Assembly: GCF_009177065.1 (NCBI RefSeq)
Contig: NZ_WEZF01000028.1
Coordinates: forward strand, 1 to 64,000
Direction of reading: 5' to 3'
From: Tautonia marina
Lineage (GTDB): Bacteria; Planctomycetota; Planctomycetia; Isosphaerales; Isosphaeraceae
DNA length: 64,000 nucleotides
Within the stretch, counting starts at the first letter, position 1, and every line of letters starts with the position of its first letter. The position numbers were made by a program, and so were the translations under genes. Of this stretch, positions 1 through 64,000 are shown one piece after another. Under the pieces are notes generated by a model. The model saw nothing but the letters and a program-made list of their open reading frames with translations. It was not told where the DNA came from and searched no databases.

Positions 1-166
1 TCGTATCGAGTAGTCCGAAATCAGGGGTCCACTATAATAACTACACAACAATCCGGACGTGATTTTCCTATTCTTACGTTTCTCGATAGTACACGGAGCA
101 TTCATCGTTCTGTTGCCACTGATGAGGACGCAGGGGCAGACGGATACCGTCTTCATCACCACCAGA

Positions 167-1132
167 TCAGAATGCTGCATGGGCGTCTTTCACCTTTTGG
201 TTTCTCTCCCTGAGACCTTGAATTACGCCATGGTAGTAATTCGTTGTCCGGACGCAGATCAAGCGTCTTTGCCGGTCCTGAGTCATCCGATACCAAGCCA
301 TCAGCAGCCTGCTCTCGATTACCTTCCGATAAACCCATCGTGGAACGCCGAGTATCCGGCGCCCTTCATACTCATCGGTAAGTTTCGCCTTATTTCGGCC
401 AAGCTCCCTGATATAGCGAGCGAGATACTGCTCCGTCATCCGATCCGGACCGACATAATGCTTCACCCGCATTTCTGGAACCCAAACGATTTGGCAATCT
501 TGTTGTCGTAGTCGATCGAGAAACTCGATTTCTTCGTATCCACCCACAGCATAATGGCCATCTGATACCGAGGGCTTCATCCCGAGTTCGGTCATGAATC
601 GCTGGTCGCCCACAGAACTGGATCGATAGGCCATGTTGGCACCGAAAATTGTCTTCCCAGGCGGGAGTGCCCCTTCGGACAGTCCGTGATCCACGCCGCA
701 AAATCCGATACGTAGGGCTGGGAACGCGAGCAAGAGCTGAGGGTCAGGCTCGACGGGGAACCAGGGAGCAACGGGGCCTCCGAAGGCGGCAGCCGAGGGA
801 TAACGAATGGCAGCGTTCACGAGCGATGAAACCCAATCGGGATCGACAAGAACATCGTCGTCGGTCCACATCAGAAGTTCGCCCGAAGCCTCTTCCAGCG
901 CACGGTTTCGAGCGTGAGAGAGTCCTGGCTTCGATTCGAAGATCCGACGAAGCGGAAGGTGAGGCGAATGGCGAACAATCACCTCGTCGGTGTTGTCCGT
1001 GCAATTATTGTTGACGACTAGTAGTTCCCAGGTGACTCCTACGGGAATCCGAAGTTGGCGCATCTCGCCCAAGGTCTGGTCGAGCAGGCCAGCCCTGTTC
1101 CAGGTACAGATTGCAACCGTAATACGCATCAT
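167..1132 (-). CDS. Glycosyltransferase family 2, last complete gene of the polysaccharide operon
   Basis: Predicted cytoplasmic inverting GT-A glycosyltransferase that adds a sugar to the lipid-linked polysaccharide. The N-terminus shows the GT2 start TVAICTWNR, a nucleotide-binding stretch LLVVNNNCTDNT near residue 40, and the acidic metal-binding motif WTDDDVLVD near residue 93. GANMAYR near residue 165 fits the acceptor-side loop. Length of 321 residues is normal. The start directly abuts the stop of the preceding glycosyltransferase at 1133, so the two are co-transcribed. Base composition is lower in GC than the rest of the window. Downstream, positions 1-166 carry no gene I can recognise, although one minus-strand frame stays open to the window edge from 156. 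The sugar and linkage cannot be read from sequence. Confidence 0.85.
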   Translation of the reverse strand: MMRITVAICTWNRAGLLDQTLGEMRQLRIPVGVTWELLVVNNNCTDNTDEVIVRHSPHLPLRRIFESKPGLSHARNRALEEASGELLMWTDDDVLVDPDWVSSLVNAAIRYPSAAAFGGPVAPWFPVEPDPQLLLAFPALRIGFCGVDHGLSEGALPPGKTIFGANMAYRSSSVGDQRFMTELGMKPSVSDGHYAVGGYEEIEFLDRLRQQDCQIVWVPEMRVKHYVGPDRMTEQYLARYIRELGRNKAKLTDEYEGRRILGVPRWVYRKVIESRLLMAWYRMTQDRQRRLICVRTTNYYHGVIQGLRERNQKVKDAHAAF

Positions 1133-2392
1133 TCAGACCTTTGACAAAGTTTGTTCAGATGGGTTCTCAACAGTACAATCCTGTACCAAGTCGAGAAGTG
1201 ATTCGACAGCCATCCGCGGTTGCATCACGGTTGCTATCGGCCGGCGATGCCAATCAAACCCACGTCTGACCTTCCAGTCACCTTTCCAGGCTTTAACAAG
1301 GGCTTGGCTTAATCCCTCGATGTCATGCGAGGCCACCAGTTCCCCTGTGACTCCTGTCTCGACCAATTCGTTAATGCTTGCGCCATCCGTTCCAATGACA
1401 GGCACACCGTGCATGAGGCTCTCGATCACTGTGTTCGGCAAGTTATCGACGATGGAAGGAAGTACCGCAGCATCAGCACGCCTGAGAACGGCATACAGTT
1501 CTGGTTTTTTCAGAGCTCCGACCCAGTGCACTTTCGGAGAGTGTTTTCCCCAGAGTTTTTCGTAGCTCGAGATTAAATCCTCGTTCGCATGGCCCGCCAT
1601 CACGACTTCGATCCTGGGTTCTGTATCCCAGGCTGACACAAGAGCCCTCGCGAGCCAGTCGGTCCCTTTTCGTTCACGCAACTGACCGAAATGCACGAAA
1701 AACTTTGGTGGTATTTCGAGACTGGGATTGCAATACTCGGTGGAATCCTGGATCAGGGGCGGTCGGACGACCTGGACATCGATCCCATAGCTGCGACGAT
1801 AATGGTCTGCAACGAAGACACTCGGCGAGTAGACTCGATCCACGCTCCTGAGCATGCGAATCTCGAACTGATTCTGCAAACGACTTACTTGATCCTTTTT
1901 TCCATCGGCGTCGGCATACAGATCACATGCCCAACTGCAACGAATCAAGTGCGGACGAGTTGATCGACGCGGGACAAAGAACCCTGATAGCAGATAATCA
2001 GAGCTCTGTATAAAGCTGTAACGCGAGCGCCGCTCCTCTACTTTCAATGCTTCCGCCAAAGCCCAGGCTCCAGCCAAATTCTCGACAATCGAACTATATG
2101 GATACAGCCTTGTTTTGCAGATCAAACGACGAGCTATGGCATAAATGAATCCATGTTCAACTTTACGAACTCGATGCACCTGTATCCCGTCATGATCAAT
2201 GGTGCCGGGATCGGCTTTACTGATGACAAAGACCTCCGGACGATGGCCTGCCTCATGCAGGACTCGTGTGATCCGATTCAGATAGTTTCCCAGCCCGCCC
2301 CCGTCTTGATATTCGGTCACAAATTCGGGGGTGAGGAACGCGATACGTTGCGAATCGTTATTACACTCAATCAATTTCAAGCACATTTTCAA
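1133..2392 (-). CDS. Glycosyltransferase family 4
   Basis: Predicted GT-B fold retaining glycosyltransferase acting on the growing surface polysaccharide. The N-terminal domain has the GT4 glycine-rich loop in FVTEYQDGGGLGNYL (about residues 24-38). The C-terminal domain has the donor-binding segment NLPNTVIESLMHGVPVIG and a downstream Glu in INELVETG, giving the EX7E arrangement typical of GT4. The 419-residue length is usual. It sits 13 bp after the stop of the next upstream gene (2406) and abuts the GT2 gene downstream, so it belongs to the same operon. GC is lower than in genes beyond 5.2 kb. Donor and acceptor are unknown. Confidence 0.85.
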   Translation of the reverse strand: MKMCLKLIECNNDSQRIAFLTPEFVTEYQDGGGLGNYLNRITRVLHEAGHRPEVFVISKADPGTIDHDGIQVHRVRKVEHGFIYAIARRLICKTRLYPYSSIVENLAGAWALAEALKVEERRSRYSFIQSSDYLLSGFFVPRRSTRPHLIRCSWACDLYADADGKKDQVSRLQNQFEIRMLRSVDRVYSPSVFVADHYRRSYGIDVQVVRPPLIQDSTEYCNPSLEIPPKFFVHFGQLRERKGTDWLARALVSAWDTEPRIEVVMAGHANEDLISSYEKLWGKHSPKVHWVGALKKPELYAVLRRADAAVLPSIVDNLPNTVIESLMHGVPVIGTDGASINELVETGVTGELVASHDIEGLSQALVKAWKGDWKVRRGFDWHRRPIATVMQPRMAVESLLDLVQDCTVENPSEQTLSKV

Positions 2393-2405
2393 TTACTTAT
2401 TTAAC

Positions 2406-3764
2406 TTAAATCGAATTGTGTAAAGTATTTCCAGAAACTTTTCGCAGTCTCTTTCGAACAGATTCTCTCAGATTCTTCATCGGCAACAAAGGTGTCGAAC
2501 GAACAACTGATCTCCAGACACTGCGACTTTGAGGGCACGCCGCAAGCGCTCTGAAGCCGACCCGCATAGCCGCACGACGCTCTCCCATCGAGAGAAGCTG
2601 GTCCATAAACACACGATGCTCACTGGCGGAGACTTGGGAGCGCAATTCTGGAGGGACTGCATGAAGGTGACCGACCGAGGCGGCGGGAGACAGGCTCGTT
2701 GGCGGAAGTTGCTTGTTGCCTGAAGAGGGCTGGCGTTTCTGGAATCTGGATAAAGCAACCTCGTACAAGGGTCGAGCGGCAAGCGCAGTTTGCTCCCAGC
2801 GACATCGATCGACAATGGTTTGTCGCGCCAGAGCACCCATCCGACTCCTCAGGGTCGCATCGATCACGAGCCGTTCGGTTCGATCAACTATCGCCTGAAC
2901 GTCGTCAAACCCCACGAGAAACCCATTGGTCTCGTCGAAGATCAGTTCGGGTGCGACACCTACGGGGGTGGTCACACAGCAGGTCCCGCTACTCATCGCC
3001 TCGAGCAAGGGTACGGGGCCACCTTCAATTCGAGCCGTTACCCAGAAGATATCCAAACATCGATGGACCCGAGCGACGTCTTCCTGCTCAAGTAGAAATG
3101 GAAGATGGATACACTGAACACCGAGTCTCGTTTGCTGCTCGACTACCTCGCCCCAGCCGGGGCCGATCATCACTAAGACAACGTCCGGACGACGATGAGA
3201 TAACTCAGCAATCGCCTGGACTAGTGTGTCGGACCCTTTTCGGTTGTAGGTATTGCTACTTTTTTTAGCGCTGAAGCCGACAACGACCGCGTCGGTCGGG
3301 ATCCCAAGCTTTTTCCGCTGCCGAGTCTTCTCATCTCGCCTCGCCGGTCGGAACATCTCAATATTGATACCCATGGGAAGCATCACGATCTTTTCAGCGT
3401 CGGCTCCTATGGCAACGAGGTGGTCGTGCCATTGGCGGCAGATCGTCATGATCGCATCGCTCGCCGGCTCAGCCTCGACACTCCGCTCATCCTCGACGTG
3501 ATAGATCGACGTTATGCACGGCGTGCGATCCCTGAAAGTACTCAGCAGTCTGGTGCCTATGTGCGGCGTCAAAAAGTGCGCGATGTCAACACGGCCAGGA
3601 AGATCCACCCCCTGCTCCAGCAGCGAGCGGACTACGCCCTCGGAGCAAATTGTGGGCTCGATCCACGGGTTGTGCGCAGCGATCTCGCGGGCGATTGTAG
3701 CCGTAACCCAGTAGAGCGAATCGGCTACGAATAGAACACGAAAACCTTGGCGAGGCTTAGTCAT
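2406..3764 (-). CDS. Glycosyltransferase family 4
   Basis: A second GT-B glycosyltransferase of the variable end of the operon. N-terminal VLFVADSLYWVTATIAREI matches a GT4 first strand and loop. The C-terminal domain carries VVVGFSAKKSSN and then PLLEAMSSGTCCVTTPVGVAPELI, the EX7E donor-phosphate motif, near residues 255-280. About 100 residues after the catalytic domain, including a Ser/Pro-rich linker and an Arg-rich end, are not explained by the family. The start overlaps the methyltransferase stop by an ATGA (3761-3764), so translation is coupled. Composition is relatively low GC. The substrate is not predictable. Confidence 0.8.
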   Translation of the reverse strand: MTKPRQGFRVLFVADSLYWVTATIAREIAAHNPWIEPTICSEGVVRSLLEQGVDLPGRVDIAHFLTPHIGTRLLSTFRDRTPCITSIYHVEDERSVEAEPASDAIMTICRQWHDHLVAIGADAEKIVMLPMGINIEMFRPARRDEKTRQRKKLGIPTDAVVVGFSAKKSSNTYNRKGSDTLVQAIAELSHRRPDVVLVMIGPGWGEVVEQQTRLGVQCIHLPFLLEQEDVARVHRCLDIFWVTARIEGGPVPLLEAMSSGTCCVTTPVGVAPELIFDETNGFLVGFDDVQAIVDRTERLVIDATLRSRMGALARQTIVDRCRWEQTALAARPLYEVALSRFQKRQPSSGNKQLPPTSLSPAASVGHLHAVPPELRSQVSASEHRVFMDQLLSMGERRAAMRVGFRALAACPQSRSVWRSVVRSTPLLPMKNLRESVRKRLRKVSGNTLHNSI

Positions 3765-4336
3765 TTTGTTGCTTCAATTCGCATGTCACGTCCAGGGTGG
3801 TGAGTTTGCGTTGCATGAGAGATAGTTACCCTACTGAACCCGATCTCTTTGAGTGCTTTCTTCAATTCACCCGCACTCCATACATAGCGATGGGTTTCGT
3901 AATCGATTCGATCCCACTGATTTCCATAGAATTGGTTACGGGCGAGTTCCCGCTTACGCCGACTCGGATGAAATAACCAGAGAACACATCGGTTGAAATC
4001 GGCCAGTTCCATTGCAACCTTGCCACCAGGCTTGATCATTCGATACCAGTCGGCAAACATATCCATTGCCTGCCATCGTGTGAAATGGTCCACTGTGTGA
4101 GATGTGAAAATTTCTTCAACGCTTGCATCGCCTAGGTTTAAGCAACGCATGTCCGCAAAAACCTCGGCCACACAACCGTTTCGCGAACTATCCGAACGAG
4201 ATTCATCGTGTGGATTCATGTCCACATTGATGAAACCAGGCCATCTTACACCGCCGCAACCAAGATGCAATCTGACTGGCTCAATCTGATTCGACCTTAT
4301 GTATTCGGATAGACTGATTTCCGCAACACCACTCAT
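3761..4336 (-). CDS. Class I SAM-dependent methyltransferase
   Basis: Small (191 aa) predicted methyltransferase, probably modifying a sugar of the polysaccharide. Motif I is LHLGCGGVRWPGFINVDMN near residues 23-41, with the acidic ribose-binding Asp in NVDMN. A post-motif segment EIFTSHTVDHF and the family-typical WYRMIKPGGKVAMEL (about residues 100-116) follow, as in methyltransferase domain 11 proteins. It lies 78 bp downstream of the ABC ATPase and overlaps the next glycosyltransferase by ATGA. In ABC-exported O-antigens a methyltransferase can cap the chain and set its length; a terminator role here is inference from its position right after the Wzt-like gene. Confidence 0.75.
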   Translation of the reverse strand: MSGVAEISLSEYIRSNQIEPVRLHLGCGGVRWPGFINVDMNPHDESRSDSSRNGCVAEVFADMRCLNLGDASVEEIFTSHTVDHFTRWQAMDMFADWYRMIKPGGKVAMELADFNRCVLWLFHPSRRKRELARNQFYGNQWDRIDYETHRYVWSAGELKKALKEIGFSRVTISHATQTHHPGRDMRIEATK

Positions 4337-4414
4337 TACTGAACACCTGTGTGAATATCAGAACGAAATCGGAATCACACCGACATGACCGTTACACTTG
4401 AAAACGTCAAGATT

Positions 4415-5665
4415 TTATGATTTATGAATAAACATTTTTGAATATGATTGTATTGAGCAGGGCAACCACGCGGCACCGCTACTCAGGGGATGTCCCTCAA
4501 TTTTGAACGGGGGAAGGCGCAACCAGCTAAACAGTTCTTGGCGACCATGACTCCAGAGAGAGACGCTAAACACAAGCTTGCCACCGTTGACGGGAAAGCA
4601 GGGAAAATTGACAACCAAAGTGCCCGAGCCAGGCTCGATTCTAAGTAATTCACCAACCATGTGACTGCTTGTTTGCAAGAACGGACCACTCAATTTGTCT
4701 GAGTATGCGTTTACGTCCAAACAACAATTTTCGGCAAGAACTTGCGATCGGTAATCTAGACGTAGCTGGACAGGTTCTGTGGCAGAAATCTGCTCGATAG
4801 CTCGCCCATCCTCATCGCAGACACTCGCACCACAGAACTCGATCCGGCCAGTCCCTACGGGCAGCTCCTCACTCTGCATTTGTGCTTGCTGATCTTGCAG
4901 ACGCCCATTCATGAGATCAATGTAAGACGCTATTGCCTCTGTAGTGGGCCCACAGGTAAGTATCCGTCCATGATCCAGGACCATGACTCGGTTACTGAAG
5001 GCGCCGATATGGTGAATGTTGTGCGAGACGAGGATAAACGTCGTCCCATTGCGGCGAAGCTGCCCAATCTTGTTGTAGCACTTCGCCTGGAAGTTCATAT
5101 CCCCGACTGCGAAGACCTCATCGATCAACAGGATCTCCGGCTCGGTATGCACGGCCACGGCCATGCCCAGGCGGACCATCATGCCCGAGCTGTAGAAGCG
5201 GATGGGGGTTTCGAGGAAGTCGCCGATGTCGGCGAAGGCGATGATGGCGTCGAGCTTGCGGTCGATCTCGCGGCGCGACATGCCGAGGATCGCGCCGTTG
5301 ACGTAGATGTTCTCGCGGCCGGTGAGCTGGGGGTGGAAGCCGGCGCCGACCTCGATCAACGCCCCCATGCGTCCTCGGTAGCGGATGGTGCCGCGGTCGG
5401 GGCGGAGGATGCCGTTGAGCATCTTGAACAGAGTGCTCTTGCCCGCGCCGTTCGGGCCGACGAGGCCGAGGCACTCGCCCCGGTGCAGTTCGAAGCTGAC
5501 GTCGTCGACCGCCCAGAACTCGTTGTTCCGGAGCTGGTCGCACCGGGACCGCACGCCGATCGTGTCGCGGACGATGTCGCCGCAGCCGTACCACATGGCG
5601 TGCTTGAGGCTTCGGCAGAACTTCTTCGAGACGCCCTCGGCCCGAAGGATCACGTCGCTGCTCAT
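4415..5665 (-). CDS. wzt: ABC transporter ATP-binding protein, polysaccharide export, with carbohydrate-binding C-terminal domain (Wzt-like)
   Basis: ATPase of a lipid-linked polysaccharide exporter. Walker A is GLVGPNGAGKSTL near residue 53, the signature is FYSSGMMVRLGMAVAV, and Walker B is ILLIDEVFAVGD. After about residue 250 a beta-rich extension follows, as in Wzt proteins whose C-terminal domain recognises the terminal sugar. An upstream in-frame ATG at 5725 would run 56 bp into the permease; I chose ATG 5665, five bases after the permease stop. Odd: the nucleotide-binding half (above about 5150) is GC-rich while the C-terminal half and all downstream genes are not, suggesting a module boundary inside the gene. 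Confidence 0.88.
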   Translation of the reverse strand: MSSDVILRAEGVSKKFCRSLKHAMWYGCGDIVRDTIGVRSRCDQLRNNEFWAVDDVSFELHRGECLGLVGPNGAGKSTLFKMLNGILRPDRGTIRYRGRMGALIEVGAGFHPQLTGRENIYVNGAILGMSRREIDRKLDAIIAFADIGDFLETPIRFYSSGMMVRLGMAVAVHTEPEILLIDEVFAVGDMNFQAKCYNKIGQLRRNGTTFILVSHNIHHIGAFSNRVMVLDHGRILTCGPTTEAIASYIDLMNGRLQDQQAQMQSEELPVGTGRIEFCGASVCDEDGRAIEQISATEPVQLRLDYRSQVLAENCCLDVNAYSDKLSGPFLQTSSHMVGELLRIEPGSGTLVVNFPCFPVNGGKLVFSVSLWSHGRQELFSWLRLPPFKIEGHPLSSGAAWLPCSIQSYSKMFIHKS

Positions 5666-5669
5666 CGGG

Positions 5670-6560
5670 TCAGACCCTTTCGATGATCCGGGCGACTCCC
5701 TGGCGGAAGACGCGGAGGCCGACAAGGAAGACCGCCACCGCGACCAGGCAGCCCCACGCCAATGCGCCGGGCATGCTCAGGGTGCCCTCGGTTGCGAGGT
5801 CGCGGAAGGCGATGACGAACGGGCTGACCGGGTTCGCGTAGTTGATGAGCACGCGAGGCCAGGAGGTCGGCGGCGGGTAGACGACCGGCGTCAGGAAGGC
5901 GCCGAAGGTCAGCAGGGTCGGCATGAAGTTGGCGATGTCCCGGAAGACACCGTTGACCGGGGCGAGGATCAAGGAGAACCCGAAGGTCAGCAGCAGGAGC
6001 GGGACCATCAGGACCGGGATCAGGACGATCGTCGCGGCCGGGACGATGCCGTACCAGGCGAACATGGCGGCCAGCAGCACGAGGCGGATGGCGAAGTCGA
6101 GCAGCGATTCGCCGAGGCTCGCCAGCACGAGTGACTCCTTGGAGAAGTTGATCTTGGTGACCATGCTCCAGGAGGATACGAGCGACTGGCCGCCTCGGGA
6201 CAGGCCATCTGCAAAAAGCTGCCAGACGGTCATGCCCAACAAGACGTGGAGCGGGTATGGCAGATCGGTCGCCGCGATGGGGACGAGCTGCGAGCGATTC
6301 AGGTAGGAGAACGTTACAACCATGATGAGCGAGGGGAAGACGGCCCAGAAGTACCCCAGGACCGATTGCCGATACCGAGCGATCAGGTTGCGCCGAAAGA
6401 GCCTCCAGACCAGTTCTCGGGAATCCCAGAGTTCCTGGACCGTATTGACGAGGCTGCCCCACCCCAGCCCGAGATGCTGGTGAGGAGAGTAGACCACCTC
6501 GTCCGGAGGTGCCGAGATCGCGTTCACAGTTGTCTGATTCACCGTTTGAGTCATCGTCAT
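5670..6560 (-). CDS. wzm: ABC-2 type polysaccharide exporter permease (Wzm-like)
   Basis: Integral membrane partner of the adjacent Wzt-like ATPase. From ATG 6560 the protein is 296 aa. An N-terminal soluble stretch leads into LVWRLFRRNLIARYRQSVLGYFWAVF, the conserved amphipathic coupling region of ABC-2 permeases. About six hydrophobic segments follow, including LIMVVTFSYLN, VLLAAMFAWYGIV, IVLIPVLMVPLLLLTFGFSL and the last near VAVFLVGLRVF. Longer in-frame starts up to 6686 overlap the upstream glycosyltransferase and look non-coding, so the start near 6560 (or 6554) is preferred. Translation ends five bases before the ATPase start. Together they would export a completed undecaprenol-linked chain across the inner membrane. 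Confidence 0.88.
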   Translation of the reverse strand: MTMTQTVNQTTVNAISAPPDEVVYSPHQHLGLGWGSLVNTVQELWDSRELVWRLFRRNLIARYRQSVLGYFWAVFPSLIMVVTFSYLNRSQLVPIAATDLPYPLHVLLGMTVWQLFADGLSRGGQSLVSSWSMVTKINFSKESLVLASLGESLLDFAIRLVLLAAMFAWYGIVPAATIVLIPVLMVPLLLLTFGFSLILAPVNGVFRDIANFMPTLLTFGAFLTPVVYPPPTSWPRVLINYANPVSPFVIAFRDLATEGTLSMPGALAWGCLVAVAVFLVGLRVFRQGVARIIERV

Positions 6561-6570
6561 GATTGATGTT

Positions 6571-7551
6571 TTAATTTGCGACACTTTGCTTCGATCGGGA
6601 CGTATCCATCGACGCGAAAAGTCGCCTGGCGGTCCCCCTCCCGAAGGCTCTGGCACGCGCTGGGATCCAGCATGATGCCAGTGCACGCCAGGCCTGGGCG
6701 TGCACTGGCCGCTTCCCGAGTGCCCGAAGATACCACGCCAGGGCGAAGATGGGTCGTCCCTGGCCCGCCGCAGCGGCCACGTCGCAGCAATGCTCGGCGA
6801 GGGTCAGATCGACCAACTCCGGATCGAGCCGGCCTCTCCCCCCGTATTCGTCGAGGAAGCGGTACAGGATCCTGCGGACACACCAGACGCGTTCATGCTG
6901 ACGGCTGGACATGTTCGCATGGCCCGTTCGGTAAAGAATGAGCGGCTCGTCCACGAAATCGAAATGGTACTTCAGCGCGATGCGAAGCCAGAGATCGTAG
7001 TCGATGGAATACTGGGTCGTCTCGTCGAAGAGGCCGACCTCGTCGAGGACTGACCTCCGCACCATGCTCGAGGAGAAGCAGACGAACGGGCGGTGGAAGA
7101 GGGGCGCGAGCACATCGCCCCGGAGCGGCGTCCGCTCGCCACGATGAATCGGCCTGTCCTGATCGTCGATCCATCCCCGACGCGAGTAGACCACCCCGAT
7201 CTGAGGATTCGGATCAACCTCAAACAAGGCGACCTGCTTCTCCAGCTTCGAGGGGAGCCACCGGTCATCGGCGTCCAGGAACGCGACATAGCGGCCTCGA
7301 GCCGCTCGGATCCCGGCGTTCTTGGTTCGCGGCTGGCCGAGGTGCTCGTGCCGGAGATATCGGATGCGAGAGTCTTCGAGATACCGGCGGATGACCTCGG
7401 GCGTCTGGTCGGTGGATCCGTCATCGACGACCACTACCTCGAAGTCGGCGAAGGTTTGAGCCAGGACCGAGTCGATCGCTCCTGCCAGATACCGACCATA
7501 ATTGTAGGTCGCGATCACGACACTCACTGCAGGAGTTGGTTGGAGTGTCAT
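6571..7551 (-). CDS. Glycosyltransferase family 2
   Basis: Predicted GT-A glycosyltransferase of 326 aa. It starts with VSVVIATYNYGRYLAGAIDS, has the nucleotide-binding VVVDDGSTDQT near residue 40 and the DXD-like metal site FLDADDRW near residue 95. The donor half is canonical; the C-terminal third is Arg/Ala-rich and less conserved. It lies two bases after the CapK-like gene and 10 bp before the permease. The whole gene is GC-rich, like the genes upstream of it and unlike the three glycosyltransferases downstream of the exporter. The transferred sugar is unknown. Confidence 0.87.
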   Translation of the reverse strand: MTLQPTPAVSVVIATYNYGRYLAGAIDSVLAQTFADFEVVVVDDGSTDQTPEVIRRYLEDSRIRYLRHEHLGQPRTKNAGIRAARGRYVAFLDADDRWLPSKLEKQVALFEVDPNPQIGVVYSRRGWIDDQDRPIHRGERTPLRGDVLAPLFHRPFVCFSSSMVRRSVLDEVGLFDETTQYSIDYDLWLRIALKYHFDFVDEPLILYRTGHANMSSRQHERVWCVRRILYRFLDEYGGRGRLDPELVDLTLAEHCCDVAAAAGQGRPIFALAWYLRALGKRPVHAQAWRALASCWIPARARAFGRGTARRLFASMDTSRSKQSVAN

Positions 7552-7553
7552 CT

Positions 7554-8945
7554 CTACGAAATCTCGGTCAACGCTGACATGGAAAAGGCGTTAGGCACCT
7601 TCGAGATGCAAAACCGATATTTCCCCGAAAGCTCCGGCGGGATCCGCTCGACGAATTCGCAATCGTACGCGACGTCATCCCCGAATCTTTCCGCAGCCAG
7701 TTCCTGAATGCGGGCGTCACTGGAAGGTCCGTAGTCAGGGCCACGGACGATACGGAAGGTGAAGCGTTCCAGTGACTCCTGAATGATTTGCAACTGCTCG
7801 ATCCCCGGCACGAGCATGGCGAAGTTCTCGGTCAGCGAGATGCCCGAGATCAGCTCACCGCGCCGGGTCGTTACGTAGTCCGCTTCGCGCCCCTCAATGC
7901 GAGCGAGCAGGGGCATTCCCGTCCGTCCACACGAGCACGGGCGACCAGCCCAGGAGGCGACGTCGCCGACCTGGTAGCGGATCAGGGGCATGGCGTGATT
8001 GACCAGATCGGTGACGATGATCGAGCCAGGCTCGCCGGGGCCGACGGGGCGACCGTCACGGATCAGCTCGACGTACTGCCCGTCGGTGTTGACGTGCAGC
8101 CCCTCGTGCTTCTCGCATTCGCAGGCGATCAGGCTGACCTCCTCGCAACCGTAACGGTTCGTCACCTTGCAGGAAAATTCGGCCTCGATCACTTGCCTCT
8201 GCCAGTCGTGCAGGACCATCGCCGTGGTGATGATGCCCCGGGGACGAATCGAGCCCGTCCGGTGCTGCCGCATGAAGGCAGCGAAGAGATACACTGAGTG
8301 GGCATGGCCGAAGATTAGCGACGGCGGCCGCCTCACCAGGTCGTCGGCGAAGCGAGCCATCGTCGCTTCATCCATCTTGAGCGTATCCAGGTAACAAGCG
8401 CGTTCCAGCAAGCCGTTCCGGAGCCGACCTCGCCAGCCGTGCTTCAAGTAATCCGGATTCCCCCAGACCATGGCGACCGGCTCCCCGAATCGCCAGCCGC
8501 TCCATTCATCGCAGCGAAGGGTGCAGCCTCGCTTGAACTGCATCGCCTCCTCGTCCACCCAGACCTCCAGCGAAACCCCGGTTGAGCCCGAGGTCGTCTT
8601 GCGCCTTAAGTCGGGTCGATCGCGATAGGCCTCGGAGATTAATGCTCGGCCCACCGTACGGATTTCCGACTTGGTGAGTACGGGGACGACCTCGAGTTGC
8701 GCTCGCGACTGGAAATTGGCTGGATCAAACCCAGCATCGGCGAACCGTTTGCGATAGAACGGAACCGTCTCGTTTGCATGGATGAGCAGACGCTTCAATT
8801 TCTGGAGTTGATCGGCCTCGACGCGGTCCTTTCCTTCGAATTGTGTCTGCTTTAACCGGGAATAGTGCCTCAAATAGGGGCTACGCTCATGAGCAGCCCA
8901 GAGCGGGCCGATCAGGTTGCGAATCGCAACGGCATGGAGATTCAT
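7554..8945 (-). CDS. CapK/PaaK-like AMP-dependent ligase family protein
   Basis: Member of the adenylate-forming family near phenylacetate-CoA ligase and capsule protein CapK. Visible motifs are the phosphate-binding loop RKTTSGSTGVSLEVW near residue 117 (ATG 8945 numbering), NRYGCEEVSLIACEC near residue 260, and LIRYQVGDVASW near residue 325. Such genes recur in capsule and exopolysaccharide clusters, where activation of an acyl or amino-acid substituent is suspected but not shown. A longer start at 9002 would overlap the polymerase gene; ATG 8945 gives an ATGA overlap with the upstream stop, the pattern used across this operon. 463 residues is slightly longer than PaaK. Confidence 0.78.
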   Translation of the reverse strand: MNLHAVAIRNLIGPLWAAHERSPYLRHYSRLKQTQFEGKDRVEADQLQKLKRLLIHANETVPFYRKRFADAGFDPANFQSRAQLEVVPVLTKSEIRTVGRALISEAYRDRPDLRRKTTSGSTGVSLEVWVDEEAMQFKRGCTLRCDEWSGWRFGEPVAMVWGNPDYLKHGWRGRLRNGLLERACYLDTLKMDEATMARFADDLVRRPPSLIFGHAHSVYLFAAFMRQHRTGSIRPRGIITTAMVLHDWQRQVIEAEFSCKVTNRYGCEEVSLIACECEKHEGLHVNTDGQYVELIRDGRPVGPGEPGSIIVTDLVNHAMPLIRYQVGDVASWAGRPCSCGRTGMPLLARIEGREADYVTTRRGELISGISLTENFAMLVPGIEQLQIIQESLERFTFRIVRGPDYGPSSDARIQELAAERFGDDVAYDCEFVERIPPELSGKYRFCISKVPNAFSMSALTEIS

Positions 8946-10219
8946 CGAGTTCCCCAGGAGTTCGAATCCGGTTGGTCGCCGTCGACCCCATTCCATTCGC
9001 AATGAGAATCCCAGTCCTGGAAGGCACTCGCCTCGGCCTGCTTGAGTGCCATGTCTTTCGCCACGATCAGAAACGCACCATACCAGAGCCAGGTGAACCT
9101 GAAGAGGTTATGCCCACCCCATCCCAGGACGAGGAGAAGAATCAGCGCCTGGCCGATCGCCACGGCCAGGCTCCGGAGGAAGTCATTGCTCGTGCAGGGG
9201 AGAGTACGACGTCGAAGTGAGCGGATCGAGAGGACATGGGACGTCATCAGGAAGACGATGGTGCTGAACGTCATGACGCCGATCAGCCCCATCTCCCCCA
9301 TGACCTGGCCGTAGAGGTTATGGGATTCAACTGGGCTCCCTGTCGCGGGTATCCATGCGCCTGGGCCGCACCCGGTGAGGGGATACTCTGCAAAGAGTTT
9401 CTGTCCCAGGCGAAATCCTTCGCCCCGACTTTCCGCGGATTCCTGGGCGTTCGCCGGACCGACCGAAGGGTCAATCAAGGTATAGAACCGAGTCTGGTGA
9501 TCTGGTGGGAGAAGCGACCAGCACAACGGCCCGAGAACGGCGATCAAGACGATCCAACGCAGCTTGCGTTTGACGTTCAGACTCATCATGGTCGCCCAGA
9601 TGATCAACCCTACCAATGCGGATCGGGAACCACTCAAGAAGATACAAGCCATCGAGAGTCCCACGTAACCGACCGTCAACAGACGCCCTTTTCGACCCGG
9701 GATGATGGCGCCGATCAGGGTGACGAGCGGCAACGCATACATCACACTTGCCGCGAACGAGTTGGGATCCCCTAGAGACGTATCGACCCCGATCATGCGT
9801 GCCATCCCCATGCGATAGACATGGCGTCCGCTGAGATACTCCCGGAAGGAATGCAGCATGTAGAGTGCGTTGACTCCCAGGAATCCCAAGAGAATGAGTT
9901 TCAGCTCACGCTCACTCTGGATTGTTGTGATGAGGATCACAAAGAAAATGAGAACTTTGAGATAGTTCTCGATCAGGGTTTGGCTGGATACGCTCGACGA
10001 CCAGGGGCTTAAGACCCAACACATGATCATGCTGACTGCGAACAAAAAATAAGCCACACTCAGCCCACTCGACTTCCATTGAAACCGCCCTGAACCAAGC
10101 CACGCCAGAATCGTGGCGATCATGTAGACCCGCTCAAGGCGAATCGTGGCCAGCACCGGCCAGATCTCGAACGGCCGGTGGATGAATAGCCACATGTAGC
10201 CGATGAGGAGATAGATCAA
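8942..10219 (-). CDS. O-antigen ligase/polymerase family membrane protein (Wzy/WaaL-like)
   Basis: A 425-residue polytopic membrane protein with about ten to twelve hydrophobic segments, including VLIFFVILITTIQ, LILLGFLGVNALYMLHSF, LLTVGYVGLSMACIFL and GLIGVMTFSTIVFLM. It has the family hallmark of a large periplasmic loop, here ending in LTGCGPGAWIPATGSPVESHNLYGQVMGEMG, which matches the His-containing loop of the Wzy_C/O-antigen ligase family. It would polymerise or ligate polysaccharide repeat units at the periplasmic face. It overlaps both neighbours by four bases (ATGA). Presence beside a Wzm/Wzt exporter is unusual because ABC-exported chains normally do not need a periplasmic polymerase. 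Confidence 0.82.
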   Translation of the reverse strand: MIYLLIGYMWLFIHRPFEIWPVLATIRLERVYMIATILAWLGSGRFQWKSSGLSVAYFLFAVSMIMCWVLSPWSSSVSSQTLIENYLKVLIFFVILITTIQSERELKLILLGFLGVNALYMLHSFREYLSGRHVYRMGMARMIGVDTSLGDPNSFAASVMYALPLVTLIGAIIPGRKGRLLTVGYVGLSMACIFLSGSRSALVGLIIWATMMSLNVKRKLRWIVLIAVLGPLCWSLLPPDHQTRFYTLIDPSVGPANAQESAESRGEGFRLGQKLFAEYPLTGCGPGAWIPATGSPVESHNLYGQVMGEMGLIGVMTFSTIVFLMTSHVLSIRSLRRRTLPCTSNDFLRSLAVAIGQALILLLVLGWGGHNLFRFTWLWYGAFLIVAKDMALKQAEASAFQDWDSHCEWNGVDGDQPDSNSWGTR

Positions 10220-10866
10220 TGTATTCTCAGGGACACCCCGGCGAATGCCTCTGAAGCCCCTTCACGTCTTTGCCGGATCACTTGGGCCGGATTCCCAGCC
10301 GCAACAACCATGGACGGAACGGGTTTGACCACCACGCTCCCGGCACCCACCACCGCATCGGAACCGACGTCGGCCATGACGACCGCGCTGTTCCCGATCC
10401 AGGAGTTGCGGCCGATCCGAACCGGAGTGAAGGTTCCCCCCTGGTCCTGGATAGGGCGGTCGGTATCGTCGGTGTGATGCTGCCGCCGACCACTGAGGAG
10501 ATCGACGTTGCTGCCGAGCATCACGTCATCCTCGAAGACAGCCATGCCAATCGTACAATAACTTCCGCAGGAAACGCGTCGACCCACCCGGACCTCGCGG
10601 TGGGCCAGGATCGTGCCGAATCCGAAGCCGACATCCCAGGAGCAATGATCCAGGGTCATGACATAGAACCCACGCCGACAGAAGATTCCGATCGGACCAG
10701 GAATGAGACTCAAGATCTGAGAACATGTAGTAAAAATGGTCTCAGAACGACTGAGTGACCATTCGAGCCAGGATGCCACCCACAACGGCATAGTAAAGCC
10801 GATGAAGACGACGGTGGCTGTGTCTCTGAAGATGCCACGGAGGGCGTTTCGTCGCTTATCCTTCAT
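10216..10866 (-). CDS. Left-handed beta-helix (hexapeptide) acyltransferase, WcaF-like
   Basis: Predicted O-acetyltransferase decorating the polysaccharide. Starting at ATG 10866 the protein is 216 aa; a longer frame to 10947 would bury 27 residues in the preceding gene. An N-terminal hydrophobic segment VVFIGFTMPLWVASWLEW is followed by hexapeptide-type repeats: ILAHREVRVGRRVSCGSYCTIG, then VRIGRNSWIGNSAVVMADVGSDAVVGAGSVV. The ending PSMVVAAGNPAQVIRQR is typical of the CysE/LacA/NodL/WcaF group. It overlaps the upstream glycosyltransferase by 11 bp and the downstream membrane gene by ATGA. Confidence 0.82.
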   Translation of the reverse strand: MKDKRRNALRGIFRDTATVVFIGFTMPLWVASWLEWSLSRSETIFTTCSQILSLIPGPIGIFCRRGFYVMTLDHCSWDVGFGFGTILAHREVRVGRRVSCGSYCTIGMAVFEDDVMLGSNVDLLSGRRQHHTDDTDRPIQDQGGTFTPVRIGRNSWIGNSAVVMADVGSDAVVGAGSVVVKPVPSMVVAAGNPAQVIRQRREGASEAFAGVSLRIH

Positions 10867-12052
10867 CCGACGTGACGCATCCGACCGAGGTTCGAAAAAG
10901 TTCTCCGAAACGATTTGCCACCCGTGATCGGTCAAACTCGACCACACGCATGCGAACCGCCCGGCCGAGATCGACGCGACGTTCCGGATCGTGAAGGAGT
11001 CCGATCATCGCTGTGGCGAGCCGCTCAACATCCCCGGGAGGGATGAGGATGCCGTCGACATTGTCCCGGATCAGGTGGCTGATCCCCCCGACCGCGGAGG
11101 CGACGATCGGCCGGCCGGCGGCCATGTATTCGAGCACAGCGTTGGGTGTCCCCTCCGAACGGGAACTCAGCACGGCAAGGTCGAGGGTCGCCAAGAAGCC
11201 GGGGATGTCTTCCGAGCGGCCCGGGAGGTGGAAGCGACCGGTCATCCCGGTTTCGGCGATGAGGCGCTCCAGGTCGGGACCCTGGTCCCCCTCGCCCACG
11301 ACCACGAATTCCACATTCGAAAATTGCTCAACCACCTTCGCAGCCGCTCGGATCAGGAGGTCGACTCCCTTGATCTCGCGGAGATTCCCCACCATCCCGA
11401 CCCGAAGTCTTCGTCCCGGATCCGGGTCGGGGTCCACAGGAGGGATCTGGGCGAAGCGTTCGACGTCGACCCCATTCTCGATGACGAGGACGCTGGCCGG
11501 GTCGGGCCGCTCATCGCGCAGCACCGCCTCGCGGCCTGCCTGGCTGTTGCAGACCGTCAGCGTGACGAACCGATTGAGCAGGCGCCCGAGCACCCGATGC
11601 GTCGGCGTCATCCAGTGGTTGCTGTTGTTCCGGGTCCGGATCAGCGCCTTCACTCCTGCCAGCTTCCCCGCGAGGACGCCAAAGTAAGTGCTGTCGGGGA
11701 AGTACATCTGGAGGATATCGATCCGCTCCTGGCGGAGGAACCGGGCCAGGACGCGAACCTGCCGAAGCGCCTTCCCGGAACGGAGCGACCGGACACCCAG
11801 ACGCAAGACGTGGATGTCGTCCGGCTCCATGAAACGCGATTCTTCATCCTCCCCCTTCAGGAGGATCAAGAACGGTTCGACCTGACTTCGATCAAAGTGC
11901 CGGATCAGGGCCAGCAGTTGCGTCTCGGTCCCTCCGACGCCAAGGCGATCGATCAGGAAGGCCACGCGGATCGGCCGACCGTCGGAACGCGTGGCTGTGC
12001 CCTCCTCACTGAGGTTCGAACACCTCGGTTCGTGTCGAGTCGCGAGGGTCAT
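10856..12052 (-). CDS. Glycosyltransferase family 4
   Basis: Predicted 398-residue GT-B enzyme. The N-terminal domain shows IRVAFLIDRLGVGGTETQLLALIRHF, the glycine loop of the GT4 N-domain. The C-domain shows RLRVGMVGNLREIKGVDLLIRAA and SSRSEGTPNAVLEYMAAGRPIVASAVGG with EX7E geometry near residues 300-330. It is coupled to the upstream GT4 by an ATGA overlap at 12049-12052. GC content and overlap pattern match the constant part of the operon. Sugar specificity is unknown. Confidence 0.87.
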   Translation of the reverse strand: MTLATRHEPRCSNLSEEGTATRSDGRPIRVAFLIDRLGVGGTETQLLALIRHFDRSQVEPFLILLKGEDEESRFMEPDDIHVLRLGVRSLRSGKALRQVRVLARFLRQERIDILQMYFPDSTYFGVLAGKLAGVKALIRTRNNSNHWMTPTHRVLGRLLNRFVTLTVCNSQAGREAVLRDERPDPASVLVIENGVDVERFAQIPPVDPDPDPGRRLRVGMVGNLREIKGVDLLIRAAAKVVEQFSNVEFVVVGEGDQGPDLERLIAETGMTGRFHLPGRSEDIPGFLATLDLAVLSSRSEGTPNAVLEYMAAGRPIVASAVGGISHLIRDNVDGILIPPGDVERLATAMIGLLHDPERRVDLGRAVRMRVVEFDRSRVANRFGELFRTSVGCVTSDEG

Positions 12053-13224
12053 GCCCGAACCGGCTCCGTGGGTGGGACAGGGTGCGATTCTTCCGAGCGA
12101 GACTGGGCGTGATCGGTCAACCGATCGACGAGTTCGACGTACGCTCTGGCCTGGTTGACGAAATCAAAGCGACCGCGGACCTGCTGACGAGCGTTACGGC
12201 CGAGGTTCGTCCGTCGTAACGTATCGCCCAGCGTCAAACCGATGCGATCGGCCAGGGCCGACGCATCGCCCGTGGGGACGAGCCAACCCGTTTGGCCATC
12301 GACGACGATCTCCGCCGTCCCTCCCGCAGCCGTGGCCACGACCGGGACGCCGGCGGCACCGGCCTCGAGCAGGACGTTGGGCATCCCCTCGGTCCATGAG
12401 GACTGGGCCAGGAGGTCGAAGGCGGGCAGCAGGCGATCCAGGTCGGGGCGAAGGCCGAGCAGGAGGAACCGTTCCTGGAGGCCTCGATCGGCGATGCGTC
12501 GCTCAAGAGTTGCGCGTTGTCCCCCCTCGCCGCAGAGGACGAACCCGGTGTCGGGGGCGTGGCGGAGGACCGTCGCCGCGGCGTCGATGAGCAGGTCGAA
12601 CCCCTTCTCCGGGCTGAGCCGGCCGGCCGCGCCCACGAGATGGTGGATGGGGCGGGGAAAGAGGGCCTCAAGTTCGGCCCGGGCGGCCGGATCGGGGGTC
12701 GCGAAGCGGCTGACGTCAATGGCGTTGGGGATGACGACGATCTTCCGACGCGGGACGCCGACGCGGCGGACCTTGCGGGCCTGGGCCTCGGAGACGCAGA
12801 CGACCCGGTCGAAGCCCCGGAGATTGAGGCGATCGAGCCCTTCGTAGAGGTTGACCTTGAGCGACTCGTAGGTCCACCCCCGGGAGACGGCGATCACCGG
12901 GACGCCCACCCGCCGCGCGGCCATGCGGCCCAGGAGCCCGGCCTTGTAGCCGTGGCAGCAAAGCAGGTCGACGCGATCGGCTCGGATGACCTTGCTCAGC
13001 TCGGCGATCGCCGCGGCGAACTGGGGGGTGTCGTGTTCGAGGACGGTGGCCGCGTGCCTGCTCGCCCGGAGTCGTTCGAGGAAGGCCTCAGCGCGTCCCC
13101 CTTCGCGGAACAGGGCGAACCGGGTCGCGTAGCCGGGCGGCAAGGCGTCGGCCAGGCCAAGCATCTGCCGCTCGGGGCCGCCGAAGAAGGTTGAGGCGGT
13201 GAGGTGGAGGATGGTCGTCGTCAT
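12049..13224 (-). CDS. Glycosyltransferase family 4
   Basis: Predicted 391-residue GT-B enzyme. TILHLTASTFFGGPERQMLGLA at the N-terminus gives the donor-loop glycines, and WTEGMPNVLLEAGAAGVPVVATAAGGTAEIV near residue 295 gives the EX7E motif. An in-frame ATG at 13266 lies inside the upstream gene; ATG 13224 makes a four-base ATGA overlap and is preferred. It resembles its neighbour at 10856-12052 in layout, so the two may be old duplicates, though I did not align them rigorously. Confidence 0.87.
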   Translation of the reverse strand: MTTTILHLTASTFFGGPERQMLGLADALPPGYATRFALFREGGRAEAFLERLRASRHAATVLEHDTPQFAAAIAELSKVIRADRVDLLCCHGYKAGLLGRMAARRVGVPVIAVSRGWTYESLKVNLYEGLDRLNLRGFDRVVCVSEAQARKVRRVGVPRRKIVVIPNAIDVSRFATPDPAARAELEALFPRPIHHLVGAAGRLSPEKGFDLLIDAAATVLRHAPDTGFVLCGEGGQRATLERRIADRGLQERFLLLGLRPDLDRLLPAFDLLAQSSWTEGMPNVLLEAGAAGVPVVATAAGGTAEIVVDGQTGWLVPTGDASALADRIGLTLGDTLRRTNLGRNARQQVRGRFDFVNQARAYVELVDRLTDHAQSRSEESHPVPPTEPVRA

Positions 13225-14489
13225 GAAATCATTGGCGCCAGACTCGGTGTGCGATGCGTCGCGCAAGACGGGTCGGCAGTCTCGATCCAGATGCGTTCCA
13301 GCCGCTCGGCCAGGCCAGCCCAGTCGTACCGCTGGTGGACGAGCTGCCGGGCCCGGTCAGCGAGGTCTCGGGCCCGGGCCGGGTCGCCGAGGGCGGCAAG
13401 GGTGGCCCCGGCCAGCTCGGCGACCGAGTCGGCCCCGAAGTACTCGGACCCGGCGCGGGCACAAAGCCCCTCGGCACCGATTTGGGTCGAGACAACCGGC
13501 AGGCCAGCGGCAAAAGCCTCAAGGATCTTCAGCCGCGAGCCGCCCCCGATGCGTAGGGGGACGATCATGACAGCGCTTTGCCAGAGGAACGGCCGGACAT
13601 CGGGGACGTCGGCGTGGAGCGCGGCCCCCGGGGTGGCCGAAATCCGCCGTCTCAAGTCCTGGGAGGGATTGCGGCCGACGATGCACAGCCGGGCATCGGA
13701 CCGAGCAGCTCGGATCGTGGGCCAGATGACTTCAAGCAGCTGGTCGATCGCGTCAAGGTTGGGCCGCCAGTCGAGGCTTCCCAGGAAGAGGACCTGATCG
13801 GGGAGGCGCGTGGTTCCGGGCGGAGGCTGATGGCGACGGACGTCGACGCCGTTGTCCACGACATCGACGCGAGCGACCTCGGTCAAGTCGCGGGCGATCC
13901 TGGCGTCTGCCTCGCTGACCGTCACCACCTGGTCTGCGTGCGCGAATGCCCGGCGTTCGAATCGCTCGAACTTGCGCCACTGGTGGCCGATGTATCCCTT
14001 GCGGAGGGAATTGCGTTCGTGCTCGAAGTAGCGCTTCCAGATCTGGGATTCGATATTGTGCGCCATGATGAGTCGCGGCGCGACATTCGCGTCAATCAGG
14101 TGCTTCGCATACGGGGTCCACTCGGCCTGCCAGAGGTCGATTCGTTCGCGAGCGTTCAGACCGAGAACCGCGGCGTGGAGGGCGGAACTCATGTGCGAGG
14201 CGACCGAATAGGGCAGCGGCGATGCGAGGTTGGCTGCCAGACGGGCATAGAACCGGGCACCGGCCTTCGGAGGGACGGTGCGATCGACGACGATCGGCTC
14301 GATTCCGAGGTCGCGGAAGGCGTGCTCAGCCTGACGGCCTTCGCCGGGGTCGGTGTTGCGGTGGCAGAGGTAGCTGATCCGGTGCTGCTGGGCCAGCCGA
14401 GAAACCACCTCGAAGGTTCGAATGCGCTTGCCCGAATTGGGAGGATAGGGCAACTCCTCATCAACGATCGCAACGTGCAAGCCACTCAC
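13221..14489 (-). CDS. Glycosyltransferase of the PEP-CTERM/EpsH-associated sugar transferase type
   Basis: Predicted 422-residue GT4-like enzyme. HVAIVDEELPYPPNSGKRIRTFEVVSRLAQQH at the N-terminus resembles the PYPPxxGxKIR motif of glycosyltransferases that travel with exosortase loci, which fits the exosortase and EpsI genes upstream. The C-domain has QVLFLGSLDWRPNLDAIDQLL and IGGGSRLKILEAFAAGLPVVST. I chose GTG 14489 because it forms a GTGA overlap with the preceding stop; the ATG at 14543 would extend 18 residues into that gene with no family similarity. Confidence 0.83.
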   Translation of the reverse strand: MSGLHVAIVDEELPYPPNSGKRIRTFEVVSRLAQQHRISYLCHRNTDPGEGRQAEHAFRDLGIEPIVVDRTVPPKAGARFYARLAANLASPLPYSVASHMSSALHAAVLGLNARERIDLWQAEWTPYAKHLIDANVAPRLIMAHNIESQIWKRYFEHERNSLRKGYIGHQWRKFERFERRAFAHADQVVTVSEADARIARDLTEVARVDVVDNGVDVRRHQPPPGTTRLPDQVLFLGSLDWRPNLDAIDQLLEVIWPTIRAARSDARLCIVGRNPSQDLRRRISATPGAALHADVPDVRPFLWQSAVMIVPLRIGGGSRLKILEAFAAGLPVVSTQIGAEGLCARAGSEYFGADSVAELAGATLAALGDPARARDLADRARQLVHQRYDWAGLAERLERIWIETADPSCATHRTPSLAPMIS

Positions 14490-15655
14490 GAAGGCACCCC
14501 TGGTTCGGGAGCGAATCGGATTGATTCGCGGAGAATGCCCCATCCGGTCCCCGCATGGACCGTGAGGTAGACGAGCGGAGCGATCGCGGCGAGCCGAGCC
14601 TGGCGAGACCGGAGTCCCACGTGGGCCGATGCCAGCAGGAGGAGGAACCCGTACGCAAGCAACACACCCAAATAAATGGGCCGCAACGCGGGCCAGACTA
14701 TGCAGACGGGCAATCCGCCGAGCACGCCAACGAGCCAGAAGGCCGGGACAAAGCTCCCCAGCGAGAACGTCTCCGGATGCTTGCGCAGCAGCCGCATGCG
14801 GCCGCGGCCGTAGCGGGCCATCTGCCGAAAAAGCCCAGCAAGGCTCGAACGGGGAACGTAGCGGGCGCGGATGCGGGGGGTGAAGTAGCAGCGGAGGCCG
14901 GCCTGGTCGATGCGGTGGTTGAGCTCGACGTCCTCGCAGGCGTCGAAGGACTCGTCGAAGGGGCCGACCTGGTCGAAGACCGCACGGCGGTAGGCGACGG
15001 CGACGCTCTTGGCCGGGACAAACTGCTCGGCGTCCGCGTAGATGAAGGAGGCGGGATGGTGGCCGAGCCAGCTTGAGCGGGCCGCGGCGATGGCCTTCTG
15101 GAGCGTCGTGGCCTGACGAACGTCGAGCGGTTGAGGGCGGCCAAGGCAGTCGGCGCCGCTGCGATCGAACGCCTCGGCGACGGCGCGGAGGTAGGTCGGG
15201 CCGTCGAGCTCGCAGTGGCCGTCCACGATGAGGATGATCTGCCCACGGGCCTGTGCGATGCCGAGATTACGGGCGGCGCTGGAGAGCCGTCGGGGATTCT
15301 CGAGGAGCCGCAGGTGAGGGAACCGCTGGGCCCAGGAGGTGACGATGGATCGGGTCGCATCCGTTGAGCGGCCGTCCACAACCAGCACCTCGAAGCACTC
15401 AGGCGGATAGTCCTGGGCCATCAACTGCTCGAGGGTGCGGGCGATGAAGGGTTCCTCGTTCCGCACCGGGACGATGACCGTGACAAACGGCCAGGCGCTC
15501 GCTGTGGATGCCGGACGTGCTGCGGGTCCGACCCCGAACGGCGCGGCAGTGCGATCCGGGCTGGTGAGCATCCCCCGATCGGTGGTGCGGGGACGCTCGC
15601 GCTCAGTCCGGGTCAGTCGTTGGGGAGACGTCGGGGGCTCGAGAGGCATGACCAT
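14486..15655 (-). CDS. Membrane-associated glycosyltransferase family 2 (ExoA-like)
   Basis: 389-residue GT2 enzyme with C-terminal membrane segments. The catalytic domain has FVTVIVPVRNEEPFIARTLEQL, FEVLVVDGRSTDATR and LIVDGHCELDGPTYL (residues about 55-165). SVAVAYRRAVFDQVGPFDESFDACEDVELNHRIDQAG (about 225-260) provides the acceptor ED motif. Two to three hydrophobic helices follow, such as FWLVGVLGGLPVCIVW and YLGVLLAYGFLLLLASA. This arrangement matches succinoglycan-type ExoA glucosyltransferases. ATG at 15655 or 15649 are both possible; neither has a strong ribosome-binding site. Confidence 0.84.
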   Translation of the reverse strand: MVMPLEPPTSPQRLTRTERERPRTTDRGMLTSPDRTAAPFGVGPAARPASTASAWPFVTVIVPVRNEEPFIARTLEQLMAQDYPPECFEVLVVDGRSTDATRSIVTSWAQRFPHLRLLENPRRLSSAARNLGIAQARGQIILIVDGHCELDGPTYLRAVAEAFDRSGADCLGRPQPLDVRQATTLQKAIAAARSSWLGHHPASFIYADAEQFVPAKSVAVAYRRAVFDQVGPFDESFDACEDVELNHRIDQAGLRCYFTPRIRARYVPRSSLAGLFRQMARYGRGRMRLLRKHPETFSLGSFVPAFWLVGVLGGLPVCIVWPALRPIYLGVLLAYGFLLLLASAHVGLRSRQARLAAIAPLVYLTVHAGTGWGILRESIRFAPEPGVPS

Positions 15656-15716
15656 CGAGGAGCGGAGAGGGTGAGAAAAGACCTCGATTTATTCCGGGGC
15701 ACGACGTCATCCGCGT

Positions 15717-16451
15717 TTACGACTGCTCCGTGTCCAACCGGGGAAACCCGAAGACACGGGCGAGGAGGGATGCCGGAACGCCCGCGATGTAGAAGAACGT
15801 GCTGGCCGTGATGCGAAGGTCGAGCCAGGGGCTGGCATTGCGGACATAGTACAGGTCATAGAAGAGCTTGCGGCGGACACTGGTGACATCGGTGTCCGGC
15901 TCGAGCTGGACCTGGGCCAACCCGGTCAGGCCGGGGCGGACCAGGAGGCGGTCCCGGTAGCGCGGCACGGTGAGTTCGAGCTTGGCGGCGATCGCCGGGC
16001 GCTCGGGTCGGGGTCCGACCAGGCTGAGCTCGCCGCGGATCACATTCCAGAGCTGGGGCAGTTCGTCGAGATGCGTCCGACGCAGGATGCGGCCGATCGG
16101 GGTAACGCGGGGATCGTCCGGCACGCACCAGGTGGGTCCCGTGTCCCGCTCGCAGTCGTGGGTCATGGTGCGAATCTTGTAGATGGTAAATGGCGTGCCG
16201 CCGCGGCCGAGCCGTTCCTGCGCGTAGATCGCCGGACCGCGAGAGGTGAGTTTGACCAGCAGCATCGCCAAGACAATCACGGGCGACATCCAGATCAGCA
16301 GGAGCGTCGCCGAGACCCGATCCGTGATCCGCTTGAAGGCCTCACGGGCATCGAGCCGATCGTCACGAAGCGATGCCACCTCAGGCGCAGGTCGACTCAC
16401 ACTTAAGGCATTGGAGTTCACAGACATTCTAGGGTCCTGAAAGAAACTCAC
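15717..16451 (-). CDS. Initiating polyprenyl-phosphate sugar-1-phosphate transferase (WcaJ/WbaP catalytic domain type)
   Basis: Transfers the first sugar-1-phosphate to undecaprenyl phosphate and so starts repeat-unit synthesis at the inner membrane. Family landmarks are visible: [44 protein letters not shown] (membrane hairpin then RxGP), [40 protein letters not shown] and [11 protein letters not shown]. The protein is 244 residues and lacks the long multi-helix N-terminal domain of full-length WcaJ, as in small PglC-like forms. Alternative start at 16427 is possible. It is the only initiating transferase in the visible cluster. Confidence 0.88.
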
Positions 16452-16481
16452 GGGGTCAGCACGTTCCGGGACGAATGGGGC

Positions 16482-17135
16482 CTATTCCGCTGCATTCGCA
16501 AACAGAATCCCATCCAGGGTGGGCAAGAACTCATTCATGAACTCGAGAGAGGGATCCGCTTCGGGATTAAACGGCTCCCCGAAGGTTTCCCGGATGACAT
16601 ATAGCTTCGAGAGGGCGGGAGCACCGGCATACGACCAGCGCGGATCCTCAGGGGCCTTCCAGCCCGTGCCGTCATTCCAGGCCCAGAAGATGCGCAAGGC
16701 ATCCAGACCACCGGGGCCCTGGCGGCTGGCAACCGAGGTCAGGAACGTGGCCGTTTGCGGCGGGGAGCCGATCGGCACGTCGATCCGGGTTGGGGGGCTG
16801 AGTTCAAAGCCACTGCCGGGATAGCAGACGTCTGGGGTGTGTGCGGCAATATCACCGGGAAGGCCGCTGACCAGAAGCGTCGTCAACGCGACTCCGCGGT
16901 CGGAGTCCTGATAGCGCCGTGCCAGGTGGCCCACGGCGCCGGCGCCGGCGAGCTCCCGATCACTGATCTCGAAGGACGCCCCATGCCAGGTCTCGACGGT
17001 CATGGGCACCGAGTCGATGCGCCCGGTCAGCTCGGCGAGGGCGCGCGATGGCTTCCAGCGATTGGTCCAGGAACCATGGACGATCCCCGCAGAGATCAAC
17101 AAGGCCAGCGCCACGACCATCCGGACGGTTCTCAT
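16482..17135 (-). CDS. epsI: Exosortase-associated EpsI family protein
   Basis: 217-residue protein with an N-terminal hydrophobic signal/anchor (MVVALALLISAGIVHGSW) followed by a periplasmic domain. The hallmark EpsI motif HTPDVCYPGSGFE is at about residues 100-112, and the central VETWHGASFEISDRELAGAGA also fits the family. EpsI proteins are found as separate genes or fused to exosortase in EPS-linked loci; their biochemical role is not settled. The start forms an ATGA overlap with the chain-length/kinase gene, which itself follows the exosortase gene, so all three are coupled. Confidence 0.87.
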   Translation of the reverse strand: MRTVRMVVALALLISAGIVHGSWTNRWKPSRALAELTGRIDSVPMTVETWHGASFEISDRELAGAGAVGHLARRYQDSDRGVALTTLLVSGLPGDIAAHTPDVCYPGSGFELSPPTRIDVPIGSPPQTATFLTSVASRQGPGGLDALRIFWAWNDGTGWKAPEDPRWSYAGAPALSKLYVIRETFGEPFNPEADPSLEFMNEFLPTLDGILFANAAE

Positions 17136-19480
17136 GAGGATGCTCCTTCCCGGCCGGACGCGGCTTTTGTCGCAGCCTTGGGTGGTGGCGTATCACTGGC
17201 AGCGTAGCGGTAATCGTTGCCGTACAGCCCCCCGTGCGCTCCGGTCATGACTGCTCCCAGGATCCGGGCCCCCAGCACGCCGAGGCGCTGGTGAGCGGCG
17301 TAGACCTTCGGCGCACGGCTCACGTTGCGGAGCACCGAAAAGAGGACGGCGTCGGACGACTGGGCGATGATCTGGGCCTCGGCGACCGGCAGGACCGGCG
17401 AGGAGTCGACGATCACGAAGTCGTAGCGCGCTTTGAGGCGGCCAAAGAGGGGCTGGATCTCGCCGCAGATCAGGGCACGGATGGCTCGCTCGTCACACTG
17501 GCCCGCGAGGATCGCGTCGAGCCCCTCGACCGGCATGGGGACAATCGCATCGTCCAGGGTCGCCTCACCCCGGAGGACCTCGCTCAGGCCGGGGCTCAGG
17601 GGCAGATCAAAGAGGCGGCTGACACCGGGACGCCGCAGATCGCCATCGATCAGCAGGGTGCGCTGCCCTCCCCGCGCCAGGCTGATGGCCAGATGGCAGG
17701 AGAGCGAGGTCTTGCCCTCGCCGGCCATGGCGCTGGTGACCATGATCACCTGGTGCCCCTCGGTCCGGGCAGCGTGCAGGAGCATGGTCCGGGTCGCATC
17801 CACGGACTCCAGGAGCAGATTGTGCCAGTAGCGGTCCTGGGGCGTGCGCACCGCGAGATCGTTGCGGCGGGCCCGAGGTGGCAGGCGCGGGAGCGCGCCG
17901 ACCATCGGGATTCCCAGACCAAGGACGACCTCCTCGGCCGAATGAAGTTTGCGGGTCCGGAATTCCAGGAACGAGACCCCAAAGAGGCAGGCGGCGAAGC
18001 TCCCCATCGTGGCCATGCCGATCATCATATAGCGTTTCTTTTCGCTCTTCTGCTTGGGCACCACCGCATCTTCAAGGGTCTGAATACGCGGAGGCGCTTG
18101 CAGCTCAACGTTCAGGGACTCGACCTCGCCGTTGATCTGGTCGAACGTCGCCTGATACTGCTTGAGATCGTCCTGGTGGGCCTGGAGGTCCAGCGTGTTG
18201 ATGTTGAGGCTCTGACTGTTCTGTTGCAGCTGTTCGATCTCTGACGCGAGGCGAGCCTCCAAATTCTCGTACAACGCCATTTCCTGGCGGATTTCATAGC
18301 CCCGGGTCGGGGCGCTGCCGTTGGCATTCGCTCGGAACCGCTGGACGATCACCGGTCGGAGTTCGTTGCGATGGTCCTCCAGCGCCCGCCTCGCCCGTTC
18401 GACCTCAGCGCGGCGACGCACGATCGACGGATCACTCTGATAGCGGCGTGAGACACGCTGCAATTGTTCCACCGCGCGATCATAGTTGACCTGCGCCTCA
18501 GCCAGCCAGCTGTTGAGCTGAACCACCGAGGGCTCGGCATCAATCAGCTGCTCGAGCTCGGTTGCGGTGAGCGTCACCTCCGTGTCCGATCCGCTCGACG
18601 CCTCGCGTTCCATGATCGCGAGTTCCGCCTCGAGCTTCCGCTTGTCGGAACGGACCTGAAGCAACTCACTCTCCAGCGTCGCCAGGTGCTGGAGGGCGAA
18701 TTGCTGTTTCAGGGCAATGGTCTCACGGTCATTGGTGCCGACGGTCTTGGCCAGGCGCTCCATGGCCTGTCGCTTGGCCTTCAGCAGATCCGCGTATTGC
18801 TGCTTCAGGGCTTTCAGGCGGTCATAGCGGGCCAGGCGATCCTTGTGGTCTTCATTCGCACGCAGTTCCAGGTAGGCATCCTTGATGGCATTGACCAGGG
18901 CCGCGAGTTCTTCGGGCTCATCGCCCGAGAGTTTGATCGAGAGCAATTCCGATTTATTGGAAAAGCCCACCTCCAGATCGTCCAGGAGCCCGAGCACCGG
19001 ATCCTCGTAAGCCCGGATCATCTGGAACTTTGCGATGTTAGGCTGCTGTAGGACCGCATTGATGACAACGCGACTCTTGAGCTTGGCGATCTGGGTTTTC
19101 TGATACCGGTCATATTCGTCGCGCCCCAGATCCGTGGTTTCGACCGTCTTGAAGAGGATTCGGTAGGGCATCGCCCGCACATGGAGCAAGGCCTCGGCCG
19201 TGTACTTCGAACGGGGCACCACAAACCAGGCGGTCGCTCCCACCACGGCGGCGACGAGAATTCCCAGCGTCAGTGCAATGCCCAAGCGACGATGCAGGGC
19301 CCGCAACAATCCCAGCGGATCCGGCGGTCCGGTCAGGCTCGGCGGGAGTTGGGGAGCCCGCTGGACGGCGTGGGCCCCGGCCCGAGCCACCGGCGGAACC
19401 CCCGGCCCAAGCGGCGAGGGCAAGGCAGGTGTTGTGCCAGGCTGGGCAGTGGAGTGGTGTTGATTCATGGTCGGTTCCAC
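17132..19480 (-). CDS. Chain-length determinant protein fused to tyrosine autokinase (Wzc/CapAB-like)
   Basis: 782-residue polysaccharide co-polymerase plus BY-kinase. A Pro-rich cytoplasmic N-terminus precedes TM1 (LTLGILVAAVVGATAWFVV, about residue 75). A Wzz domain and a long coiled coil (about residues 200-480) follow, then TM2 (MMIGMATMGSFAACLFGVSF). The C-terminal kinase has Walker A SAMAGEGKTSLS near residue 585 and Walker A' LLIDGDLRRP. The C-terminus has only a short tyrosine cluster (LYGNDYRYAAS). It controls chain length and export by phosphorylation. A second ATG at 19468 is also plausible. No Wza-type outer-membrane exporter was found nearby. Confidence 0.88.
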   Translation of the reverse strand: MEPTMNQHHSTAQPGTTPALPSPLGPGVPPVARAGAHAVQRAPQLPPSLTGPPDPLGLLRALHRRLGIALTLGILVAAVVGATAWFVVPRSKYTAEALLHVRAMPYRILFKTVETTDLGRDEYDRYQKTQIAKLKSRVVINAVLQQPNIAKFQMIRAYEDPVLGLLDDLEVGFSNKSELLSIKLSGDEPEELAALVNAIKDAYLELRANEDHKDRLARYDRLKALKQQYADLLKAKRQAMERLAKTVGTNDRETIALKQQFALQHLATLESELLQVRSDKRKLEAELAIMEREASSGSDTEVTLTATELEQLIDAEPSVVQLNSWLAEAQVNYDRAVEQLQRVSRRYQSDPSIVRRRAEVERARRALEDHRNELRPVIVQRFRANANGSAPTRGYEIRQEMALYENLEARLASEIEQLQQNSQSLNINTLDLQAHQDDLKQYQATFDQINGEVESLNVELQAPPRIQTLEDAVVPKQKSEKKRYMMIGMATMGSFAACLFGVSFLEFRTRKLHSAEEVVLGLGIPMVGALPRLPPRARRNDLAVRTPQDRYWHNLLLESVDATRTMLLHAARTEGHQVIMVTSAMAGEGKTSLSCHLAISLARGGQRTLLIDGDLRRPGVSRLFDLPLSPGLSEVLRGEATLDDAIVPMPVEGLDAILAGQCDERAIRALICGEIQPLFGRLKARYDFVIVDSSPVLPVAEAQIIAQSSDAVLFSVLRNVSRAPKVYAAHQRLGVLGARILGAVMTGAHGGLYGNDYRYAASDTPPPKAATKAASGREGASS

Positions 19481-19482
19481 CG

Positions 19483-20478
19483 TCAGTCAGTCGATCGCGT
19501 CGGGCCGGGCAATGGAGGGGCCGCATGCTCGCCGGCACGGAGATTCGAGACGCCGCGATGCCCCGCGTTCCCAGCGAACCCCATCATCGCCAGGCCCGGA
19601 ACCGGTTCCTCGGCTTCGAGTTCGACAAAGAGACGCGAGAGGACCCAGAGTTCGATCATCAGCAGGCCCAGGGCGAAGGGAATCATGAGCCAGCCGGCCA
19701 GGTCGTGATAGAAGCGATCGGCCCATTCCCCCCCGACCGTCTCGTGCAAGACGCCCGTGAGCGTAATTCGGGCAATGTTGGCGATCAGCGCAATCGGGAT
19801 GGCACTGAGCACGATCAGGATCCGGTCGAACCACGGCCGCTGCACGACGATCGCCACCGCCGTCGAGATCGCAATGAAGGTCATGAGCATGCCCAGGCCG
19901 CTACAGGCCTCCACGACGCCGATCCGGCCCTCTTCCATGACAATGACATTGCCTTCGGAGTAGGCCACGAACCCCAGGGTCTGGAGGGAAACCGTGCTGA
20001 GTTTGGTCGCAATCCGCTGCAACGAGGCCCCCAACGCCACTTCAAAACGCCAGGGCAAGGGGATCATGAAGAACAGGAACGCCAGGGAGGGTGCGGCCCA
20101 GCGGAGGGCCGTGGTGCCGCCAAACAGAACGCAAAGCCCCGTCAAGACGGGCAGCAACGACAGTCCCTCGATCCAGCCGGAACCGACATAGCCTCCGAGC
20201 AAGTACACCGCCGATCCGCTTGCGACCAGCACCACCCCCCAGAGACTACCTCGCGCCCGATCCAGGTCGTAGGAAGGTCGACGCATCCAGAGCAATCCCA
20301 GGGCAAAGAGCGGCACCAGGTAGCCGTGCCCATAGCGCGGGTCGGTTGACCAGCGATGGATCATGTCGCCGAGCACCGGCCAGCAAACCCAGCCCAGGCA
20401 GGCAAGCAACACGACCAATTCCATGGCGGTCCGTCGTCCTGGCCAAAGGGTTTCGGTTGTCGAAGTCATCTCGCCCAT
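19483..20478 (-). CDS. Exosortase (EpsH-type), first gene of the operon
   Basis: 331-residue polytopic membrane protein of the exosortase/archaeosortase family, which cleaves C-terminal sorting signals at the inner membrane. The catalytic triad is readable: Cys192 in VVEACSGLGML, Arg237 in IANIARITLTG and His258 in RFYHDLAGW. About eight hydrophobic helices are present and length is usual. It starts the 20-kb polysaccharide operon, preceding the Wzc-like gene by two bases. No protein with a recognisable PEP-CTERM-like C-terminus is encoded in the window, so its substrate lies elsewhere or is non-canonical. Confidence 0.9.
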   Translation of the reverse strand: MGEMTSTTETLWPGRRTAMELVVLLACLGWVCWPVLGDMIHRWSTDPRYGHGYLVPLFALGLLWMRRPSYDLDRARGSLWGVVLVASGSAVYLLGGYVGSGWIEGLSLLPVLTGLCVLFGGTTALRWAAPSLAFLFFMIPLPWRFEVALGASLQRIATKLSTVSLQTLGFVAYSEGNVIVMEEGRIGVVEACSGLGMLMTFIAISTAVAIVVQRPWFDRILIVLSAIPIALIANIARITLTGVLHETVGGEWADRFYHDLAGWLMIPFALGLLMIELWVLSRLFVELEAEEPVPGLAMMGFAGNAGHRGVSNLRAGEHAAPPLPGPTRSTD

Positions 20479-21581
20479 GAAAGCGCAACCTTACTGACTT
20501 GGGAGCCAAGAATCACAGGACCTGTTCTGAACCCGTCTCTGCGCGCACTTCGTGCCCGTGGGTTGCACCCGCTGGTCTTGAACCCATGAGTGGGACTCAT
20601 CCATTCCCACGCCGGGTCGACACGCCACCTTCTTGATCAGTGCTTACGGCACGTCGTCGTTGCGCGAGCTCAGGCGAGCAGGCTTGGATCGCCGAGCAAC
20701 CGAGACCAGACACCGGAAACGGTGAGTGGGAATGCCGTATCAGCACAGCCCAGCCATCGTTCGACACAGCAGCGTTCCTGAATCAAGATGATGTCCGCAC
20801 ATTCGTCATCTCCTTGGTGGTGATCATCCAGAAGTTGCGAAAACGGAGTCGAGACAGCTGGCTCCTCACTCTGATCCTAGCTTCATTTCTTGACGACCTT
20901 GCAGGAAGCGCCCAGAACCAATCAACACAACGCGCGACGACGATCTCACTCCGCTGGTCCAAACACGTCCGACCCAATCACGATCGTCACTCTCTCATCA
21001 TTGTGAATTGAACATTCAGCCACAAAATGGACCCACCTGCCCACGTCTCCAAAGAATCCCTCATGGATGCGAGCCAGTATGATCGAGAGCGATCGCAATC
21101 GCAAGCATCTCGCATGCAAATCCTGCCTGCCCTTTTAATAGGCAGAAAAACAACATTCTCTTTCTTTTCCACTGGTCTTCATGCTCAAGCAACACATTCA
21201 AGCTCTGCCTGAGTCAGGTTGGTTCGCAAATCTCCCCAATGAGAGTGCGGGTCATTCTGAGGCATTGTGACGACCAATTCAACAGCTCAGGTCCGCTCAC
21301 CACTCCCTTCTGATCGGAATCAATCACTCATCTCTGCCTTATCGAACTCATCAGTGGCGTCAGAAACCCCTTTCGCGCCAGAACAATGCGTGATCCCAGA
21401 GGGCGAGTCGGATCGGCGATCCTTCTGTTTTTGCAGGAAACTCCGACGGTGCCTGATGGCGTTTCAGCCAAACTTGCAGAAAGCCCACGTGCAGGACTTC
21501 CTTTGTTTGGCGACTTTCATCAAAATGAGCTGTTGACGGATTGCAACACCGAGTCGCGGCTCACACACGGCGAGTTTCCGC
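20479..21581. other. Long intergenic region upstream of the polysaccharide operon
   Basis: About 1.1 kb without a gene I can support, between the exosortase start and a plus-strand hypothetical gene. It is less GC-rich than the genes beside it. I see a hairpin GTGGGA/TCCCAC at 20590-20610 and a small CTTGG/CCAAG repeat at 20498-20510 just above the exosortase start, but no convincing sigma-70 or sigma-54 promoter. It most probably holds divergent promoters and leader sequences. Confidence 0.5.
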
Positions 21582-22052
21582 ATGACCTCTGAGGAAACGC
21601 ACCGACGCACTCGATTCCTTCGAGGAGTTCCCCTCCTCCTGGCCGATGGCCAGTTGTGGTTCGTCCCTTCGCCAGCCACAGCACAGACCATGGAAGGCCT
21701 GGCGGGGGGCCACGTTCTCGAAACGCTGGCCGTTGACCCCATCTATCTTGAGCTGCTCCGCGCCGTCAGCGAGGCCGAAGATCGTTCTGAACGTCTCCGA
21801 TCAGAACTGGCCCTGATCATCCATCTGCTTGAATTCAACTACGCGCTGGACATCGCGGACGCTCAGCGAATCCTCGAATTTGAGCCGAACAGCCCTGCCT
21901 TGCTTCAGGCACAGCGGGCCTTCCACGAACTGGCTTGCGACCATGTGCAAGGGTTCCGACGCCGTTTGGCAGCGATCGAGCCAAGGGTCGAACCTCGGAG
22001 GAAGCGCTCGTGGCTCGACGCTCTGAAGCGTTCTCTGGTTCGTCTTGGCTAG
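21582..22052 (+). CDS. Hypothetical protein
   Basis: 156-residue protein I do not recognise. It is soluble, with no signal peptide, and mostly helical: residues about 65-145 form an alternating acidic/basic helix region (SEAEDRSERLRSELALIIHLLEF, then DIADAQRILEF). It ends in a basic tail. The ATG at 21582 has no strong ribosome-binding site. It converges on the FHA gene, with 31 bp between stops. Codon choice is GC-rich and looks coding, unlike the overlapping frames. No functional guess is justified. Confidence 0.55.
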   Translation: MTSEETHRRTRFLRGVPLLLADGQLWFVPSPATAQTMEGLAGGHVLETLAVDPIYLELLRAVSEAEDRSERLRSELALIIHLLEFNYALDIADAQRILEFEPNSPALLQAQRAFHELACDHVQGFRRRLAAIEPRVEPRRKRSWLDALKRSLVRLG

Positions 22053-22083
22053 CGTGGCGGCCTGCGACGTGTTCGGTGGGCGT

Positions 22084-23388
22084 TCAGTCGCTGCTCCCGT
22101 TCTTGATCAAATCGAGCACTCGCTTCCAGCGCCCCTGCCGTTCTCCCTGAAGTTCTGCGATCCGTCGGGTGATGACTTCGTGATACTCACGATCAACGTC
22201 GGGTTCCGAGCGAGCGGCCGATGGTCGTTTCGGCGAGTCAGGGGATCGAGCCGGGCCTCGATCGGCCAACGCCGGGCTCTCCGACGTCGTCGCGCTCAAG
22301 CGGTCCCCAGGCGATGAATCGGGGGGTGATGATGGGCTTCCGGCCTGCAACGACTGCAGTTCACTGCTCAAGGCGCGGATGCGATCCAGTTCCTCACGCA
22401 CCTGGGTCATCTGATCCCGTTGCAGAGTGCCAAAGGCCTGGAACATCGCCATCATGGCCTGATGGAACTGGTCGAACATCTGCGACTGCATCTGTTCCAT
22501 GCGGCCGACGAACCGCTCGAATTCCGCATTCGAGACCATGTCCCTGGACGTCGACTCCACGATGAGCTCCCCGGGCGCCCCTGGGACTCGGATCGCCGCT
22601 GGCGCGGACGGCCGCCGGTGGAGGGCGGGAAGCTGGTCCGGGTCCAGGAGCGGAACGTGTGCTCCGGTCGTGTCGGGCGCTTCCGAGGACGAGGCCTCCA
22701 CCAGATGGACCACCATGCGGTATCGGCCAACGTGGAGGTGGACCCCCTCGTGCAACGGGGCGGCCCGGACCCGAGCGCCGGAGACGCGGATTCCCTCACG
22801 GCTCAAGAGGTCGACGATCCAGGGGCCCTGAGGCGTCCGGACGAGGGCACAGTGAAATCGGGAAATCCCGTCGTCCGGGATCTTCAGACGACACTCCGCC
22901 GCGCGGCCGACCAGGGTCAAGGTGCGGCCGATCCGCCATCGGCTCGGGCCGTCGGATCGGCCCCGGAATTCCAGGACCGCATCGGGCCCGGACGAAGGCC
23001 CCCGATCAGCCAGAGGATTGGTCGGTTCCGCGGCGGAGTGCTCGAGGGAGCTGACCGAAGCCTGGATCCAACACGGCCCAACCCCGATGGGCTCCCGCTC
23101 CGAGAACCATCCCGACGGTCCGACCACCCCTCCCCGGGAGACGCCAAGCCGACTGCCCAGATCGTACCAGAAGACCCGGCCAGCGATCACTTGAAGATAC
23201 ACATGGCGCCGGCTGACTGCGTCGTGATCCAGCGAGACGTCCGCCTTCGGATCCCGGCCGATCACCGCAAACGGCTGGGACAGGGCATGCTCCTGGGGGG
23301 TGAGCCCCGGAGGCCCCGCGACCTTCAGATGAAACGGGCCGCTGGCCCCACAGGCATTCCAGAACAAACGCTCAGTTCGTTGATCCAC
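22084..23388 (-). CDS. Double FHA-domain protein
   Basis: 434-residue cytoplasmic protein with two forkhead-associated phosphothreonine-binding domains. FHA1 lies at about residues 15-110 with FAVIGRDPKADVSLDHDAVSRRHVYL. FHA2 lies at about 140-235 with LTLVGRAAECRLKIPDDGISRFHCAL. Both keep the GR and SRxH elements. A Pro/Ala-rich linker is followed by a helical, Met/Gln-rich segment (FERFVGRMEQMQSQMFDQF, about 285-345) and a basic end. It probably reads Ser/Thr kinase signalling, which is abundant in planctomycetes. No kinase is encoded nearby. It points away from the iteron region. Confidence 0.82.
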   Translation of the reverse strand: MDQRTERLFWNACGASGPFHLKVAGPPGLTPQEHALSQPFAVIGRDPKADVSLDHDAVSRRHVYLQVIAGRVFWYDLGSRLGVSRGGVVGPSGWFSEREPIGVGPCWIQASVSSLEHSAAEPTNPLADRGPSSGPDAVLEFRGRSDGPSRWRIGRTLTLVGRAAECRLKIPDDGISRFHCALVRTPQGPWIVDLLSREGIRVSGARVRAAPLHEGVHLHVGRYRMVVHLVEASSSEAPDTTGAHVPLLDPDQLPALHRRPSAPAAIRVPGAPGELIVESTSRDMVSNAEFERFVGRMEQMQSQMFDQFHQAMMAMFQAFGTLQRDQMTQVREELDRIRALSSELQSLQAGSPSSPPDSSPGDRLSATTSESPALADRGPARSPDSPKRPSAARSEPDVDREYHEVITRRIAELQGERQGRWKRVLDLIKNGSSD

Positions 23389-23643
23389 GGCACAAAGACC
23401 CTAGAACGCATGATGCGGGTCGACCATCACGACTCCGCCTTGCTCATCGACCTTCCCAGGAGTTCTATTATTCGGGATTGGGGCCGTCGATGCACGCCTC
23501 CCTCATGACGGAATCCTCGGCCCTGCGTCTCCAGATGAGTCTGGAACGCCCCGGATCCCAGGACTGGGTCTTCCTCCAGACGCGGACGCGGCGGATGTCT
23601 TCAGGTCAGCCGACGCGTGCTGATCCCTGCCGACTGAACAGAG

Positions 23644-24133
23644 TCCGACCTCTGAGGGAGGCCCGCCCCACCTCACGCATTGTCCGACCTCCGAGGGAGG
23701 CGATGGGAGTTTCCTGCCGGGAGCGCCTCGCAGGGGCGCCCACCCGACTATCCGACCTTTGAGGGAGGATTCCTCCTCATTGGGAACGCCTCCCCCGTCC
23801 CGAACACCCGACCTTCGAGGGAGGAATTGCGCTTCGGCAACGACCCTCGGGGGAGGATTCCAAGGCGCATCGAGGCCGCGACTTCCGACCTCTGAAGGAG
23901 GATTCTCCGGTCCGCAGTCATTCGCGCGACCGACGCAGCACCAGGAATGTCCGACCTCCGGGGGAGGATTCGTCCGACCCTTGAGGGAGGATGACCTTTG
24001 GGAGGACGACCAATGAGGGAGGCTCCTGACGACCAATGAGGGAGGGTTTCTCGACCATTGAGGGAGGATTCTCCGACCATTGAGGGAGGATTCTCCGACC
24101 ATTGAGGGAGGATTCTCCGACCATTGAGGGAGG
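23644..24133 (+). repeat. Iteron array, about 15 direct repeats of 17-18 bp
   Basis: Direct repeats of consensus TCCGACCwyTGAGGGAGG, all in the same orientation, begin at about 23644, 23683, 23751, 23807, 23840, 23884, 23950, 23973, 23991 (weak), 24006, 24028, 24051, 24072, 24094 and 24116. Spacing is irregular at the left. The last five to six become regular at about 22 bp, two DNA turns, with the linker GATTCT shared. An AT-rich stretch and a RepA gene follow immediately, the standard order of an iteron-controlled plasmid origin. The repeats are presumed RepA binding sites. Overlapping open frames here only translate the repeats and are not genes. Confidence 0.9.
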
Positions 24134-24226
24134 AAATTTGCCATAAGTCATTGTGGCGTATAGGCTATTTTTCGGGTAACTCTTATAACTCTTTAACTGG
24201 TGTAACTGAGTAACTAGAAGTTGCTG
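24134..24226 (+). other. AT-rich stretch with five TAACT repeats, candidate duplex-unwinding element of the origin
   Basis: Between the last iteron and repA the composition drops sharply. TAACT occurs at 24177, 24186, 24194, 24203 and 24211, with 8-9 bp spacing. Short AT-rich direct repeats next to initiator sites are typical of origin unwinding elements in oriC and iteron plasmids. I see no good DnaA box (TTATCCACA-like) in the stretch. Function as the melting site is inferred from position and composition. Confidence 0.65.
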
Positions 24227-24246
24227 TCTCCGAATTGATTCGGAGA
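24227..24246 (+). promoter_or_regulatory. Inverted repeat upstream of repA, candidate RepA operator
   Basis: A perfect 9-bp inverted repeat, TCTCCGAAT-TG-ATTCGGAGA, ends 18 bp before the repA ATG. Its outer part TCTCCGA also begins the iterons (TTCTCCGACC). In iteron plasmids such as pSC101 and pPS10, Rep dimers bind an inverted repeat that resembles iteron halves and repress rep. The same role is inferred here. Confidence 0.6.
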
Positions 24247-24264
24247 AAAGAAGGGGGCCAGGCG

Positions 24265-25701
24265 ATGCGCGACGAGGCGCCGGAGGAGCAGATCGAGGCA
24301 GTGCTCCAGGACCGGGGGACGGGAGGGCGCGATGAGATGAATATCGCCGAGTTCCCGATCACGCTCCTGGCCGACCGCGCGCCGAGGGGCCAGCGGCGGA
24401 TCGAGTATTCCGACCGCATCTTCGACCCGGGGACGAACCGGGAAATCGATCGCCGGCTGGTCATCAGTGCGCCGGAGGAGTACGGCCTGCCAACGGCGAT
24501 CGACGACGACGTGATCCTGGCCCTGATCCAGCTCACCCGACGCCAGAACGGCTTTGCCAAGCCGGAGGTCCACTTCACGAGGCTGCAGCTGATCGACCTG
24601 CTCGGATGGCCCGACAAGGGGAGGAGTTACGACCGGATCACCGCCTCGCTCGACCGATGGGCGAGTACGTATTTGAAGTATGAGAACGCCTGGTGGGACA
24701 ACGAGGGACGGCGCTGGACGAGCGGCGGCTTCCACATCATCGACAGCTACAAGCTCGGCGATGGCCGGGCCCCTGGGGGGCGGGCCTCGCGGTGCCGGGT
24801 GGTCTGGGGTCGAGAATTCTTCAAGAGTTGCCAGGCCGGTTATCTCAAGGGGCTTGACTACGACCTGTACATCCGGCTCACCAGTCACCCGGCGCGGCGG
24901 ATGTACCGCTTCCTGGACAAGCGGTTCTATCACAAGTCGGAGTGGGAGTTTGAGCTCAAGGACTTCGCCTTCGAGCACGTGGGCCTGAGCCGGACCTACC
25001 GCGATGCGGGCAAGATCAAGGAGAAGCTGCGGCGGGGGATCGAGGAGCTGGAGCAGGTGGGCTTTTTGGAGCCCTTGCCGCCAGACGAGCGGTTTCTCAA
25101 GCAAGGGCGCCGGTGGCTGATCCGCATGGCCCGAGCCCGCGAGGAGGCGATCGCTGTCCCTCCCCCGGAGGTCGGAGCCGATCCGGTGGTCCAGCACTTG
25201 ATCGACCGCGGCGTGTCGGCGGCGACGGCGGTCGAACTGGCCGCGACGTATTCGGCCGAGGCCATTGCCCGGCAGATCGAGGCATTCGACTGGCTCGTGG
25301 CGCGCGAGGACCGTCGCATTCGCCTGAGTCCGGCGGGATATCTGGTCGAGGCGATCCGGAAGGACTACGCCTTACCTCGCGGTTTTGCCACCAAGGCTGA
25401 TCGGGAGGCCAAGCGTCGGGAGGCCGAGGACCTGTTCAGCCAGGCCCATCAGGATCGCCTTCGGGAGCGCGAGCGAGCCTCGCAGGAGCGGGCCGCCCGT
25501 CAGGCGATCGACCGGTTTTGGGAGGAACTGGGGGCCGACGAACGCGCCCGGATCGACGAGCAGGCCCTCGCCGCGGCCGAGGCCGAGGTGGCGGATGCCT
25601 ATCAGGCCATGACCCCCGCCTCGCTGCGTGCGGTGTTCTTCCGGGACACCATTCGCGAGCCCTACTTGCGGAGCCTGCTGGCGGATCGGGTATCATCATG
25701 A
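24265..25701 (+). CDS. repA: Plasmid replication initiator protein A (RPA family)
   Basis: Initiator that would bind the upstream iterons and open the origin. From ATG 24265 the protein is 478 aa; this start has AAGGGGG about 8 bases upstream, while the in-frame TTG at 24235 lies inside the inverted repeat. The N-terminal half matches the RPA-type initiator: FPITLLADRAPRGQRRIEYSD, LVISAPEEYGLPTAIDDDVILALIQL (winged-helix) and SHPARRMYRFLDKRFY with FAFEHVGLSRTY. The C-terminal half has helices ending with FDWLVAREDRRIRLSPAGYLVEAI, also typical of plasmid RepA, and then a charged coiled region. Autorepression via the inverted repeat is likely. Confidence 0.88.
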   Translation: MRDEAPEEQIEAVLQDRGTGGRDEMNIAEFPITLLADRAPRGQRRIEYSDRIFDPGTNREIDRRLVISAPEEYGLPTAIDDDVILALIQLTRRQNGFAKPEVHFTRLQLIDLLGWPDKGRSYDRITASLDRWASTYLKYENAWWDNEGRRWTSGGFHIIDSYKLGDGRAPGGRASRCRVVWGREFFKSCQAGYLKGLDYDLYIRLTSHPARRMYRFLDKRFYHKSEWEFELKDFAFEHVGLSRTYRDAGKIKEKLRRGIEELEQVGFLEPLPPDERFLKQGRRWLIRMARAREEAIAVPPPEVGADPVVQHLIDRGVSAATAVELAATYSAEAIARQIEAFDWLVAREDRRIRLSPAGYLVEAIRKDYALPRGFATKADREAKRREAEDLFSQAHQDRLRERERASQERAARQAIDRFWEELGADERARIDEQALAAAEAEVADAYQAMTPASLRAVFFRDTIREPYLRSLLADRVSS

Positions 25702-25753
25702 CCCGGGGCCCGCGATCACGGTCGGGCCGCGAGGTTTGATTTTCAGGGGGCTC

Positions 25754-26866
25754 ATGAGCCAAACCGAGCGTTTCCCCCATCGCAACGAGGCCACGTCTCG
25801 CGCCACCCCCCCTGCCCCGGGAGCCTCCCGGACCCGGACCCCGGATTCGATCTCCGAGGGGGCGAGGGGCGGGCTCCGGAGGCTGGTCGGTGGAGCCTGC
25901 TGGTCCTACCCGATCCTGCTCGCGGTCGTCTGGGCCGTCCAGGCAATTCTCGGTGACCGCTGGTGGCCGGGGACGATCTTGCTCTACGGCCCGCGCTGGT
26001 TCTGGGGACTGCCCTTGGGGGGCTTGCTCCCGCTGGCCTTGCTCCTGAACCGTCCGGCAATCCGCCCCCTGCTCTTCGGCACGATCCTGCTGCTCGGCCC
26101 GGTGATGGGGTTCGTCGTCCCCTGGCGATCCTGGATCGCTCCTGCCCCCCAAGGACCGGTCCTTCGGGTTCTGACCTGCAACACCCAGGGGCTGGAACTC
26201 GATCCCGAGGCGCTCGGTGATCTGATCGATCAGCTCCAGCCCGACGTGGTGGCGCTCCAGGAATGGTCGGACCTGAACCGGGAGCAGGTCTTTCGTGACG
26301 ACGCTTGGCACTACCGAACCGATCGGCCCGGCCTCGGGCTGGCCAGCCGCGTGCCGATCCGATCGGCCGAACCACTCACCAGCTCCCAGCTCGCGGGCCG
26401 GGGCTTTCTCGTCTGGTTCGAGCTCGACGCCCCAGGCGGGCCAATTCACCTGGTCAATCTCCATCTCGAAACCCCCCGGGGCGGTCTGGAAGCGGTCCGC
26501 TACGAGGGGATCGACGGTGTGCCCGCATTTCGGGAAAATATCGACATGCGATGGCGTGTTTCGAAGGCGGCCCGCGCCCTGATCCGTGATCGGGGAGGCC
26601 CGGATGTCATCACCGGCGACTTCAACCTGACCGCCGACAGTCCGATCTTCCGCCGCTACTGGACCGTCGAGCAGAACGCCTTTGGGACGGTTGGCCGCGG
26701 CTTCGGGGCCACGAAGTACACCCGATGGTTTGGCGCCCGGATCGACCACGTCCTGACCGGCCCCTCCTGGCAGCCGGTCCGCGTTTTGGTCGGTCCGGAT
26801 GTGGGGTCGGATCACCGTCCCTTGATCGTTGACCTGGTCCAGGTCGGTCCCACCGAAGCCCACTGA
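25754..26866 (+). CDS. Membrane-anchored endonuclease/exonuclease/phosphatase (EEP) family protein
   Basis: 370-residue protein from ATG 25754 (CAGGGGG 8 bases upstream), 52 bp after repA. The N-terminal 45 residues are hydrophilic. Three hydrophobic helices follow: YPILLAVVWAVQAILG, FWGLPLGGLLPLALLL and LLFGTILLLGPVMGFVV. The EEP domain then runs from about residue 137: VLTCNTQGLEL, VVALQEW (metal-binding Glu), HLVNLHLET, VITGDFNLTADSP and VGSDHRPLIVDL (catalytic Asp/His). This layout resembles membrane EEP proteins of unknown substrate. Proximity to repA suggests co-transcription. Whether it acts on DNA, phospholipid or sugar phosphate cannot be read. Confidence 0.8.
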   Translation: MSQTERFPHRNEATSRATPPAPGASRTRTPDSISEGARGGLRRLVGGACWSYPILLAVVWAVQAILGDRWWPGTILLYGPRWFWGLPLGGLLPLALLLNRPAIRPLLFGTILLLGPVMGFVVPWRSWIAPAPQGPVLRVLTCNTQGLELDPEALGDLIDQLQPDVVALQEWSDLNREQVFRDDAWHYRTDRPGLGLASRVPIRSAEPLTSSQLAGRGFLVWFELDAPGGPIHLVNLHLETPRGGLEAVRYEGIDGVPAFRENIDMRWRVSKAARALIRDRGGPDVITGDFNLTADSPIFRRYWTVEQNAFGTVGRGFGATKYTRWFGARIDHVLTGPSWQPVRVLVGPDVGSDHRPLIVDLVQVGPTEAH

Positions 26867-26880
26867 GCTGTCCGCAGTGG
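26860..26880. terminator. Hairpin between convergent genes
   Basis: CCACTG (26860-26865) pairs with CAGTGG (26875-26880) across a 9-base loop. It overlaps the stop of the EEP gene and ends 4 bp before the stop of the convergent epimerase gene. No T-run follows on either side, so it is only a weak candidate for a bidirectional terminator. Confidence 0.35.
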
Positions 26881-26884
26881 CGGT

Positions 26885-27883
26885 TCAGCGGAGGTTTTGC
26901 GCCGTCGAGACCATCCAGTCGACGGTCCTGTGGAGGCCTTCCTCGAAGTCGACGATGGGGGCATAACCGAGCCCCTCGCGGATGGCGGTCAGATCGGCCT
27001 GGGAGTCGCGGACGTCGCCGTCGCGGGGGGGAGCGAACTCGGGCTCGATGGCGGTACCGAGGGCCTCATTGAGACAATCGACGAGTTCGCGCAGGCTGAT
27101 GCGTCGGCCGGTGCCAACGTTGTAAACGGCGCCGCCGAGCGGACGCTCGGAGCGGAGGGCGAGCAGGTTGGCGTGCACGGCATTGGCGACGAAGGTGAAG
27201 TCCCGGGTTTGATGGCCGTCGCCGTAGATCATCGGGGTTCGCCCTTCGGCCAGGGCTCGGGAGAAGAGGGAGATGACACCGCTGTACGGGCTCGAGGGGT
27301 CTTGCCGGGGACCGAAGATGTTGAAGTAGCGCAGGCTGACCGCATCGAGCCCCATGGTCTTCGCGTAGACGCTCACATAGTGCTCACCGGCCAGCTTGCC
27401 GGCGGCGTAGGGGCTCAAGGGGCGAGGGAACATTCCCTCGTGCTTGGGTAAGGTCTCGGTGTCGCCGTAGGCGCTGCTGGAGGCGGCGAAGACGACGCGG
27501 CGGACGGTGCCGGACTGCCGGGAGGCCTCCAGCACGTTCAGGGTCGCCGTTGGGCCGCTCGCATGTGAGGCCAGGGGTTCCCGGACCGATCGGGGGACGC
27601 TCGGAATCGCGGCCTGATGCAGGACCGCGTCCGCACCGTCGACGGCACGCTGGCAGACCTCGAACTCGGACACGTCGCCTTCGATCCACTCGTAGCGGCC
27701 CTCCAGGGGGGCGAGGTTCGTGCGGTGGCCGGTGACGAGATTGTCGACGACCCGCACCCGATCACCGGCCTCCAGCAAGGCCTCGACCAGATGGGAACCG
27801 ATAAATCCAGCTCCCCCGGTGACCACGATCAGATTTCCCAAAGGCTTCAGCATCGCCATGGCACTGCGTCTCGATTCATTCAT
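26885..27883 (-). CDS. NAD-dependent nucleotide-sugar epimerase (extended SDR, GalE/WbpP-like)
   Basis: Predicted UDP-sugar 4-epimerase. The Rossmann motif VVTGGAGFIGSHL is at about residues 20-32. VLHQAAIPSVPRS and a VVFAASSSAYGD strand lead to the catalytic YAAGK (Tyr and Lys of YxxxK). SLRYFNIFGPRQDPSSPYSGVI is the substrate-side motif of GalE-type epimerases. A longer frame to 27937 adds residues unlike the family; ATG 27883 or 27853 are both possible and neither has a clear ribosome-binding site. It probably supplies a sugar donor, perhaps for the surface polysaccharide, although it is 6 kb away from that operon. Confidence 0.85.
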   Translation of the reverse strand: MNESRRSAMAMLKPLGNLIVVTGGAGFIGSHLVEALLEAGDRVRVVDNLVTGHRTNLAPLEGRYEWIEGDVSEFEVCQRAVDGADAVLHQAAIPSVPRSVREPLASHASGPTATLNVLEASRQSGTVRRVVFAASSSAYGDTETLPKHEGMFPRPLSPYAAGKLAGEHYVSVYAKTMGLDAVSLRYFNIFGPRQDPSSPYSGVISLFSRALAEGRTPMIYGDGHQTRDFTFVANAVHANLLALRSERPLGGAVYNVGTGRRISLRELVDCLNEALGTAIEPEFAPPRDGDVRDSQADLTAIREGLGYAPIVDFEEGLHRTVDWMVSTAQNLR

Positions 27884-28677
27884 GGGAACGGCACGCAAAC
27901 ACGAACGTCCGCCCAGCACGACGCGGGGGGCACACAATTATGGGTCGCGGTCGAACCGATCGCACCCCCCTGCCCTTGGTGATCCCGAGGAACCGATCCC
28001 GTCGGAAGCCGCTCATGGGGTGATCCGCGGGTGAGTTCGACGTGCTCCAGGCCATCCTTGAACAGGCGAGCGAAGCGTTACGCGATCCCCTTTGAGGACG
28101 TTCGCGTCGAACCTGTCACGCTCAGCCCGGCCGGCAAGGGCGTCGGCCAGGCTCTCCTCTCAGAGGACCAGGAACGAGCGTGAGGTGTCGAGGAAGAACG
28201 TCCCCTGCCTGGGCGCCGTTTTCGGCCCGCGAGGGGGGTGTCCCGGTCGATGACGCGGGCGTCCTCGGACGGGACAGAGTCGAGGCAGCAGGCCGTGTCG
28301 ATCCAGTCGAGGCGGGGTCCCGAGGCCCTCGACTCGGAACCGGAACCCCGCCTGTGTTTTGTCGTCGACGGCGGCCATCTCGTGACCCAGCACGCGACCC
28401 GCGATCCGGTCGCGAGCCACGTCCCGGCCCGTGCCGCGTGATGTGGTGCGTGCTCATGATGATTCTCCCCGCTGGCGAACGCTCACACGATCCTCCGCCG
28501 ATCGGCGGGGTCGTCGGCCAGTGGTGTGTCCCTGTTCACGCGGAAGCGATTCTCGCCCACCTGGGAGTGATTGGCAGCGGGCGAAGGGGGGCAGCCGGTC
28601 ATCGCCTTGGACACCCGACCTGGCCTGCCGAGCTTCGCCGATGATATGCTACAGGAGGAATCGTAAGGAGGCCTGGC
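27884..28677. other. Intergenic region, possibly degenerate
   Basis: About 0.8 kb between the epimerase start and the antitoxin gene. Several short frames exist on both strands (for example 28122-28457 minus) but none looks like a family I know, and their amino-acid content is the Arg/Pro/Gly-rich pattern of GC-rich non-coding frames. The stretch could be decayed coding sequence. AAGGAGG at about 28665-28671 is the ribosome-binding site of the next gene. Confidence 0.4.
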
Positions 28678-28938
28678 ATGGCGACGATGACGATTTCGCT
28701 CCCGGATGAGGACAAGGCGTTCCTCGAGCAGGAGGCGGCCCGCAGGGGCTTCACGAGCGTCGCGGCGTACATGGGCGCCCTGATCCGGGAAGACCGCAAG
28801 CGCCAGGAAACTCGGAGGCGGGTCGATGACCTGCTCCTCGAAGGGCTCGATTCCGGGCCGGCCACGCCGATGACCCGGCACGACTGGGACGCGATCCGGC
28901 ACGAGGTCCATCGCCGCGATGCCGAACGGCGGGGATGA
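28678..28938 (+). CDS. ParD/CopG-like ribbon-helix-helix antitoxin
   Basis: 86-residue protein. The N-terminal strand TMTISLPDED and helix AFLEQEAARRGFTSVAAYMGALIRED are those of ParD-type ribbon-helix-helix antitoxins. The C-terminal half (about residues 45-86) is charged and would wrap the toxin. A strong AAGGAGG lies 7 bases before the ATG. The toxin gene follows after 4 bp. Such antitoxins neutralise the toxin and repress their own operon. Location between rep and par genes fits a plasmid addiction module. Confidence 0.85.
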   Translation: MATMTISLPDEDKAFLEQEAARRGFTSVAAYMGALIREDRKRQETRRRVDDLLLEGLDSGPATPMTRHDWDAIRHEVHRRDAERRG

Positions 28939-28942
28939 TCCG

Positions 28943-29278
28943 ATGGCAGGAAACCCGCCGAAGGTCGAGCGGAGGCCCGAGGCGGTCCGCGACGTGATCG
29001 AGGCTGCCGACTTCATCGCCCGCCGCACGAGCCTGGCCGCCGCCGATCGCTTCCTCGCCGCGGTTGAGGCGACGGCCGATCGGCTGGCCAGGATGCCCGG
29101 ACTCGGAGCCCGCTGGGAGAGCGATCACCCTCGCCTGGCCGACCTCCGCGTTGCCTCCGTCTCCCGGTTTCGCAAGCACCTGATCTTTGACCGAGCGACT
29201 CCCGACGGGATTGAACTGGTCCGCGTCCTGCACGTCGCCCGCGACCTCGATCGCCTCCTCGACTCCGAGTCCCCGTAG
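28943..29278 (+). CDS. ParE/RelE-family toxin
   Basis: 111-residue protein from ATG 28943; an alternative ATG at 28919 would overlap the antitoxin by 20 bases. VERRPEAVRDVIEAADFIARRTS is the N-terminal helix pair. RLARMPGLGARWES and LRVASVSRFRKHLIFDRATPDGIELVRVLHVARDLDRLL carry the conserved beta-sheet and C-terminal Arg-Val-x-His-x-x-Arg-Asp segment of ParE/RelE. ParE toxins act on DNA gyrase and RelE toxins on mRNA; sequence alone favours ParE because of the ParD-like partner. Complete, with no sign of inactivation. Confidence 0.83.
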   Translation: MAGNPPKVERRPEAVRDVIEAADFIARRTSLAAADRFLAAVEATADRLARMPGLGARWESDHPRLADLRVASVSRFRKHLIFDRATPDGIELVRVLHVARDLDRLLDSESP

Positions 29279-29687
29279 GGCTCGCCTGAGCCGTTCCGTC
29301 CGAGACCGTCGTTGTTCAGACCGAAACCTCTCCCCGAATGAGCGCGGAGATCGTGGCCCCAACGATCCTCACGCAGCCGACACGCTGGCCGGCCACTGCC
29401 GCTTGGCATGACCATCACGCTCGACGGCCGGCCAGGACTCGGCGCTGGGGATCACCGCACAGAGGGCGATGCCGATGATGTCCAGAGGGACCGCGGATCC
29501 AGGACCCTGACGCCCCCTCCGCAGGACCACCCCGCAGACCTCCAAGACGACCGCTCCTGAGGCGTCGGCCCTGGGGGGCTCAGGAGGGCCAATCCTTGGG
29601 GCAGCTCGCGCCCGCGATCTGCCCCCCCGGGAATGCGGGCGACCGTTGGCGGTTCCTCCCCCATGATCAAGGCAACGGAACAGCCTC

Positions 29688-30660
29688 GATCACCGGGTGA
29701 TCACCCCGGTCGGGTCCGATCCGGTCGGACCTCCACCCGCGAGCCGTCGGAGGCGGAGACCGACCGCGTGATCACGCGGGAATCATGCCGGTCGCGAGAT
29801 GCGTTTCGACTTGACTTGCGCCCGGTCACAGAGGGCGTGATCACCGGGTGATCCCGCCCCGATCCCTGGTGTCCCGGGCGAGCAATCCCTCGTTGGTCGG
29901 ACCTCCTGGGAATGCGCGGGTGATCGCCGGGGACCAGGAGACGATTCCGCGCCGGACGGTGTTCAGAACGCCCGGCGATTGGCCTTGAGGCAGGGAGGTG
30001 ATCACCCGGTGATCAGACCACCCATCGTTCTTCGGAACCTCGCCGGACGGGCAGGATGATCACCGGTTAATGGGAGGGCCGAGGAGGCCGATCGGCGGGG
30101 GAGAGTCCCGGAGGATGGGCGGGCGGGCAGGACGTTGCCGGCGGGCGGACGAGCCGGAGTGATCACCCGGTGATCAGGGGCGATTGAGGTCGCAATCCGG
30201 CCATGCCCCGATCACCGGACGGGTGGGGTGATCACCCGGTGATCGGCCGAAGGGTTTGGTCCACGCGAACGGCCTCGCCGGCCGAATGATCGCAGGGGGA
30301 TGGATGAGCTGGCAGGTGGACCATGGTCGAGCGAGAAGCCTCGGTGATCACCCGGTGATCAGGGGCGATCGGGGCACGATTCGGCCCACGAAGGAGGGGG
30401 CCGACCACCGGAGCGGCGACGGGGTGATCACCCGGTGATCACGCCCTGAGCAAGCCTCGGAGCGAGGTCGAATGCGAGGCGAAGGCCCCAGTCGGACGAC
30501 AGGGGAATCGAGCGTCAGAACGGGGGCGCAGCGGCCGGTCGTTCGGAGGGGTGATCACCCGGTGATCGGGGCGGATCCGGACTCTGTTCGGAGGAGCGAG
30601 CAGGGGGGGGAGGCCGACGGTCGTCGAGGCGGTTCGGGCCGGGGTGATCACCGTGTGATC
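29688..30660 (+). repeat. Array of nine 15-bp palindromes, candidate parS centromere
   Basis: Eight perfect copies of GATCACC-(G/C)-GGTGATC lie at 29688, 29839, 30000, 30161, 30230, 30346, 30426 and 30553, and one variant with a single change (GATCACCGTGTGATC) at 30646. Weaker partial copies occur near 29767, 29921, 30058 and 30210. Arms are 7 bp around one base. Spacings are 69-161 bp. The array fills the otherwise gene-free kilobase before parA, so it is most likely the ParB-binding centromere and may also regulate parAB. Each site contains two GATC tetramers. It does not match the canonical chromosomal parS (TGTTTCACGTGAAACA). From 29279 to 29687 I see nothing else. Confidence 0.85.
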
Positions 30661-30681
30661 GCGCCTCGGGAGAAGGACTTC

Positions 30682-31575
30682 ATGAGCAGCGCGGCGACGG
30701 TCGATACCAACTCCGGAAACCCGAGCAAGGCAAAGGAGCACATGATGGCCATTGTGGCGATGGTGAATCAGAAGGGGGGCGTGGGCAAGTCGAGCACGAC
30801 GATGCACCTGGGAGGGGCCCTGGCCCGGCGCGGGCTCCGGGTCCTGGTGGTCGACAATGATGCTCAGGCGAGTCTGACCAAGGGCCTGCTCGGCGACGAA
30901 CCGGCGCGGGCCCTCGACCCGGTCACGACGGTCTATGCCCTGTATGCCGGGATCCCGACACCGGAAGACCTGCTCGTTCGCGCAACCGACTTTGATGGCC
31001 TGGCCCTGCTGGCCGGGTCGCCGGCGTCGATCAGCTTCAACGTGCCGGACCCGCACCTGATCGACCCCCGGGAACAGGCCGTCTTGCGCGACGCCCTGCG
31101 GCCGATCGCCGAAGGGTTCGACGTGACGCTGATCGACTGCTGCCCGAATCTCCAGCGGGCGACCTGGTCGGCCTTGCTCGCGGCCGATGCGGCCCTGATC
31201 CCGACCATGCCCGAGCTGTTTGGAGCGCAGGGGCTGGCCGAGGTCCGCGACTGGGTCGCCCTGGTCGAGCAGACCTGGGGCCGGTCGCTCCCGATCGCCG
31301 GGGTCCTGGTCACGATGTTCAACGGCCGCCGGGCGATGCACCGGACGTTTGCCGAACTGCTGGCCGACGGCTGCCCCGAACTGTTCGAGGCGACCGTGCC
31401 CGAGTCGGCCGACTTCCCGGAGGCGATCGCCGCCGGCAAGCCGATCCACTACCACAAAGCCCGCGGAGCGGCGGCCAGGGCCATCGACGCCGTGGCCAAT
31501 GAACTGCTCACGCGGCTGGCCGATCTGGGCCTTCGGACGGATGAGTCGGACGACACGTCGAGGGAGGCCGCCTGA
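30682..31575 (+). CDS. parA: ParA-type partition ATPase (Walker-type, deviant P-loop)
   Basis: 297-residue ATPase that would move ParB-bound DNA over the nucleoid. The deviant Walker A VNQKGGVGKSS is at about residues 28-38, with the signature Lys31. A' is LVVDNDAQASLTKG. Walker B is VTLIDCCPNLQRAT near residue 150, with Cys-Cys in place of the more usual acidic/Pro residues. GAQGLAEVRDWV and later segments match type Ia/Ib plasmid ParA without an N-terminal HTH. ATG 30682 has GGGAGAAGGA upstream; ATG 30742 is also possible. The last parS-like site lies 21 bp before the start. Translationally coupled to parB. Confidence 0.9.
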   Translation: MSSAATVDTNSGNPSKAKEHMMAIVAMVNQKGGVGKSSTTMHLGGALARRGLRVLVVDNDAQASLTKGLLGDEPARALDPVTTVYALYAGIPTPEDLLVRATDFDGLALLAGSPASISFNVPDPHLIDPREQAVLRDALRPIAEGFDVTLIDCCPNLQRATWSALLAADAALIPTMPELFGAQGLAEVRDWVALVEQTWGRSLPIAGVLVTMFNGRRAMHRTFAELLADGCPELFEATVPESADFPEAIAAGKPIHYHKARGAAARAIDAVANELLTRLADLGLRTDESDDTSREAA

Positions 31576-32666
31576 TGAGCGCCGAGCCATCGAAGGCCGA
31601 CAAGGCCAAGGAAAAGACGCTGGCGAAATACGGGGCGTCGATGAAGTCGAGCCTCGGCTTCAACCGGACCCCCGGCACGCCGGCCGGCATGGCTCCGCCG
31701 AGTGGGGCCGTCGGTGCCCGGATGACCGGGGTGATCAACGACCGGGAAGCGGCGGTCATCGGGGTTGATCGGATCGTCTCCGACCCCGACCAGCCGCGCC
31801 GCGAGTTCGACGACGAGGCACTCGATCGGTTGGCGTCCTCCCTCAAAGGTCGGGGCCAGCTTCAGAACGTCGTCGTCTACTGGTCGGACGATCTCGGGTC
31901 GTATGTGCTTGTCTCCGGCGAGCGCCGGTGGCGCGCTGCCCGGCGGGCAGGGTTGACGACCCTGCGATGCAAGATCCTCGACCGCAAGCCGGACGACTCG
32001 GATCGTCTGTCGATTCAGCTGGTCGAGAATTGTGTGCGCGAGGATCTGCGGCCGGTCGAGCAGGCGGCGGCCTTCCGGGCCTTGATGGAGGCCAACGGCT
32101 GGAGCACCCGGGACCTGGCCGAGGCCCTGCACATGGCCCAGGCGAAGGTTGTCTACGCGCTTGGTTTACTCGACCTGCCGGACGATCTCCGCGATCGGGT
32201 CGACCAGGGGGAGCTTGCCCCTCGAACTGCCTACGAGATCGGTCGTCTCGACCGTCCCGAAGACCAGCGCGCCCTGGCCGATCGGGTCGCCTCCGAAGGC
32301 TTGACCCGGGACGAGGTCGTCGCCGAGGTTCGAGCGGCTCGGGAGGTTGCCGAGGAGGTCTCGGAAAATCGGACCTCCGGCAAAGGCAAGACCAAGGGCA
32401 AGGGCAGGGGGGGAGCGTCCTCCCGTTCCAGGGGCAAGGCGGCGCCCCGCTTGCCGACCGCGAAGGTCTTCCGCGTCCCCGGGGGAGGAAAGGTGACGCT
32501 CGAAAAGGCGCGCGGCCTCGACGCTGAGAGCTACCGCGCCGCGGCTCGACTGTTGCTCGATCACGCCGATCGGATCGATCCGCGTTCCGAGCGACCCGAT
32601 TCGGCAACCGGCTCGGAGCCTCAGCCCGAAAGCACTCTTGAAACGCAACCTGATGTGGCGGCCTGA
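31575..32666 (+). CDS. parB: ParB-type partition protein (CTPase/DNA clamp)
   Basis: 363-residue ParB. The N-terminal ParB/Srx domain has PDQPRREFDDEALDRLASSL, LVSGERRWRAARRAGL (CTP-binding GERRxRA) and LIQLVEN-like LSIQLVENCVREDLRPVEQA (about residues 60-175). The HTH region is WSTRDLAEALHMAQAKVVYALGLLDLPDDL. A Lys/Gly/Arg-rich linker (about 265-295) precedes a poorly conserved C-terminal dimer region. The start overlaps the parA stop (TGATG). It presumably binds the upstream palindromes; the recognition sequence differs from chromosomal parS, so its HTH should have diverged accordingly. Confidence 0.9.
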   Translation: MSAEPSKADKAKEKTLAKYGASMKSSLGFNRTPGTPAGMAPPSGAVGARMTGVINDREAAVIGVDRIVSDPDQPRREFDDEALDRLASSLKGRGQLQNVVVYWSDDLGSYVLVSGERRWRAARRAGLTTLRCKILDRKPDDSDRLSIQLVENCVREDLRPVEQAAAFRALMEANGWSTRDLAEALHMAQAKVVYALGLLDLPDDLRDRVDQGELAPRTAYEIGRLDRPEDQRALADRVASEGLTRDEVVAEVRAAREVAEEVSENRTSGKGKTKGKGRGGASSRSRGKAAPRLPTAKVFRVPGGGKVTLEKARGLDAESYRAAARLLLDHADRIDPRSERPDSATGSEPQPESTLETQPDVAA

Positions 32667-32674
32667 TCGATCGT

Positions 32675-32708
32675 CCGACGGTCCCCTCGACGCCGCGGGG
32701 GCCGTCGG
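32675..32708 (+). terminator. Strong hairpin after parB
   Basis: CCGACGGTCCCC (32675-32686) pairs with GGGGGCCGTCGG (32697-32708) over a 10-base loop, a 12-bp stem with one T-G wobble, 8 bases after the parB stop. There is no T-run after it, so it may be a non-canonical terminator or an mRNA end stabiliser. The rest of 32709-32968 shows no gene and probably contains the promoter of the P-type ATPase. Confidence 0.5.
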
Positions 32709-32968
32709 CTCGGTGGCGGTCGTGGCATTCCCATGGACACTGCAAGGTGTTCTTGTGTTTGTGAAACTGCATGAGCGTTCCAGCCAAACGAACGACTGTT
32801 CAAGGGCAGGACAGCTTGGATTTCCTCCGAAAAGGCACCGGATGATCCTGCGGTTTTGCTACACTCGATCGTCATGGGAACGAACTGGAACCGGTGAGGT
32901 GAAAGCGCGCGTGGTGATGGGTTCTTCGCTGGAGACTGTGACAGACCCGCGCAAGAAAGAGATCGAAC

Positions 32969-35836
32969 ATGGACCATCCACATCCAAGGCCGTGGCATCA
33001 ACTGGCGGCCAATGAGGTCATTGCATACTGGGAGAGCCATGCGGATCGAGGACTGGCGTCCGGTGAAGTGCCGCAGCGTCAGCAACGTTATGGACGGAAC
33101 ATCCTCACGCCGGCCCGAGGGCAGGGACCGCTGGTTCGGTTCCTGCTCCAGTTTCACCAGCCCCTGGTGTACATCCTGCTGGTGGCGACGATTGTCACCC
33201 TGGTGCTCGAGGAGTACATCGAGGCCGCCGTCATCTTCGGGGTCGTCCTGATCAATGCCGTGGTCGGGTTCGTTCAGGAAGGCAAGGCGCTCAAGGCGAT
33301 CGAGGCGCTGGGCAAAACGCTGGTGGCCGAGGCCACGGTGATCCGAGACGGCCACAAGGTGCGCGTCGACTCGACCGAGATTGTTCCGGGTGACCTGGTC
33401 CTGCTGCAATCCGGAGACAAGGTGCCGGCCGACCTGCGCCTGCTCCGTGCCCGGGATTTGCAGATCGCCGAGGCGGCGTTTACCGGCGAATCGGTTCCAG
33501 TCGAAAAAGCCTCCGGCGCGTTGCCGGACGAGATCCCCCTGGCCGACCGCAAGAACATGGCCTATGCGTCGACCCTGGTGACGTTCGGCCAGGGGGCCGG
33601 GGTGGTGGTGGCCACGGGCGACCAGACCGAGGTGGGGCGCATCTCGCAGCTCATGGCGTCGGTCGAGGAACTCCAGACACCGCTGACGCGTCGGATCGCG
33701 CAGTTCAGCAAGGTCCTGGTCGTGATCATTCTGGTGCTGGCTGCGATCAACTTCGCCTTCGGCCTGGTCCGCGGTCAGGAACCGGTTGATTTGTTCATGG
33801 CGTCCGTGGCCCTGGCGGTGGCGGCGATTCCCGAGGGGCTTCCGGCGGCCGTCACGATCATCCTGGCGATCGGCGTCGGCCGGATGGCCCAGCGGCGGGC
33901 CATCATTCGCAAACTCCCGGCGGTCGAGACCCTGGGAAGCACGACGGTCATTTGCTCGGACAAGACCGGCACCTTGACCCAGAACCAGATGACCGTCACC
34001 GCGATCGTGGCCGCCTCGGAACACTTCCCGGTCACGGGGGTCGGCTACGAGCCCGAAGGAGTCATCCAGGCGACGGTTGGCGAGCCGTCGGACGGGCAAG
34101 ACATGACCGACCCTGCTTCGAAGGTCATGCACCTGTCGGTCAACGACCTGCACCGACGGGTCGCCTTGCTGGAATGCGTGCGCGCCGGCGCTCTGTGTAA
34201 CGACTCGCAACGGGTTCAGAAGGAACACGGATGGGACATTCAGGGGGATCCGACCGAGGGCGCGCTCCTGGTCGTGGCCGCCAAGGCCGGTCTCCAGCCG
34301 GAGGTGTTGCACGAGGAAAACCCCCGCGTCGACTCCATCCCCTTCGAATCCGATCATCAGTACATGGCGACCCTGCACGATCAGGGCCTTGACCGACCCC
34401 GCGTGGTCTACGCGAAGGGTTCGGTCGAGGCGATCGTGCAGCGGTGTGACTCGGTGATGGATGCGACCGCGCACCCGCATCCCTTGAACCCGGACGCGAT
34501 CCATGCCCAGGTGGCCGACCTGGCCGCTCGCGGGCTCCGCGTCCTGGCCTTTGCGCGCAAGGAGTTGCCCACCGAGACCTCGGGCATCGAGCATGAGGAT
34601 CTGCGATCGGGTCTGACCTTCCTCGGGCTTCAGGCCATGATCGACCCACCCCGACCGGAAGCCCTGGCGGCGATCCGGATCTGTCAACGTGCCGGGGTGC
34701 GGGTCAAGATGATCACCGGCGACCACGCCCTGACCGCCTCGGCCATTGCCGGGCAGCTCGGACTGGAGCAGGGGACCTCGTCCTCGACCTCGTCCTCGAC
34801 CGAATCGACCGAACTGCCCAGAGCGATCACGGGCCAGGAACTCGTCCGCTACACCGATGAGGAACTCATCGACGCGGCCGATGAAACGGCCGTCTTTGCC
34901 CGGGTCGCTCCTGAGCAAAAACTTCGCCTGGTCCGAGCGCTCCAGGCCCGAGGGCATGTCGTGGCCATGACCGGCGACGGTGTGAATGATGCCCCCGCCC
35001 TGAAGCAGGCCGATATTGGCGTGGCCATGGGCCAGGCGGGCACGGACGTCGCCCGAGAATCCTCGGACATGGTGCTGACCGACGACAACTTTGCGTCGAT
35101 CGAGGCCGCGGTTGAGGAGGGTCGGGGGGTTTTCGACAACCTCACCAAGTTCATCGTCTGGACCCTGCCGACCAACGGCGGCGAGGGACTGGTGATCATG
35201 GCGGCGGTGCTGCTCAGCACCCAGTTGCCCATCTCCCCCGTGCAGATCCTCTGGGTCAACATGACCACCGCCATCATGCTGGGGATGATGCTGGCCTTCG
35301 AGCCCAAGGAGCACGGGATCATGGACCGCCCGCCCCGCGACCCGCAAAGCTCGATCCTCAACGCGAACCTGCTCAAACGGATCGCCTTTGTGAGTGTCCT
35401 GCTGCTGCTTGGTGCCTTCGGCCTCTTCGAGTGGATGATCGAGTTCCGGGGAGCGTCTCTGGCCGAGGCCCAGACCGTCACGGCAAGCGTCTTTGTGATC
35501 GGAGAGCTGTTCTATCTGTTCAACTGCCGATCCCTGACCCGGTCGATGGTTCAGATCGGTGTCTTCGCCAACAAGGCGGCCCTTGGCGGAGCACTTGGCA
35601 TGCTTGCCTTGCAGGTTCTGTTTGCCCACGCTCCCCCGATGAATCAGCTCTTCGGTACCGCGCCGCTGCCGTGGGATGTCTGGCTGATCATCGGAGGGTT
35701 CGGCATCGCGCTCTATACCGTGGTCGAGATTGAGAAGTATCTTGTCGGCTACGCCTTGCAAGGCGATTCGTTCCAGCCGGTAACGCATCACACACCGTCG
35801 GAATCGGACGAGGACCGATCATCTGGTCAGGCTTGA
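32969..35836 (+). CDS. Cation-transporting P-type ATPase, P2-type, CtpF-like
   Basis: 955-residue inner-membrane cation pump. It has the N-terminal cation-ATPase domain, the actuator loop [11 protein letters not shown]4 with [10 protein letters not shown], the phosphorylation motif [11 protein letters not shown] (Asp331), [11 protein letters not shown] in the hinge and about ten membrane helices. In M5, [11 protein letters not shown] keeps the Asn/Glu of calcium pumps. In M6, [11 protein letters not shown] has Ala where SERCA has Asp800, as in CtpF-type bacterial pumps, so calcium is plausible but not assured. A short Ser/Thr-rich insertion ([10 protein letters not shown]) from a small tandem repeat sits near residue 607. 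It follows parAB in the same direction. Confidence 0.88.
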
Positions 35837-35903
35837 TGGGGCGTTGTTCCTTCCTTTGCACCTTGCGATGCCTTGGGGCTTTCTCCGTGACGTGGGAGAC
35901 GAC

Positions 35904-37187
35904 ATGCTGACGCGACGAACCTTTCTGGGGGCGATGAGTGCGGGTCCGATGCTCGGGGCGCGTGTCGGCCGAGTCGGGGCGCAGGATCAAGACGGCGCTG
36001 CCGCCCGCAAGCGGATGGCGGTGGTCACGACCGAGTGGCGCTATCATTCGCATGCCTGGCACATGGCCGAGCGGTTTCTCCACGGCTATCCGATCGCCGG
36101 TCGCTGGCACCGGCCTCCCCTCGATGTCGTTTCGGTGTATGTCGATCAGTTTCCGGAGAACGATCTCAGCCGTCAACGCTCCGAGGAATTCGGCTTTCCC
36201 ATCTTCCCGACCATTGCCGAAACGCTGCGCGCCGGGGGAGATGAGCTGGCCGTCGACGCCGTGCTGATCATCGGCGAGCACGGCAACTACCCCCGCAACG
36301 CGTACGGCCAGACCCAGTACCCGCGCTACGAATTCTTCAAGGCGGTCACCGATGTCTTCCGCCAGGAGGGCCGGTCGGTGCCGGTCTTCAATGACAAGCA
36401 CCTCTCGTGGCGCTGGGATTGGGCCCAGGAGATGGTGGGCCTCTCCCGAGAGCTCGACTTCCCCTTCCTCGCCGGCTCGTCGCTGCCGGTGACCTGGCGG
36501 ATGCCCTCAATCGACCTGCCCTACGGCGCCGAGGTCGAGGAGATGCTCTGCGTCGCGATGGGCGGGGTGGACAGTTACGACTTCCATGCCCTGGAGACGA
36601 TCCAGTGCATGGCCGAACGCCGGCGTGGCGGCGAGACCGGCGTGGCCGCGGTGCAGGGCCTGCGCGGCCAGGCGGTCTGGAATGCCATGCGGACGGGGGA
36701 CTGGGCCTCGGGAGGCTGGGACCCCCGCTTATTCGAAGCCTGCCTGTCGCGCAGCCACACCCTGGCCCAGCCCGACACCTTCAGCCACCGCTATCCCACC
36801 CCCGAGCAGATCCAGGCCTGGGTCCAGGATCCGGTGGCCTACCGGATCGAGTACCGCGACGGCACCCGAGCCACCATGCTCCTGATGAACGGCCTGGTCG
36901 GCGACTTCACCTTCGCCGCGCGACTGAAGGGAGCCTCCGAGCCCCTCTCGACCCTCTTCCACCTGCCGCCGAACCCCAACGTCGTCTACTCGGCCGCTCT
37001 GATGTCCCAGGCTGAGGAAACGTTCCTGACGGGGAAATCCCCATATCCCATTGAGCGAACGCTGCTGACCACCGGTCTGGTCGAGTCCTGTGTCCGGTCC
37101 CTCGGTGACGGTGGCGAACGATCCGAGACACCCCACCTGGCGGTCTGCTATCAGGTTTCCCCTGCATCAACCTTTGCCCAATCGTAA
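35904..37187 (+). CDS. Tat-exported protein of unknown function
   Basis: 427-residue protein from ATG 35904, preceded by GGGAG. The N-terminus MLTRRTFLGAMSAGPMLGARVG is a twin-arginine signal. After it comes MAVVTTEWRYHSHAWHMAERFL and several His/Trp/Asp-containing conserved-looking stretches (IIGEHGNYPRNAYGQTQYPR, VPVFNDKHLSWRWDWAQEM). I do not recognise a named domain; the residue pattern would fit a folded periplasmic enzyme or oxidoreductase-like protein common in planctomycetes. It lies 67 bp after the P-type ATPase stop and may be co-transcribed. A longer start at 35844 would disturb the signal peptide. Confidence 0.7.
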   Translation: MLTRRTFLGAMSAGPMLGARVGRVGAQDQDGAAARKRMAVVTTEWRYHSHAWHMAERFLHGYPIAGRWHRPPLDVVSVYVDQFPENDLSRQRSEEFGFPIFPTIAETLRAGGDELAVDAVLIIGEHGNYPRNAYGQTQYPRYEFFKAVTDVFRQEGRSVPVFNDKHLSWRWDWAQEMVGLSRELDFPFLAGSSLPVTWRMPSIDLPYGAEVEEMLCVAMGGVDSYDFHALETIQCMAERRRGGETGVAAVQGLRGQAVWNAMRTGDWASGGWDPRLFEACLSRSHTLAQPDTFSHRYPTPEQIQAWVQDPVAYRIEYRDGTRATMLLMNGLVGDFTFAARLKGASEPLSTLFHLPPNPNVVYSAALMSQAEETFLTGKSPYPIERTLLTTGLVESCVRSLGDGGERSETPHLAVCYQVSPASTFAQS

Positions 37188-37207
37188 GGTTTTTTATTCG
37201 AGGCGAT

Positions 37208-37243
37208 GAGGAAGGAATTGCAACGCAACGCATTCCCTTCCTC
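37208..37243 (+). terminator. Hairpin after the Tat protein gene
   Basis: GAGGAAGGAAT (37208-37218) pairs with ATTCCCTTCCTC (37232-37243), with one bulged C and a 13-base loop. It starts 20 bases after the stop at 37187, and a short T-rich stretch (CATTTTG) follows 8 bases later. Likely the end of the P-type ATPase/Tat transcript. Confidence 0.5.
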
Positions 37244-37366
37244 CTGAGTCATTTTGTGGGCTGGAAGCCGGTCTTCCGGGGGGCAGTCGCAACACAGATC
37301 ATCGAGGTGGTTTTGAGATTTCAAGAGACGTGAAAACTCGGAAAATGGTTTTCATTCAATAGGTTT

Positions 37367-38212
37367 ATGGGCGATCAAGGAGCGATTGTTGTTGAAATTG
37401 CGAGTGCAAAATTGATCAAAACCCTTTGTGAACTTGATTCTGTGGAGAAGTTGGGTGTTCAGGCCCTCGGTCCGGGTGGGGTCGATCTCTGGGTGTTCCC
37501 ACAACGCGAATGGTGTGAATTTGAAGATCTGTCTCAATTCGAAGGGTGGATTTCACGCGATGAATTGCTGAAAGCTCAGCGGTTTCGCGTGATTCGAGAC
37601 CAGCGGACATTTCTCGCGACTCGGATCTTGGTTCGGGCGGTGCTGTCTCGTTACGAGGCCATTGCCCCCTCAGACTGGCAATTTGCGACCGGACGTTACG
37701 GCAAGCCCAAACTTGCGGAACCGTCCGTTGTTCCTCCGCTGTACTTCAACCTTTCGAGAACGAGAGGGATGATTGTTTGTGCGGTGAGCCGCACGTACGA
37801 GTTGCTTGGGGTCGATGTCGAGCGATGGGATCAGGGAGCCGAGAATCTCGTGATCGCGGATCGGTACTTTGCCCCTTCCGAGCTCGCTGCGTTGAAGGCG
37901 CTTCCAGACCAGGACCAGGCGGCCCGCTTCATGATGCTTTGGACCTTGAAGGAGAGTTATCTCAAAGCTATGGGGGTGGGGCTGACTCGGCCCCTTCAAA
38001 CCTTTGCAATCACGATCGAGGACAATTCCAGGGCCGATGATCCGATCCGGATTTGGTTCGCACCTGGGTTTGAAGATGATCCGGCGGCATGGCGGTTCGC
38101 CTTGGTCGAAGTGGCTCCGGAGTATCTTGTGGCGCTCGCCGTGGCGACCGGAGGCGAACCCTTCCGGTTACGCGCACAACGGGTGACATCTCGAGATTTG
38201 GAAATTGCTTAG
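37367..38212 (+). CDS. 4'-phosphopantetheinyl transferase (Sfp-type)
   Basis: 281-residue enzyme that would load phosphopantetheine from CoA on the two carrier-protein domains of the adjacent NRPS. Family motifs are visible: FATGRYGKPKL near residue 107, FNLSRTRGMIVCAVS (about 127), LGVDVERW (Mg-binding Asp and Glu, about 147) and the WTLKESYLKAMGVGL motif (about 198). The first 40 residues before VDLWVF are longer than usual and a later start is possible; ATG 37367 lacks a good ribosome-binding site. It converges on the NRPS with only 11 bases between stops, so it is physically linked but not in the same operon. GC is lower than most neighbours. Confidence 0.9.
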   Translation: MGDQGAIVVEIASAKLIKTLCELDSVEKLGVQALGPGGVDLWVFPQREWCEFEDLSQFEGWISRDELLKAQRFRVIRDQRTFLATRILVRAVLSRYEAIAPSDWQFATGRYGKPKLAEPSVVPPLYFNLSRTRGMIVCAVSRTYELLGVDVERWDQGAENLVIADRYFAPSELAALKALPDQDQAARFMMLWTLKESYLKAMGVGLTRPLQTFAITIEDNSRADDPIRIWFAPGFEDDPAAWRFALVEVAPEYLVALAVATGGEPFRLRAQRVTSRDLEIA

Positions 38213-38223
38213 CAAGGTGCTTG

Positions 38224-41200
38224 TCATTGGCTGTGGTTTCTGAGGGCTTCTCTGAGGGCTGTGGCCAGAAACCCCAGATGAGGTGGCTGGAGCATTGTGA
38301 GGTGGTTTCCAGGGCATTCAATCACCTCAACACCTCCGTTTGCGATGGCTCCCCATCCGTTGGTCGCATCCTCGTGGGAGACGCGGGCCTTCTGGGGTTG
38401 GGTCGCTGCGCGGAACAGGACAATCCGACCGGGGTAGGGCTCGAGACCTTGGAGGTAAGCCTCGAACGAGTTCCAGAGAATCTCGTCACGAGGCTCAGGG
38501 GAGTGCGGGGTGGTTTTGAGCCTGGTTCCGGGGCGGATCTTGCTCTGAATTTTCTCGGAGAAATACTTGAATCGATCCGTCGTGGAGCGGTTCCGCAGGT
38601 TTTTCAGGTGGGCTCCGATCCACTCCCGTCGACTGCGCCGTTTGGGATAATTCGGCCCAAACACGTCGATCAGCGCAAGCATCCCCATGGAATGTCCCTC
38701 CGCGATGAGGCGCCGTGCCACCTCCAGCGCCAACAGACCTCCCAGGGAGTATCCGCCCAGATAGTATGGCCCCTCAGGGAGGACGGTTTTCAGGTCGTCG
38801 AGGAACTGCTCGGCAAGGGCAGGGATCAGTGCGGCGAAGGTTTGTCCCGACGGAACCTGGCCCAGGGTCACACTCAAGAAGGGGGCATCTGGTCCCAGAC
38901 GCCGGGCAAGGGATGCCAAAGAGAGGCCGTGCCCGAGGAGCATGCCGTCTCGGCCGAAGCCTCCTGGAAAGCAAACGAAGGGGGGAAGCTGGGCTCCGTC
39001 GACGGGCGTGATCGCGACAAGCCGCGAGGGAGAGCAGGAGGGGATCGTTTTCCGGAGGGTTGCGGCGAACCGACGCACGGTTGACTGAGCGAGGAGCGTG
39101 GTCAGAGGAGGGCGGATTCCGAACTCGTCCTCGATCCGGGCGAACAGCCGCGTGGCGAGCAAGGAGTGGCCGCCGAGGTCGAAGAAATCGTCGTCAGGTC
39201 CGATGGCACGATTGGGGAGGACCTCCTGCCAGAGACGCAGGAGCGTTTGCTCATCCTCGGTCAGCGCTTCCGAGGGCGCACCGGTGGGTTCGGGATCGTC
39301 CAGCTTCCGACTGATCAGGGCGAGGCGATCGATCTTGCCGCTGGAAGTCATCGGCAACGCCTCGACCGCGACGACGAGCGATGGCACGAGGAATTCAGGC
39401 AGTTCGTCTCGCAGCGCTGGGCGCAGACGATCGGCCGTTCCGTCCGAGCCGTCAAGCACCACGAAGGCGACCAGGCGCATTCCCCCCGAGCCGTCGGGTT
39501 GAGGAACGACCGCCGCGTCGAGCACACCGGGATGGCGTCGCAACGCAGCCTCGATCTCCCCAGGTTCGACACGGAATCCCCGTAGCTTGATCTGGTTGTC
39601 GAGTCGGCCGAGGAAGACGAGAGTTCCGTCCGGGAGGCGGCGAACGCGATCCCCCGTGCGGTAGAGTCGGGGTTCGGAACCGTCTCCGAACGGGTTGGGG
39701 ACGAACCGCTGAGCCGTCAGTTCCGGCGCATGATGGTAGCCGAGCGCAAGTCCGTCACCTCCGAGCCAAAGTTCTCCTGGGAGACCGACGGGGAGCGGAC
39801 GGTGATGCTCGTCGAGCACGTAGGCCGTTGTATTCGCGATCGGTCGGCCGATGGGTACGGAGTGGACCCCTTCGGCCACCTCGTCCACCTGGACCGGGTG
39901 CCAGGTGGCAAAGGTGGTTGATTCCGTGGGTCCGTAAACATTGAGCAGGCGGCAGGGAGGCTGAGATGACTGGAGAACCGCCCGAGCTGCGGCGGGATCA
40001 AGCTCCTCCCCGCCGACGAGGAGATGACGAAGCGATCCGAAGGTCGAGGGCTGACTTTGGGCGATCTGGTGAAACAACGCGGTGGTCAGGAAGAGGGTTG
40101 TGATCCGCTTCGAGACCAGAAGGTTGCGAAGGGCCGCAGGGTTGACAAGCGTCTCCCGAGCGATGACCACGAGGGTGCCGCCGTGGAGCAAGGCTCCCCA
40201 GACTTCGAAGGTCGAGGCATCGAAGGCCAGGGTTGAAGCCAGCGCAACCCGATCAGAGGCATCAAGTGCGGCATAGTCGGTTCCGACGACCAGGCGGACA
40301 ACGGCACGGTGCGGAACGAGGACGCCCTTGGGGAGTCCGGTCGAACCCGAGGTGTAGATGAGGTAAGCCGGGGCACTGGCGTCGACAGGTGGATCAACGA
40401 CCTCCAGTGCGTCGAGCTCGCAGGGGGCGTTGCCCAGTTCGATCACGCTTCCCGTGAACGTCTGGGGAACGCGATCGGTTTCACCCTGACGCACAAGAAC
40501 CACGGAAGCAGCAGAATCGCGGAACAGATACTCCAGACGCCGCGCGGGGGTGTCGGGCGCCACGGGGACGTACGTGGCCCCCGTTTTGAGCACCGCGAGC
40601 AAGGCGATCACCGCGTCGGCCGACCGATCGATCAAGAGACCAACCTTATCGCCGACCGATACGCCGGCAGCTCGAAGTCGGGTGGCCAGGCGGTCGGCGT
40701 GAGCCCGCAGTTCTCGGTAGGAGAGGATGCGGTCACCATCCTCGATGGCGGGGAAGTTGGGGCGGGCTGCGACCTGCTCATGAAAGAGTTCGACGAGCGA
40801 TCGCTCTCGAGGGTAATCGGTCGTGGTCTCATTCCAGGAGGCCAGTTGCCGGCGTTCCTGGTCGGTCAAGAACGAACACGCGGAAAGCGGTTGGTCGGGT
40901 TGCGCGACCGCGTCACGGAGCAGGATCTGGAAGTGGTCGACCAGCCGGGAAGCCGTGTTGCCATCAAAGATCTCCGCGTTATACCCAAGCTGGCCGCGAA
41001 TCGTGCCCCGGTGGACGGTCATCATCAAGGTGAGATCGAATTTTGCAACATCGAGCTCAAATTCAACTGTCGAAGCGTGAAGCGTCCCCCAGCCGAGGGC
41101 TGGACGGGGATAATCCTGCACGGTGAAGACGGCCTGGATCAGGGGGTGCTGGCCTGGATCACGACGTGGGTTTAACGATTCAACGATGCGTTCGAACGGA

Positions 41201-44200
41201 ATGTCCTGGTGCGCCATTGTCTCCAAGGTGGTTTCCCGGGCTTCGCGGACCAGCTCGCGAAACGTTGGATCTCCAGGAAGCTTGACCCGCATGACGAGCA
41301 AGTTGACAAAACACCCCACGACCTCGTCGAGATCAGGGTGTGGTCGACCGGCTCCTGGAGAGCCGATTGCGAGATCGGTTTGGCCGGAGTAGCGACGCAG
41401 GAGTGCAGCAAAGGCGGCCAGGAGGACCATGAACAGCGAGGCCCCTTCAGACCGGGCGAGGTTCGTCAGTCCTTGGGCAACCGCTCCAGGGACCTCGATG
41501 GGAACGTGGCCTCCTTTCATGGAAGCCACGGAGGGTCGTGGTCGATCGGTGGGCAATTCCAGGACGGTCGGAAGATCCTCAAGTTGGTCAATCCAGGAAT
41601 CCATTCGGTTGCGAAAGGCGTCACCCTCGAGCCGACCGGCTTGCCAGGCCGCGAAGTCACCGAAGGTCACGGCGAGTTCGGGCAATGGTGCGAACTGTCC
41701 GGTGGTCTGGTTGTGATAACAGGCGGCGATGTCTCGCCAAATCAATCCCAGTGACCAGCCGTCACAGGCGATATGGTGAACGGTCAATTGCAGGACGTGG
41801 TCTTCCGGGCCGAGTCGAACAAGCCGGGCTCGGAACAAAGGGCCGACACTCAGATCAAAGGGAACCTCTCCCTCTGTGTTCAGCCGCTTCGTGAGCACCG
41901 ACCTACGCTCGTGGTCGGGAACCGATGACAGATCCTCGATCGGTAAGGGCCACGAGGGCTGATTGTCAGGCAGCACCACGGGAATCGGGTTCGTGTCCGC
42001 ATCGAGGCGGAAGACCGTCCGAAGGGCCTCGTGGCGACGCACGACCTCACCCAGGGACCGGCTCAAGGCGGGCTCGTCGAGGGGACCAGTGAGCCGTTCG
42101 GCCGAGCTGAGATTGTAACTTGGGAGGCCGGGGGAGATTTGGTCCAGAAACCAGAGACGCCATTGCGAAGGCGAAACGGGCGTCGGCGATCCCTGGGCTC
42201 GTCGAAGGGGGCCGGCGGCTGCAACCGACTCGCCCACACTTATTGAGTCCCTCAGCGCAACGGAGACACGACGCGCCAGGGCGGCGAGCGTTGGGTTTTC
42301 GAACAGGGCCCGGATGGGCAACTCGACGCCGAAGATGAGACGAATGCGAGCCATGACGCGCGCGGCAGCCAGGGAGTGGCCGCCCATCTCGAAGAAATCG
42401 TCCCCGAGGCCGATGGCCTCAACACCCAGGATGTCGGACCAGCAATCGGCCAAAGCGGTTTCCACGGGATCGCGAGGCGGGGGGGTCTCGGTGGTCCCTC
42501 CAAACGAGCCGCGTTGCACCGATGGCAATGCCTTGCGGTTGAGCTTTCCGCTGGTCGTCAACGGAAGGGCTTCGAGGGGGACGTAGGCGGAGGGAATCGC
42601 CGCCTCTGGGAGTTCCTCGGAAAGAAAACGGCGAAGAACCGCGGCAGACGGGGGGAGCGTTCCAGGCGGAGCAACCAGGTAGGCCGCAAGCCAGGAACCA
42701 GCGACCGAATCCTCATAGGCCACGACCGCCGCCTCCGACACGTCCGGATGGCGACGCAGTGCGGCCTCAACTTCACCGGGCTCAATACGAACGCCTCGGA
42801 TCTTCATTTGATGATCGAGACGACCCAGGTACTCAATCGATCCATCCGGTAACCAGCGGGCCCGATCGCCCGTGCGATAGAGCCGCGCGTTGGCTGCCGG
42901 TTCGAAGGGATCGACGAGGAATCGTTCGATGGTCAGCTCAGGACGATTGAGGTATCCCCGGGCGACGCAGAGTCCCCCCAGAAACAGCTCCCCCGCCACG
43001 CCAATCGGTTGCGGTTGCCCGTGGGGGTCGAGAATGTACGTCCGTGCGTTGGCGATGGGTCGGCCAATCGGAACGGGTCCTGGGCGGTCGTCAGGATGGC
43101 AATGGTGGTAGGTCACTTCCACCGCGGCTTCGGTTGGCCCGTAGAGATTGTGCAGCTCCACGCTGGAGCCAAGCCGCTCGAAGAACCGATCGCGGAGGTC
43201 CGCCGTGAGGGCCTCACCACTCGAAAAGACGTGGCGGAGTGTTGAGAGACAGCCTGGGGCGCCGGGATCGTCCAGGAAGGGACCCAACATGGAGGGGACG
43301 AAGTGGCAGTGCGTGACCTGGGCTCGCGTGATGAGTCGAGCAATGTAAGAGGGATCGCGATGTCCATCCGGCCGAGCGAGGACCAGACAGGCGCCGGTCA
43401 TCAAGGGCCAAAAGAACTCCCAGACCGAGACATCGAAGGTGTACGGTGTCTTTTGCAGGACCCGGTCTCCCGGGCCAATCGGGAACGTGAGCTGGCCCCA
43501 GAGCAATCGGTTGCAGATGGCCCGGTGCTCGTTGATCACACCCTTGGGAAGGCCGGTCGAGCCCGAGGTGTAAATCAGATACGCTGCATGATTCGGGGTG
43601 TTGATCGGCTCGGGGTTCTCGTCGGATCCCGGTGGTTCGATGTCAGGAAACCTCAACTCCACAAGCGGAGCAGGTTGACCCAGGGTCATCACGGTTTCCA
43701 TCAAGGACGGTTGCGTGACGATGGCGTTCGGCTGAGCATCGTCCAGTAACCCTTTGAGGTAGGACGCGGGAGCGGACGGGTCGAGCGGAAGATAGGCCGC
43801 TCCCGCCTTGAGGACCCCGAGCAAGGCGATCACCAGTTCAGGAGACCGTTCCGCGACCACCGCGACTGTGGTTTCCGCGCCGACCCCGAGCGATCGCAGG
43901 TGATGCGCCAGGCGGTTCGCTCGTTGGTTTAATTCCGCGAAGGTCAGTGCGGCGGGAATGACCCCACCGTCGTCGTCCACATCAGGGAACAGCACCGCCA
44001 CCTGAGTCGGGGTCTTTTGGACCTGGTCCTCGATCAGGTGATGGAGGGTGGTTTCGATGGGGAGGTCACGCTGCGTGGCGTTCCATTCATGGACCACACG
44101 ATCCAATTCGGATTTGCTTAAAATTGGGAGGCGATCGATGGTCTGATCGGGATCGGCCACGGCGCCATCGAGGATGATCTGGAGCCGACCGAGAACGCGA

Positions 44201-45570
44201 TCCGCGGTTTCGGGATCGAACAGGCCGGTGTCGTACTCGAGAACACCCAACAGAGTGTCACCGGCGTCGGTCAGCTTCAAACTCAGTTCGAGCCCGGTCG
44301 GACTTGATTGAATCTCGCGTTGAACCAGGGAGAATCCCGACCAGGACGGCTCAAGATCGCTCTGGGGTTCGACCGCAAATTGAACCGAAACGAGGGAATG
44401 ATGGGCTGGCGATCGTACCGGCCGAATCGTTTCGACGAGGATTTCCGAGGGAAGCAGGTGATGGGCCCGTGCTTCGTGAATCCAGCCGTGATTCCTGGCC
44501 ACGAGTTCCCGAAAGGTCGGGCTGCCGGAGAGATTGGCACGGAGCGGAAGCACGTTGGTCACCGGTCCGACCAGGTCCTGCAGATCCGGATGCTGACGCC
44601 CATCGTCAGGGTAGCCGACAACCAGCTCCTCGCTCCCCGCCATCCGAGCCAGGAGGATCTCAAACCCCGCCAGGATCACGGTGGCGATCGGAACTCCTTC
44701 CGCATCGCCAAGCGCTCGCAGGTCATTGAGCCTTGACCCAGCGAGCGACCACGCGAGCCGAGCCGTGGTCGTTCCCGGATCAACCTGTCGGGGCCGGTCG
44801 AACGGCAGTTCGAGCGGATCAGGCGCATTCGCCAGGTGGTTGGTCCAAAACGCAAGGGCTCGCCGCCGCGTCTCCTCCTGAGCCGGAGACCGTTGCCAGG
44901 TGGCATAGGCGCGGTATTGCCGTGGGAACGAGGTGAAGCCGCAGAGCGCTTGGGCGTCGTCGAGAGCGCGATAACGGGTCCCAAGGTCCCGCAAGATGAG
45001 GTCTTCAGAGAAGGGATCCACCGCGATTCGGTGGAAGGACAGGACAAGAAGGTGGTCTTCGCTGGAGACGCGGATGAGCGTGGCCCGGATGGGCAATTCC
45101 GCCGCCAGATCGAACGGATGGCGCGCCTGTTCCATGATCAGGCGATCAGCCTCAGGGCCCGCGTCGGGCCAACCGCTCTGATCATGAACACTGAGCGAGG
45201 GGCAGTCATCGACGTCAACCACGACGGCACCGGGGACTCCCTCCACGGTTTGGATCCGTGACCGGAGCACCTCGTGACGTCGAAGCAGTTCGAGCCAGGC
45301 ACCACGAAGTCGGTTCGCATCGAGTGGTCCGACGATTCGGAGCACTCGCGTCTTCTGAAAGGTGGTTGGTGGGATCGAAAGTTGCTCAAGAAGCCAGAGG
45401 CGCTCTTGGACGAACGAAAGCGGAGCGGGCTCGGTTTGCTCGGGTGACCGTGTCACGACTGTTCGGGTTCTCGAATGCTGTGTTGCGATCGTCTGCCCAA
45501 GCCGCAATGGGTGGATTTCTGCCTGAGAGCAGGTTGCCTGATTCTCGTTCGTCTTCATGATCCTCAACAC
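38224..45570 (-). CDS. Two-module nonribosomal peptide synthetase, C(degenerate)-A-T-C-A-T-TE
   Basis: 2448 residues. C1 (about 50-490) has HRIAVDP at 180-186 instead of HHxxxDG, so the catalytic second His is Arg. A1 (about 515-1015) has IYTSGSTGLPKG; reading the specificity pocket gives D713 V714 W717 H756 F782 S784 L809 V817 E818 K1009, close to the serine code of EntF. T1 has GGHSL (Ser1066). C2 (about 1130-1560) has intact HHIACDG (1265-1271). A2 (about 1585-2090) gives D A F L L G V T F K, suggesting an aliphatic residue. T2 has LGGHSL (Ser2135). The thioesterase has GYSLGG (Ser2275). No epimerisation or tailoring domain. Predicted product is a dipeptide or an oligomer/cycle of it. ATG 45570 or 45558. 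Confidence 0.92.
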   Translation of the reverse strand: MLRIMKTNENQATCSQAEIHPLRLGQTIATQHSRTRTVVTRSPEQTEPAPLSFVQERLWLLEQLSIPPTTFQKTRVLRIVGPLDANRLRGAWLELLRRHEVLRSRIQTVEGVPGAVVVDVDDCPSLSVHDQSGWPDAGPEADRLIMEQARHPFDLAAELPIRATLIRVSSEDHLLVLSFHRIAVDPFSEDLILRDLGTRYRALDDAQALCGFTSFPRQYRAYATWQRSPAQEETRRRALAFWTNHLANAPDPLELPFDRPRQVDPGTTTARLAWSLAGSRLNDLRALGDAEGVPIATVILAGFEILLARMAGSEELVVGYPDDGRQHPDLQDLVGPVTNVLPLRANLSGSPTFRELVARNHGWIHEARAHHLLPSEILVETIRPVRSPAHHSLVSVQFAVEPQSDLEPSWSGFSLVQREIQSSPTGLELSLKLTDAGDTLLGVLEYDTGLFDPETADRVLGRLQIILDGAVADPDQTIDRLPILSKSELDRVVHEWNATQRDLPIETTLHHLIEDQVQKTPTQVAVLFPDVDDDGGVIPAALTFAELNQRANRLAHHLRSLGVGAETTVAVVAERSPELVIALLGVLKAGAAYLPLDPSAPASYLKGLLDDAQPNAIVTQPSLMETVMTLGQPAPLVELRFPDIEPPGSDENPEPINTPNHAAYLIYTSGSTGLPKGVINEHRAICNRLLWGQLTFPIGPGDRVLQKTPYTFDVSVWEFFWPLMTGACLVLARPDGHRDPSYIARLITRAQVTHCHFVPSMLGPFLDDPGAPGCLSTLRHVFSSGEALTADLRDRFFERLGSSVELHNLYGPTEAAVEVTYHHCHPDDRPGPVPIGRPIANARTYILDPHGQPQPIGVAGELFLGGLCVARGYLNRPELTIERFLVDPFEPAANARLYRTGDRARWLPDGSIEYLGRLDHQMKIRGVRIEPGEVEAALRRHPDVSEAAVVAYEDSVAGSWLAAYLVAPPGTLPPSAAVLRRFLSEELPEAAIPSAYVPLEALPLTTSGKLNRKALPSVQRGSFGGTTETPPPRDPVETALADCWSDILGVEAIGLGDDFFEMGGHSLAAARVMARIRLIFGVELPIRALFENPTLAALARRVSVALRDSISVGESVAAAGPLRRAQGSPTPVSPSQWRLWFLDQISPGLPSYNLSSAERLTGPLDEPALSRSLGEVVRRHEALRTVFRLDADTNPIPVVLPDNQPSWPLPIEDLSSVPDHERRSVLTKRLNTEGEVPFDLSVGPLFRARLVRLGPEDHVLQLTVHHIACDGWSLGLIWRDIAACYHNQTTGQFAPLPELAVTFGDFAAWQAGRLEGDAFRNRMDSWIDQLEDLPTVLELPTDRPRPSVASMKGGHVPIEVPGAVAQGLTNLARSEGASLFMVLLAAFAALLRRYSGQTDLAIGSPGAGRPHPDLDEVVGCFVNLLVMRVKLPGDPTFRELVREARETTLETMAHQDIPFERIVESLNPRRDPGQHPLIQAVFTVQDYPRPALGWGTLHASTVEFELDVAKFDLTLMMTVHRGTIRGQLGYNAEIFDGNTASRLVDHFQILLRDAVAQPDQPLSACSFLTDQERRQLASWNETTTDYPRERSLVELFHEQVAARPNFPAIEDGDRILSYRELRAHADRLATRLRAAGVSVGDKVGLLIDRSADAVIALLAVLKTGATYVPVAPDTPARRLEYLFRDSAASVVLVRQGETDRVPQTFTGSVIELGNAPCELDALEVVDPPVDASAPAYLIYTSGSTGLPKGVLVPHRAVVRLVVGTDYAALDASDRVALASTLAFDASTFEVWGALLHGGTLVVIARETLVNPAALRNLLVSKRITTLFLTTALFHQIAQSQPSTFGSLRHLLVGGEELDPAAARAVLQSSQPPCRLLNVYGPTESTTFATWHPVQVDEVAEGVHSVPIGRPIANTTAYVLDEHHRPLPVGLPGELWLGGDGLALGYHHAPELTAQRFVPNPFGDGSEPRLYRTGDRVRRLPDGTLVFLGRLDNQIKLRGFRVEPGEIEAALRRHPGVLDAAVVPQPDGSGGMRLVAFVVLDGSDGTADRLRPALRDELPEFLVPSLVVAVEALPMTSSGKIDRLALISRKLDDPEPTGAPSEALTEDEQTLLRLWQEVLPNRAIGPDDDFFDLGGHSLLATRLFARIEDEFGIRPPLTTLLAQSTVRRFAATLRKTIPSCSPSRLVAITPVDGAQLPPFVCFPGGFGRDGMLLGHGLSLASLARRLGPDAPFLSVTLGQVPSGQTFAALIPALAEQFLDDLKTVLPEGPYYLGGYSLGGLLALEVARRLIAEGHSMGMLALIDVFGPNYPKRRSRREWIGAHLKNLRNRSTTDRFKYFSEKIQSKIRPGTRLKTTPHSPEPRDEILWNSFEAYLQGLEPYPGRIVLFRAATQPQKARVSHEDATNGWGAIANGGVEVIECPGNHLTMLQPPHLGFLATALREALRNHSQ

Positions 45571-46023
45571 TCAGAACAGAAGGCGGATGGCATGCACTTG
45601 CAAATCACACGAACCGGGATTGTCCAGCTTCATCAGGGACCGGCCGTTTGCTTTGGCCGAGGTCAAACCGAACAGGCGGACTGCGTGAATCGTTCACGCT
45701 GGAGTGCGAAAACGCTCGATTCTTCCCCTTGTGATGCGGCGATGCGAATCAAGGTCAGCGGAGCGAATCCTTCGAGCAAGTCGTCACAAGTGATTCAAAA
45801 CCAAACGGTTGCAAAGCGTGCCTGGTCCAAGAGTCGTACCGTCTGAGAACCAGGATCAGGGACGCAGGGTTTCAGGGAAAACGAGGATGACTGGTCAAAT
45901 GTGACACCCCTCTCACCCGGATGAGGCGGACCTCCCTGCGCATCCGATCTGCCGAGGTTCCTTCTGGGGCGATCAGAAGGAGTTCGAGGGAGAATGGCTC
46001 GTCTTAAACAATGGTGTGAGCGT
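45571..46023. other. Intergenic region upstream of the NRPS
   Basis: About 450 bp between the NRPS start and the DUF1501 gene stop. It should hold the NRPS promoter on the minus strand. I see no RNA gene, no strong hairpin and no convincing open frame; a 123-codon plus-strand frame (45475-45846) runs antisense into the NRPS start and lacks any recognisable domain. Confidence 0.45.
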
Positions 46024-47454
46024 TCACGCCAGAAGGTCGCGGAGGACCCGACCGTGGACGTTGGTCAGACGGCGCTGAATGCCGTTGTGATAGAAGGTCA
46101 AGCGTTCGTGGTCGAGCCCGAGCAGGTGCAGCACGGTGGCGTGAAAGTCGTTCCAGTGGACGGGGGACTCGACGGCCTTCCAGCCGAGTTCGTCGGTCGA
46201 TCCGTAGGCGATGCCGGGCTTCAGCCCGGCGCCGGCGAGCCAGACGGAGAAGCCGTACTGGTTGTGATCGCGGCCGGTGCCGACGACATCGGCGGCGGAC
46301 TGGGTGAAGGGGGTGCGGCCGAACTCGGTCGTGAACAGGACGATCGTGTCGTCGAGCAGGCCGCGGCGGCGGAGGTCGCGGAGCAAGCCGGCGACGGGCC
46401 GATCGATCCGCGCGGCTTCCTGGCCGTGGTTCTGGCGAACGTCTTCGTGACCATCCCAGTTGCGGCGGGGGCTGCCGAAGGTACCGCCGGAGAAAAGCTG
46501 CACAAACCGAACGCCGCGTTCCAGGAGTCGTCGGGCGAGCAGGCAGGAGCGGCCAAACGGGGCCGATTCGGGGCGGTCGATGCCGTAGAGGGCCAGGGTC
46601 TCGGGACCTTCGGCCGCGAGGCTTGCGACCTCGGGGACGGCGGCTTGCATGCGGGCGGCCAGCTCGTAGGCCTGGATCCGCGCGGCGAAGGCGTCATCAC
46701 CGGATCGGGAGGCAAGGTGGTCGCGGTTCATGGCCTCGAGGAGGGATCGGGAGGCGGCCTCGGCGCCGGGATCCACGGGGCGATCAGGAAAGAGATCCTC
46801 AATCGGTGCCCCTTCGGAGCGGATCATCACCCCTTGGTGCTGGGCCGGCAGGAAGCCGTTGGACCAGTGGATCGCGCCGCCGGCGGGCAGTTCCCGGGCG
46901 TCGGGGATGACGACAAACGCGGGCAGGTCGTCGGCCTCGGACCCGAGCCCGTAGGAGAGCCACGAGCCGAGCGCGGGGAAGCCGTTGAGCCGAAATCCGC
47001 TGTTCTCCTGGAACATGGCGGGGGTGTGGTTCGACGTTTCGGCATACATCGAACGGATGATCGTCAGCTCGTCGGCCAGCTCGGCGAGTTCGGGGAAGAG
47101 CTCGGAGATCATGAGTCCGCTCTGACCACGCGGCCGGAACGTCCAGTCCGGCGCCCGCAGGCGGCCGACCTGCCCGAAGAAGACGTCGGGACGCTCGTCG
47201 GAGACGAGGGACTGGCCGTGCGCGCGGATCAGCTCCGGTTTGTGGTCAAACGAGTCGACATGACTCATTGCCCCGCAGAGGCAAATGTGGATGGCCCGGC
47301 TCGCCCGGGGGGAGAAATGCGGGGGGATCACCCCGGACGCGCCGGGCTCGTCCGGCGTCCCGGCCCGGAGCGCCCCATCGCGGAGCAGGAGCGAGGCCGA
47401 GGCCGCGGAGGCCAGGCCATTGCGGGCCCAGTTGAGGAAGTCGCGACGGTCCAT
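46024..47454 (-). CDS. DUF1501 family protein with Tat signal
   Basis: 476-residue secreted protein of the DUF1501 (sulfatase-like) family that is expanded in planctomycetes. From ATG 47454 the twin-arginine signal MDRRDFLNWARNGLASAASASLLL is intact; the longer frame adds residues from the preceding gene. Family features include HICLCGAMSHVDSFDHKPEL near residue 65, LFPELAELADELTIIRSM, and near the C-terminus TIVLFTTEFGRTPF and GRDHNQYGFSVWLAGAGLKPG. It starts 42 bp after the stop of the large DUF1553 protein, its standard partner. The function of this pair is not established; a role in handling complex polysaccharides has been proposed for such gene pairs. Confidence 0.9.
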   Translation of the reverse strand: MDRRDFLNWARNGLASAASASLLLRDGALRAGTPDEPGASGVIPPHFSPRASRAIHICLCGAMSHVDSFDHKPELIRAHGQSLVSDERPDVFFGQVGRLRAPDWTFRPRGQSGLMISELFPELAELADELTIIRSMYAETSNHTPAMFQENSGFRLNGFPALGSWLSYGLGSEADDLPAFVVIPDARELPAGGAIHWSNGFLPAQHQGVMIRSEGAPIEDLFPDRPVDPGAEAASRSLLEAMNRDHLASRSGDDAFAARIQAYELAARMQAAVPEVASLAAEGPETLALYGIDRPESAPFGRSCLLARRLLERGVRFVQLFSGGTFGSPRRNWDGHEDVRQNHGQEAARIDRPVAGLLRDLRRRGLLDDTIVLFTTEFGRTPFTQSAADVVGTGRDHNQYGFSVWLAGAGLKPGIAYGSTDELGWKAVESPVHWNDFHATVLHLLGLDHERLTFYHNGIQRRLTNVHGRVLRDLLA

Positions 47455-47495
47455 CTTGCCTGCCCCGGCGATCTGCCGACGAATCGAGGAATGAG

Positions 47496-50486
47496 TCAAT
47501 CGATGAACAGGAATTCGTTGCTGTTGAACAGGGCCCGGCAAACGGTGGCCAGGCCGTGGTCCCTGGCGACCTGGACCGCTCGGGATCGTTCGGCCTTAGA
47601 AGGACCGCGGCCGAGGGCGAGCAGGTAGGCCCGGTCGATCCGGGCCTCGAGGCCCGGCCCCGCCTCGGACTCCAGGCGATCGGCGAAGCGCGCGGACAGG
47701 TCCAGGACCATGGCGTTGTTCAGCATCGCCAAAGCCTGCAGCGGCGTGTTGGTCACGGTGCGGACCGGGGCAGTCGTCGAGGGGTCGGGGCAGTCGAGGG
47801 CGTCGAGGAAACTGCTGCGTCCCCCCCGCGCCCAGGTGCGGAACAGGGTCCGGCGCTGCGAGCCCGGCCCGGTCGGATCGGTCGGCTGGTAATGGGTGGT
47901 AATCGTCCCTTCGGCCCGGACGATCGCGAAATCGCGGAACCCCGGACCACCGATCGCCGGATCGAGCGCTCCGGCGACGGCGAGCATCGCATCGCGGACC
48001 ATCTCGGCGTCCAGCCGCTTCGGAGGGTTGCGCCAGAGGAGGCGGTTGTCGGCATCGATTTGAGCCGATTCGGGGTCGAAGCGCGACGACCGCCGGTAGG
48101 CGGAGGACGTGAGGATGCGGCGGTGCAGGTGCTTGAGGCTCCAGTGGTGCTCGATCAGATCACGCGCGAGCCAGTCGAGCACGTCAGGATGCGAGGGATC
48201 GCCCCCGTTGAAGCCGAAATCGCTGGGAGTCGCGACCAGCCCAGTGCCAAAGGATGCTTGCCAGATCCGGTTGACGATCACCCGGGCAAACAGGGGGTTC
48301 TCCGGGTGGCTGATCCAGGCGGCCAGGCGGGTCCTGCGCTCCGCATCGGGAGCCTCAGGATCGAGCCCGAACGCGCTGGGGATCGTGGCATCGATTGCCG
48401 AAAGACCACCGGGAGCAACCACCTCGGCCGGGGTCGCGGGATCACCCCGGATCAAGCGATGCGAGGTCCCCGGCTCTCGGGGCGAAACCGCGTAGGCGGT
48501 GCGCGTCGACGCGAGTCGATCCTGGACCCGGTCCCGTTCGGCCAGGAGGCGGTCACGATCACGGCGAAGGTCGGCGGGCAGAGCCTCGGCGATTGCCTGC
48601 GGGTCGATCGGGGCCCCGTGTTGAAACGAGGCGGCGACGTCCTCGGCGGTCAGGGCCCGATCATGGACCGCGGCCCGGGCGATCCGGCCGGCGAGCATCC
48701 GGTTCCCCCCCGGTTCGCCGTGCCGCAGGCCGAAGACGACCTGGGCCTGGCCGGCCTCGAACGTCTTCAAACCGGCCGATCGGTAGGGAGAGCCATACGG
48801 TTGGCCGTCGCGATAGGCGGTGATCGTGCCATCGGCCTCGTAGACGAGGGCGAGGTGAACGAAGCGGCGGTCGGCCTCGTCTTCGGGAGGCCCCTGGAAC
48901 GATTTCGTCCGGGAAAAGCCATCGCTGCCGGCCATCCAGTGCCCCGCCTCCTGTTCACCGAAGACGATGGCATCGAACGTCTGGCCGTCGAGCGTCTGCA
49001 CGCTCACCACCCCGCCGCCGCGCTGGGTGAGGTCATCGAGCCGGACCCAGGCTTCCAGCGTTTTGACTCCGAGATCCTCCGTCAACGGCGCCGAGGCGAG
49101 AAACCCCGAGGAGCCATCGACGATCAGGCTCTCGGGGTCGAGGCGCGCACCGCCTCGAAGCGTGCCGGGCAGACCGCCCTGGAGGTCGGTCGGGCCGCGA
49201 TCGAACTCCCATCGAAGCGTGGGGATCGGAACCGCATTGAGGGATTCCGGACTGCATCGCGTGCGCAACTGTTCGCGCACGGGCTGCTCGAGGGCGCGCA
49301 GGCGATCGGAAAGTGCCGCGAATCGGCGACGGGCCGCCAGGGTGTCCGGGTCGATCGCCGAGAGGTCGCGCACCCCGTGGCGGACCCCGTCGAGCGCCGC
49401 GGCCATCCGGTAGTAATCCGTCTGGGGAATCGGGTCGAACTTGTGGTCGTGGCAGCGGGCGCAGTGGACCGTGAGGCCGAGGAAGGTCTGCGAGACGGTG
49501 CTGACCAGGTCTTCCAGCTCGTCCTGACGCACCACCTTCCGCATGGCCTCGCTCTGCTGCCCCTGGCCGACGGAGTCGTAGGAACCGGCCACCAGGAAGC
49601 CGGTCGCCTCGATCGCGCTCGGATCGTCGGGGGCCAGCAGGTCGCCGGCGATCTGGAGGCGGGCGAAGGTGTCATACGGCATGTCGGCGTTGAGCGCTTG
49701 CACGACCCAGTCGCGGTAGCGCCAGGCGTCGGGCCGGAATTCGTCGTGTTCGAAGCCGTTGCTCTCGCCAAAGCGGGCCAGGTCGAGCCAGGCTCGGGCC
49801 CATCGGACCCCGTACTGCGGAGACGCCAGCAGACGATCGACCAGCCGCTCGTAGGCGTCGGGCCGGTCGTCGGCCACGAACGCTTCGACCGCGTCCGGAT
49901 CGGGAGGCAGGCCGGTCAGATCAAAGGTCACCCGACGAATGAGCGTACGACGATCCGCCATTCCGAGCGGTTGAAGCCCTTGCTGGTCAAGGCGGTGGCG
50001 AATCATCACATCGATCGGCGTTGACTCCTCCGCGAGCGCCAACCCCGGGAGATCCGGTCGTCGGAGCGGTGCCAGCGACCACCAGTCGCGCCCGGCCCTG
50101 CGATCGGTCGAGGCGGCGAAGGGGTCAATCGGGTCCGAGCCCCACGGCGCTCCGCGTTCAATCCAGGAACGAAGCTGCTCAGCCTCGTCCTCCGGCAAGG
50201 GGTGGTCCGGCGGCATGAGACCGTCCTCAACCGCGATCCAGAGGAGGCTCTCATCGAGGTTCCCCGGCGTGACCGCCGCGCCGCCGTGGCCCCCCTTGAG
50301 GGCTCCTGCCTGGCGTGACAGATCAAGCCCGCCTTTCGGATCCGGGCCGGAATGGCAGTCGAGGCATCGCGCGGCCAGGATTGGGGCCACCGATTGATCG
50401 AATTCGAACGCCGGTGGGGCATCCGGCTGGCCGATCGCCACTGGGCCATACAACAGGGTCGCCGCGACGATCAGAGCAAGGCGCAT
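47496..50486 (-). CDS. PSCyt1-DUF1549-LamG-like-DUF1553 secreted protein
   Basis: 996-residue secreted protein from ATG 50486 with signal MRLALIVAATLLYGPVAIG. The planctomycete cytochrome-like domain has ILAARCLDCHSG (haem-binding CxxCH) near residue 40. DUF1549 follows with IDVMIRHRLDQQGLQPL, RVTFDLTGLPPDP and a second CxxCH (CARCHDHKFDPIPQTDYY). A concanavalin/LamG-like domain (about 430-600, with SGFLASAPLTEDLGVKTLEAWV) sits in the middle. DUF1553 ends the protein (FARVIVNRIWQASFG, PSDFGFNGGDPSHPDVLDWLA). The two haem sites suggest electron transfer at the cell surface. It forms a two-gene unit with the DUF1501 gene. Confidence 0.92.
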   Translation of the reverse strand: MRLALIVAATLLYGPVAIGQPDAPPAFEFDQSVAPILAARCLDCHSGPDPKGGLDLSRQAGALKGGHGGAAVTPGNLDESLLWIAVEDGLMPPDHPLPEDEAEQLRSWIERGAPWGSDPIDPFAASTDRRAGRDWWSLAPLRRPDLPGLALAEESTPIDVMIRHRLDQQGLQPLGMADRRTLIRRVTFDLTGLPPDPDAVEAFVADDRPDAYERLVDRLLASPQYGVRWARAWLDLARFGESNGFEHDEFRPDAWRYRDWVVQALNADMPYDTFARLQIAGDLLAPDDPSAIEATGFLVAGSYDSVGQGQQSEAMRKVVRQDELEDLVSTVSQTFLGLTVHCARCHDHKFDPIPQTDYYRMAAALDGVRHGVRDLSAIDPDTLAARRRFAALSDRLRALEQPVREQLRTRCSPESLNAVPIPTLRWEFDRGPTDLQGGLPGTLRGGARLDPESLIVDGSSGFLASAPLTEDLGVKTLEAWVRLDDLTQRGGGVVSVQTLDGQTFDAIVFGEQEAGHWMAGSDGFSRTKSFQGPPEDEADRRFVHLALVYEADGTITAYRDGQPYGSPYRSAGLKTFEAGQAQVVFGLRHGEPGGNRMLAGRIARAAVHDRALTAEDVAASFQHGAPIDPQAIAEALPADLRRDRDRLLAERDRVQDRLASTRTAYAVSPREPGTSHRLIRGDPATPAEVVAPGGLSAIDATIPSAFGLDPEAPDAERRTRLAAWISHPENPLFARVIVNRIWQASFGTGLVATPSDFGFNGGDPSHPDVLDWLARDLIEHHWSLKHLHRRILTSSAYRRSSRFDPESAQIDADNRLLWRNPPKRLDAEMVRDAMLAVAGALDPAIGGPGFRDFAIVRAEGTITTHYQPTDPTGPGSQRRTLFRTWARGGRSSFLDALDCPDPSTTAPVRTVTNTPLQALAMLNNAMVLDLSARFADRLESEAGPGLEARIDRAYLLALGRGPSKAERSRAVQVARDHGLATVCRALFNSNEFLFID

Positions 50487-50814
50487 TCCGCACACTCCCC
50501 CGGCTTCAAGGATCGAAGATCGACCCACCCGACCCGAACCCTCATCAAACACGATTGCTCAATATCCGATCGTTCCCGACCCATCCCGGTCCGTCAAGCC
50601 TTTGGCGTGGTCGATCCGGAGTCCAGGGAGCGCGAACGGGTCGAATCGCCTCCCGAATGTCAGAGGCCACCGGGTCTGGAAAGAGTCTCGGAATGGCTCA
50701 AAGGCAAGGGTGCAGGCCATTGGCGCGGCCCCTCCGGACGCGTGGCATGCCGGAAGGCATCAGGCAGACAGCGGGACGCGATCCGCTAGAATGAAGGATG
50801 GGAGGATTTCCATC
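50487..50814. other. Divergent intergenic region
   Basis: 328 bp between the divergently oriented DUF1553 and DUF4058 genes, presumably holding both promoters. Apart from GGGAGGA at about 50800-50806, the ribosome-binding site of the DUF4058 gene, I see no repeat, hairpin or gene. Confidence 0.4.
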
Positions 50815-51570
50815 ATGCCGCTCCGCGATCATTTCCGTCCGCCGATGGATCAGTTCATGTCGTGGGACGGGGTCCACGGTCAATGGCCCGCGATGATCGT
50901 CCTGGCGCTCTCAGCTCGATTGCCGAACGGCTATCTCGCCGCGCCTCATATTCACCTGGGATCGTCAATCGAGGTGGACGTCGCGACCTTCGATCGACCT
51001 GAGGAACAGCCGGAGCCCTTCGCCGGATCGGACGAAGGGGGGGGGACGGCGACGGCCACGGCAACGATGACCGCAACCTGGGCACCGCCGAAGCCGACCC
51101 TGGCGATCAGGGCCGACGTGCCGAAGGCCGACGAGTACGAGGTGCGGGTCTACGACACCAGGCGGGGGCGTCGGCTGGTGGCGGCGGTGGAGTTCGTGAG
51201 CCCCTCGAACGAGGACCGTCCTGAACATCGCCGGGCGTTTGTGATCCAGTGCGCCGCGATGCTCGCCGAAGGCGTTTGTGTGGCGATCGTCGATGTGGTC
51301 ACGACCCGGGCGGTCAACCTGTACGGCGAGCTGCTGGCGATGATCGGCCATGCCGACCCCATGCTCGGGCACGATCCCCCCGTGATCTCGGCCGCCTCAT
51401 GCCGCTGGATGCGGCGCGGCGACGCCCGAATTCTTGAGTCGTGGGCCTACCCGCTGGAACTTGACAAGGAGTTGCCGACCCTGCCCCTCTGGCTGGCCCC
51501 CGATCTGGCCGTGCCGCTCGACCTGGAAGGAAGCTACGAGGACACCTGTCGAGCCCTCCGCATCCCGTAA
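50815..51570 (+). CDS. DUF4058 family protein
   Basis: 251-residue soluble protein matching DUF4058 as far as I can judge. The start PLRDHFRPPMDQFMSWDGVHGQWPAMIVLALSARLPNGYLAAPHIHLG is family-like, followed by ADEYEVRVYDTRRGRRLVAAVEFVSPSNEDRPEHRRAFVIQCAAML and a C-terminal LPLWLAPDLAVPLDLEGSYEDTCRALRI. EFVSPSNK-like segments resemble PD-(D/E)XK or Uma2-type folds, but the function is unknown. ATG 50815 follows GGGAGGA at 8 bases. A Gly/Thr/Ala low-complexity stretch (DEGGGTATATATMTAT) near residue 70 is not part of the usual family core. Confidence 0.75.
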   Translation: MPLRDHFRPPMDQFMSWDGVHGQWPAMIVLALSARLPNGYLAAPHIHLGSSIEVDVATFDRPEEQPEPFAGSDEGGGTATATATMTATWAPPKPTLAIRADVPKADEYEVRVYDTRRGRRLVAAVEFVSPSNEDRPEHRRAFVIQCAAMLAEGVCVAIVDVVTTRAVNLYGELLAMIGHADPMLGHDPPVISAASCRWMRRGDARILESWAYPLELDKELPTLPLWLAPDLAVPLDLEGSYEDTCRALRIP

Positions 51571-51593
51571 CGCGCTCGGGGCCATCTTCGGAG

Positions 51594-51613
51594 AATTGCA
51601 CGTGCATGCAATT
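51594..51613. repeat. Short inverted repeat after the DUF4058 gene
   Basis: AATTGCA (51594-51600) and TGCAATT (51607-51613) form perfect 7-bp arms around CGTGCA, 24 bases after the stop at 51570. It could be a weak transcript end or a protein-binding site. No T-run follows. Confidence 0.35.
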
Positions 51614-51740
51614 GTTCGGAAAATGCTGGGCAGACCGCGGGGCTTCCGGAGGCTCGGCAAGTCGTCCGACCCCTCGGAGCCTGGATTCGCATGGTAGACT
51701 TTCCCATCGCGATTGATCGAATCGAGGCAGGGAGCACGCC

Positions 51741-52175
51741 ATGCGAACGGAATGGAAACGGCAAATGAGGTCGGTGATCGCCTGGCTCGGCGTCGGGATC
51801 GTGGCCGCATTGGCCTGGATTAGCCCCTGGAGCGAAGCTCGGGCCGATTACGATCCTCCGGTCGGGCATGAGGCGATTGGCTACGGGCCGGAAGGGTTGG
51901 CCGGCAGGGGGTACGGCAAGGGAGCCTGGTACGCGAAACCCTACCACACCAAGAGTTCGGTGTATGGCTATCAGGATTTCGCCTACGGGCGAGGTCCGTT
52001 GATCAATCTCGGGGGCGCGGCCTTGCAGCCGGGGTTTCGGGGCTATGGCATGCTGGGCAGCCCCGGCTACGGCCTGGGCATGTATCCCAGTGCCTGGACC
52101 GATCAGCGTCCCGTTCATGGGATGGGCCGCTGGTTCGGACATCGGCTCCCTCGCGGCCCTCGACACGGGTGGTAA
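51741..52175 (+). CDS. Small secreted Gly/Tyr-rich hypothetical protein
   Basis: 144-residue protein with an N-terminal signal or anchor (VIAWLGVGIVAALAWISPWSEARA, cleavage likely after ARA near residue 35). The mature part is rich in Gly, Tyr and Pro: GYGPEGLAGRGYGKGAWYAKPY, then GFRGYGMLGSPGYGLGMYP. No domain is recognisable. Such composition suits an extracellular or envelope-associated structural protein. It lies 223 bp upstream of the secretin gene in the same direction. GGCAGGGAG about 10 bases before the ATG supports the start. Confidence 0.65.
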   Translation: MRTEWKRQMRSVIAWLGVGIVAALAWISPWSEARADYDPPVGHEAIGYGPEGLAGRGYGKGAWYAKPYHTKSSVYGYQDFAYGRGPLINLGGAALQPGFRGYGMLGSPGYGLGMYPSAWTDQRPVHGMGRWFGHRLPRGPRHGW

Positions 52176-52398
52176 GGGCCTTGGCCAACGGCCGACTCGG
52201 TCGAGTTTGACGGCTGGGAAGGCTTTGCGCGGGGCGTCAAGATCATTTTGACCGGAAAGACCGTTCGAATCGCGCTCTTGCTCAAGGTGCGCACGAAACG
52301 CTTCCGATTCTTGGGGTGAGCCGACCGTGGCCGGTTGCAAGGAATGCGGCCCGGGCACGGTCTTGATCGTGTTCTTGCTGCCCCGAGGATGGTGTCGA

Positions 52399-55300
52399 AT
52401 GGATCAATCGAATCGACCGAGGGGTCGAGGCCGGCGGCTCGGCCTCGCAGGACTCGGCATGGCCGCGACTCTCCTGCTTGGGATGGCCGCTCTGGAACCT
52501 TCGCAAGCGAGCACCATTCAGGCGGTGGAACAGGATCAGGACGCCATCCCCGTGATGGAGCTTGGCCCGATCGCCGCCGATCCCTTGACCGAGGAGATTC
52601 CGGCTCTGCCCGATTCGCCTCCCGAAGTGCCATCCGTCGAGCAGGTCGGTGAGGAACCGTCGCGTCCCGCCGGCGTTGTGATGCCCGACTCCTCGCCCGC
52701 GGCCATCACCTCCGACCCCTTTGCAACCGCCAGCGAAGGGGCTGAGGTCGCCCCGGAACTGCCGCTGATCGAAGGGAATTCGGCGCCCGGTGGTCCCATC
52801 CCCCCCCCCCCCGGTCCCGAGCCGGCCACCGTGACGTCGGAGCTGACCGTTCAGTTTGTCCCGGGGCAACTCCCCTTGCCGGAGGGGTTCCCGAATCCGC
52901 CGTCAAACGTCGGGCCGATTCCGCCGCAACCGCAGTATCCCCTTCAAGTTCCGCCGCAGTATCCTCCGCAACCCCAGTGGGTGCCGAGGACGGAGCCACG
53001 AGGGGGAGGTGGACTGCCGGAAGCGCTCCCCGACGCGGACCAACCCACGCTCTCGCTTCGGGTGAACAACCAGGACATTCGTCAGGCGCTGGAACTCCTG
53101 GCGGCTCAGGCCGGGGTCAATATCATCCCGTCTCAGGGGGTCAGCGGTTCGGTCAGCATTACGCTGGAAGACGTGACGTTTGATCGCGCGCTGGACATTC
53201 TGCTGAGAATCGCCGACCTGGAAGCACGGCGCGAGGGGAACCTGATCTTCGTCTACACGGCGGCCGAGGCGGAGGACTTGCGTCTCCGAGAAAACGAGCC
53301 GATCGTTCGGGTCTATCATCTCAATTATGTTCGAGCGTTTGACATCTTCGCCATGATTAGCCCCTTCCTGAGCCCTCAGGGAACCATTTCCTTGACGCCT
53401 CCCAGCGCCCAGGGCATTACGGGCGCAGGGGGAGCGGGAGCCTTTGGGGGATCGACCGGCGGCATCGTGGGCGGTGCCGGAGGCGTGGGGCTGGTCGGCG
53501 GTGGTGGTGGACTGGTCGGCCCGGGAGGCGCCGGTGCCGGCGGAACCGCCGGCGGCATGGCCCTCGGCGGGAACATGGCAGGCGGGGGATTCCCCGGCCC
53601 GGTCGGTGGCGGCCGTTCGACCGGAGGCGATTCCTTCGCCATGCACGACATGGTTGTGGTGCGAGACTTCCCGGAGAATGTCAAGGTCATCGATGAAATC
53701 GTCGCGCGACTCGACGTCGAGCCGTTACAGGTTCTCATCGAGGCGGTGATTATCAGCGTCGAGTTACGCGATGGCCAGGAGCTCGGGGTGAACTTTGCCG
53801 TGGTCGACAAGCTGGCGACCGAGGCGATCGTTTCGGGAAGCGGAACGGCCATTAACCTGGCCGGCGGGTTTAGCCCGGCTCAGGTCCTCTCCGCCGCCGC
53901 ATCTCCTCCGGCTCCTCCGCAGCTGGGAGCATATCTCGGCGATCGCCCCGGCCAGTTGCTGCCGGCCTACCTGGCCGATCAAGGCCTGAAATACGGCTTT
54001 GTCAGCAACAGTGTGGCCGGGTTCATTCGGGCCCTGGAAACACTCAACAAGATCAACATTCTTGCCAGCCCTCGGCTCCTGGTGTTGAACAAGCAACTGG
54101 CCGAAATCCAGCTCGGTCAGCGACTGGGTTATGCGACCACCTTCACGAACCTGACGACCGCCTCGGAGCAGGTCCAGTTCATCCCGATCGGGACCTTGCT
54201 GTCGATTCGTCCCTTTGTCTCGCAGGAAGGGATGATTCGGCTGGAAATCCATCCGGAACGAAGCTCCGGATTCATCGACGCCAACGGGATCCCTCAGCTC
54301 ACGACCTCGGAGCTGACCACGAACATCATGGCCCCTGATGGCGCGACCATCGTCATCGGTGGCCTGATCGACAACACCGACGAGATCCGGGAAGACGGGG
54401 TCCTCGGCCTGAACCGGTTGCCCTTTGTCGGCCCCTTGTTCCGGACCCGAACAATGCAGGCAAGAAAGCAAGAGCTTCTGGTCTTGCTCACTCCTCGGAT
54501 CATCAACCGAGACGGCGGCCTCCCCAAACCGGTCCCGGGCAGTCCTCCCGTGGGACCCTCGGGCGTGCCGAACTCGGGGCCGATGCCGGGGCAACCTTAC
54601 TTTGTCGAGGCCGGGTGCGAGATGCCCGTCCTGGCGCCGACTCTGCTCGATCCGGATGTCCTGATGCGGCGATCGTCTCAGCAAACCCTCGGAGCGGCCT
54701 CGGGACTGCGTGAGCTGATCAGCAACGATTTCGGGAGCGCCGCCCCCTCGTCGGTCGACGAGATGCTCCAGGCGGCTCAGATGACCGCGGCTCGGGACGC
54801 TTCGACCGAACCGCCAGAGGCGGAACAACCGGCTCAAGACGACCGGCCGTGGTGGGATCCGCGCCGCTCGGCCCCGACCAAGGTGACGCACGACACGCCC
54901 AAGGACCCCTCGCCCTCACCGACCACCCCCGAGGCAAGCCCGGCGGACGAGACGGAACGGGGGTATCGACCGGGGGACCTGACCCGGGCCATGTTCTCCC
55001 GCATCGCTCAGCGGCGCAAGCAGCCGGATTCCCCTTCGCCCACGATGCAAGGTCCCGCCCCGTCGCGGGTCCAGGTTTCCTCGCAATCCGCGGGGCCGGC
55101 CGCTCCGGTGGCCGCTCCGGCGGCGAGCCCGGCCAGGGACGCCTCGGTCACGGCGGTGGGAATCGCGCAGCATGTCGTCGGTCCTGGCGAGAATTTCCAG
55201 GCGATCGCCGACCGCTACTACGGCAATCCGGCCCTGCATGCGGCGCTCTGGGCCGTGAACCGGCATACCACGCCGGCCCCCGAGGGATTGCAGCCGGGGA

Positions 55301-55455
55301 TGACGCTCATCCTTCCCCCGACCGAGGTGCTGGAACGCGTCTACATCGACGCGGTGCAGACGACCCTCCGGACGCAGAGTCCGGCCGAGCCGGTCGCTCC
55401 AGCCTCGGCCGAACCGAACCGCCGGCGCCGGTTCCCGTTCTTCGGAACGCGGTAA
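52399..55455 (+). CDS. Secretin (GspD/PilQ family) with C-terminal LysM domain
   Basis: Outer-membrane channel of a type II secretion or type IV pilus system, 1018 aa from ATG 52399. The start has a basic region and a signal helix (GLAGLGMAATLLLGMAAL). A Pro-rich linker follows. The N0/STN-like domain LSLRVNNQDIRQALELLAAQAGVNII is at about residue 217, and a Gly-rich low-complexity segment at about 340-410. The secretin core runs from about 535 to 710: INILASPRLLVLNKQLAEIQLG, IGTLLSIRPFV, VIGGLIDNTDEI, GLNRLPFVGPLFR and ELLVLLTPRII. A disordered region leads to a LysM domain (HVVGPGENFQAIADRYYG, about 920-975) that should bind peptidoglycan. It converges on the pseudopilin operon. Confidence 0.88.
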   Translation: MDQSNRPRGRGRRLGLAGLGMAATLLLGMAALEPSQASTIQAVEQDQDAIPVMELGPIAADPLTEEIPALPDSPPEVPSVEQVGEEPSRPAGVVMPDSSPAAITSDPFATASEGAEVAPELPLIEGNSAPGGPIPPPPGPEPATVTSELTVQFVPGQLPLPEGFPNPPSNVGPIPPQPQYPLQVPPQYPPQPQWVPRTEPRGGGGLPEALPDADQPTLSLRVNNQDIRQALELLAAQAGVNIIPSQGVSGSVSITLEDVTFDRALDILLRIADLEARREGNLIFVYTAAEAEDLRLRENEPIVRVYHLNYVRAFDIFAMISPFLSPQGTISLTPPSAQGITGAGGAGAFGGSTGGIVGGAGGVGLVGGGGGLVGPGGAGAGGTAGGMALGGNMAGGGFPGPVGGGRSTGGDSFAMHDMVVVRDFPENVKVIDEIVARLDVEPLQVLIEAVIISVELRDGQELGVNFAVVDKLATEAIVSGSGTAINLAGGFSPAQVLSAAASPPAPPQLGAYLGDRPGQLLPAYLADQGLKYGFVSNSVAGFIRALETLNKINILASPRLLVLNKQLAEIQLGQRLGYATTFTNLTTASEQVQFIPIGTLLSIRPFVSQEGMIRLEIHPERSSGFIDANGIPQLTTSELTTNIMAPDGATIVIGGLIDNTDEIREDGVLGLNRLPFVGPLFRTRTMQARKQELLVLLTPRIINRDGGLPKPVPGSPPVGPSGVPNSGPMPGQPYFVEAGCEMPVLAPTLLDPDVLMRRSSQQTLGAASGLRELISNDFGSAAPSSVDEMLQAAQMTAARDASTEPPEAEQPAQDDRPWWDPRRSAPTKVTHDTPKDPSPSPTTPEASPADETERGYRPGDLTRAMFSRIAQRRKQPDSPSPTMQGPAPSRVQVSSQSAGPAAPVAAPAASPARDASVTAVGIAQHVVGPGENFQAIADRYYGNPALHAALWAVNRHTTPAPEGLQPGMTLILPPTEVLERVYIDAVQTTLRTQSPAEPVAPASAEPNRRRRFPFFGTR
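52800..52812 (+). repeat. 13-base poly-C tract inside the secretin gene
   Basis: An uninterrupted run of 13 C lies in the Pro-rich linker region (residues about 135-138, coding IPPPPG). Runs of this length often slip in replication, giving frameshifts and phase variation. In the given sequence the frame is open. A one-base change would truncate the secretin before its N0 domain. Confidence 0.85.
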
Positions 55456-55494
55456 GCCCTCGTTGGATCCGAGACTGGAGTGGATGCTCCATCA

Positions 55495-55552
55495 CGATCG
55501 GCGGGTCGGATCACGCCGAACCATCGGCCGATTCCGCCCGCCGATCGTTTTT
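55495..55552 (+). terminator. Rho-independent terminator of the secretin gene
   Basis: Perfect 11-bp stem: CGATCGGCGGG (55495-55505) pairs with CCCGCCGATCG (55537-55547), followed at once by TTTTT. The 31-base loop can fold further (TCGG with CCGA). It lies 40 bases after the secretin stop and before the convergent gene stop at 55594. The stem can also form in minus-strand RNA, so it may act on both. Confidence 0.78.
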
Positions 55553-55593
55553 CGTTCCCGTCAGGAGGTTCCGTTTGCGATCCGGGCGGTTGG

Positions 55594-56661
55594 TCAGGGT
55601 TGAACGGGGATCACCGGCGTGATCTGACCGGTGCCGAGCACACTCCGACCGGCAAAGAGCAGGCGGACTCCTTCGAGAATCTGTTCCCGAGAGCTCTCGA
55701 CGATGGTGTCGATCGTCGCCAGGTACAGTTCCACGGCGGCATCCGAGCCCGACGGCAGGGGTTGCGAGGTAAGTTGCTGGAGCAACAACTGCGGCCCCTG
55801 CCCGGCGATCTGGTTGGCCAGCAAGAACTGAATGGCCGTCTCGGGCCGGGGCGTGTGGTACGCCCCGGGCATTCGAGGCAGGCGGATGGGCAGCCGGTTG
55901 AAGTAGGTGACGAGGTCCTGAGAAAGCCTCGAGGTCCGGTCGGCGACGAAACTGAGGTACTGGTTCGCCAGGTTGTCGACGTTCGGCGACGGCGTCAGCA
56001 GGACAATCTCCAGCGTCGAGCCGGCCGGCAGGGGGGCGTCGGGAGCGGGAATGATGGTCCCTTCCGCGGTAATGATGCTGCCGAAGCCGCCGGACAGGGG
56101 ATTGTACGCCTGGACGCCGGTCAGCAGGCCCGAGGCGGTGCCGGTGATCTGGTAGAGTCGCGGAGTCTCGCCCGGGGCCCGGGCCGCGACCTCCAGCGGC
56201 GCCTCGGCGCTGGCCGGGGGCAGGCTGATCCCGCTGGGCACCGAGAACAGGCCGTTGCCGGGCTCGTAGCCGTCGACCAGGGTCAGCTGAACCGTCTGGG
56301 AAGGCTCGACGTCGAAGGTCCGGAGGTACTGGTTGATCGCCCCGGCAAGGTCGGCCCGGAAGCGGTCGTATTGCTCGTTGATGACGACCGACGGTGTCTG
56401 AAGGGTCCGGGCCATTGGTGCCTGAGGCACTCGCGCGGCCATCGGCGTCTGAGGCAACCGCGCGATCCTCGGAGCCTGAAGGACGCGGGGTGATGGCGGG
56501 GTCGGTCGGTTGGCCGCTCGGATCGCGGCGAGGGATTGGGCCCAGTCTCGCAGCGCAGGGCGCGCCAGGGGCTCTCGGAAGCCAATCGAGGAGAGAACGA
56601 TGCGTTCTTCCAGCGCATCCCAGGTCCCGGGACGGAATCGAGATCGTCGCGGCGTGCTCAT
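55594..56661 (-). CDS. Hypothetical protein with planctomycete LEPR-XLL-like N-terminus
   Basis: 355-residue protein from ATG 56661, chosen because AGGAGGG lies just upstream; a longer frame to 56841 adds low-quality sequence. RPGTWDALEERIVLSS near residue 10 resembles the LExRxLLS motif that begins many planctomycete exported proteins. The rest alternates Pro/Ala repeats (RLPQTPMAARVPQAPMAR near residue 65) with a domain around residues 95-330 that I do not recognise. VNEQYDRFRADLAGAINQYLRTF and LVTYFNRLPIRLPRMPGAYHTPRPETAIQFLLANQIAGQGPQLLLQQL look folded and helical. It may be cell-surface or matrix related; no function is inferred. Confidence 0.65.
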   Translation of the reverse strand: MSTPRRSRFRPGTWDALEERIVLSSIGFREPLARPALRDWAQSLAAIRAANRPTPPSPRVLQAPRIARLPQTPMAARVPQAPMARTLQTPSVVINEQYDRFRADLAGAINQYLRTFDVEPSQTVQLTLVDGYEPGNGLFSVPSGISLPPASAEAPLEVAARAPGETPRLYQITGTASGLLTGVQAYNPLSGGFGSIITAEGTIIPAPDAPLPAGSTLEIVLLTPSPNVDNLANQYLSFVADRTSRLSQDLVTYFNRLPIRLPRMPGAYHTPRPETAIQFLLANQIAGQGPQLLLQQLTSQPLPSGSDAAVELYLATIDTIVESSREQILEGVRLLFAGRSVLGTGQITPVIPVQP

Positions 56662-56983
56662 CGGCGATTGGCCCTCCTGAGTTCGACGGGCCCTCCTCGG
56701 TTCGACGGGCCGTTGGCGACGAGACGTTGCGCGCGCCGAGACCTGGCGTCCGCCGGACGACGGGGGCGTACCGAAAGCTCCTATCGGCCTGGGTGATCGC
56801 CACGCGCCACCCGAGTCGAACCGCTCCTGGCGAAGACTCAAGGATCATCCGGCACGACCACTCCCTCGGGGCGATTCGCGCCAGCCGGACGAGGAGGGGC
56901 GAGGGTTCTGGTCCGACCCCGGGAAGCCGGGACGCGCAGCTCGCAAAACACTGCCGAATCCCGCTCCCTTCCCCGCAGAACAC
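56662..56983. other. Intergenic region
   Basis: 322 bp between the start of the hypothetical surface protein and the stop of the DUF5658-like gene. It contains the ribosome-binding site AGGAGGG next to 56661 and a short direct duplication GTTCGACGGGCC(C/G) at about 56681 and 56700. I see no gene in it. Confidence 0.45.
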
Positions 56984-57529
56984 TCAACACGATCGGGTCA
57001 TCAGGTTCGGGCAGGAGAACCGGTCCGCATCGGTCGCAAAGCTTGGAGGGGAACGCCGATGAATGGCCTCAGAGGTTTTCCGCAGCAGAAAAAGCTGATA
57101 GGCAAGCAGTGAAAGATAGAGCGCGATGAAGATGGGAAAGAAGTGTCGGACCCGGAATCGCGTGCCGAACATCCGGTGATGCTGAAAGATCAGCAAGATG
57201 GGCAGGCAGACGGCGGTCATCAGGTACTTGCCCAGGACGAAGGTCATCGGCCCGTGCTCGATCAGGACCGCCATGAGCGGGTTGGCCTCTTCACAAAAGA
57301 GGTCGATGAGAATCATCGTCAGCACGCCGTCGGTGAGTGTCAGGATCAAGAGCGAGAGGATCATGATTCCCAGCGATTTGTCGTAGCGATCGACGAAGGA
57401 AAAGGGACCGAGATCCGCTTCCCGTCGATGCCGTTGTCGTCGGGCCGGCGATCGGAAGGCATCCCAGGGGCGTGTCGGTCGTTTCCGGCGATCGCCAGAG
57501 CGGGGGCAGTCGTCAGGGGCGTGATCCAC
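56984..57529 (-). CDS. DUF5658-like small membrane protein
   Basis: 181-residue protein, GTG start at 57529, 15 bp after the stop of the upstream pseudopilus gene. A basic N-terminus is followed by three membrane helices: LGIMILSLLILTLTDGVLTMILI, MTFVLGKYLMTAVCLPILLIF and FFPIFIALYLSLLAYQLFLL. The segment TDGVLTMILIDLFCEEANPLMAVLIEHGP, with conserved-looking Asp and Glu-x-x-Pro, resembles DUF5658 proteins. It may be the last gene of the secretion operon, but a role in secretion is not shown. Confidence 0.7.
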   Translation of the reverse strand: MDHAPDDCPRSGDRRKRPTRPWDAFRSPARRQRHRREADLGPFSFVDRYDKSLGIMILSLLILTLTDGVLTMILIDLFCEEANPLMAVLIEHGPMTFVLGKYLMTAVCLPILLIFQHHRMFGTRFRVRHFFPIFIALYLSLLAYQLFLLRKTSEAIHRRSPPSFATDADRFSCPNLMTRSC

Positions 57530-57544
57530 GACTCGGCTCCATGG

Positions 57545-58006
57545 TCAGGGCAATTCAGGGGACTCGGGAGTCGGCTCAAACGTGGTGATCGGCCCCTCGA
57601 CATCGAGATGGGCGACCGGGTCGTACGGCACCGCGGTCAGGCTCCAGTGACTCGGCGGAGGGTCGGGGAGCGGTTCCGGATCCGGCAGGCGCTGGAAAAT
57701 CAGGGTGTAGCGGACCAGCGAGCCGGAAGGGACATCGAGAAACACCACGAAGCACGAATAGGCCCCGAATTCGTCGAGCTTCTCCTCCGCCGGGATGCCG
57801 GTTTCGAGCAACCCGAGCCCGACGGCCAGGGCCGAACGTCTTCCGGCCTGTTGCTCCGTGCGCCGGCGGAGGGCTTCCTCCATGCCGATGGTCGTGGTGC
57901 ACTGGCGGTTGGCCAGGCTCCAGACCATGAACAGCAGGGTGAGCTGCGCCAGGACCGCGGTCAGAGCGATTCCCGGACGCCGGAGCCGAACAATCGGGCG
58001 TCTCAT
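57545..58006 (-). CDS. Pseudopilus-operon protein with N-terminal membrane helix (GspK/PilX-like position)
   Basis: 153 residues with one N-terminal helix (GIALTAVLAQLTLLFMVWSLA) after an Arg-rich start, then a periplasmic domain of no known family. There is no canonical prepilin cleavage site (Gly before Phe-Thr-Leu-x-Glu), although the placement after the GspJ-like gene and the overall layout is that of a minor pseudopilin or PilX-like protein. ATGA overlap with the upstream gene. The C-terminal half is rich in Pro and Glu. Function in the pseudopilus tip is inferred from position only. Confidence 0.6.
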   Translation of the reverse strand: MRRPIVRLRRPGIALTAVLAQLTLLFMVWSLANRQCTTTIGMEEALRRRTEQQAGRRSALAVGLGLLETGIPAEEKLDEFGAYSCFVVFLDVPSGSLVRYTLIFQRLPDPEPLPDPPPSHWSLTAVPYDPVAHLDVEGPITTFEPTPESPELP

Positions 58007-58593
58007 GGTTTGATCGCCTCAAAGGTGTAGAACCGGGAATAGCGCTTCTTGAAGATGCGATACTGAAATTCCAGCGTCAGGATCAATCGCTCCTCGGAAC
58101 CATACGGAATGTCGACTTGCATCGAAGCAAGGTCCGTGGCAACGACCGAGGAGATCCCCGTTCTCGAATCGGTGCGAACGAGCATGCCGCGCGTCGTGCC
58201 CGGGGCGTACTGAAACGAATAAATGATGGCGTGATTTGGCGCTTCGAAGATCGAGGGCTCCCCCTCGGGGGCCGGCTCGGCGGGCTCTTGCGCGCTGTCG
58301 TACCAGAGTTCCAGATTGCCCTGTTCGAGGCGCCAGCCGACCAGGCGATGCTCGTCCCGCTCGCCGATTGGCCCGCTGAACGGGGGCAGGGATCCGCCCA
58401 GGTCGGTGGCCAGAGAGGCCGCGGCCATGATGGCCTCGCCGGCCACTCGGCCCCGGTAGTACGAGTCGACCGCCGGCACCCCGAAGGCCTTCCATGAGAG
58501 GAGACAGAGGACTCCGAGCAGCCCGGTCAAGGCCGTGGCAATGGCCATTTCGATGAGGGTGAAGCCCTGGCGGCGGTGGCGGCCTCGACTCAT
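58003..58593 (-). CDS. Prepilin-type protein, GspJ-like minor pseudopilin
   Basis: 196 residues. The N-terminus RHRRQGFTLIEMAIATALTGLLGVLCLL is a textbook type IV prepilin signal with cleavage between Gly and Phe and Glu at mature position 5. The rest is a soluble beta-rich domain (LVGWRLEQGNLELWYDS, LILTLEFQYRIFKKRYSRFYTFEAI) as in GspJ. It overlaps both neighbours by ATGA. Needs a prepilin peptidase, which is not in the window. Confidence 0.8.
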   Translation of the reverse strand: MSRGRHRRQGFTLIEMAIATALTGLLGVLCLLSWKAFGVPAVDSYYRGRVAGEAIMAAASLATDLGGSLPPFSGPIGERDEHRLVGWRLEQGNLELWYDSAQEPAEPAPEGEPSIFEAPNHAIIYSFQYAPGTTRGMLVRTDSRTGISSVVATDLASMQVDIPYGSEERLILTLEFQYRIFKKRYSRFYTFEAIKP

Positions 58594-59042
58594 GGTAAAG
58601 GCTCCGGATCACTCGGCGGCGCTTCACCCGAAGATCCCGTGTCGTCGGCTTCGGGAGCGATGGGGGTGACGGACACCTCGACCCAGGCACTGTTCCCGAT
58701 CATCGAGAGGCTTGACGAACGGATCGAGACCGAATTGGCTCGGTCGATGGGGGGGGCGAGGGCGGTGGCCGGGGGATTCGCGGAGAGGGTCGCGTCGAAT
58801 CCGAGCTTGCGGAGCCAGCGATTCTCGGACGCCCCGAGATGCTGCGCGGGCACGAGGTAATTGATCGTGTCGGTCGAGATCGTCTGCTCGATCCGGGTAA
58901 TCAAGCGGGTCTGCGAGGCCACGATCGGCGCCAGGCCGGCCAGCGCCACGCCGAGGACGGCGAAGGCCACCTGCACTTCCAGATAGGTAGAACCTCGCCG
59001 CGCGATCGGAGGTCGCCAGGCATCGAGAATCGCTCGTCTCAT
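58590..59042 (-). CDS. Prepilin-type protein, GspI-like minor pseudopilin
   Basis: 150 residues. The N-terminal ARRGSTYLEVQVAFAVLGVALAGLAPIV is a prepilin signal with Ser, not Phe, at mature position 1 and Glu at position 5. A short periplasmic domain follows, including LVPAQHLGASENRWLRKLGFDATL. Position between the major-pseudopilin-like and GspJ-like genes suits GspI. ATG 59042 lies 15 bp after the preceding stop. Confidence 0.72.
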   Translation of the reverse strand: MRRAILDAWRPPIARRGSTYLEVQVAFAVLGVALAGLAPIVASQTRLITRIEQTISTDTINYLVPAQHLGASENRWLRKLGFDATLSANPPATALAPPIDRANSVSIRSSSLSMIGNSAWVEVSVTPIAPEADDTGSSGEAPPSDPEPLP

Positions 59043-59057
59043 GGTCCAACCTCCCGA

Positions 59058-59540
59058 TCACCGGAATCCTGGCCGAACAACCCGCCCGTGCGTGTCGGTC
59101 ACCTCGCCCGTGACAACCCCCGCGGCGTCAATCGTCAGGACTCCGTGAAAGGCGGTCCCGGCCGATCGCGTGGCGGTGGCCTGGAACTCTCCGTTGGGCT
59201 GGAGCACGATCCGGTAGAGGAACGACGGATCGTTGTACATCAGGAACGGTCCACCGGCCGAGGCGCTTGAGATCTCGGAACTTTGGAAAATGCCATACGC
59301 GATCAAATCATCAGGATCAGGTGTGTAGTAGCGCTCATTCAGATAGAAGAACCGCTGGGCGGCCCAGAGCGTGCGCAGGTTCGCGGCGGCCATGTCGGTC
59401 CGGGCCTGCTCCACCGACGAGCGATACGACGGGATCGCCATGGCCGCGAAGATGCCGATCAGCAGCGCCACAATCATGAGTTCGACGAGCGTCGATCCGG
59501 AGCGGCGCGGCCTCGGTTCTCGGCCCGACAGAGCGGTCAT
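59058..59540 (-). CDS. Prepilin-type protein, GspG/major pseudopilin-like
   Basis: 160 residues. RRSGSTLVELMIVALLIGIFAAMAIPSYRSSVEQARTDMAAANLRTLWAAQRFFYLNERYY is the long N-terminal alpha helix of a type IV pilin or GspG, with cleavage Gly-Ser and Glu at position 5. The C-terminal part carries DPDDLIAYGIF and a beta-rich end (TRSAGTAFHGVLTIDAAGVVTGEV). It is probably the main shaft subunit. ATGA overlap with the GspF gene. Confidence 0.8.
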   Translation of the reverse strand: MTALSGREPRPRRSGSTLVELMIVALLIGIFAAMAIPSYRSSVEQARTDMAAANLRTLWAAQRFFYLNERYYTPDPDDLIAYGIFQSSEISSASAGGPFLMYNDPSFLYRIVLQPNGEFQATATRSAGTAFHGVLTIDAAGVVTGEVTDTHGRVVRPGFR

Positions 59541-60631
59541 TGGATGCCACCGGACATGTTGAACATGGGGAGGTAGATCGAGAGCATCATCACGGCAATC
59601 ACCGCCCCCATCCCCACGACAATCAAGGGCTCAAGCGCCTTGGAAATCCTGGAAATGAGGGACTCGACCTTTTCTCTATAGTAGGGCGCCACCCGATCCA
59701 TGACCGACGCCAGCTGCCCGGATTCCTCTCCCGTGCGGACCATGTTGATGACCATCCCGGTGAACAGGCCGCTTTCCTCCAGCGCCGAGGCGAGCGATTG
59801 CCCCGAGGCCACCCGCCGGCGGGCCTGGTCGAGCGCGTCTCGGTAGATCGGGTTGTTGCCGAGGATCCCTCGCAGGGTTTCCAGGGTTTCGAGCATCGGG
59901 ACCCCGCTCTTGAGCAACAGTGCGAGATTCGACGCGAAGCGGTACATGGTCGATTGAATGAGCAGATCTCCCACGGTCGGGGTGACCATGAGCATCCCCA
60001 GCACGCGGCGACGGCCTTCATCGGTGCTGTAGTAGCGTCGAAAGGCGAAGACCGTCAGACCCGTTCCGAGGAGCAGATAAAGCCCGTAGCTGACGACGAA
60101 CTGCGAGGCCGAGACGACAAACTGCGTGATCTCTGGCAGCTCGGCTCCCATTTCCTTGAACATGCGATCGAACGTGGGCACCACGAAGCGTAGCATCGCC
60201 GCAATGGCCAGCGTGGCCACGCAGAGCAGAACGATCGGGTAGAAGAGCGCTCCGCGCATCTTCCGCCTGGCATCGCGCGCCTCCTGGACCTGGCCGGAGA
60301 GTTCGCGGAGGACGTCGGACATCCGGCCCGTGATCTCGCCGGTCCGGATCATCTCGATCCAGGAATGCTCGAAGGCTTCCGGATAGTTGGCGGCCGCGGC
60401 ATGGAAGGAACTGCCGGCCGACAGCCTGGCCGCAATTTCCGAGAGGATCTGGCGCAACCGAAAGCTCTCGGCCTGCTCCGAGCCAATCTGGATCGCTTGC
60501 AGCAAGGGGGTGCCGGCGGCAACCAGGGTCGCCAGTTGTTGGAAGAAGGCCAGGATGTCGTCGATCCCGAGTTTGGTGTGCGGCTTGCTTGCCACCCGGG
60601 CGTGGGACATCACCCATTCGTCGAAAACCAT
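59537..60631 (-). CDS. Type II secretion inner-membrane platform protein GspF/PilC
   Basis: 364 residues with the two repeated GspF domains, each followed by membrane helices. Domain 1 has FFQQLATLVAAGTPLLQAIQIGSEQ and SFHAAAANYPEAFEHSWIEMIRTGEITGRMSDVL. Helices are IVLLCVATLAIAAMLRFVVP and FVVSYGLYLLLGTGLTVFAF. Domain 2 has RFASNLALLLKSGVPMLETLETL and LFTGMVINMVRTGEESGQLASVMDRVAPYY, and the last helix is IVVGMGAVIAVMMLSIYLPMF. ATG 60631 has GAGGA 9 bases upstream. It anchors the GspE ATPase. Confidence 0.92.
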   Translation of the reverse strand: MVFDEWVMSHARVASKPHTKLGIDDILAFFQQLATLVAAGTPLLQAIQIGSEQAESFRLRQILSEIAARLSAGSSFHAAAANYPEAFEHSWIEMIRTGEITGRMSDVLRELSGQVQEARDARRKMRGALFYPIVLLCVATLAIAAMLRFVVPTFDRMFKEMGAELPEITQFVVSASQFVVSYGLYLLLGTGLTVFAFRRYYSTDEGRRRVLGMLMVTPTVGDLLIQSTMYRFASNLALLLKSGVPMLETLETLRGILGNNPIYRDALDQARRRVASGQSLASALEESGLFTGMVINMVRTGEESGQLASVMDRVAPYYREKVESLISRISKALEPLIVVGMGAVIAVMMLSIYLPMFNMSGGIQ

Positions 60632-60653
60632 CGTCGGAATTCCTCGGATCGGA

Positions 60654-62384
60654 TCAGTCGTCGCCGGCCATTGCGACGGTCAAGGCGGCTTCGAGGCTGG
60701 TGTGGCCGAGCCGGGCTTTCTCGATGGCGTTATCAATGAGCATGGCGGCTCCCTGCGCGCGAGCCGCCGCCCGCAACTCAGGCAGTGATGAGCGGGCCTG
60801 GATCAAGTCGGCCAGCGTCTGGGTGATGCGGATGACCTCGAACACGCCGGTTCGGCCGTGATAGCCGGAACCTCGGCAGGCCTCGCAGCCGACCGGCCGG
60901 TAGAGGACCTGGCCCGCTTCAAGGTGATAGCGGCGGGCCGTCTCGGCATCGCATTCGTAAGGCGTTTTGCAGTGGAGGCAAAGCTTCCGCACCAGCCGCT
61001 GCGCCTGCAGCAAGCGCAGGGTCGACGCGAGCATGAACGGTTCGAGCCCCATGTCTTGCAATCGGCTGATCGAACTGAGCGCGTCGTTCGTGTGCAGGGT
61101 GGAAAGCACCAGGTGGCCGGTCAGGGCCGATCGCATGCAGATCTCGGCGGTTTCCGGGTCGCGGACCTCGCCGACCATGATAATGTCGGGGTCCTGTCGC
61201 AGAAACGCGCGGAGAGCGTTGGCGAAGGTGAGATTGATCTGGGGCTTGACCTGCACCTGGTTCAGCCCCTTGAAGCGATACTCGACCGGGTCCTCGGCGG
61301 TGCAAATGTTCGTATTTGACTCATTGAGGAGGTTCAGGCAGGTGTACAGCGTGGTACTCTTGCCGCTACCGGTCGGACCCGTCACCAGGACGAGGCCGTG
61401 GGGTGACCGGATTGCCTCGGTGATGTCTTCGATCTGACGGTTCGAGAGGCCCAAACCTCGAAGGTCCAGCGGAATGGCCGTCTTGTCGAGTAACCGAATG
61501 ACGAGCTTCTCGCCGTAGACCGTGGGCATGGTACTCAGGCGCAGGTCAATGCGACGGTCGCCGCTTTTCAGGGTGATGGCACCGTCCTGGGGAATGCGCT
61601 TCTCGGCAATGTCCATGCGGCCGAGAATCTTCAGCCGCGAGACGATCGTCACGAAGACCTGACGGTTCAGAACCTGATATTCTTGAAGGTTTCCGTCGAT
61701 CCTGAGGCGAATTTTACAGGCATCTTCGAACGGTTCGAGGTGAATGTCGCTCGCCCCGGCGCGGACGGCGTGTTCGAGAATCTGGTTGACCATCCGGATG
61801 ATCCGGCCGTCGCGCCCCGGCGGGGGAGCCTCATCGAGGACCAGGGTGCCGGCTCGGTCTTCCTCCTCGGTCACCTCATCGTCGAGGTCCGCATGCTCGA
61901 AGCTCTCGGCATCGGGAGCAAAGACGGTGGACGAGCGGGTCGATCGGTAGAGGTCTTCGATCAACTGCTCGACGACGCCGATCGGCGCGATCATCGGTCG
62001 GACACGCAGCCCCGTCAGCAACTGGACCTCGTCGATGACCAGCATCTCGCGAGGCGTGACGAAGGCCAGGTCGAGCTGATCCCCCCGGATGGCAACCGGG
62101 GCAATGGTCTGATCCCGACAGAGCTTCTCGGTGAGCAATCGGGCCAGTTCCGGCTCGGGGGTCGGCATCTCCGACCCGGGGTCGTACAGCGGAACGGCAA
62201 GATACTCGGCATAGGTCCGGGCGATTTCCGAGTCCCCCACCAAGCCGCCGAGAATCAAGGTGCGCTCGTTCAGCTCCTGGCCCCGGCTCCGGATCTCGCG
62301 GAGCCCCTCGGGGGTGACGGCTCCGCGCTGCAACAACAGCTCGATCAACAGAGACCGTTCATCGGCCACGCGGGTCGTGTTCAT
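60654..62384 (-). CDS. Type II secretion/type IV pilus assembly ATPase GspE/PilB
   Basis: 576 residues. An N-terminal MshEN-type domain (about 1-160, with YAEYLAVPLYDPGSEMPTPE) is followed by the ATPase core. IRLRIDGNLQEY is at about residue 230, Walker A is VTGPTGSGKSTTLYTCLN at about 337, the Asp box is CTAEDPVEYRFKGLNQVQV, Walker B is DIIMVGEVRDPETAEIC, and the His box is LVLSTLHTNDALS. A tetracysteine zinc site is formed by CLHC and CEAC around residues 475 and 510. All catalytic residues are present. It overlaps the preceding gene by ATGA. Confidence 0.93.
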   Translation of the reverse strand: MNTTRVADERSLLIELLLQRGAVTPEGLREIRSRGQELNERTLILGGLVGDSEIARTYAEYLAVPLYDPGSEMPTPEPELARLLTEKLCRDQTIAPVAIRGDQLDLAFVTPREMLVIDEVQLLTGLRVRPMIAPIGVVEQLIEDLYRSTRSSTVFAPDAESFEHADLDDEVTEEEDRAGTLVLDEAPPPGRDGRIIRMVNQILEHAVRAGASDIHLEPFEDACKIRLRIDGNLQEYQVLNRQVFVTIVSRLKILGRMDIAEKRIPQDGAITLKSGDRRIDLRLSTMPTVYGEKLVIRLLDKTAIPLDLRGLGLSNRQIEDITEAIRSPHGLVLVTGPTGSGKSTTLYTCLNLLNESNTNICTAEDPVEYRFKGLNQVQVKPQINLTFANALRAFLRQDPDIIMVGEVRDPETAEICMRSALTGHLVLSTLHTNDALSSISRLQDMGLEPFMLASTLRLLQAQRLVRKLCLHCKTPYECDAETARRYHLEAGQVLYRPVGCEACRGSGYHGRTGVFEVIRITQTLADLIQARSSLPELRAAARAQGAAMLIDNAIEKARLGHTSLEAALTVAMAGDD

Positions 62385-63172
62385 CGCGATCCCTCCACGG
62401 AAGCGGCGAGCGCGGGGCGCGAGGTCAACCGGCTCGAAGGGGGATCCACCAGCAATCGAAGGAGCGCCTTCGAGATCTCCGGCAAACTGCCACCCGATTG
62501 TCGAGCAATCTGTTCCATCAGGTCCGGCACCGGCAGATGCACTCCGGCCGCCGCTAGCGCCGCCCGGGCGTCGGTCAGGGTTTCCAGTCCCGCCCGCAGC
62601 CCGAGCTCGTCGGACGAGTCGTTCGCCGCCGGGGTCGCTTCGGCCATCAGCGCGGCCAGCCGGTCGGGCAGCTCAAGGACCAGCGAATCGTGATGGTTCT
62701 CGCGGCCGAGCACCACCCGACCGGGCTCGATGCGGGCCACCGTCCAGGCCGTTCGGGGTGAGCCGTCGGGCCGTTCGAGGAGCTCTCCCTGGCGATAGAC
62801 TCGGCCGTTAATGATGGCGGCCCGGCGATCCCCCGAGACCAGCGTTGCCCCCAGCGCCAAGACCGGAGCCGGCATGCGAGGGGCCGCCGCGGTCGTCCCG
62901 GAGGGGTTCGATCGCAACCGACTGGAGGCGGCCTGGCTCGCCTTGGCATCACTGGGCTGAGCGGCCAACTGCGCCGGATCACCCGCCTGGCGGAACGGAT
63001 CACGAGCCGACGGAGGGCCAAAGTCAGGCTTCAGCAGGCTGGAATCGATCGTTGGCAACGCCGGGGTCGGCGCGGCCTGGTGCGGTGGTGGGGCCACGTG
63101 CGGCCAGACACAGTAACCGACGGCGAGCAGGAAGCCGGCCAGCGGACCGAGTTTGATCAGTTCGTTGGACAT
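62381..63172 (-). CDS. PilP/GspC-like periplasmic linker protein
   Basis: 263 residues from ATG 63172 (a GTG one codon earlier is also possible). One N-terminal membrane helix (LGPLAGFLLAVGYCVW) leads to a Pro/Ala-rich spacer containing ARDPFRQ, the DPF motif seen in PilP and GspB-type proteins. A small beta domain follows (about 115-175): LGATLVSGDRRAAIINGRVYRQGELL and VARIEPGRVVLGRE, the homology-region layout of GspC/PilP. This would link the inner-membrane complex with the secretin. The C-terminal third is helical and unassigned. The stop overlaps the GspE start. Confidence 0.72.
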   Translation of the reverse strand: MSNELIKLGPLAGFLLAVGYCVWPHVAPPPHQAAPTPALPTIDSSLLKPDFGPPSARDPFRQAGDPAQLAAQPSDAKASQAASSRLRSNPSGTTAAAPRMPAPVLALGATLVSGDRRAAIINGRVYRQGELLERPDGSPRTAWTVARIEPGRVVLGRENHHDSLVLELPDRLAALMAEATPAANDSSDELGLRAGLETLTDARAALAAAGVHLPVPDLMEQIARQSGGSLPEISKALLRLLVDPPSSRLTSRPALAASVEGSR

Positions 63173-63176
63173 CACG

Positions 63177-63731
63177 TTATCCCTCGACTCCGATCAGGAG
63201 CAGTTGCATCTCGTTGAGTCCACCCCCCTGAGAGGCGCTGCTTCCGGTCTTGCGGCTCACCTGGATCGAGTCGATTCGGATCAGCCGAGGCGATGCTTCG
63301 AGCCATCGAACGAATTGCTCGAGGACCGGGAAATTCCCTTCGAGAACGATCCGATGGGCCGAGGCCGAGTAAGGGCCGACCTTCATGGAAGGGCGAGGCT
63401 CCAGGGAAACCAGCTTGATCTCGGGAAACTGACGGACCCCGCTCATGATGAAGGGAACCCAGATATCCCCCTCGTCCGACTCGGGCAATAACGCGCTGAA
63501 CGCTTCAGCCTGCTGGCGAAGGTGTTCCACCTCGTGGGCCAGGGCCAGCCGCTGGCGGCCGATGTTGAGCCGGTGATCGTCCTGAGCGATCGCGCGATGC
63601 AACGGCGAGTAGGTCGCCAGATACCAGGCCACGAGCAAGACCAGGTTCAGGACCAGCCCCAGACGGTTCGGTTGGTGCAACAAGTCCCGGAGGAGATTCA
63701 CCAGTCGGGAGGGTGACGATGCGTCGCTCAT
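63177..63731 (-). CDS. PilO/GspM-like alignment complex protein
   Basis: 184 residues from ATG 63731. A basic start and one membrane helix (LGLVLNLVLLVAWYLATYS, about residues 20-40) are followed by a coiled coil (DDHRLNIGRQRLALAHEVEHLRQQ) and a ferredoxin-like beta domain with MKVGPYSASAHRIVLEGNFPVLEQFVRWLEASPRLIRIDSIQVS. This matches PilO/GspM. It lies 4 bases from the PilP-like gene and its start overlaps the stop of the next upstream, truncated gene. Confidence 0.78.
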   Translation of the reverse strand: MSDASSPSRLVNLLRDLLHQPNRLGLVLNLVLLVAWYLATYSPLHRAIAQDDHRLNIGRQRLALAHEVEHLRQQAEAFSALLPESDEGDIWVPFIMSGVRQFPEIKLVSLEPRPSMKVGPYSASAHRIVLEGNFPVLEQFVRWLEASPRLIRIDSIQVSRKTGSSASQGGGLNEMQLLLIGVEG

Positions 63732-64000
63732 GGGGAGGTCTCGCGCGAGGGCCGGGAGGAGGGGGCTCCCGGTTGGCAATGGATGATGAAGGAGGCCGTC
63801 GGAATGCGCGACTGACCGCCGGCTCCCCAGCGCAGTCCCGCCATGCCGACGTCCGGGAGCGTTTTGTGAAGCAAGGGGCTTTCCCGGAGTGACTCGATCA
63901 GGACCTCGACTTCCGGAGAGACAGCCCCGCCGGCGGGAATCGGCGCGTCGATCGCCAGGGTCAGCGACCGTTTCGGCGCGGTCCGCCGACCCTTTCCACC
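63728..64000 (-). CDS. Truncated upstream gene of the pseudopilus operon (C-terminal part)
   Basis: A minus-strand frame stays open from the window end to a TGA at 63728-63730, giving 90 residues. It is coupled to the PilO-like gene by an ATGA overlap, as elsewhere in this operon. The visible part reads ...LTLAIDAPIPAGGAVSPE, SLRESPLLHKTLPDVGMAGL and GQSRIPTASFIIHC, then a Ser/Pro-rich end. By operon order it could be the end of a PilN/GspL-like protein, but this piece alone does not prove it. The start lies beyond the window. Confidence 0.6.
   Translation of the reverse strand, partial: GGKGRRTAPKRSLTLAIDAPIPAGGAVSPEVEVLIESLRESPLLHKTLPDVGMAGLRWGAGGQSRIPTASFIIHCQPGAPSSRPSRETSP

Follow-up and report, generated by a model that had tools for sequence, protein, structure and literature searches.

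A probable iteron-type plasmid origin in a Tautonia-like planctomycete, with an inverted iteron copy inside its RPA-family initiator gene

The stretch of DNA analysed here (the window, 64,000 nucleotides) most likely contains the origin of replication of a large planctomycete plasmid, with a layout resembling the origins of classic iteron plasmids, and its repA gene carries an inverted copy of an array iteron. This intragenic iteron is the main new point. From sequence comparison we consider it fairly probable that the region combines a partition-equipped plasmid origin with a repA leader, that the inverted repeat in that leader is not an operator and that the intragenic iteron is the candidate for control. 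The window is the first 64,000 bases of a contig of 97,115 bp, which belongs to an assembly of 7.07 Mb and 80 contigs. The contig appears to be a plasmid of a Tautonia-like member of the Isosphaeraceae, because it carries the plasmid partition ATPase gene parA (30472..31575, plus strand) and parB (31575..32666, plus strand) and because its relatives reside on complete plasmids, ten such named planctomycete records having been found. Tautonia sociabilis is the closest named relative for the replicon (86% over RepA) among the best 80 of 163 matches.

The repA gene (24265..25701, plus strand) encodes an RPA-family replication initiator of 478 residues, as defined by profile, fold and start-site comparison. 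Its start was placed at ATG 24265 in preference to the mechanically called TTG 24235 because GAAGGGGG (24250..24257, plus strand), the likely ribosome-binding site, precedes the ATG and because this start gives the distance to the RDEMN motif that is usual in relatives. The protein scores 64.8 bits against the RPA profile PF10134 (cut-off 27), bearing out the RPA-family initiator that the preliminary description had placed behind the iterons, and 19.3 bits against the TrfA profile PF07042, below the curated cut-off of 22. A sequence search of solved structures returned merely two insignificant Cas3 matches. The predicted model (pLDDT 89) found its best fold match among solved structures in domains 2-3 of RctB (E 2.5e-10, TM-score 0.56 over the target), with further matches to RepE54 (E 3.8e-5, TM-score 0.64 over the target), the pi-iteron complex (E 4.5e-3) and the RepE-operator complex (E 5.2e-3). 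RepA is predicted to be a winged-helix initiator with a fold like that of RctB, RepE and pi.

The assembly holds four further RPA genes, three of which (contigs C31, C33 and C34) are accompanied by their own, different iteron arrays and by a ParA match on each contig. The assembly's fifth RPA gene, L001 (G000:C17), is a canonical member of PF10134 (295.8 bits) and lies convergent with a ParA-like gene near GCAAACA repeats. It represents a different replicon lineage, which may have been acquired recently or may belong to a contig of foreign origin. Near the origin, positions 28678-29278 contain an 86-aa ORF without a Pfam match and then a ParE-type toxin gene, likely a toxin-antitoxin pair. The GC skew of the window climbs rightward of the origin, on a contig that is open. 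RPA genes were also observed on contigs of megabase size: L151 (G040:C1:2003800-2005200), with a 477-aa frame, phased iterons and TAAC repeats, on an 8.67-Mb contig that is apparently a chromosome, L068/L133 on a 4.8-Mb contig and L054 on a 6.2-Mb contig; these may be integrated plasmids or extra origins.

Relatives were gathered from 84,980 species genomes (best 80 of 163 matches used), and further loci came from ten plasmid records and 45 family genomes (31 with a match, of which the orthologs alone were used). The automatic repeat finder gave results for 90 loci, and 77 were kept for the spacing count; the 13 dropped comprised L076, seven loci that on inspection by eye were near-duplicates, and another five (L036, L037, L054, L056 and L078) in which no clear array adjoins repA. 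One member of each near-duplicate pair or trio was kept, except for L076/L077, both of which were left out, and L014 and L106 were counted as one locus. Too little upstream DNA was present for L029, L055 and L064; L102 had none and was never used; and L094, L096 and L099, at first without an anchor, were re-anchored. The analysis of dyad arm distances and mismatches covered 81 loci, six of which had no dyad or a weak one (the window, L039, L063, L068, L073 and L098), and the scans of gap 7-mers, of dyads against iterons and of repA coding sequence covered 74 loci; the dyad, 7-mer and intragenic scans also omit both pSINAC01 copies (L067, L103). The support for the stem-loops and for the intragenic site comes from four orthologs, all of one genus: the window, G041, T. 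sociabilis (L014) and G040:C6, whose RepA proteins are 84-93% identical and whose iterons are all of one type. The leader fold of L134 ends before stem-loop 2 and gives nothing on it.

Repeat finding delimited an iteron array of 14 direct copies with the consensus NCGACCNNNGRGGGAGG (23645..24134, plus strand). The copies start (CGACC) at 23646, 23685, 23753, 23809, 23841, 23886, 23952, 23975, 24007, 24030, 24052, 24074, 24096 and 24118, giving successive spacings of 39, 68, 56, 32, 45, 66, 23, 32, 23, 22, 22, 22 and 22 bp, and the proximal five (24030..24134, plus strand) are in exact 22-bp phase. The preliminary description rightly took the last four copies for the end of the array, but it listed those alone, and in their proper register (24052, 24074, 24096, 24118) they are spaced by exactly 22 bp, the 21 bp that it gave being a register slip. 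The helical phasing that it had proposed holds for the window and is general over the 77 loci. When four periods were tried on the 14 positions in the window, the vector strength was highest at 11.0 bp (0.80); at 10.5 bp it was 0.18. Of 424 iteron spacings in the 77 loci, 287 are in phase (170 at 22-23 bp, 71 at 32-34, 26 at 43-47 and 20 at 54-57), with 2 at 25-30 bp, 4 at 36-41 and 8 at 48-52 off phase and the remainder at other, mostly longer, distances. The 192 spacings of 28-100 bp gave a vector strength of 0.55 at periods of 11.3-11.7 bp and 0.42 at 10.5 bp (null maximum 0.25). The array and its phasing are far beyond chance. Half a helical turn between two iterons is described in a review as abolishing cooperative Rep binding (PMC4980987). 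The iteron consensus has the form CG-N6-[CG][AG]G in 54 of 75 loci. As in class A theta iteron replicons, direct iterons of about 17-22 bp adjoin an AT-rich region and a rep gene, the iterons are spaced by whole helical turns, and the Rep protein has a winged-helix fold, the last as seen in a predicted model and fold search only.

Several further elements lie between the array and repA. A GCCATAAGTC box adjoins the last iteron (24140..24149, plus strand), and 38 of 74 related loci have TAA[GC]T within the 45 nt that follow their array (shuffle mean 6.0). It is followed by an AT-rich region of TAACTCTT repeats, the probable DNA unwinding element (DUE; 24156..24207, plus strand), in which 48 of 52 columns are invariant across the four orthologs; at least two TAAC words occur in 35 of the 74 array-to-repA gaps (10.9 in shuffles). 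Stem-loop 1, GTAACTAGAAGTTGC (24210..24224, plus strand), has 10 of 15 columns invariant in the same orthologs and is the probable local version of an AACAACA...TGTTGTT dyad that precedes many related repA genes. The shared order is thus iterons, TAAGTC box, TAACTCTT unwinding repeats, AACAACA...TGTTGTT dyad and repA, with parts missing from some loci. A promoter and terminator scan of 23600-24400 found none, including no sigma-70-type promoter, and an Rfam search of the same interval gave 0 matches at E<=1.

After stem-loop 1 comes an inverted repeat with 9-bp arms and a 2-nt centre, TCTCCGAAT-TG-ATTCGGAGA (24227..24246, plus strand), which as RNA would form 8 bp with a 4-nt loop. The 20-bp repeat of the preliminary description is therefore real, and was there interpreted as an operator for RepA dimers carrying a TCTCCGA half-site in common with the iterons, after the logic of pSC101-type plasmids. 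We regard this interpretation as improbable, though the repeat does end 18 nt before the start codon and the fold search with RepA also matched the complex of a RepE dimer with its operator. The 64-kb window holds three perfect dyads with arms of at least 9 and loops of 0-4 (2.7 on average in shuffles), so the repeat is unremarkable except for its place. The heptamer is indeed present in linker plus iteron, but in only 3 of the 14 copies (24070, 24092, 24114), where it is mostly linker, and compared with single iterons (20-21 nt) the repeat has common words of just 4-6 nt. A 7-mer in common with the 22-bp unit is expected by chance for 1.4-2.4% of random or made palindromes and for 4.6% of real 20-mers of the window, and the sharing is not convincingly beyond chance.

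Comparison of the orthologs also disfavours the operator. The site reads TCTCCGAATTGATTCGGAGA in the window, TCTCCGAATTGATTCAGAGA in G041, CCTTCGACGATTGTCGGAGT in T. sociabilis and CCTTTGACACTTGTCATGGG in G040; one arm is mutated in G041 (RepA 93% identical), and in G040:C6 (RepA 84% identical) the half-site is absent from a homologous repA locus, even though iterons and RepA are conserved. Just 7 of its 20 columns are invariant, the lowest of the three leader parts compared, whereas an operator would be expected to vary less than its surroundings when the protein that reads it has hardly changed. A pairing of repeat and iterons such as had been expected in other RPA upstream regions is not general: a 7-letter word is shared in the window and L069 alone (2 of 74 loci), and the best dyad upstream of repA in each of the 74 loci shares words averaging 4.28 nt with its own iterons and 4.16 nt with those of other loci (p=0.56). 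Scanning the window's array-to-repA gap with its own iteron matrix gave nothing above chance (p=0.52); in T. sociabilis (L014) it is the repeat, read on the minus strand, that most resembles the locus's own iterons within the gap, at p=0.12. An operator repeat of the pSC101/F/pPS10 type, sharing iteron sequence and conserved together with the iterons, was not found, and the inverted repeat is probably not a RepA operator, although RepA may bind it weakly.

An iteron copy between array and repA was also considered as a general operator and rejected. Matches at p<=0.01 were obtained in 11 of 80 scanned loci (near-duplicates included). Six of the 11 matches (L023, L049, L069, L073, L080 and L094) start within about 15 nt of the array end and probably belong to the array, the repeat finder having overlooked them. 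Those in L052, L086 and L100 are close to the start of repA, and the latter two are weak. L028 and L039 have inverted iteron copies in the gap, 21 and 43 nt further on, lying 186 and 201 nt upstream of the RDEMN anchor; an operator-like site in these other RPA lineages is possible.

The inverted repeat is probably stem-loop 2 of a repA leader with two stem-loops, in which pairing is kept more than sequence. Over both small dyads in the four orthologs, 57 of 60 cells are paired (95%; slid controls 25-56%), the covariation score exceeds that of all 500 shuffles, and RNAalifold recovers the same two stems; five of the 15 pairs are changed on both sides, a number equalled in 38 of 500 shuffles. 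The nine non-Watson-Crick cells comprise six G.U, one A.C and two other mismatches, and this excess of G.U leans towards RNA in what is a small sample. The stability of the leader RNA is little better than that of shuffles (z -1.96 for the window, -1.29 for G041 and -0.21 for T. sociabilis), and stem-loop 2 does not form in the folded G041 leader. For the four orthologs, the stem-loop reading is likely.

Another explanation, possible but less favoured by us, is that the AACAACA...TGTTGTT dyad, represented here by stem-loop 1, is the true operator or a host-factor site and that stem-loop 2 is accidental. The most frequent 7-mers in the 74 gaps are AACAACA (41 gaps), CAACAAC (40) and GTTGTTG (32), followed by AACTCTT (18), compared with a shuffled maximum of 7 for any word. 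TGTTGTT is present in 29 of 74 gaps, with AACAACA preceding it in 22 and the opposite order in 3, and the dyad has the unwinding region on one side and the ribosome-binding site on the other. Its arms can be as little as 2 nt or more than 60 nt apart, unlike those of a dimer operator, and the window's own copy is weak. In many RPA loci this dyad, with the same range of loops, was observed between the unwinding region and repA. A sense-RNA hairpin was also considered for the family-wide dyad, and the mismatches lean against it: of 525 cells, 22 were A.C mismatches and 7 were G.U, in a search that favoured the 5' arm.

Within repA, codons 299-304 contain an inverted iteron, TCCGACCTCCGGGGGAGG on the minus strand (25158..25176), identical to the iteron at 23950-23967; the repeat search paired the latter with 25159-25176 over 18 nt at 100%. 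The site overlaps the sole internal stretch of the RepA model with confidence below 50 (residues 295-301), in a linker predicted to be disordered. It is present in all four orthologs with 0, 0, 0 and 1 mismatches to known iterons and with the full consensus in each, and both substitutions within it fall on degenerate iteron positions; the next best iteron match in the window's repA has 5 mismatches. None of its six third positions varies, a property shared by 11 of 473 six-codon windows, while the adjoining codons 295-298 vary in amino acid and codon. Conservation over all 18 nt is unexceptional, as 71 of 473 windows are equally conserved. Own iterons in repA coding sequence are not a family-wide feature over the 74 loci, and the inverted one is restricted to the replicon type of the window, a minus-strand match at p<=0.02 occurring in the window and L014 alone; plus-strand matches were found in L014, L032 and L098.

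The intragenic iteron could also be a coincidence of a conserved PPPEVG peptide encoded in GC-rich codons, an outcome to which we give a real but minor share of the probability. The sequence is GC-rich, and an iteron-identical 18-mer with the full consensus was found by consensus scan inverted in parB (31836..31853, minus strand), where it may follow from the ParB stretch SLKGRGQ. This match recurs in the closest relative (G041:C13:131558), while the other two parB genes lack it at one mismatch or fewer, so that it is kept in just two of four plasmids, and other stray full-consensus sites number one in G040:C6 and three in G042:C81 (one of them at the 3' end of repA). Outside the arrays and the intragenic site there are six more one-mismatch sites. 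Against coincidence, the 18-mer is exactly identical to an array iteron, the neighbouring linker codons vary where its own third positions do not, and a reversed-pattern control gave 3 matches at one mismatch or fewer in 427 kb. We retain the intragenic iteron as a site that may be regulatory, through handcuffing or as a roadblock, and by analogy as the best candidate for feedback control.

A mechanism may be proposed in which RepA monomers bind the iterons through their winged-helix domains and, aligned on one face of the DNA, open the AT-rich region. RepA on the intragenic iteron would then pair with the array by handcuffing or block transcription of repA, an inhibitory role suggested by analogy with Vibrio chromosome 2, whose origin is inhibited by RctB sites located in transcribed DNA. 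The two stem-loops of the leader would affect either the expression of repA or the origin DNA while it is single-stranded. A more specific version, which we advance tentatively and rate below even chances, has the intragenic inverted iteron replacing the operator: bound RepA would loop to or handcuff the array and block its own gene, transcription of repA would clear the site, so that a single element in coding sequence would tie origin control to repA expression, and the leader would add its covarying double stem-loop.

RPA-family initiators are encoded on many plasmids of Isosphaeraceae and relatives, and no description of planctomycete RPA plasmid origins was found among the literature matches listed. 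The common plan of phased iterons, TAAC unwinding repeats, AACAACA/TGTTGTT dyad and repA gives a rule for locating origins, which could aid vector building for planctomycetes. If true, the conservation of an initiator-type site within the gene for the initiator would represent an unusual form of copy-number control.

With F (RepE), pPS10 and pSC101 the window has in common a winged-helix initiator and iterons, and it differs from them in having no inverted repeat that conservedly shares iteron sequence. For pPS10, RepA dimers are described as repressing repA at an operator inverted repeat and monomers as binding the iterons, with inhibition by handcuffing (PMC4857107).

RK2 (IncP) likewise has direct iterons next to AT-rich repeats, and the window RepA weakly matches the profile of its initiator TrfA, below the curated cut-off. 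The iteron core GAGGG of the window is similar to the RK2 iteron. The window RepA nevertheless belongs to RPA and not to TrfA, and its gene lies beside the origin, whereas trfA of RK2 is located apart from oriV. The unwinding 13-mers of RK2 oriV have the reported consensus TAAACnTTnTTTT (PMC4081077), similar to TAACTCTT in the window.

The RPA plasmids of other Isosphaeraceae (for example pISOP01, pPL62-1/2/3 and PALBO1) possess the same initiator family, phased iterons and, in L094-L097 and L101, an AACAACA-type dyad with 7/7 positions paired; they differ in that iteron sequence varies with replicon type and in that the repA scan found no intragenic iteron. A comparison of Isosphaeraceae plasmids names a shared replication initiator protein A, and no origin analysis was found in the accessible part of that paper (PMC5352709). 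Iterons of 18 bp are described for secondary replicons of Deinococcus (PMC7671480).

Vibrio chromosome 2 is comparable in that RctB domains 2-3 are the best match to the predicted fold of the window RepA. Its 12-mer RctB iterons are described as head-to-tail with 10-11 bp between them (PMC6090056), and therefore advance by a step similar to that of the window, 22-23 bp. RctB sites outside its core origin, one of them overlapped by the transcribed ORF rctA, are reported to inhibit by titration and handcuffing, an inhibition that transcription across the site at rctA counteracts (PMC6090056). The inhibitory 39-mers of RctB have no sequence relation to its iterons, whereas the extra site of the window is itself an iteron and sits within the initiator gene.
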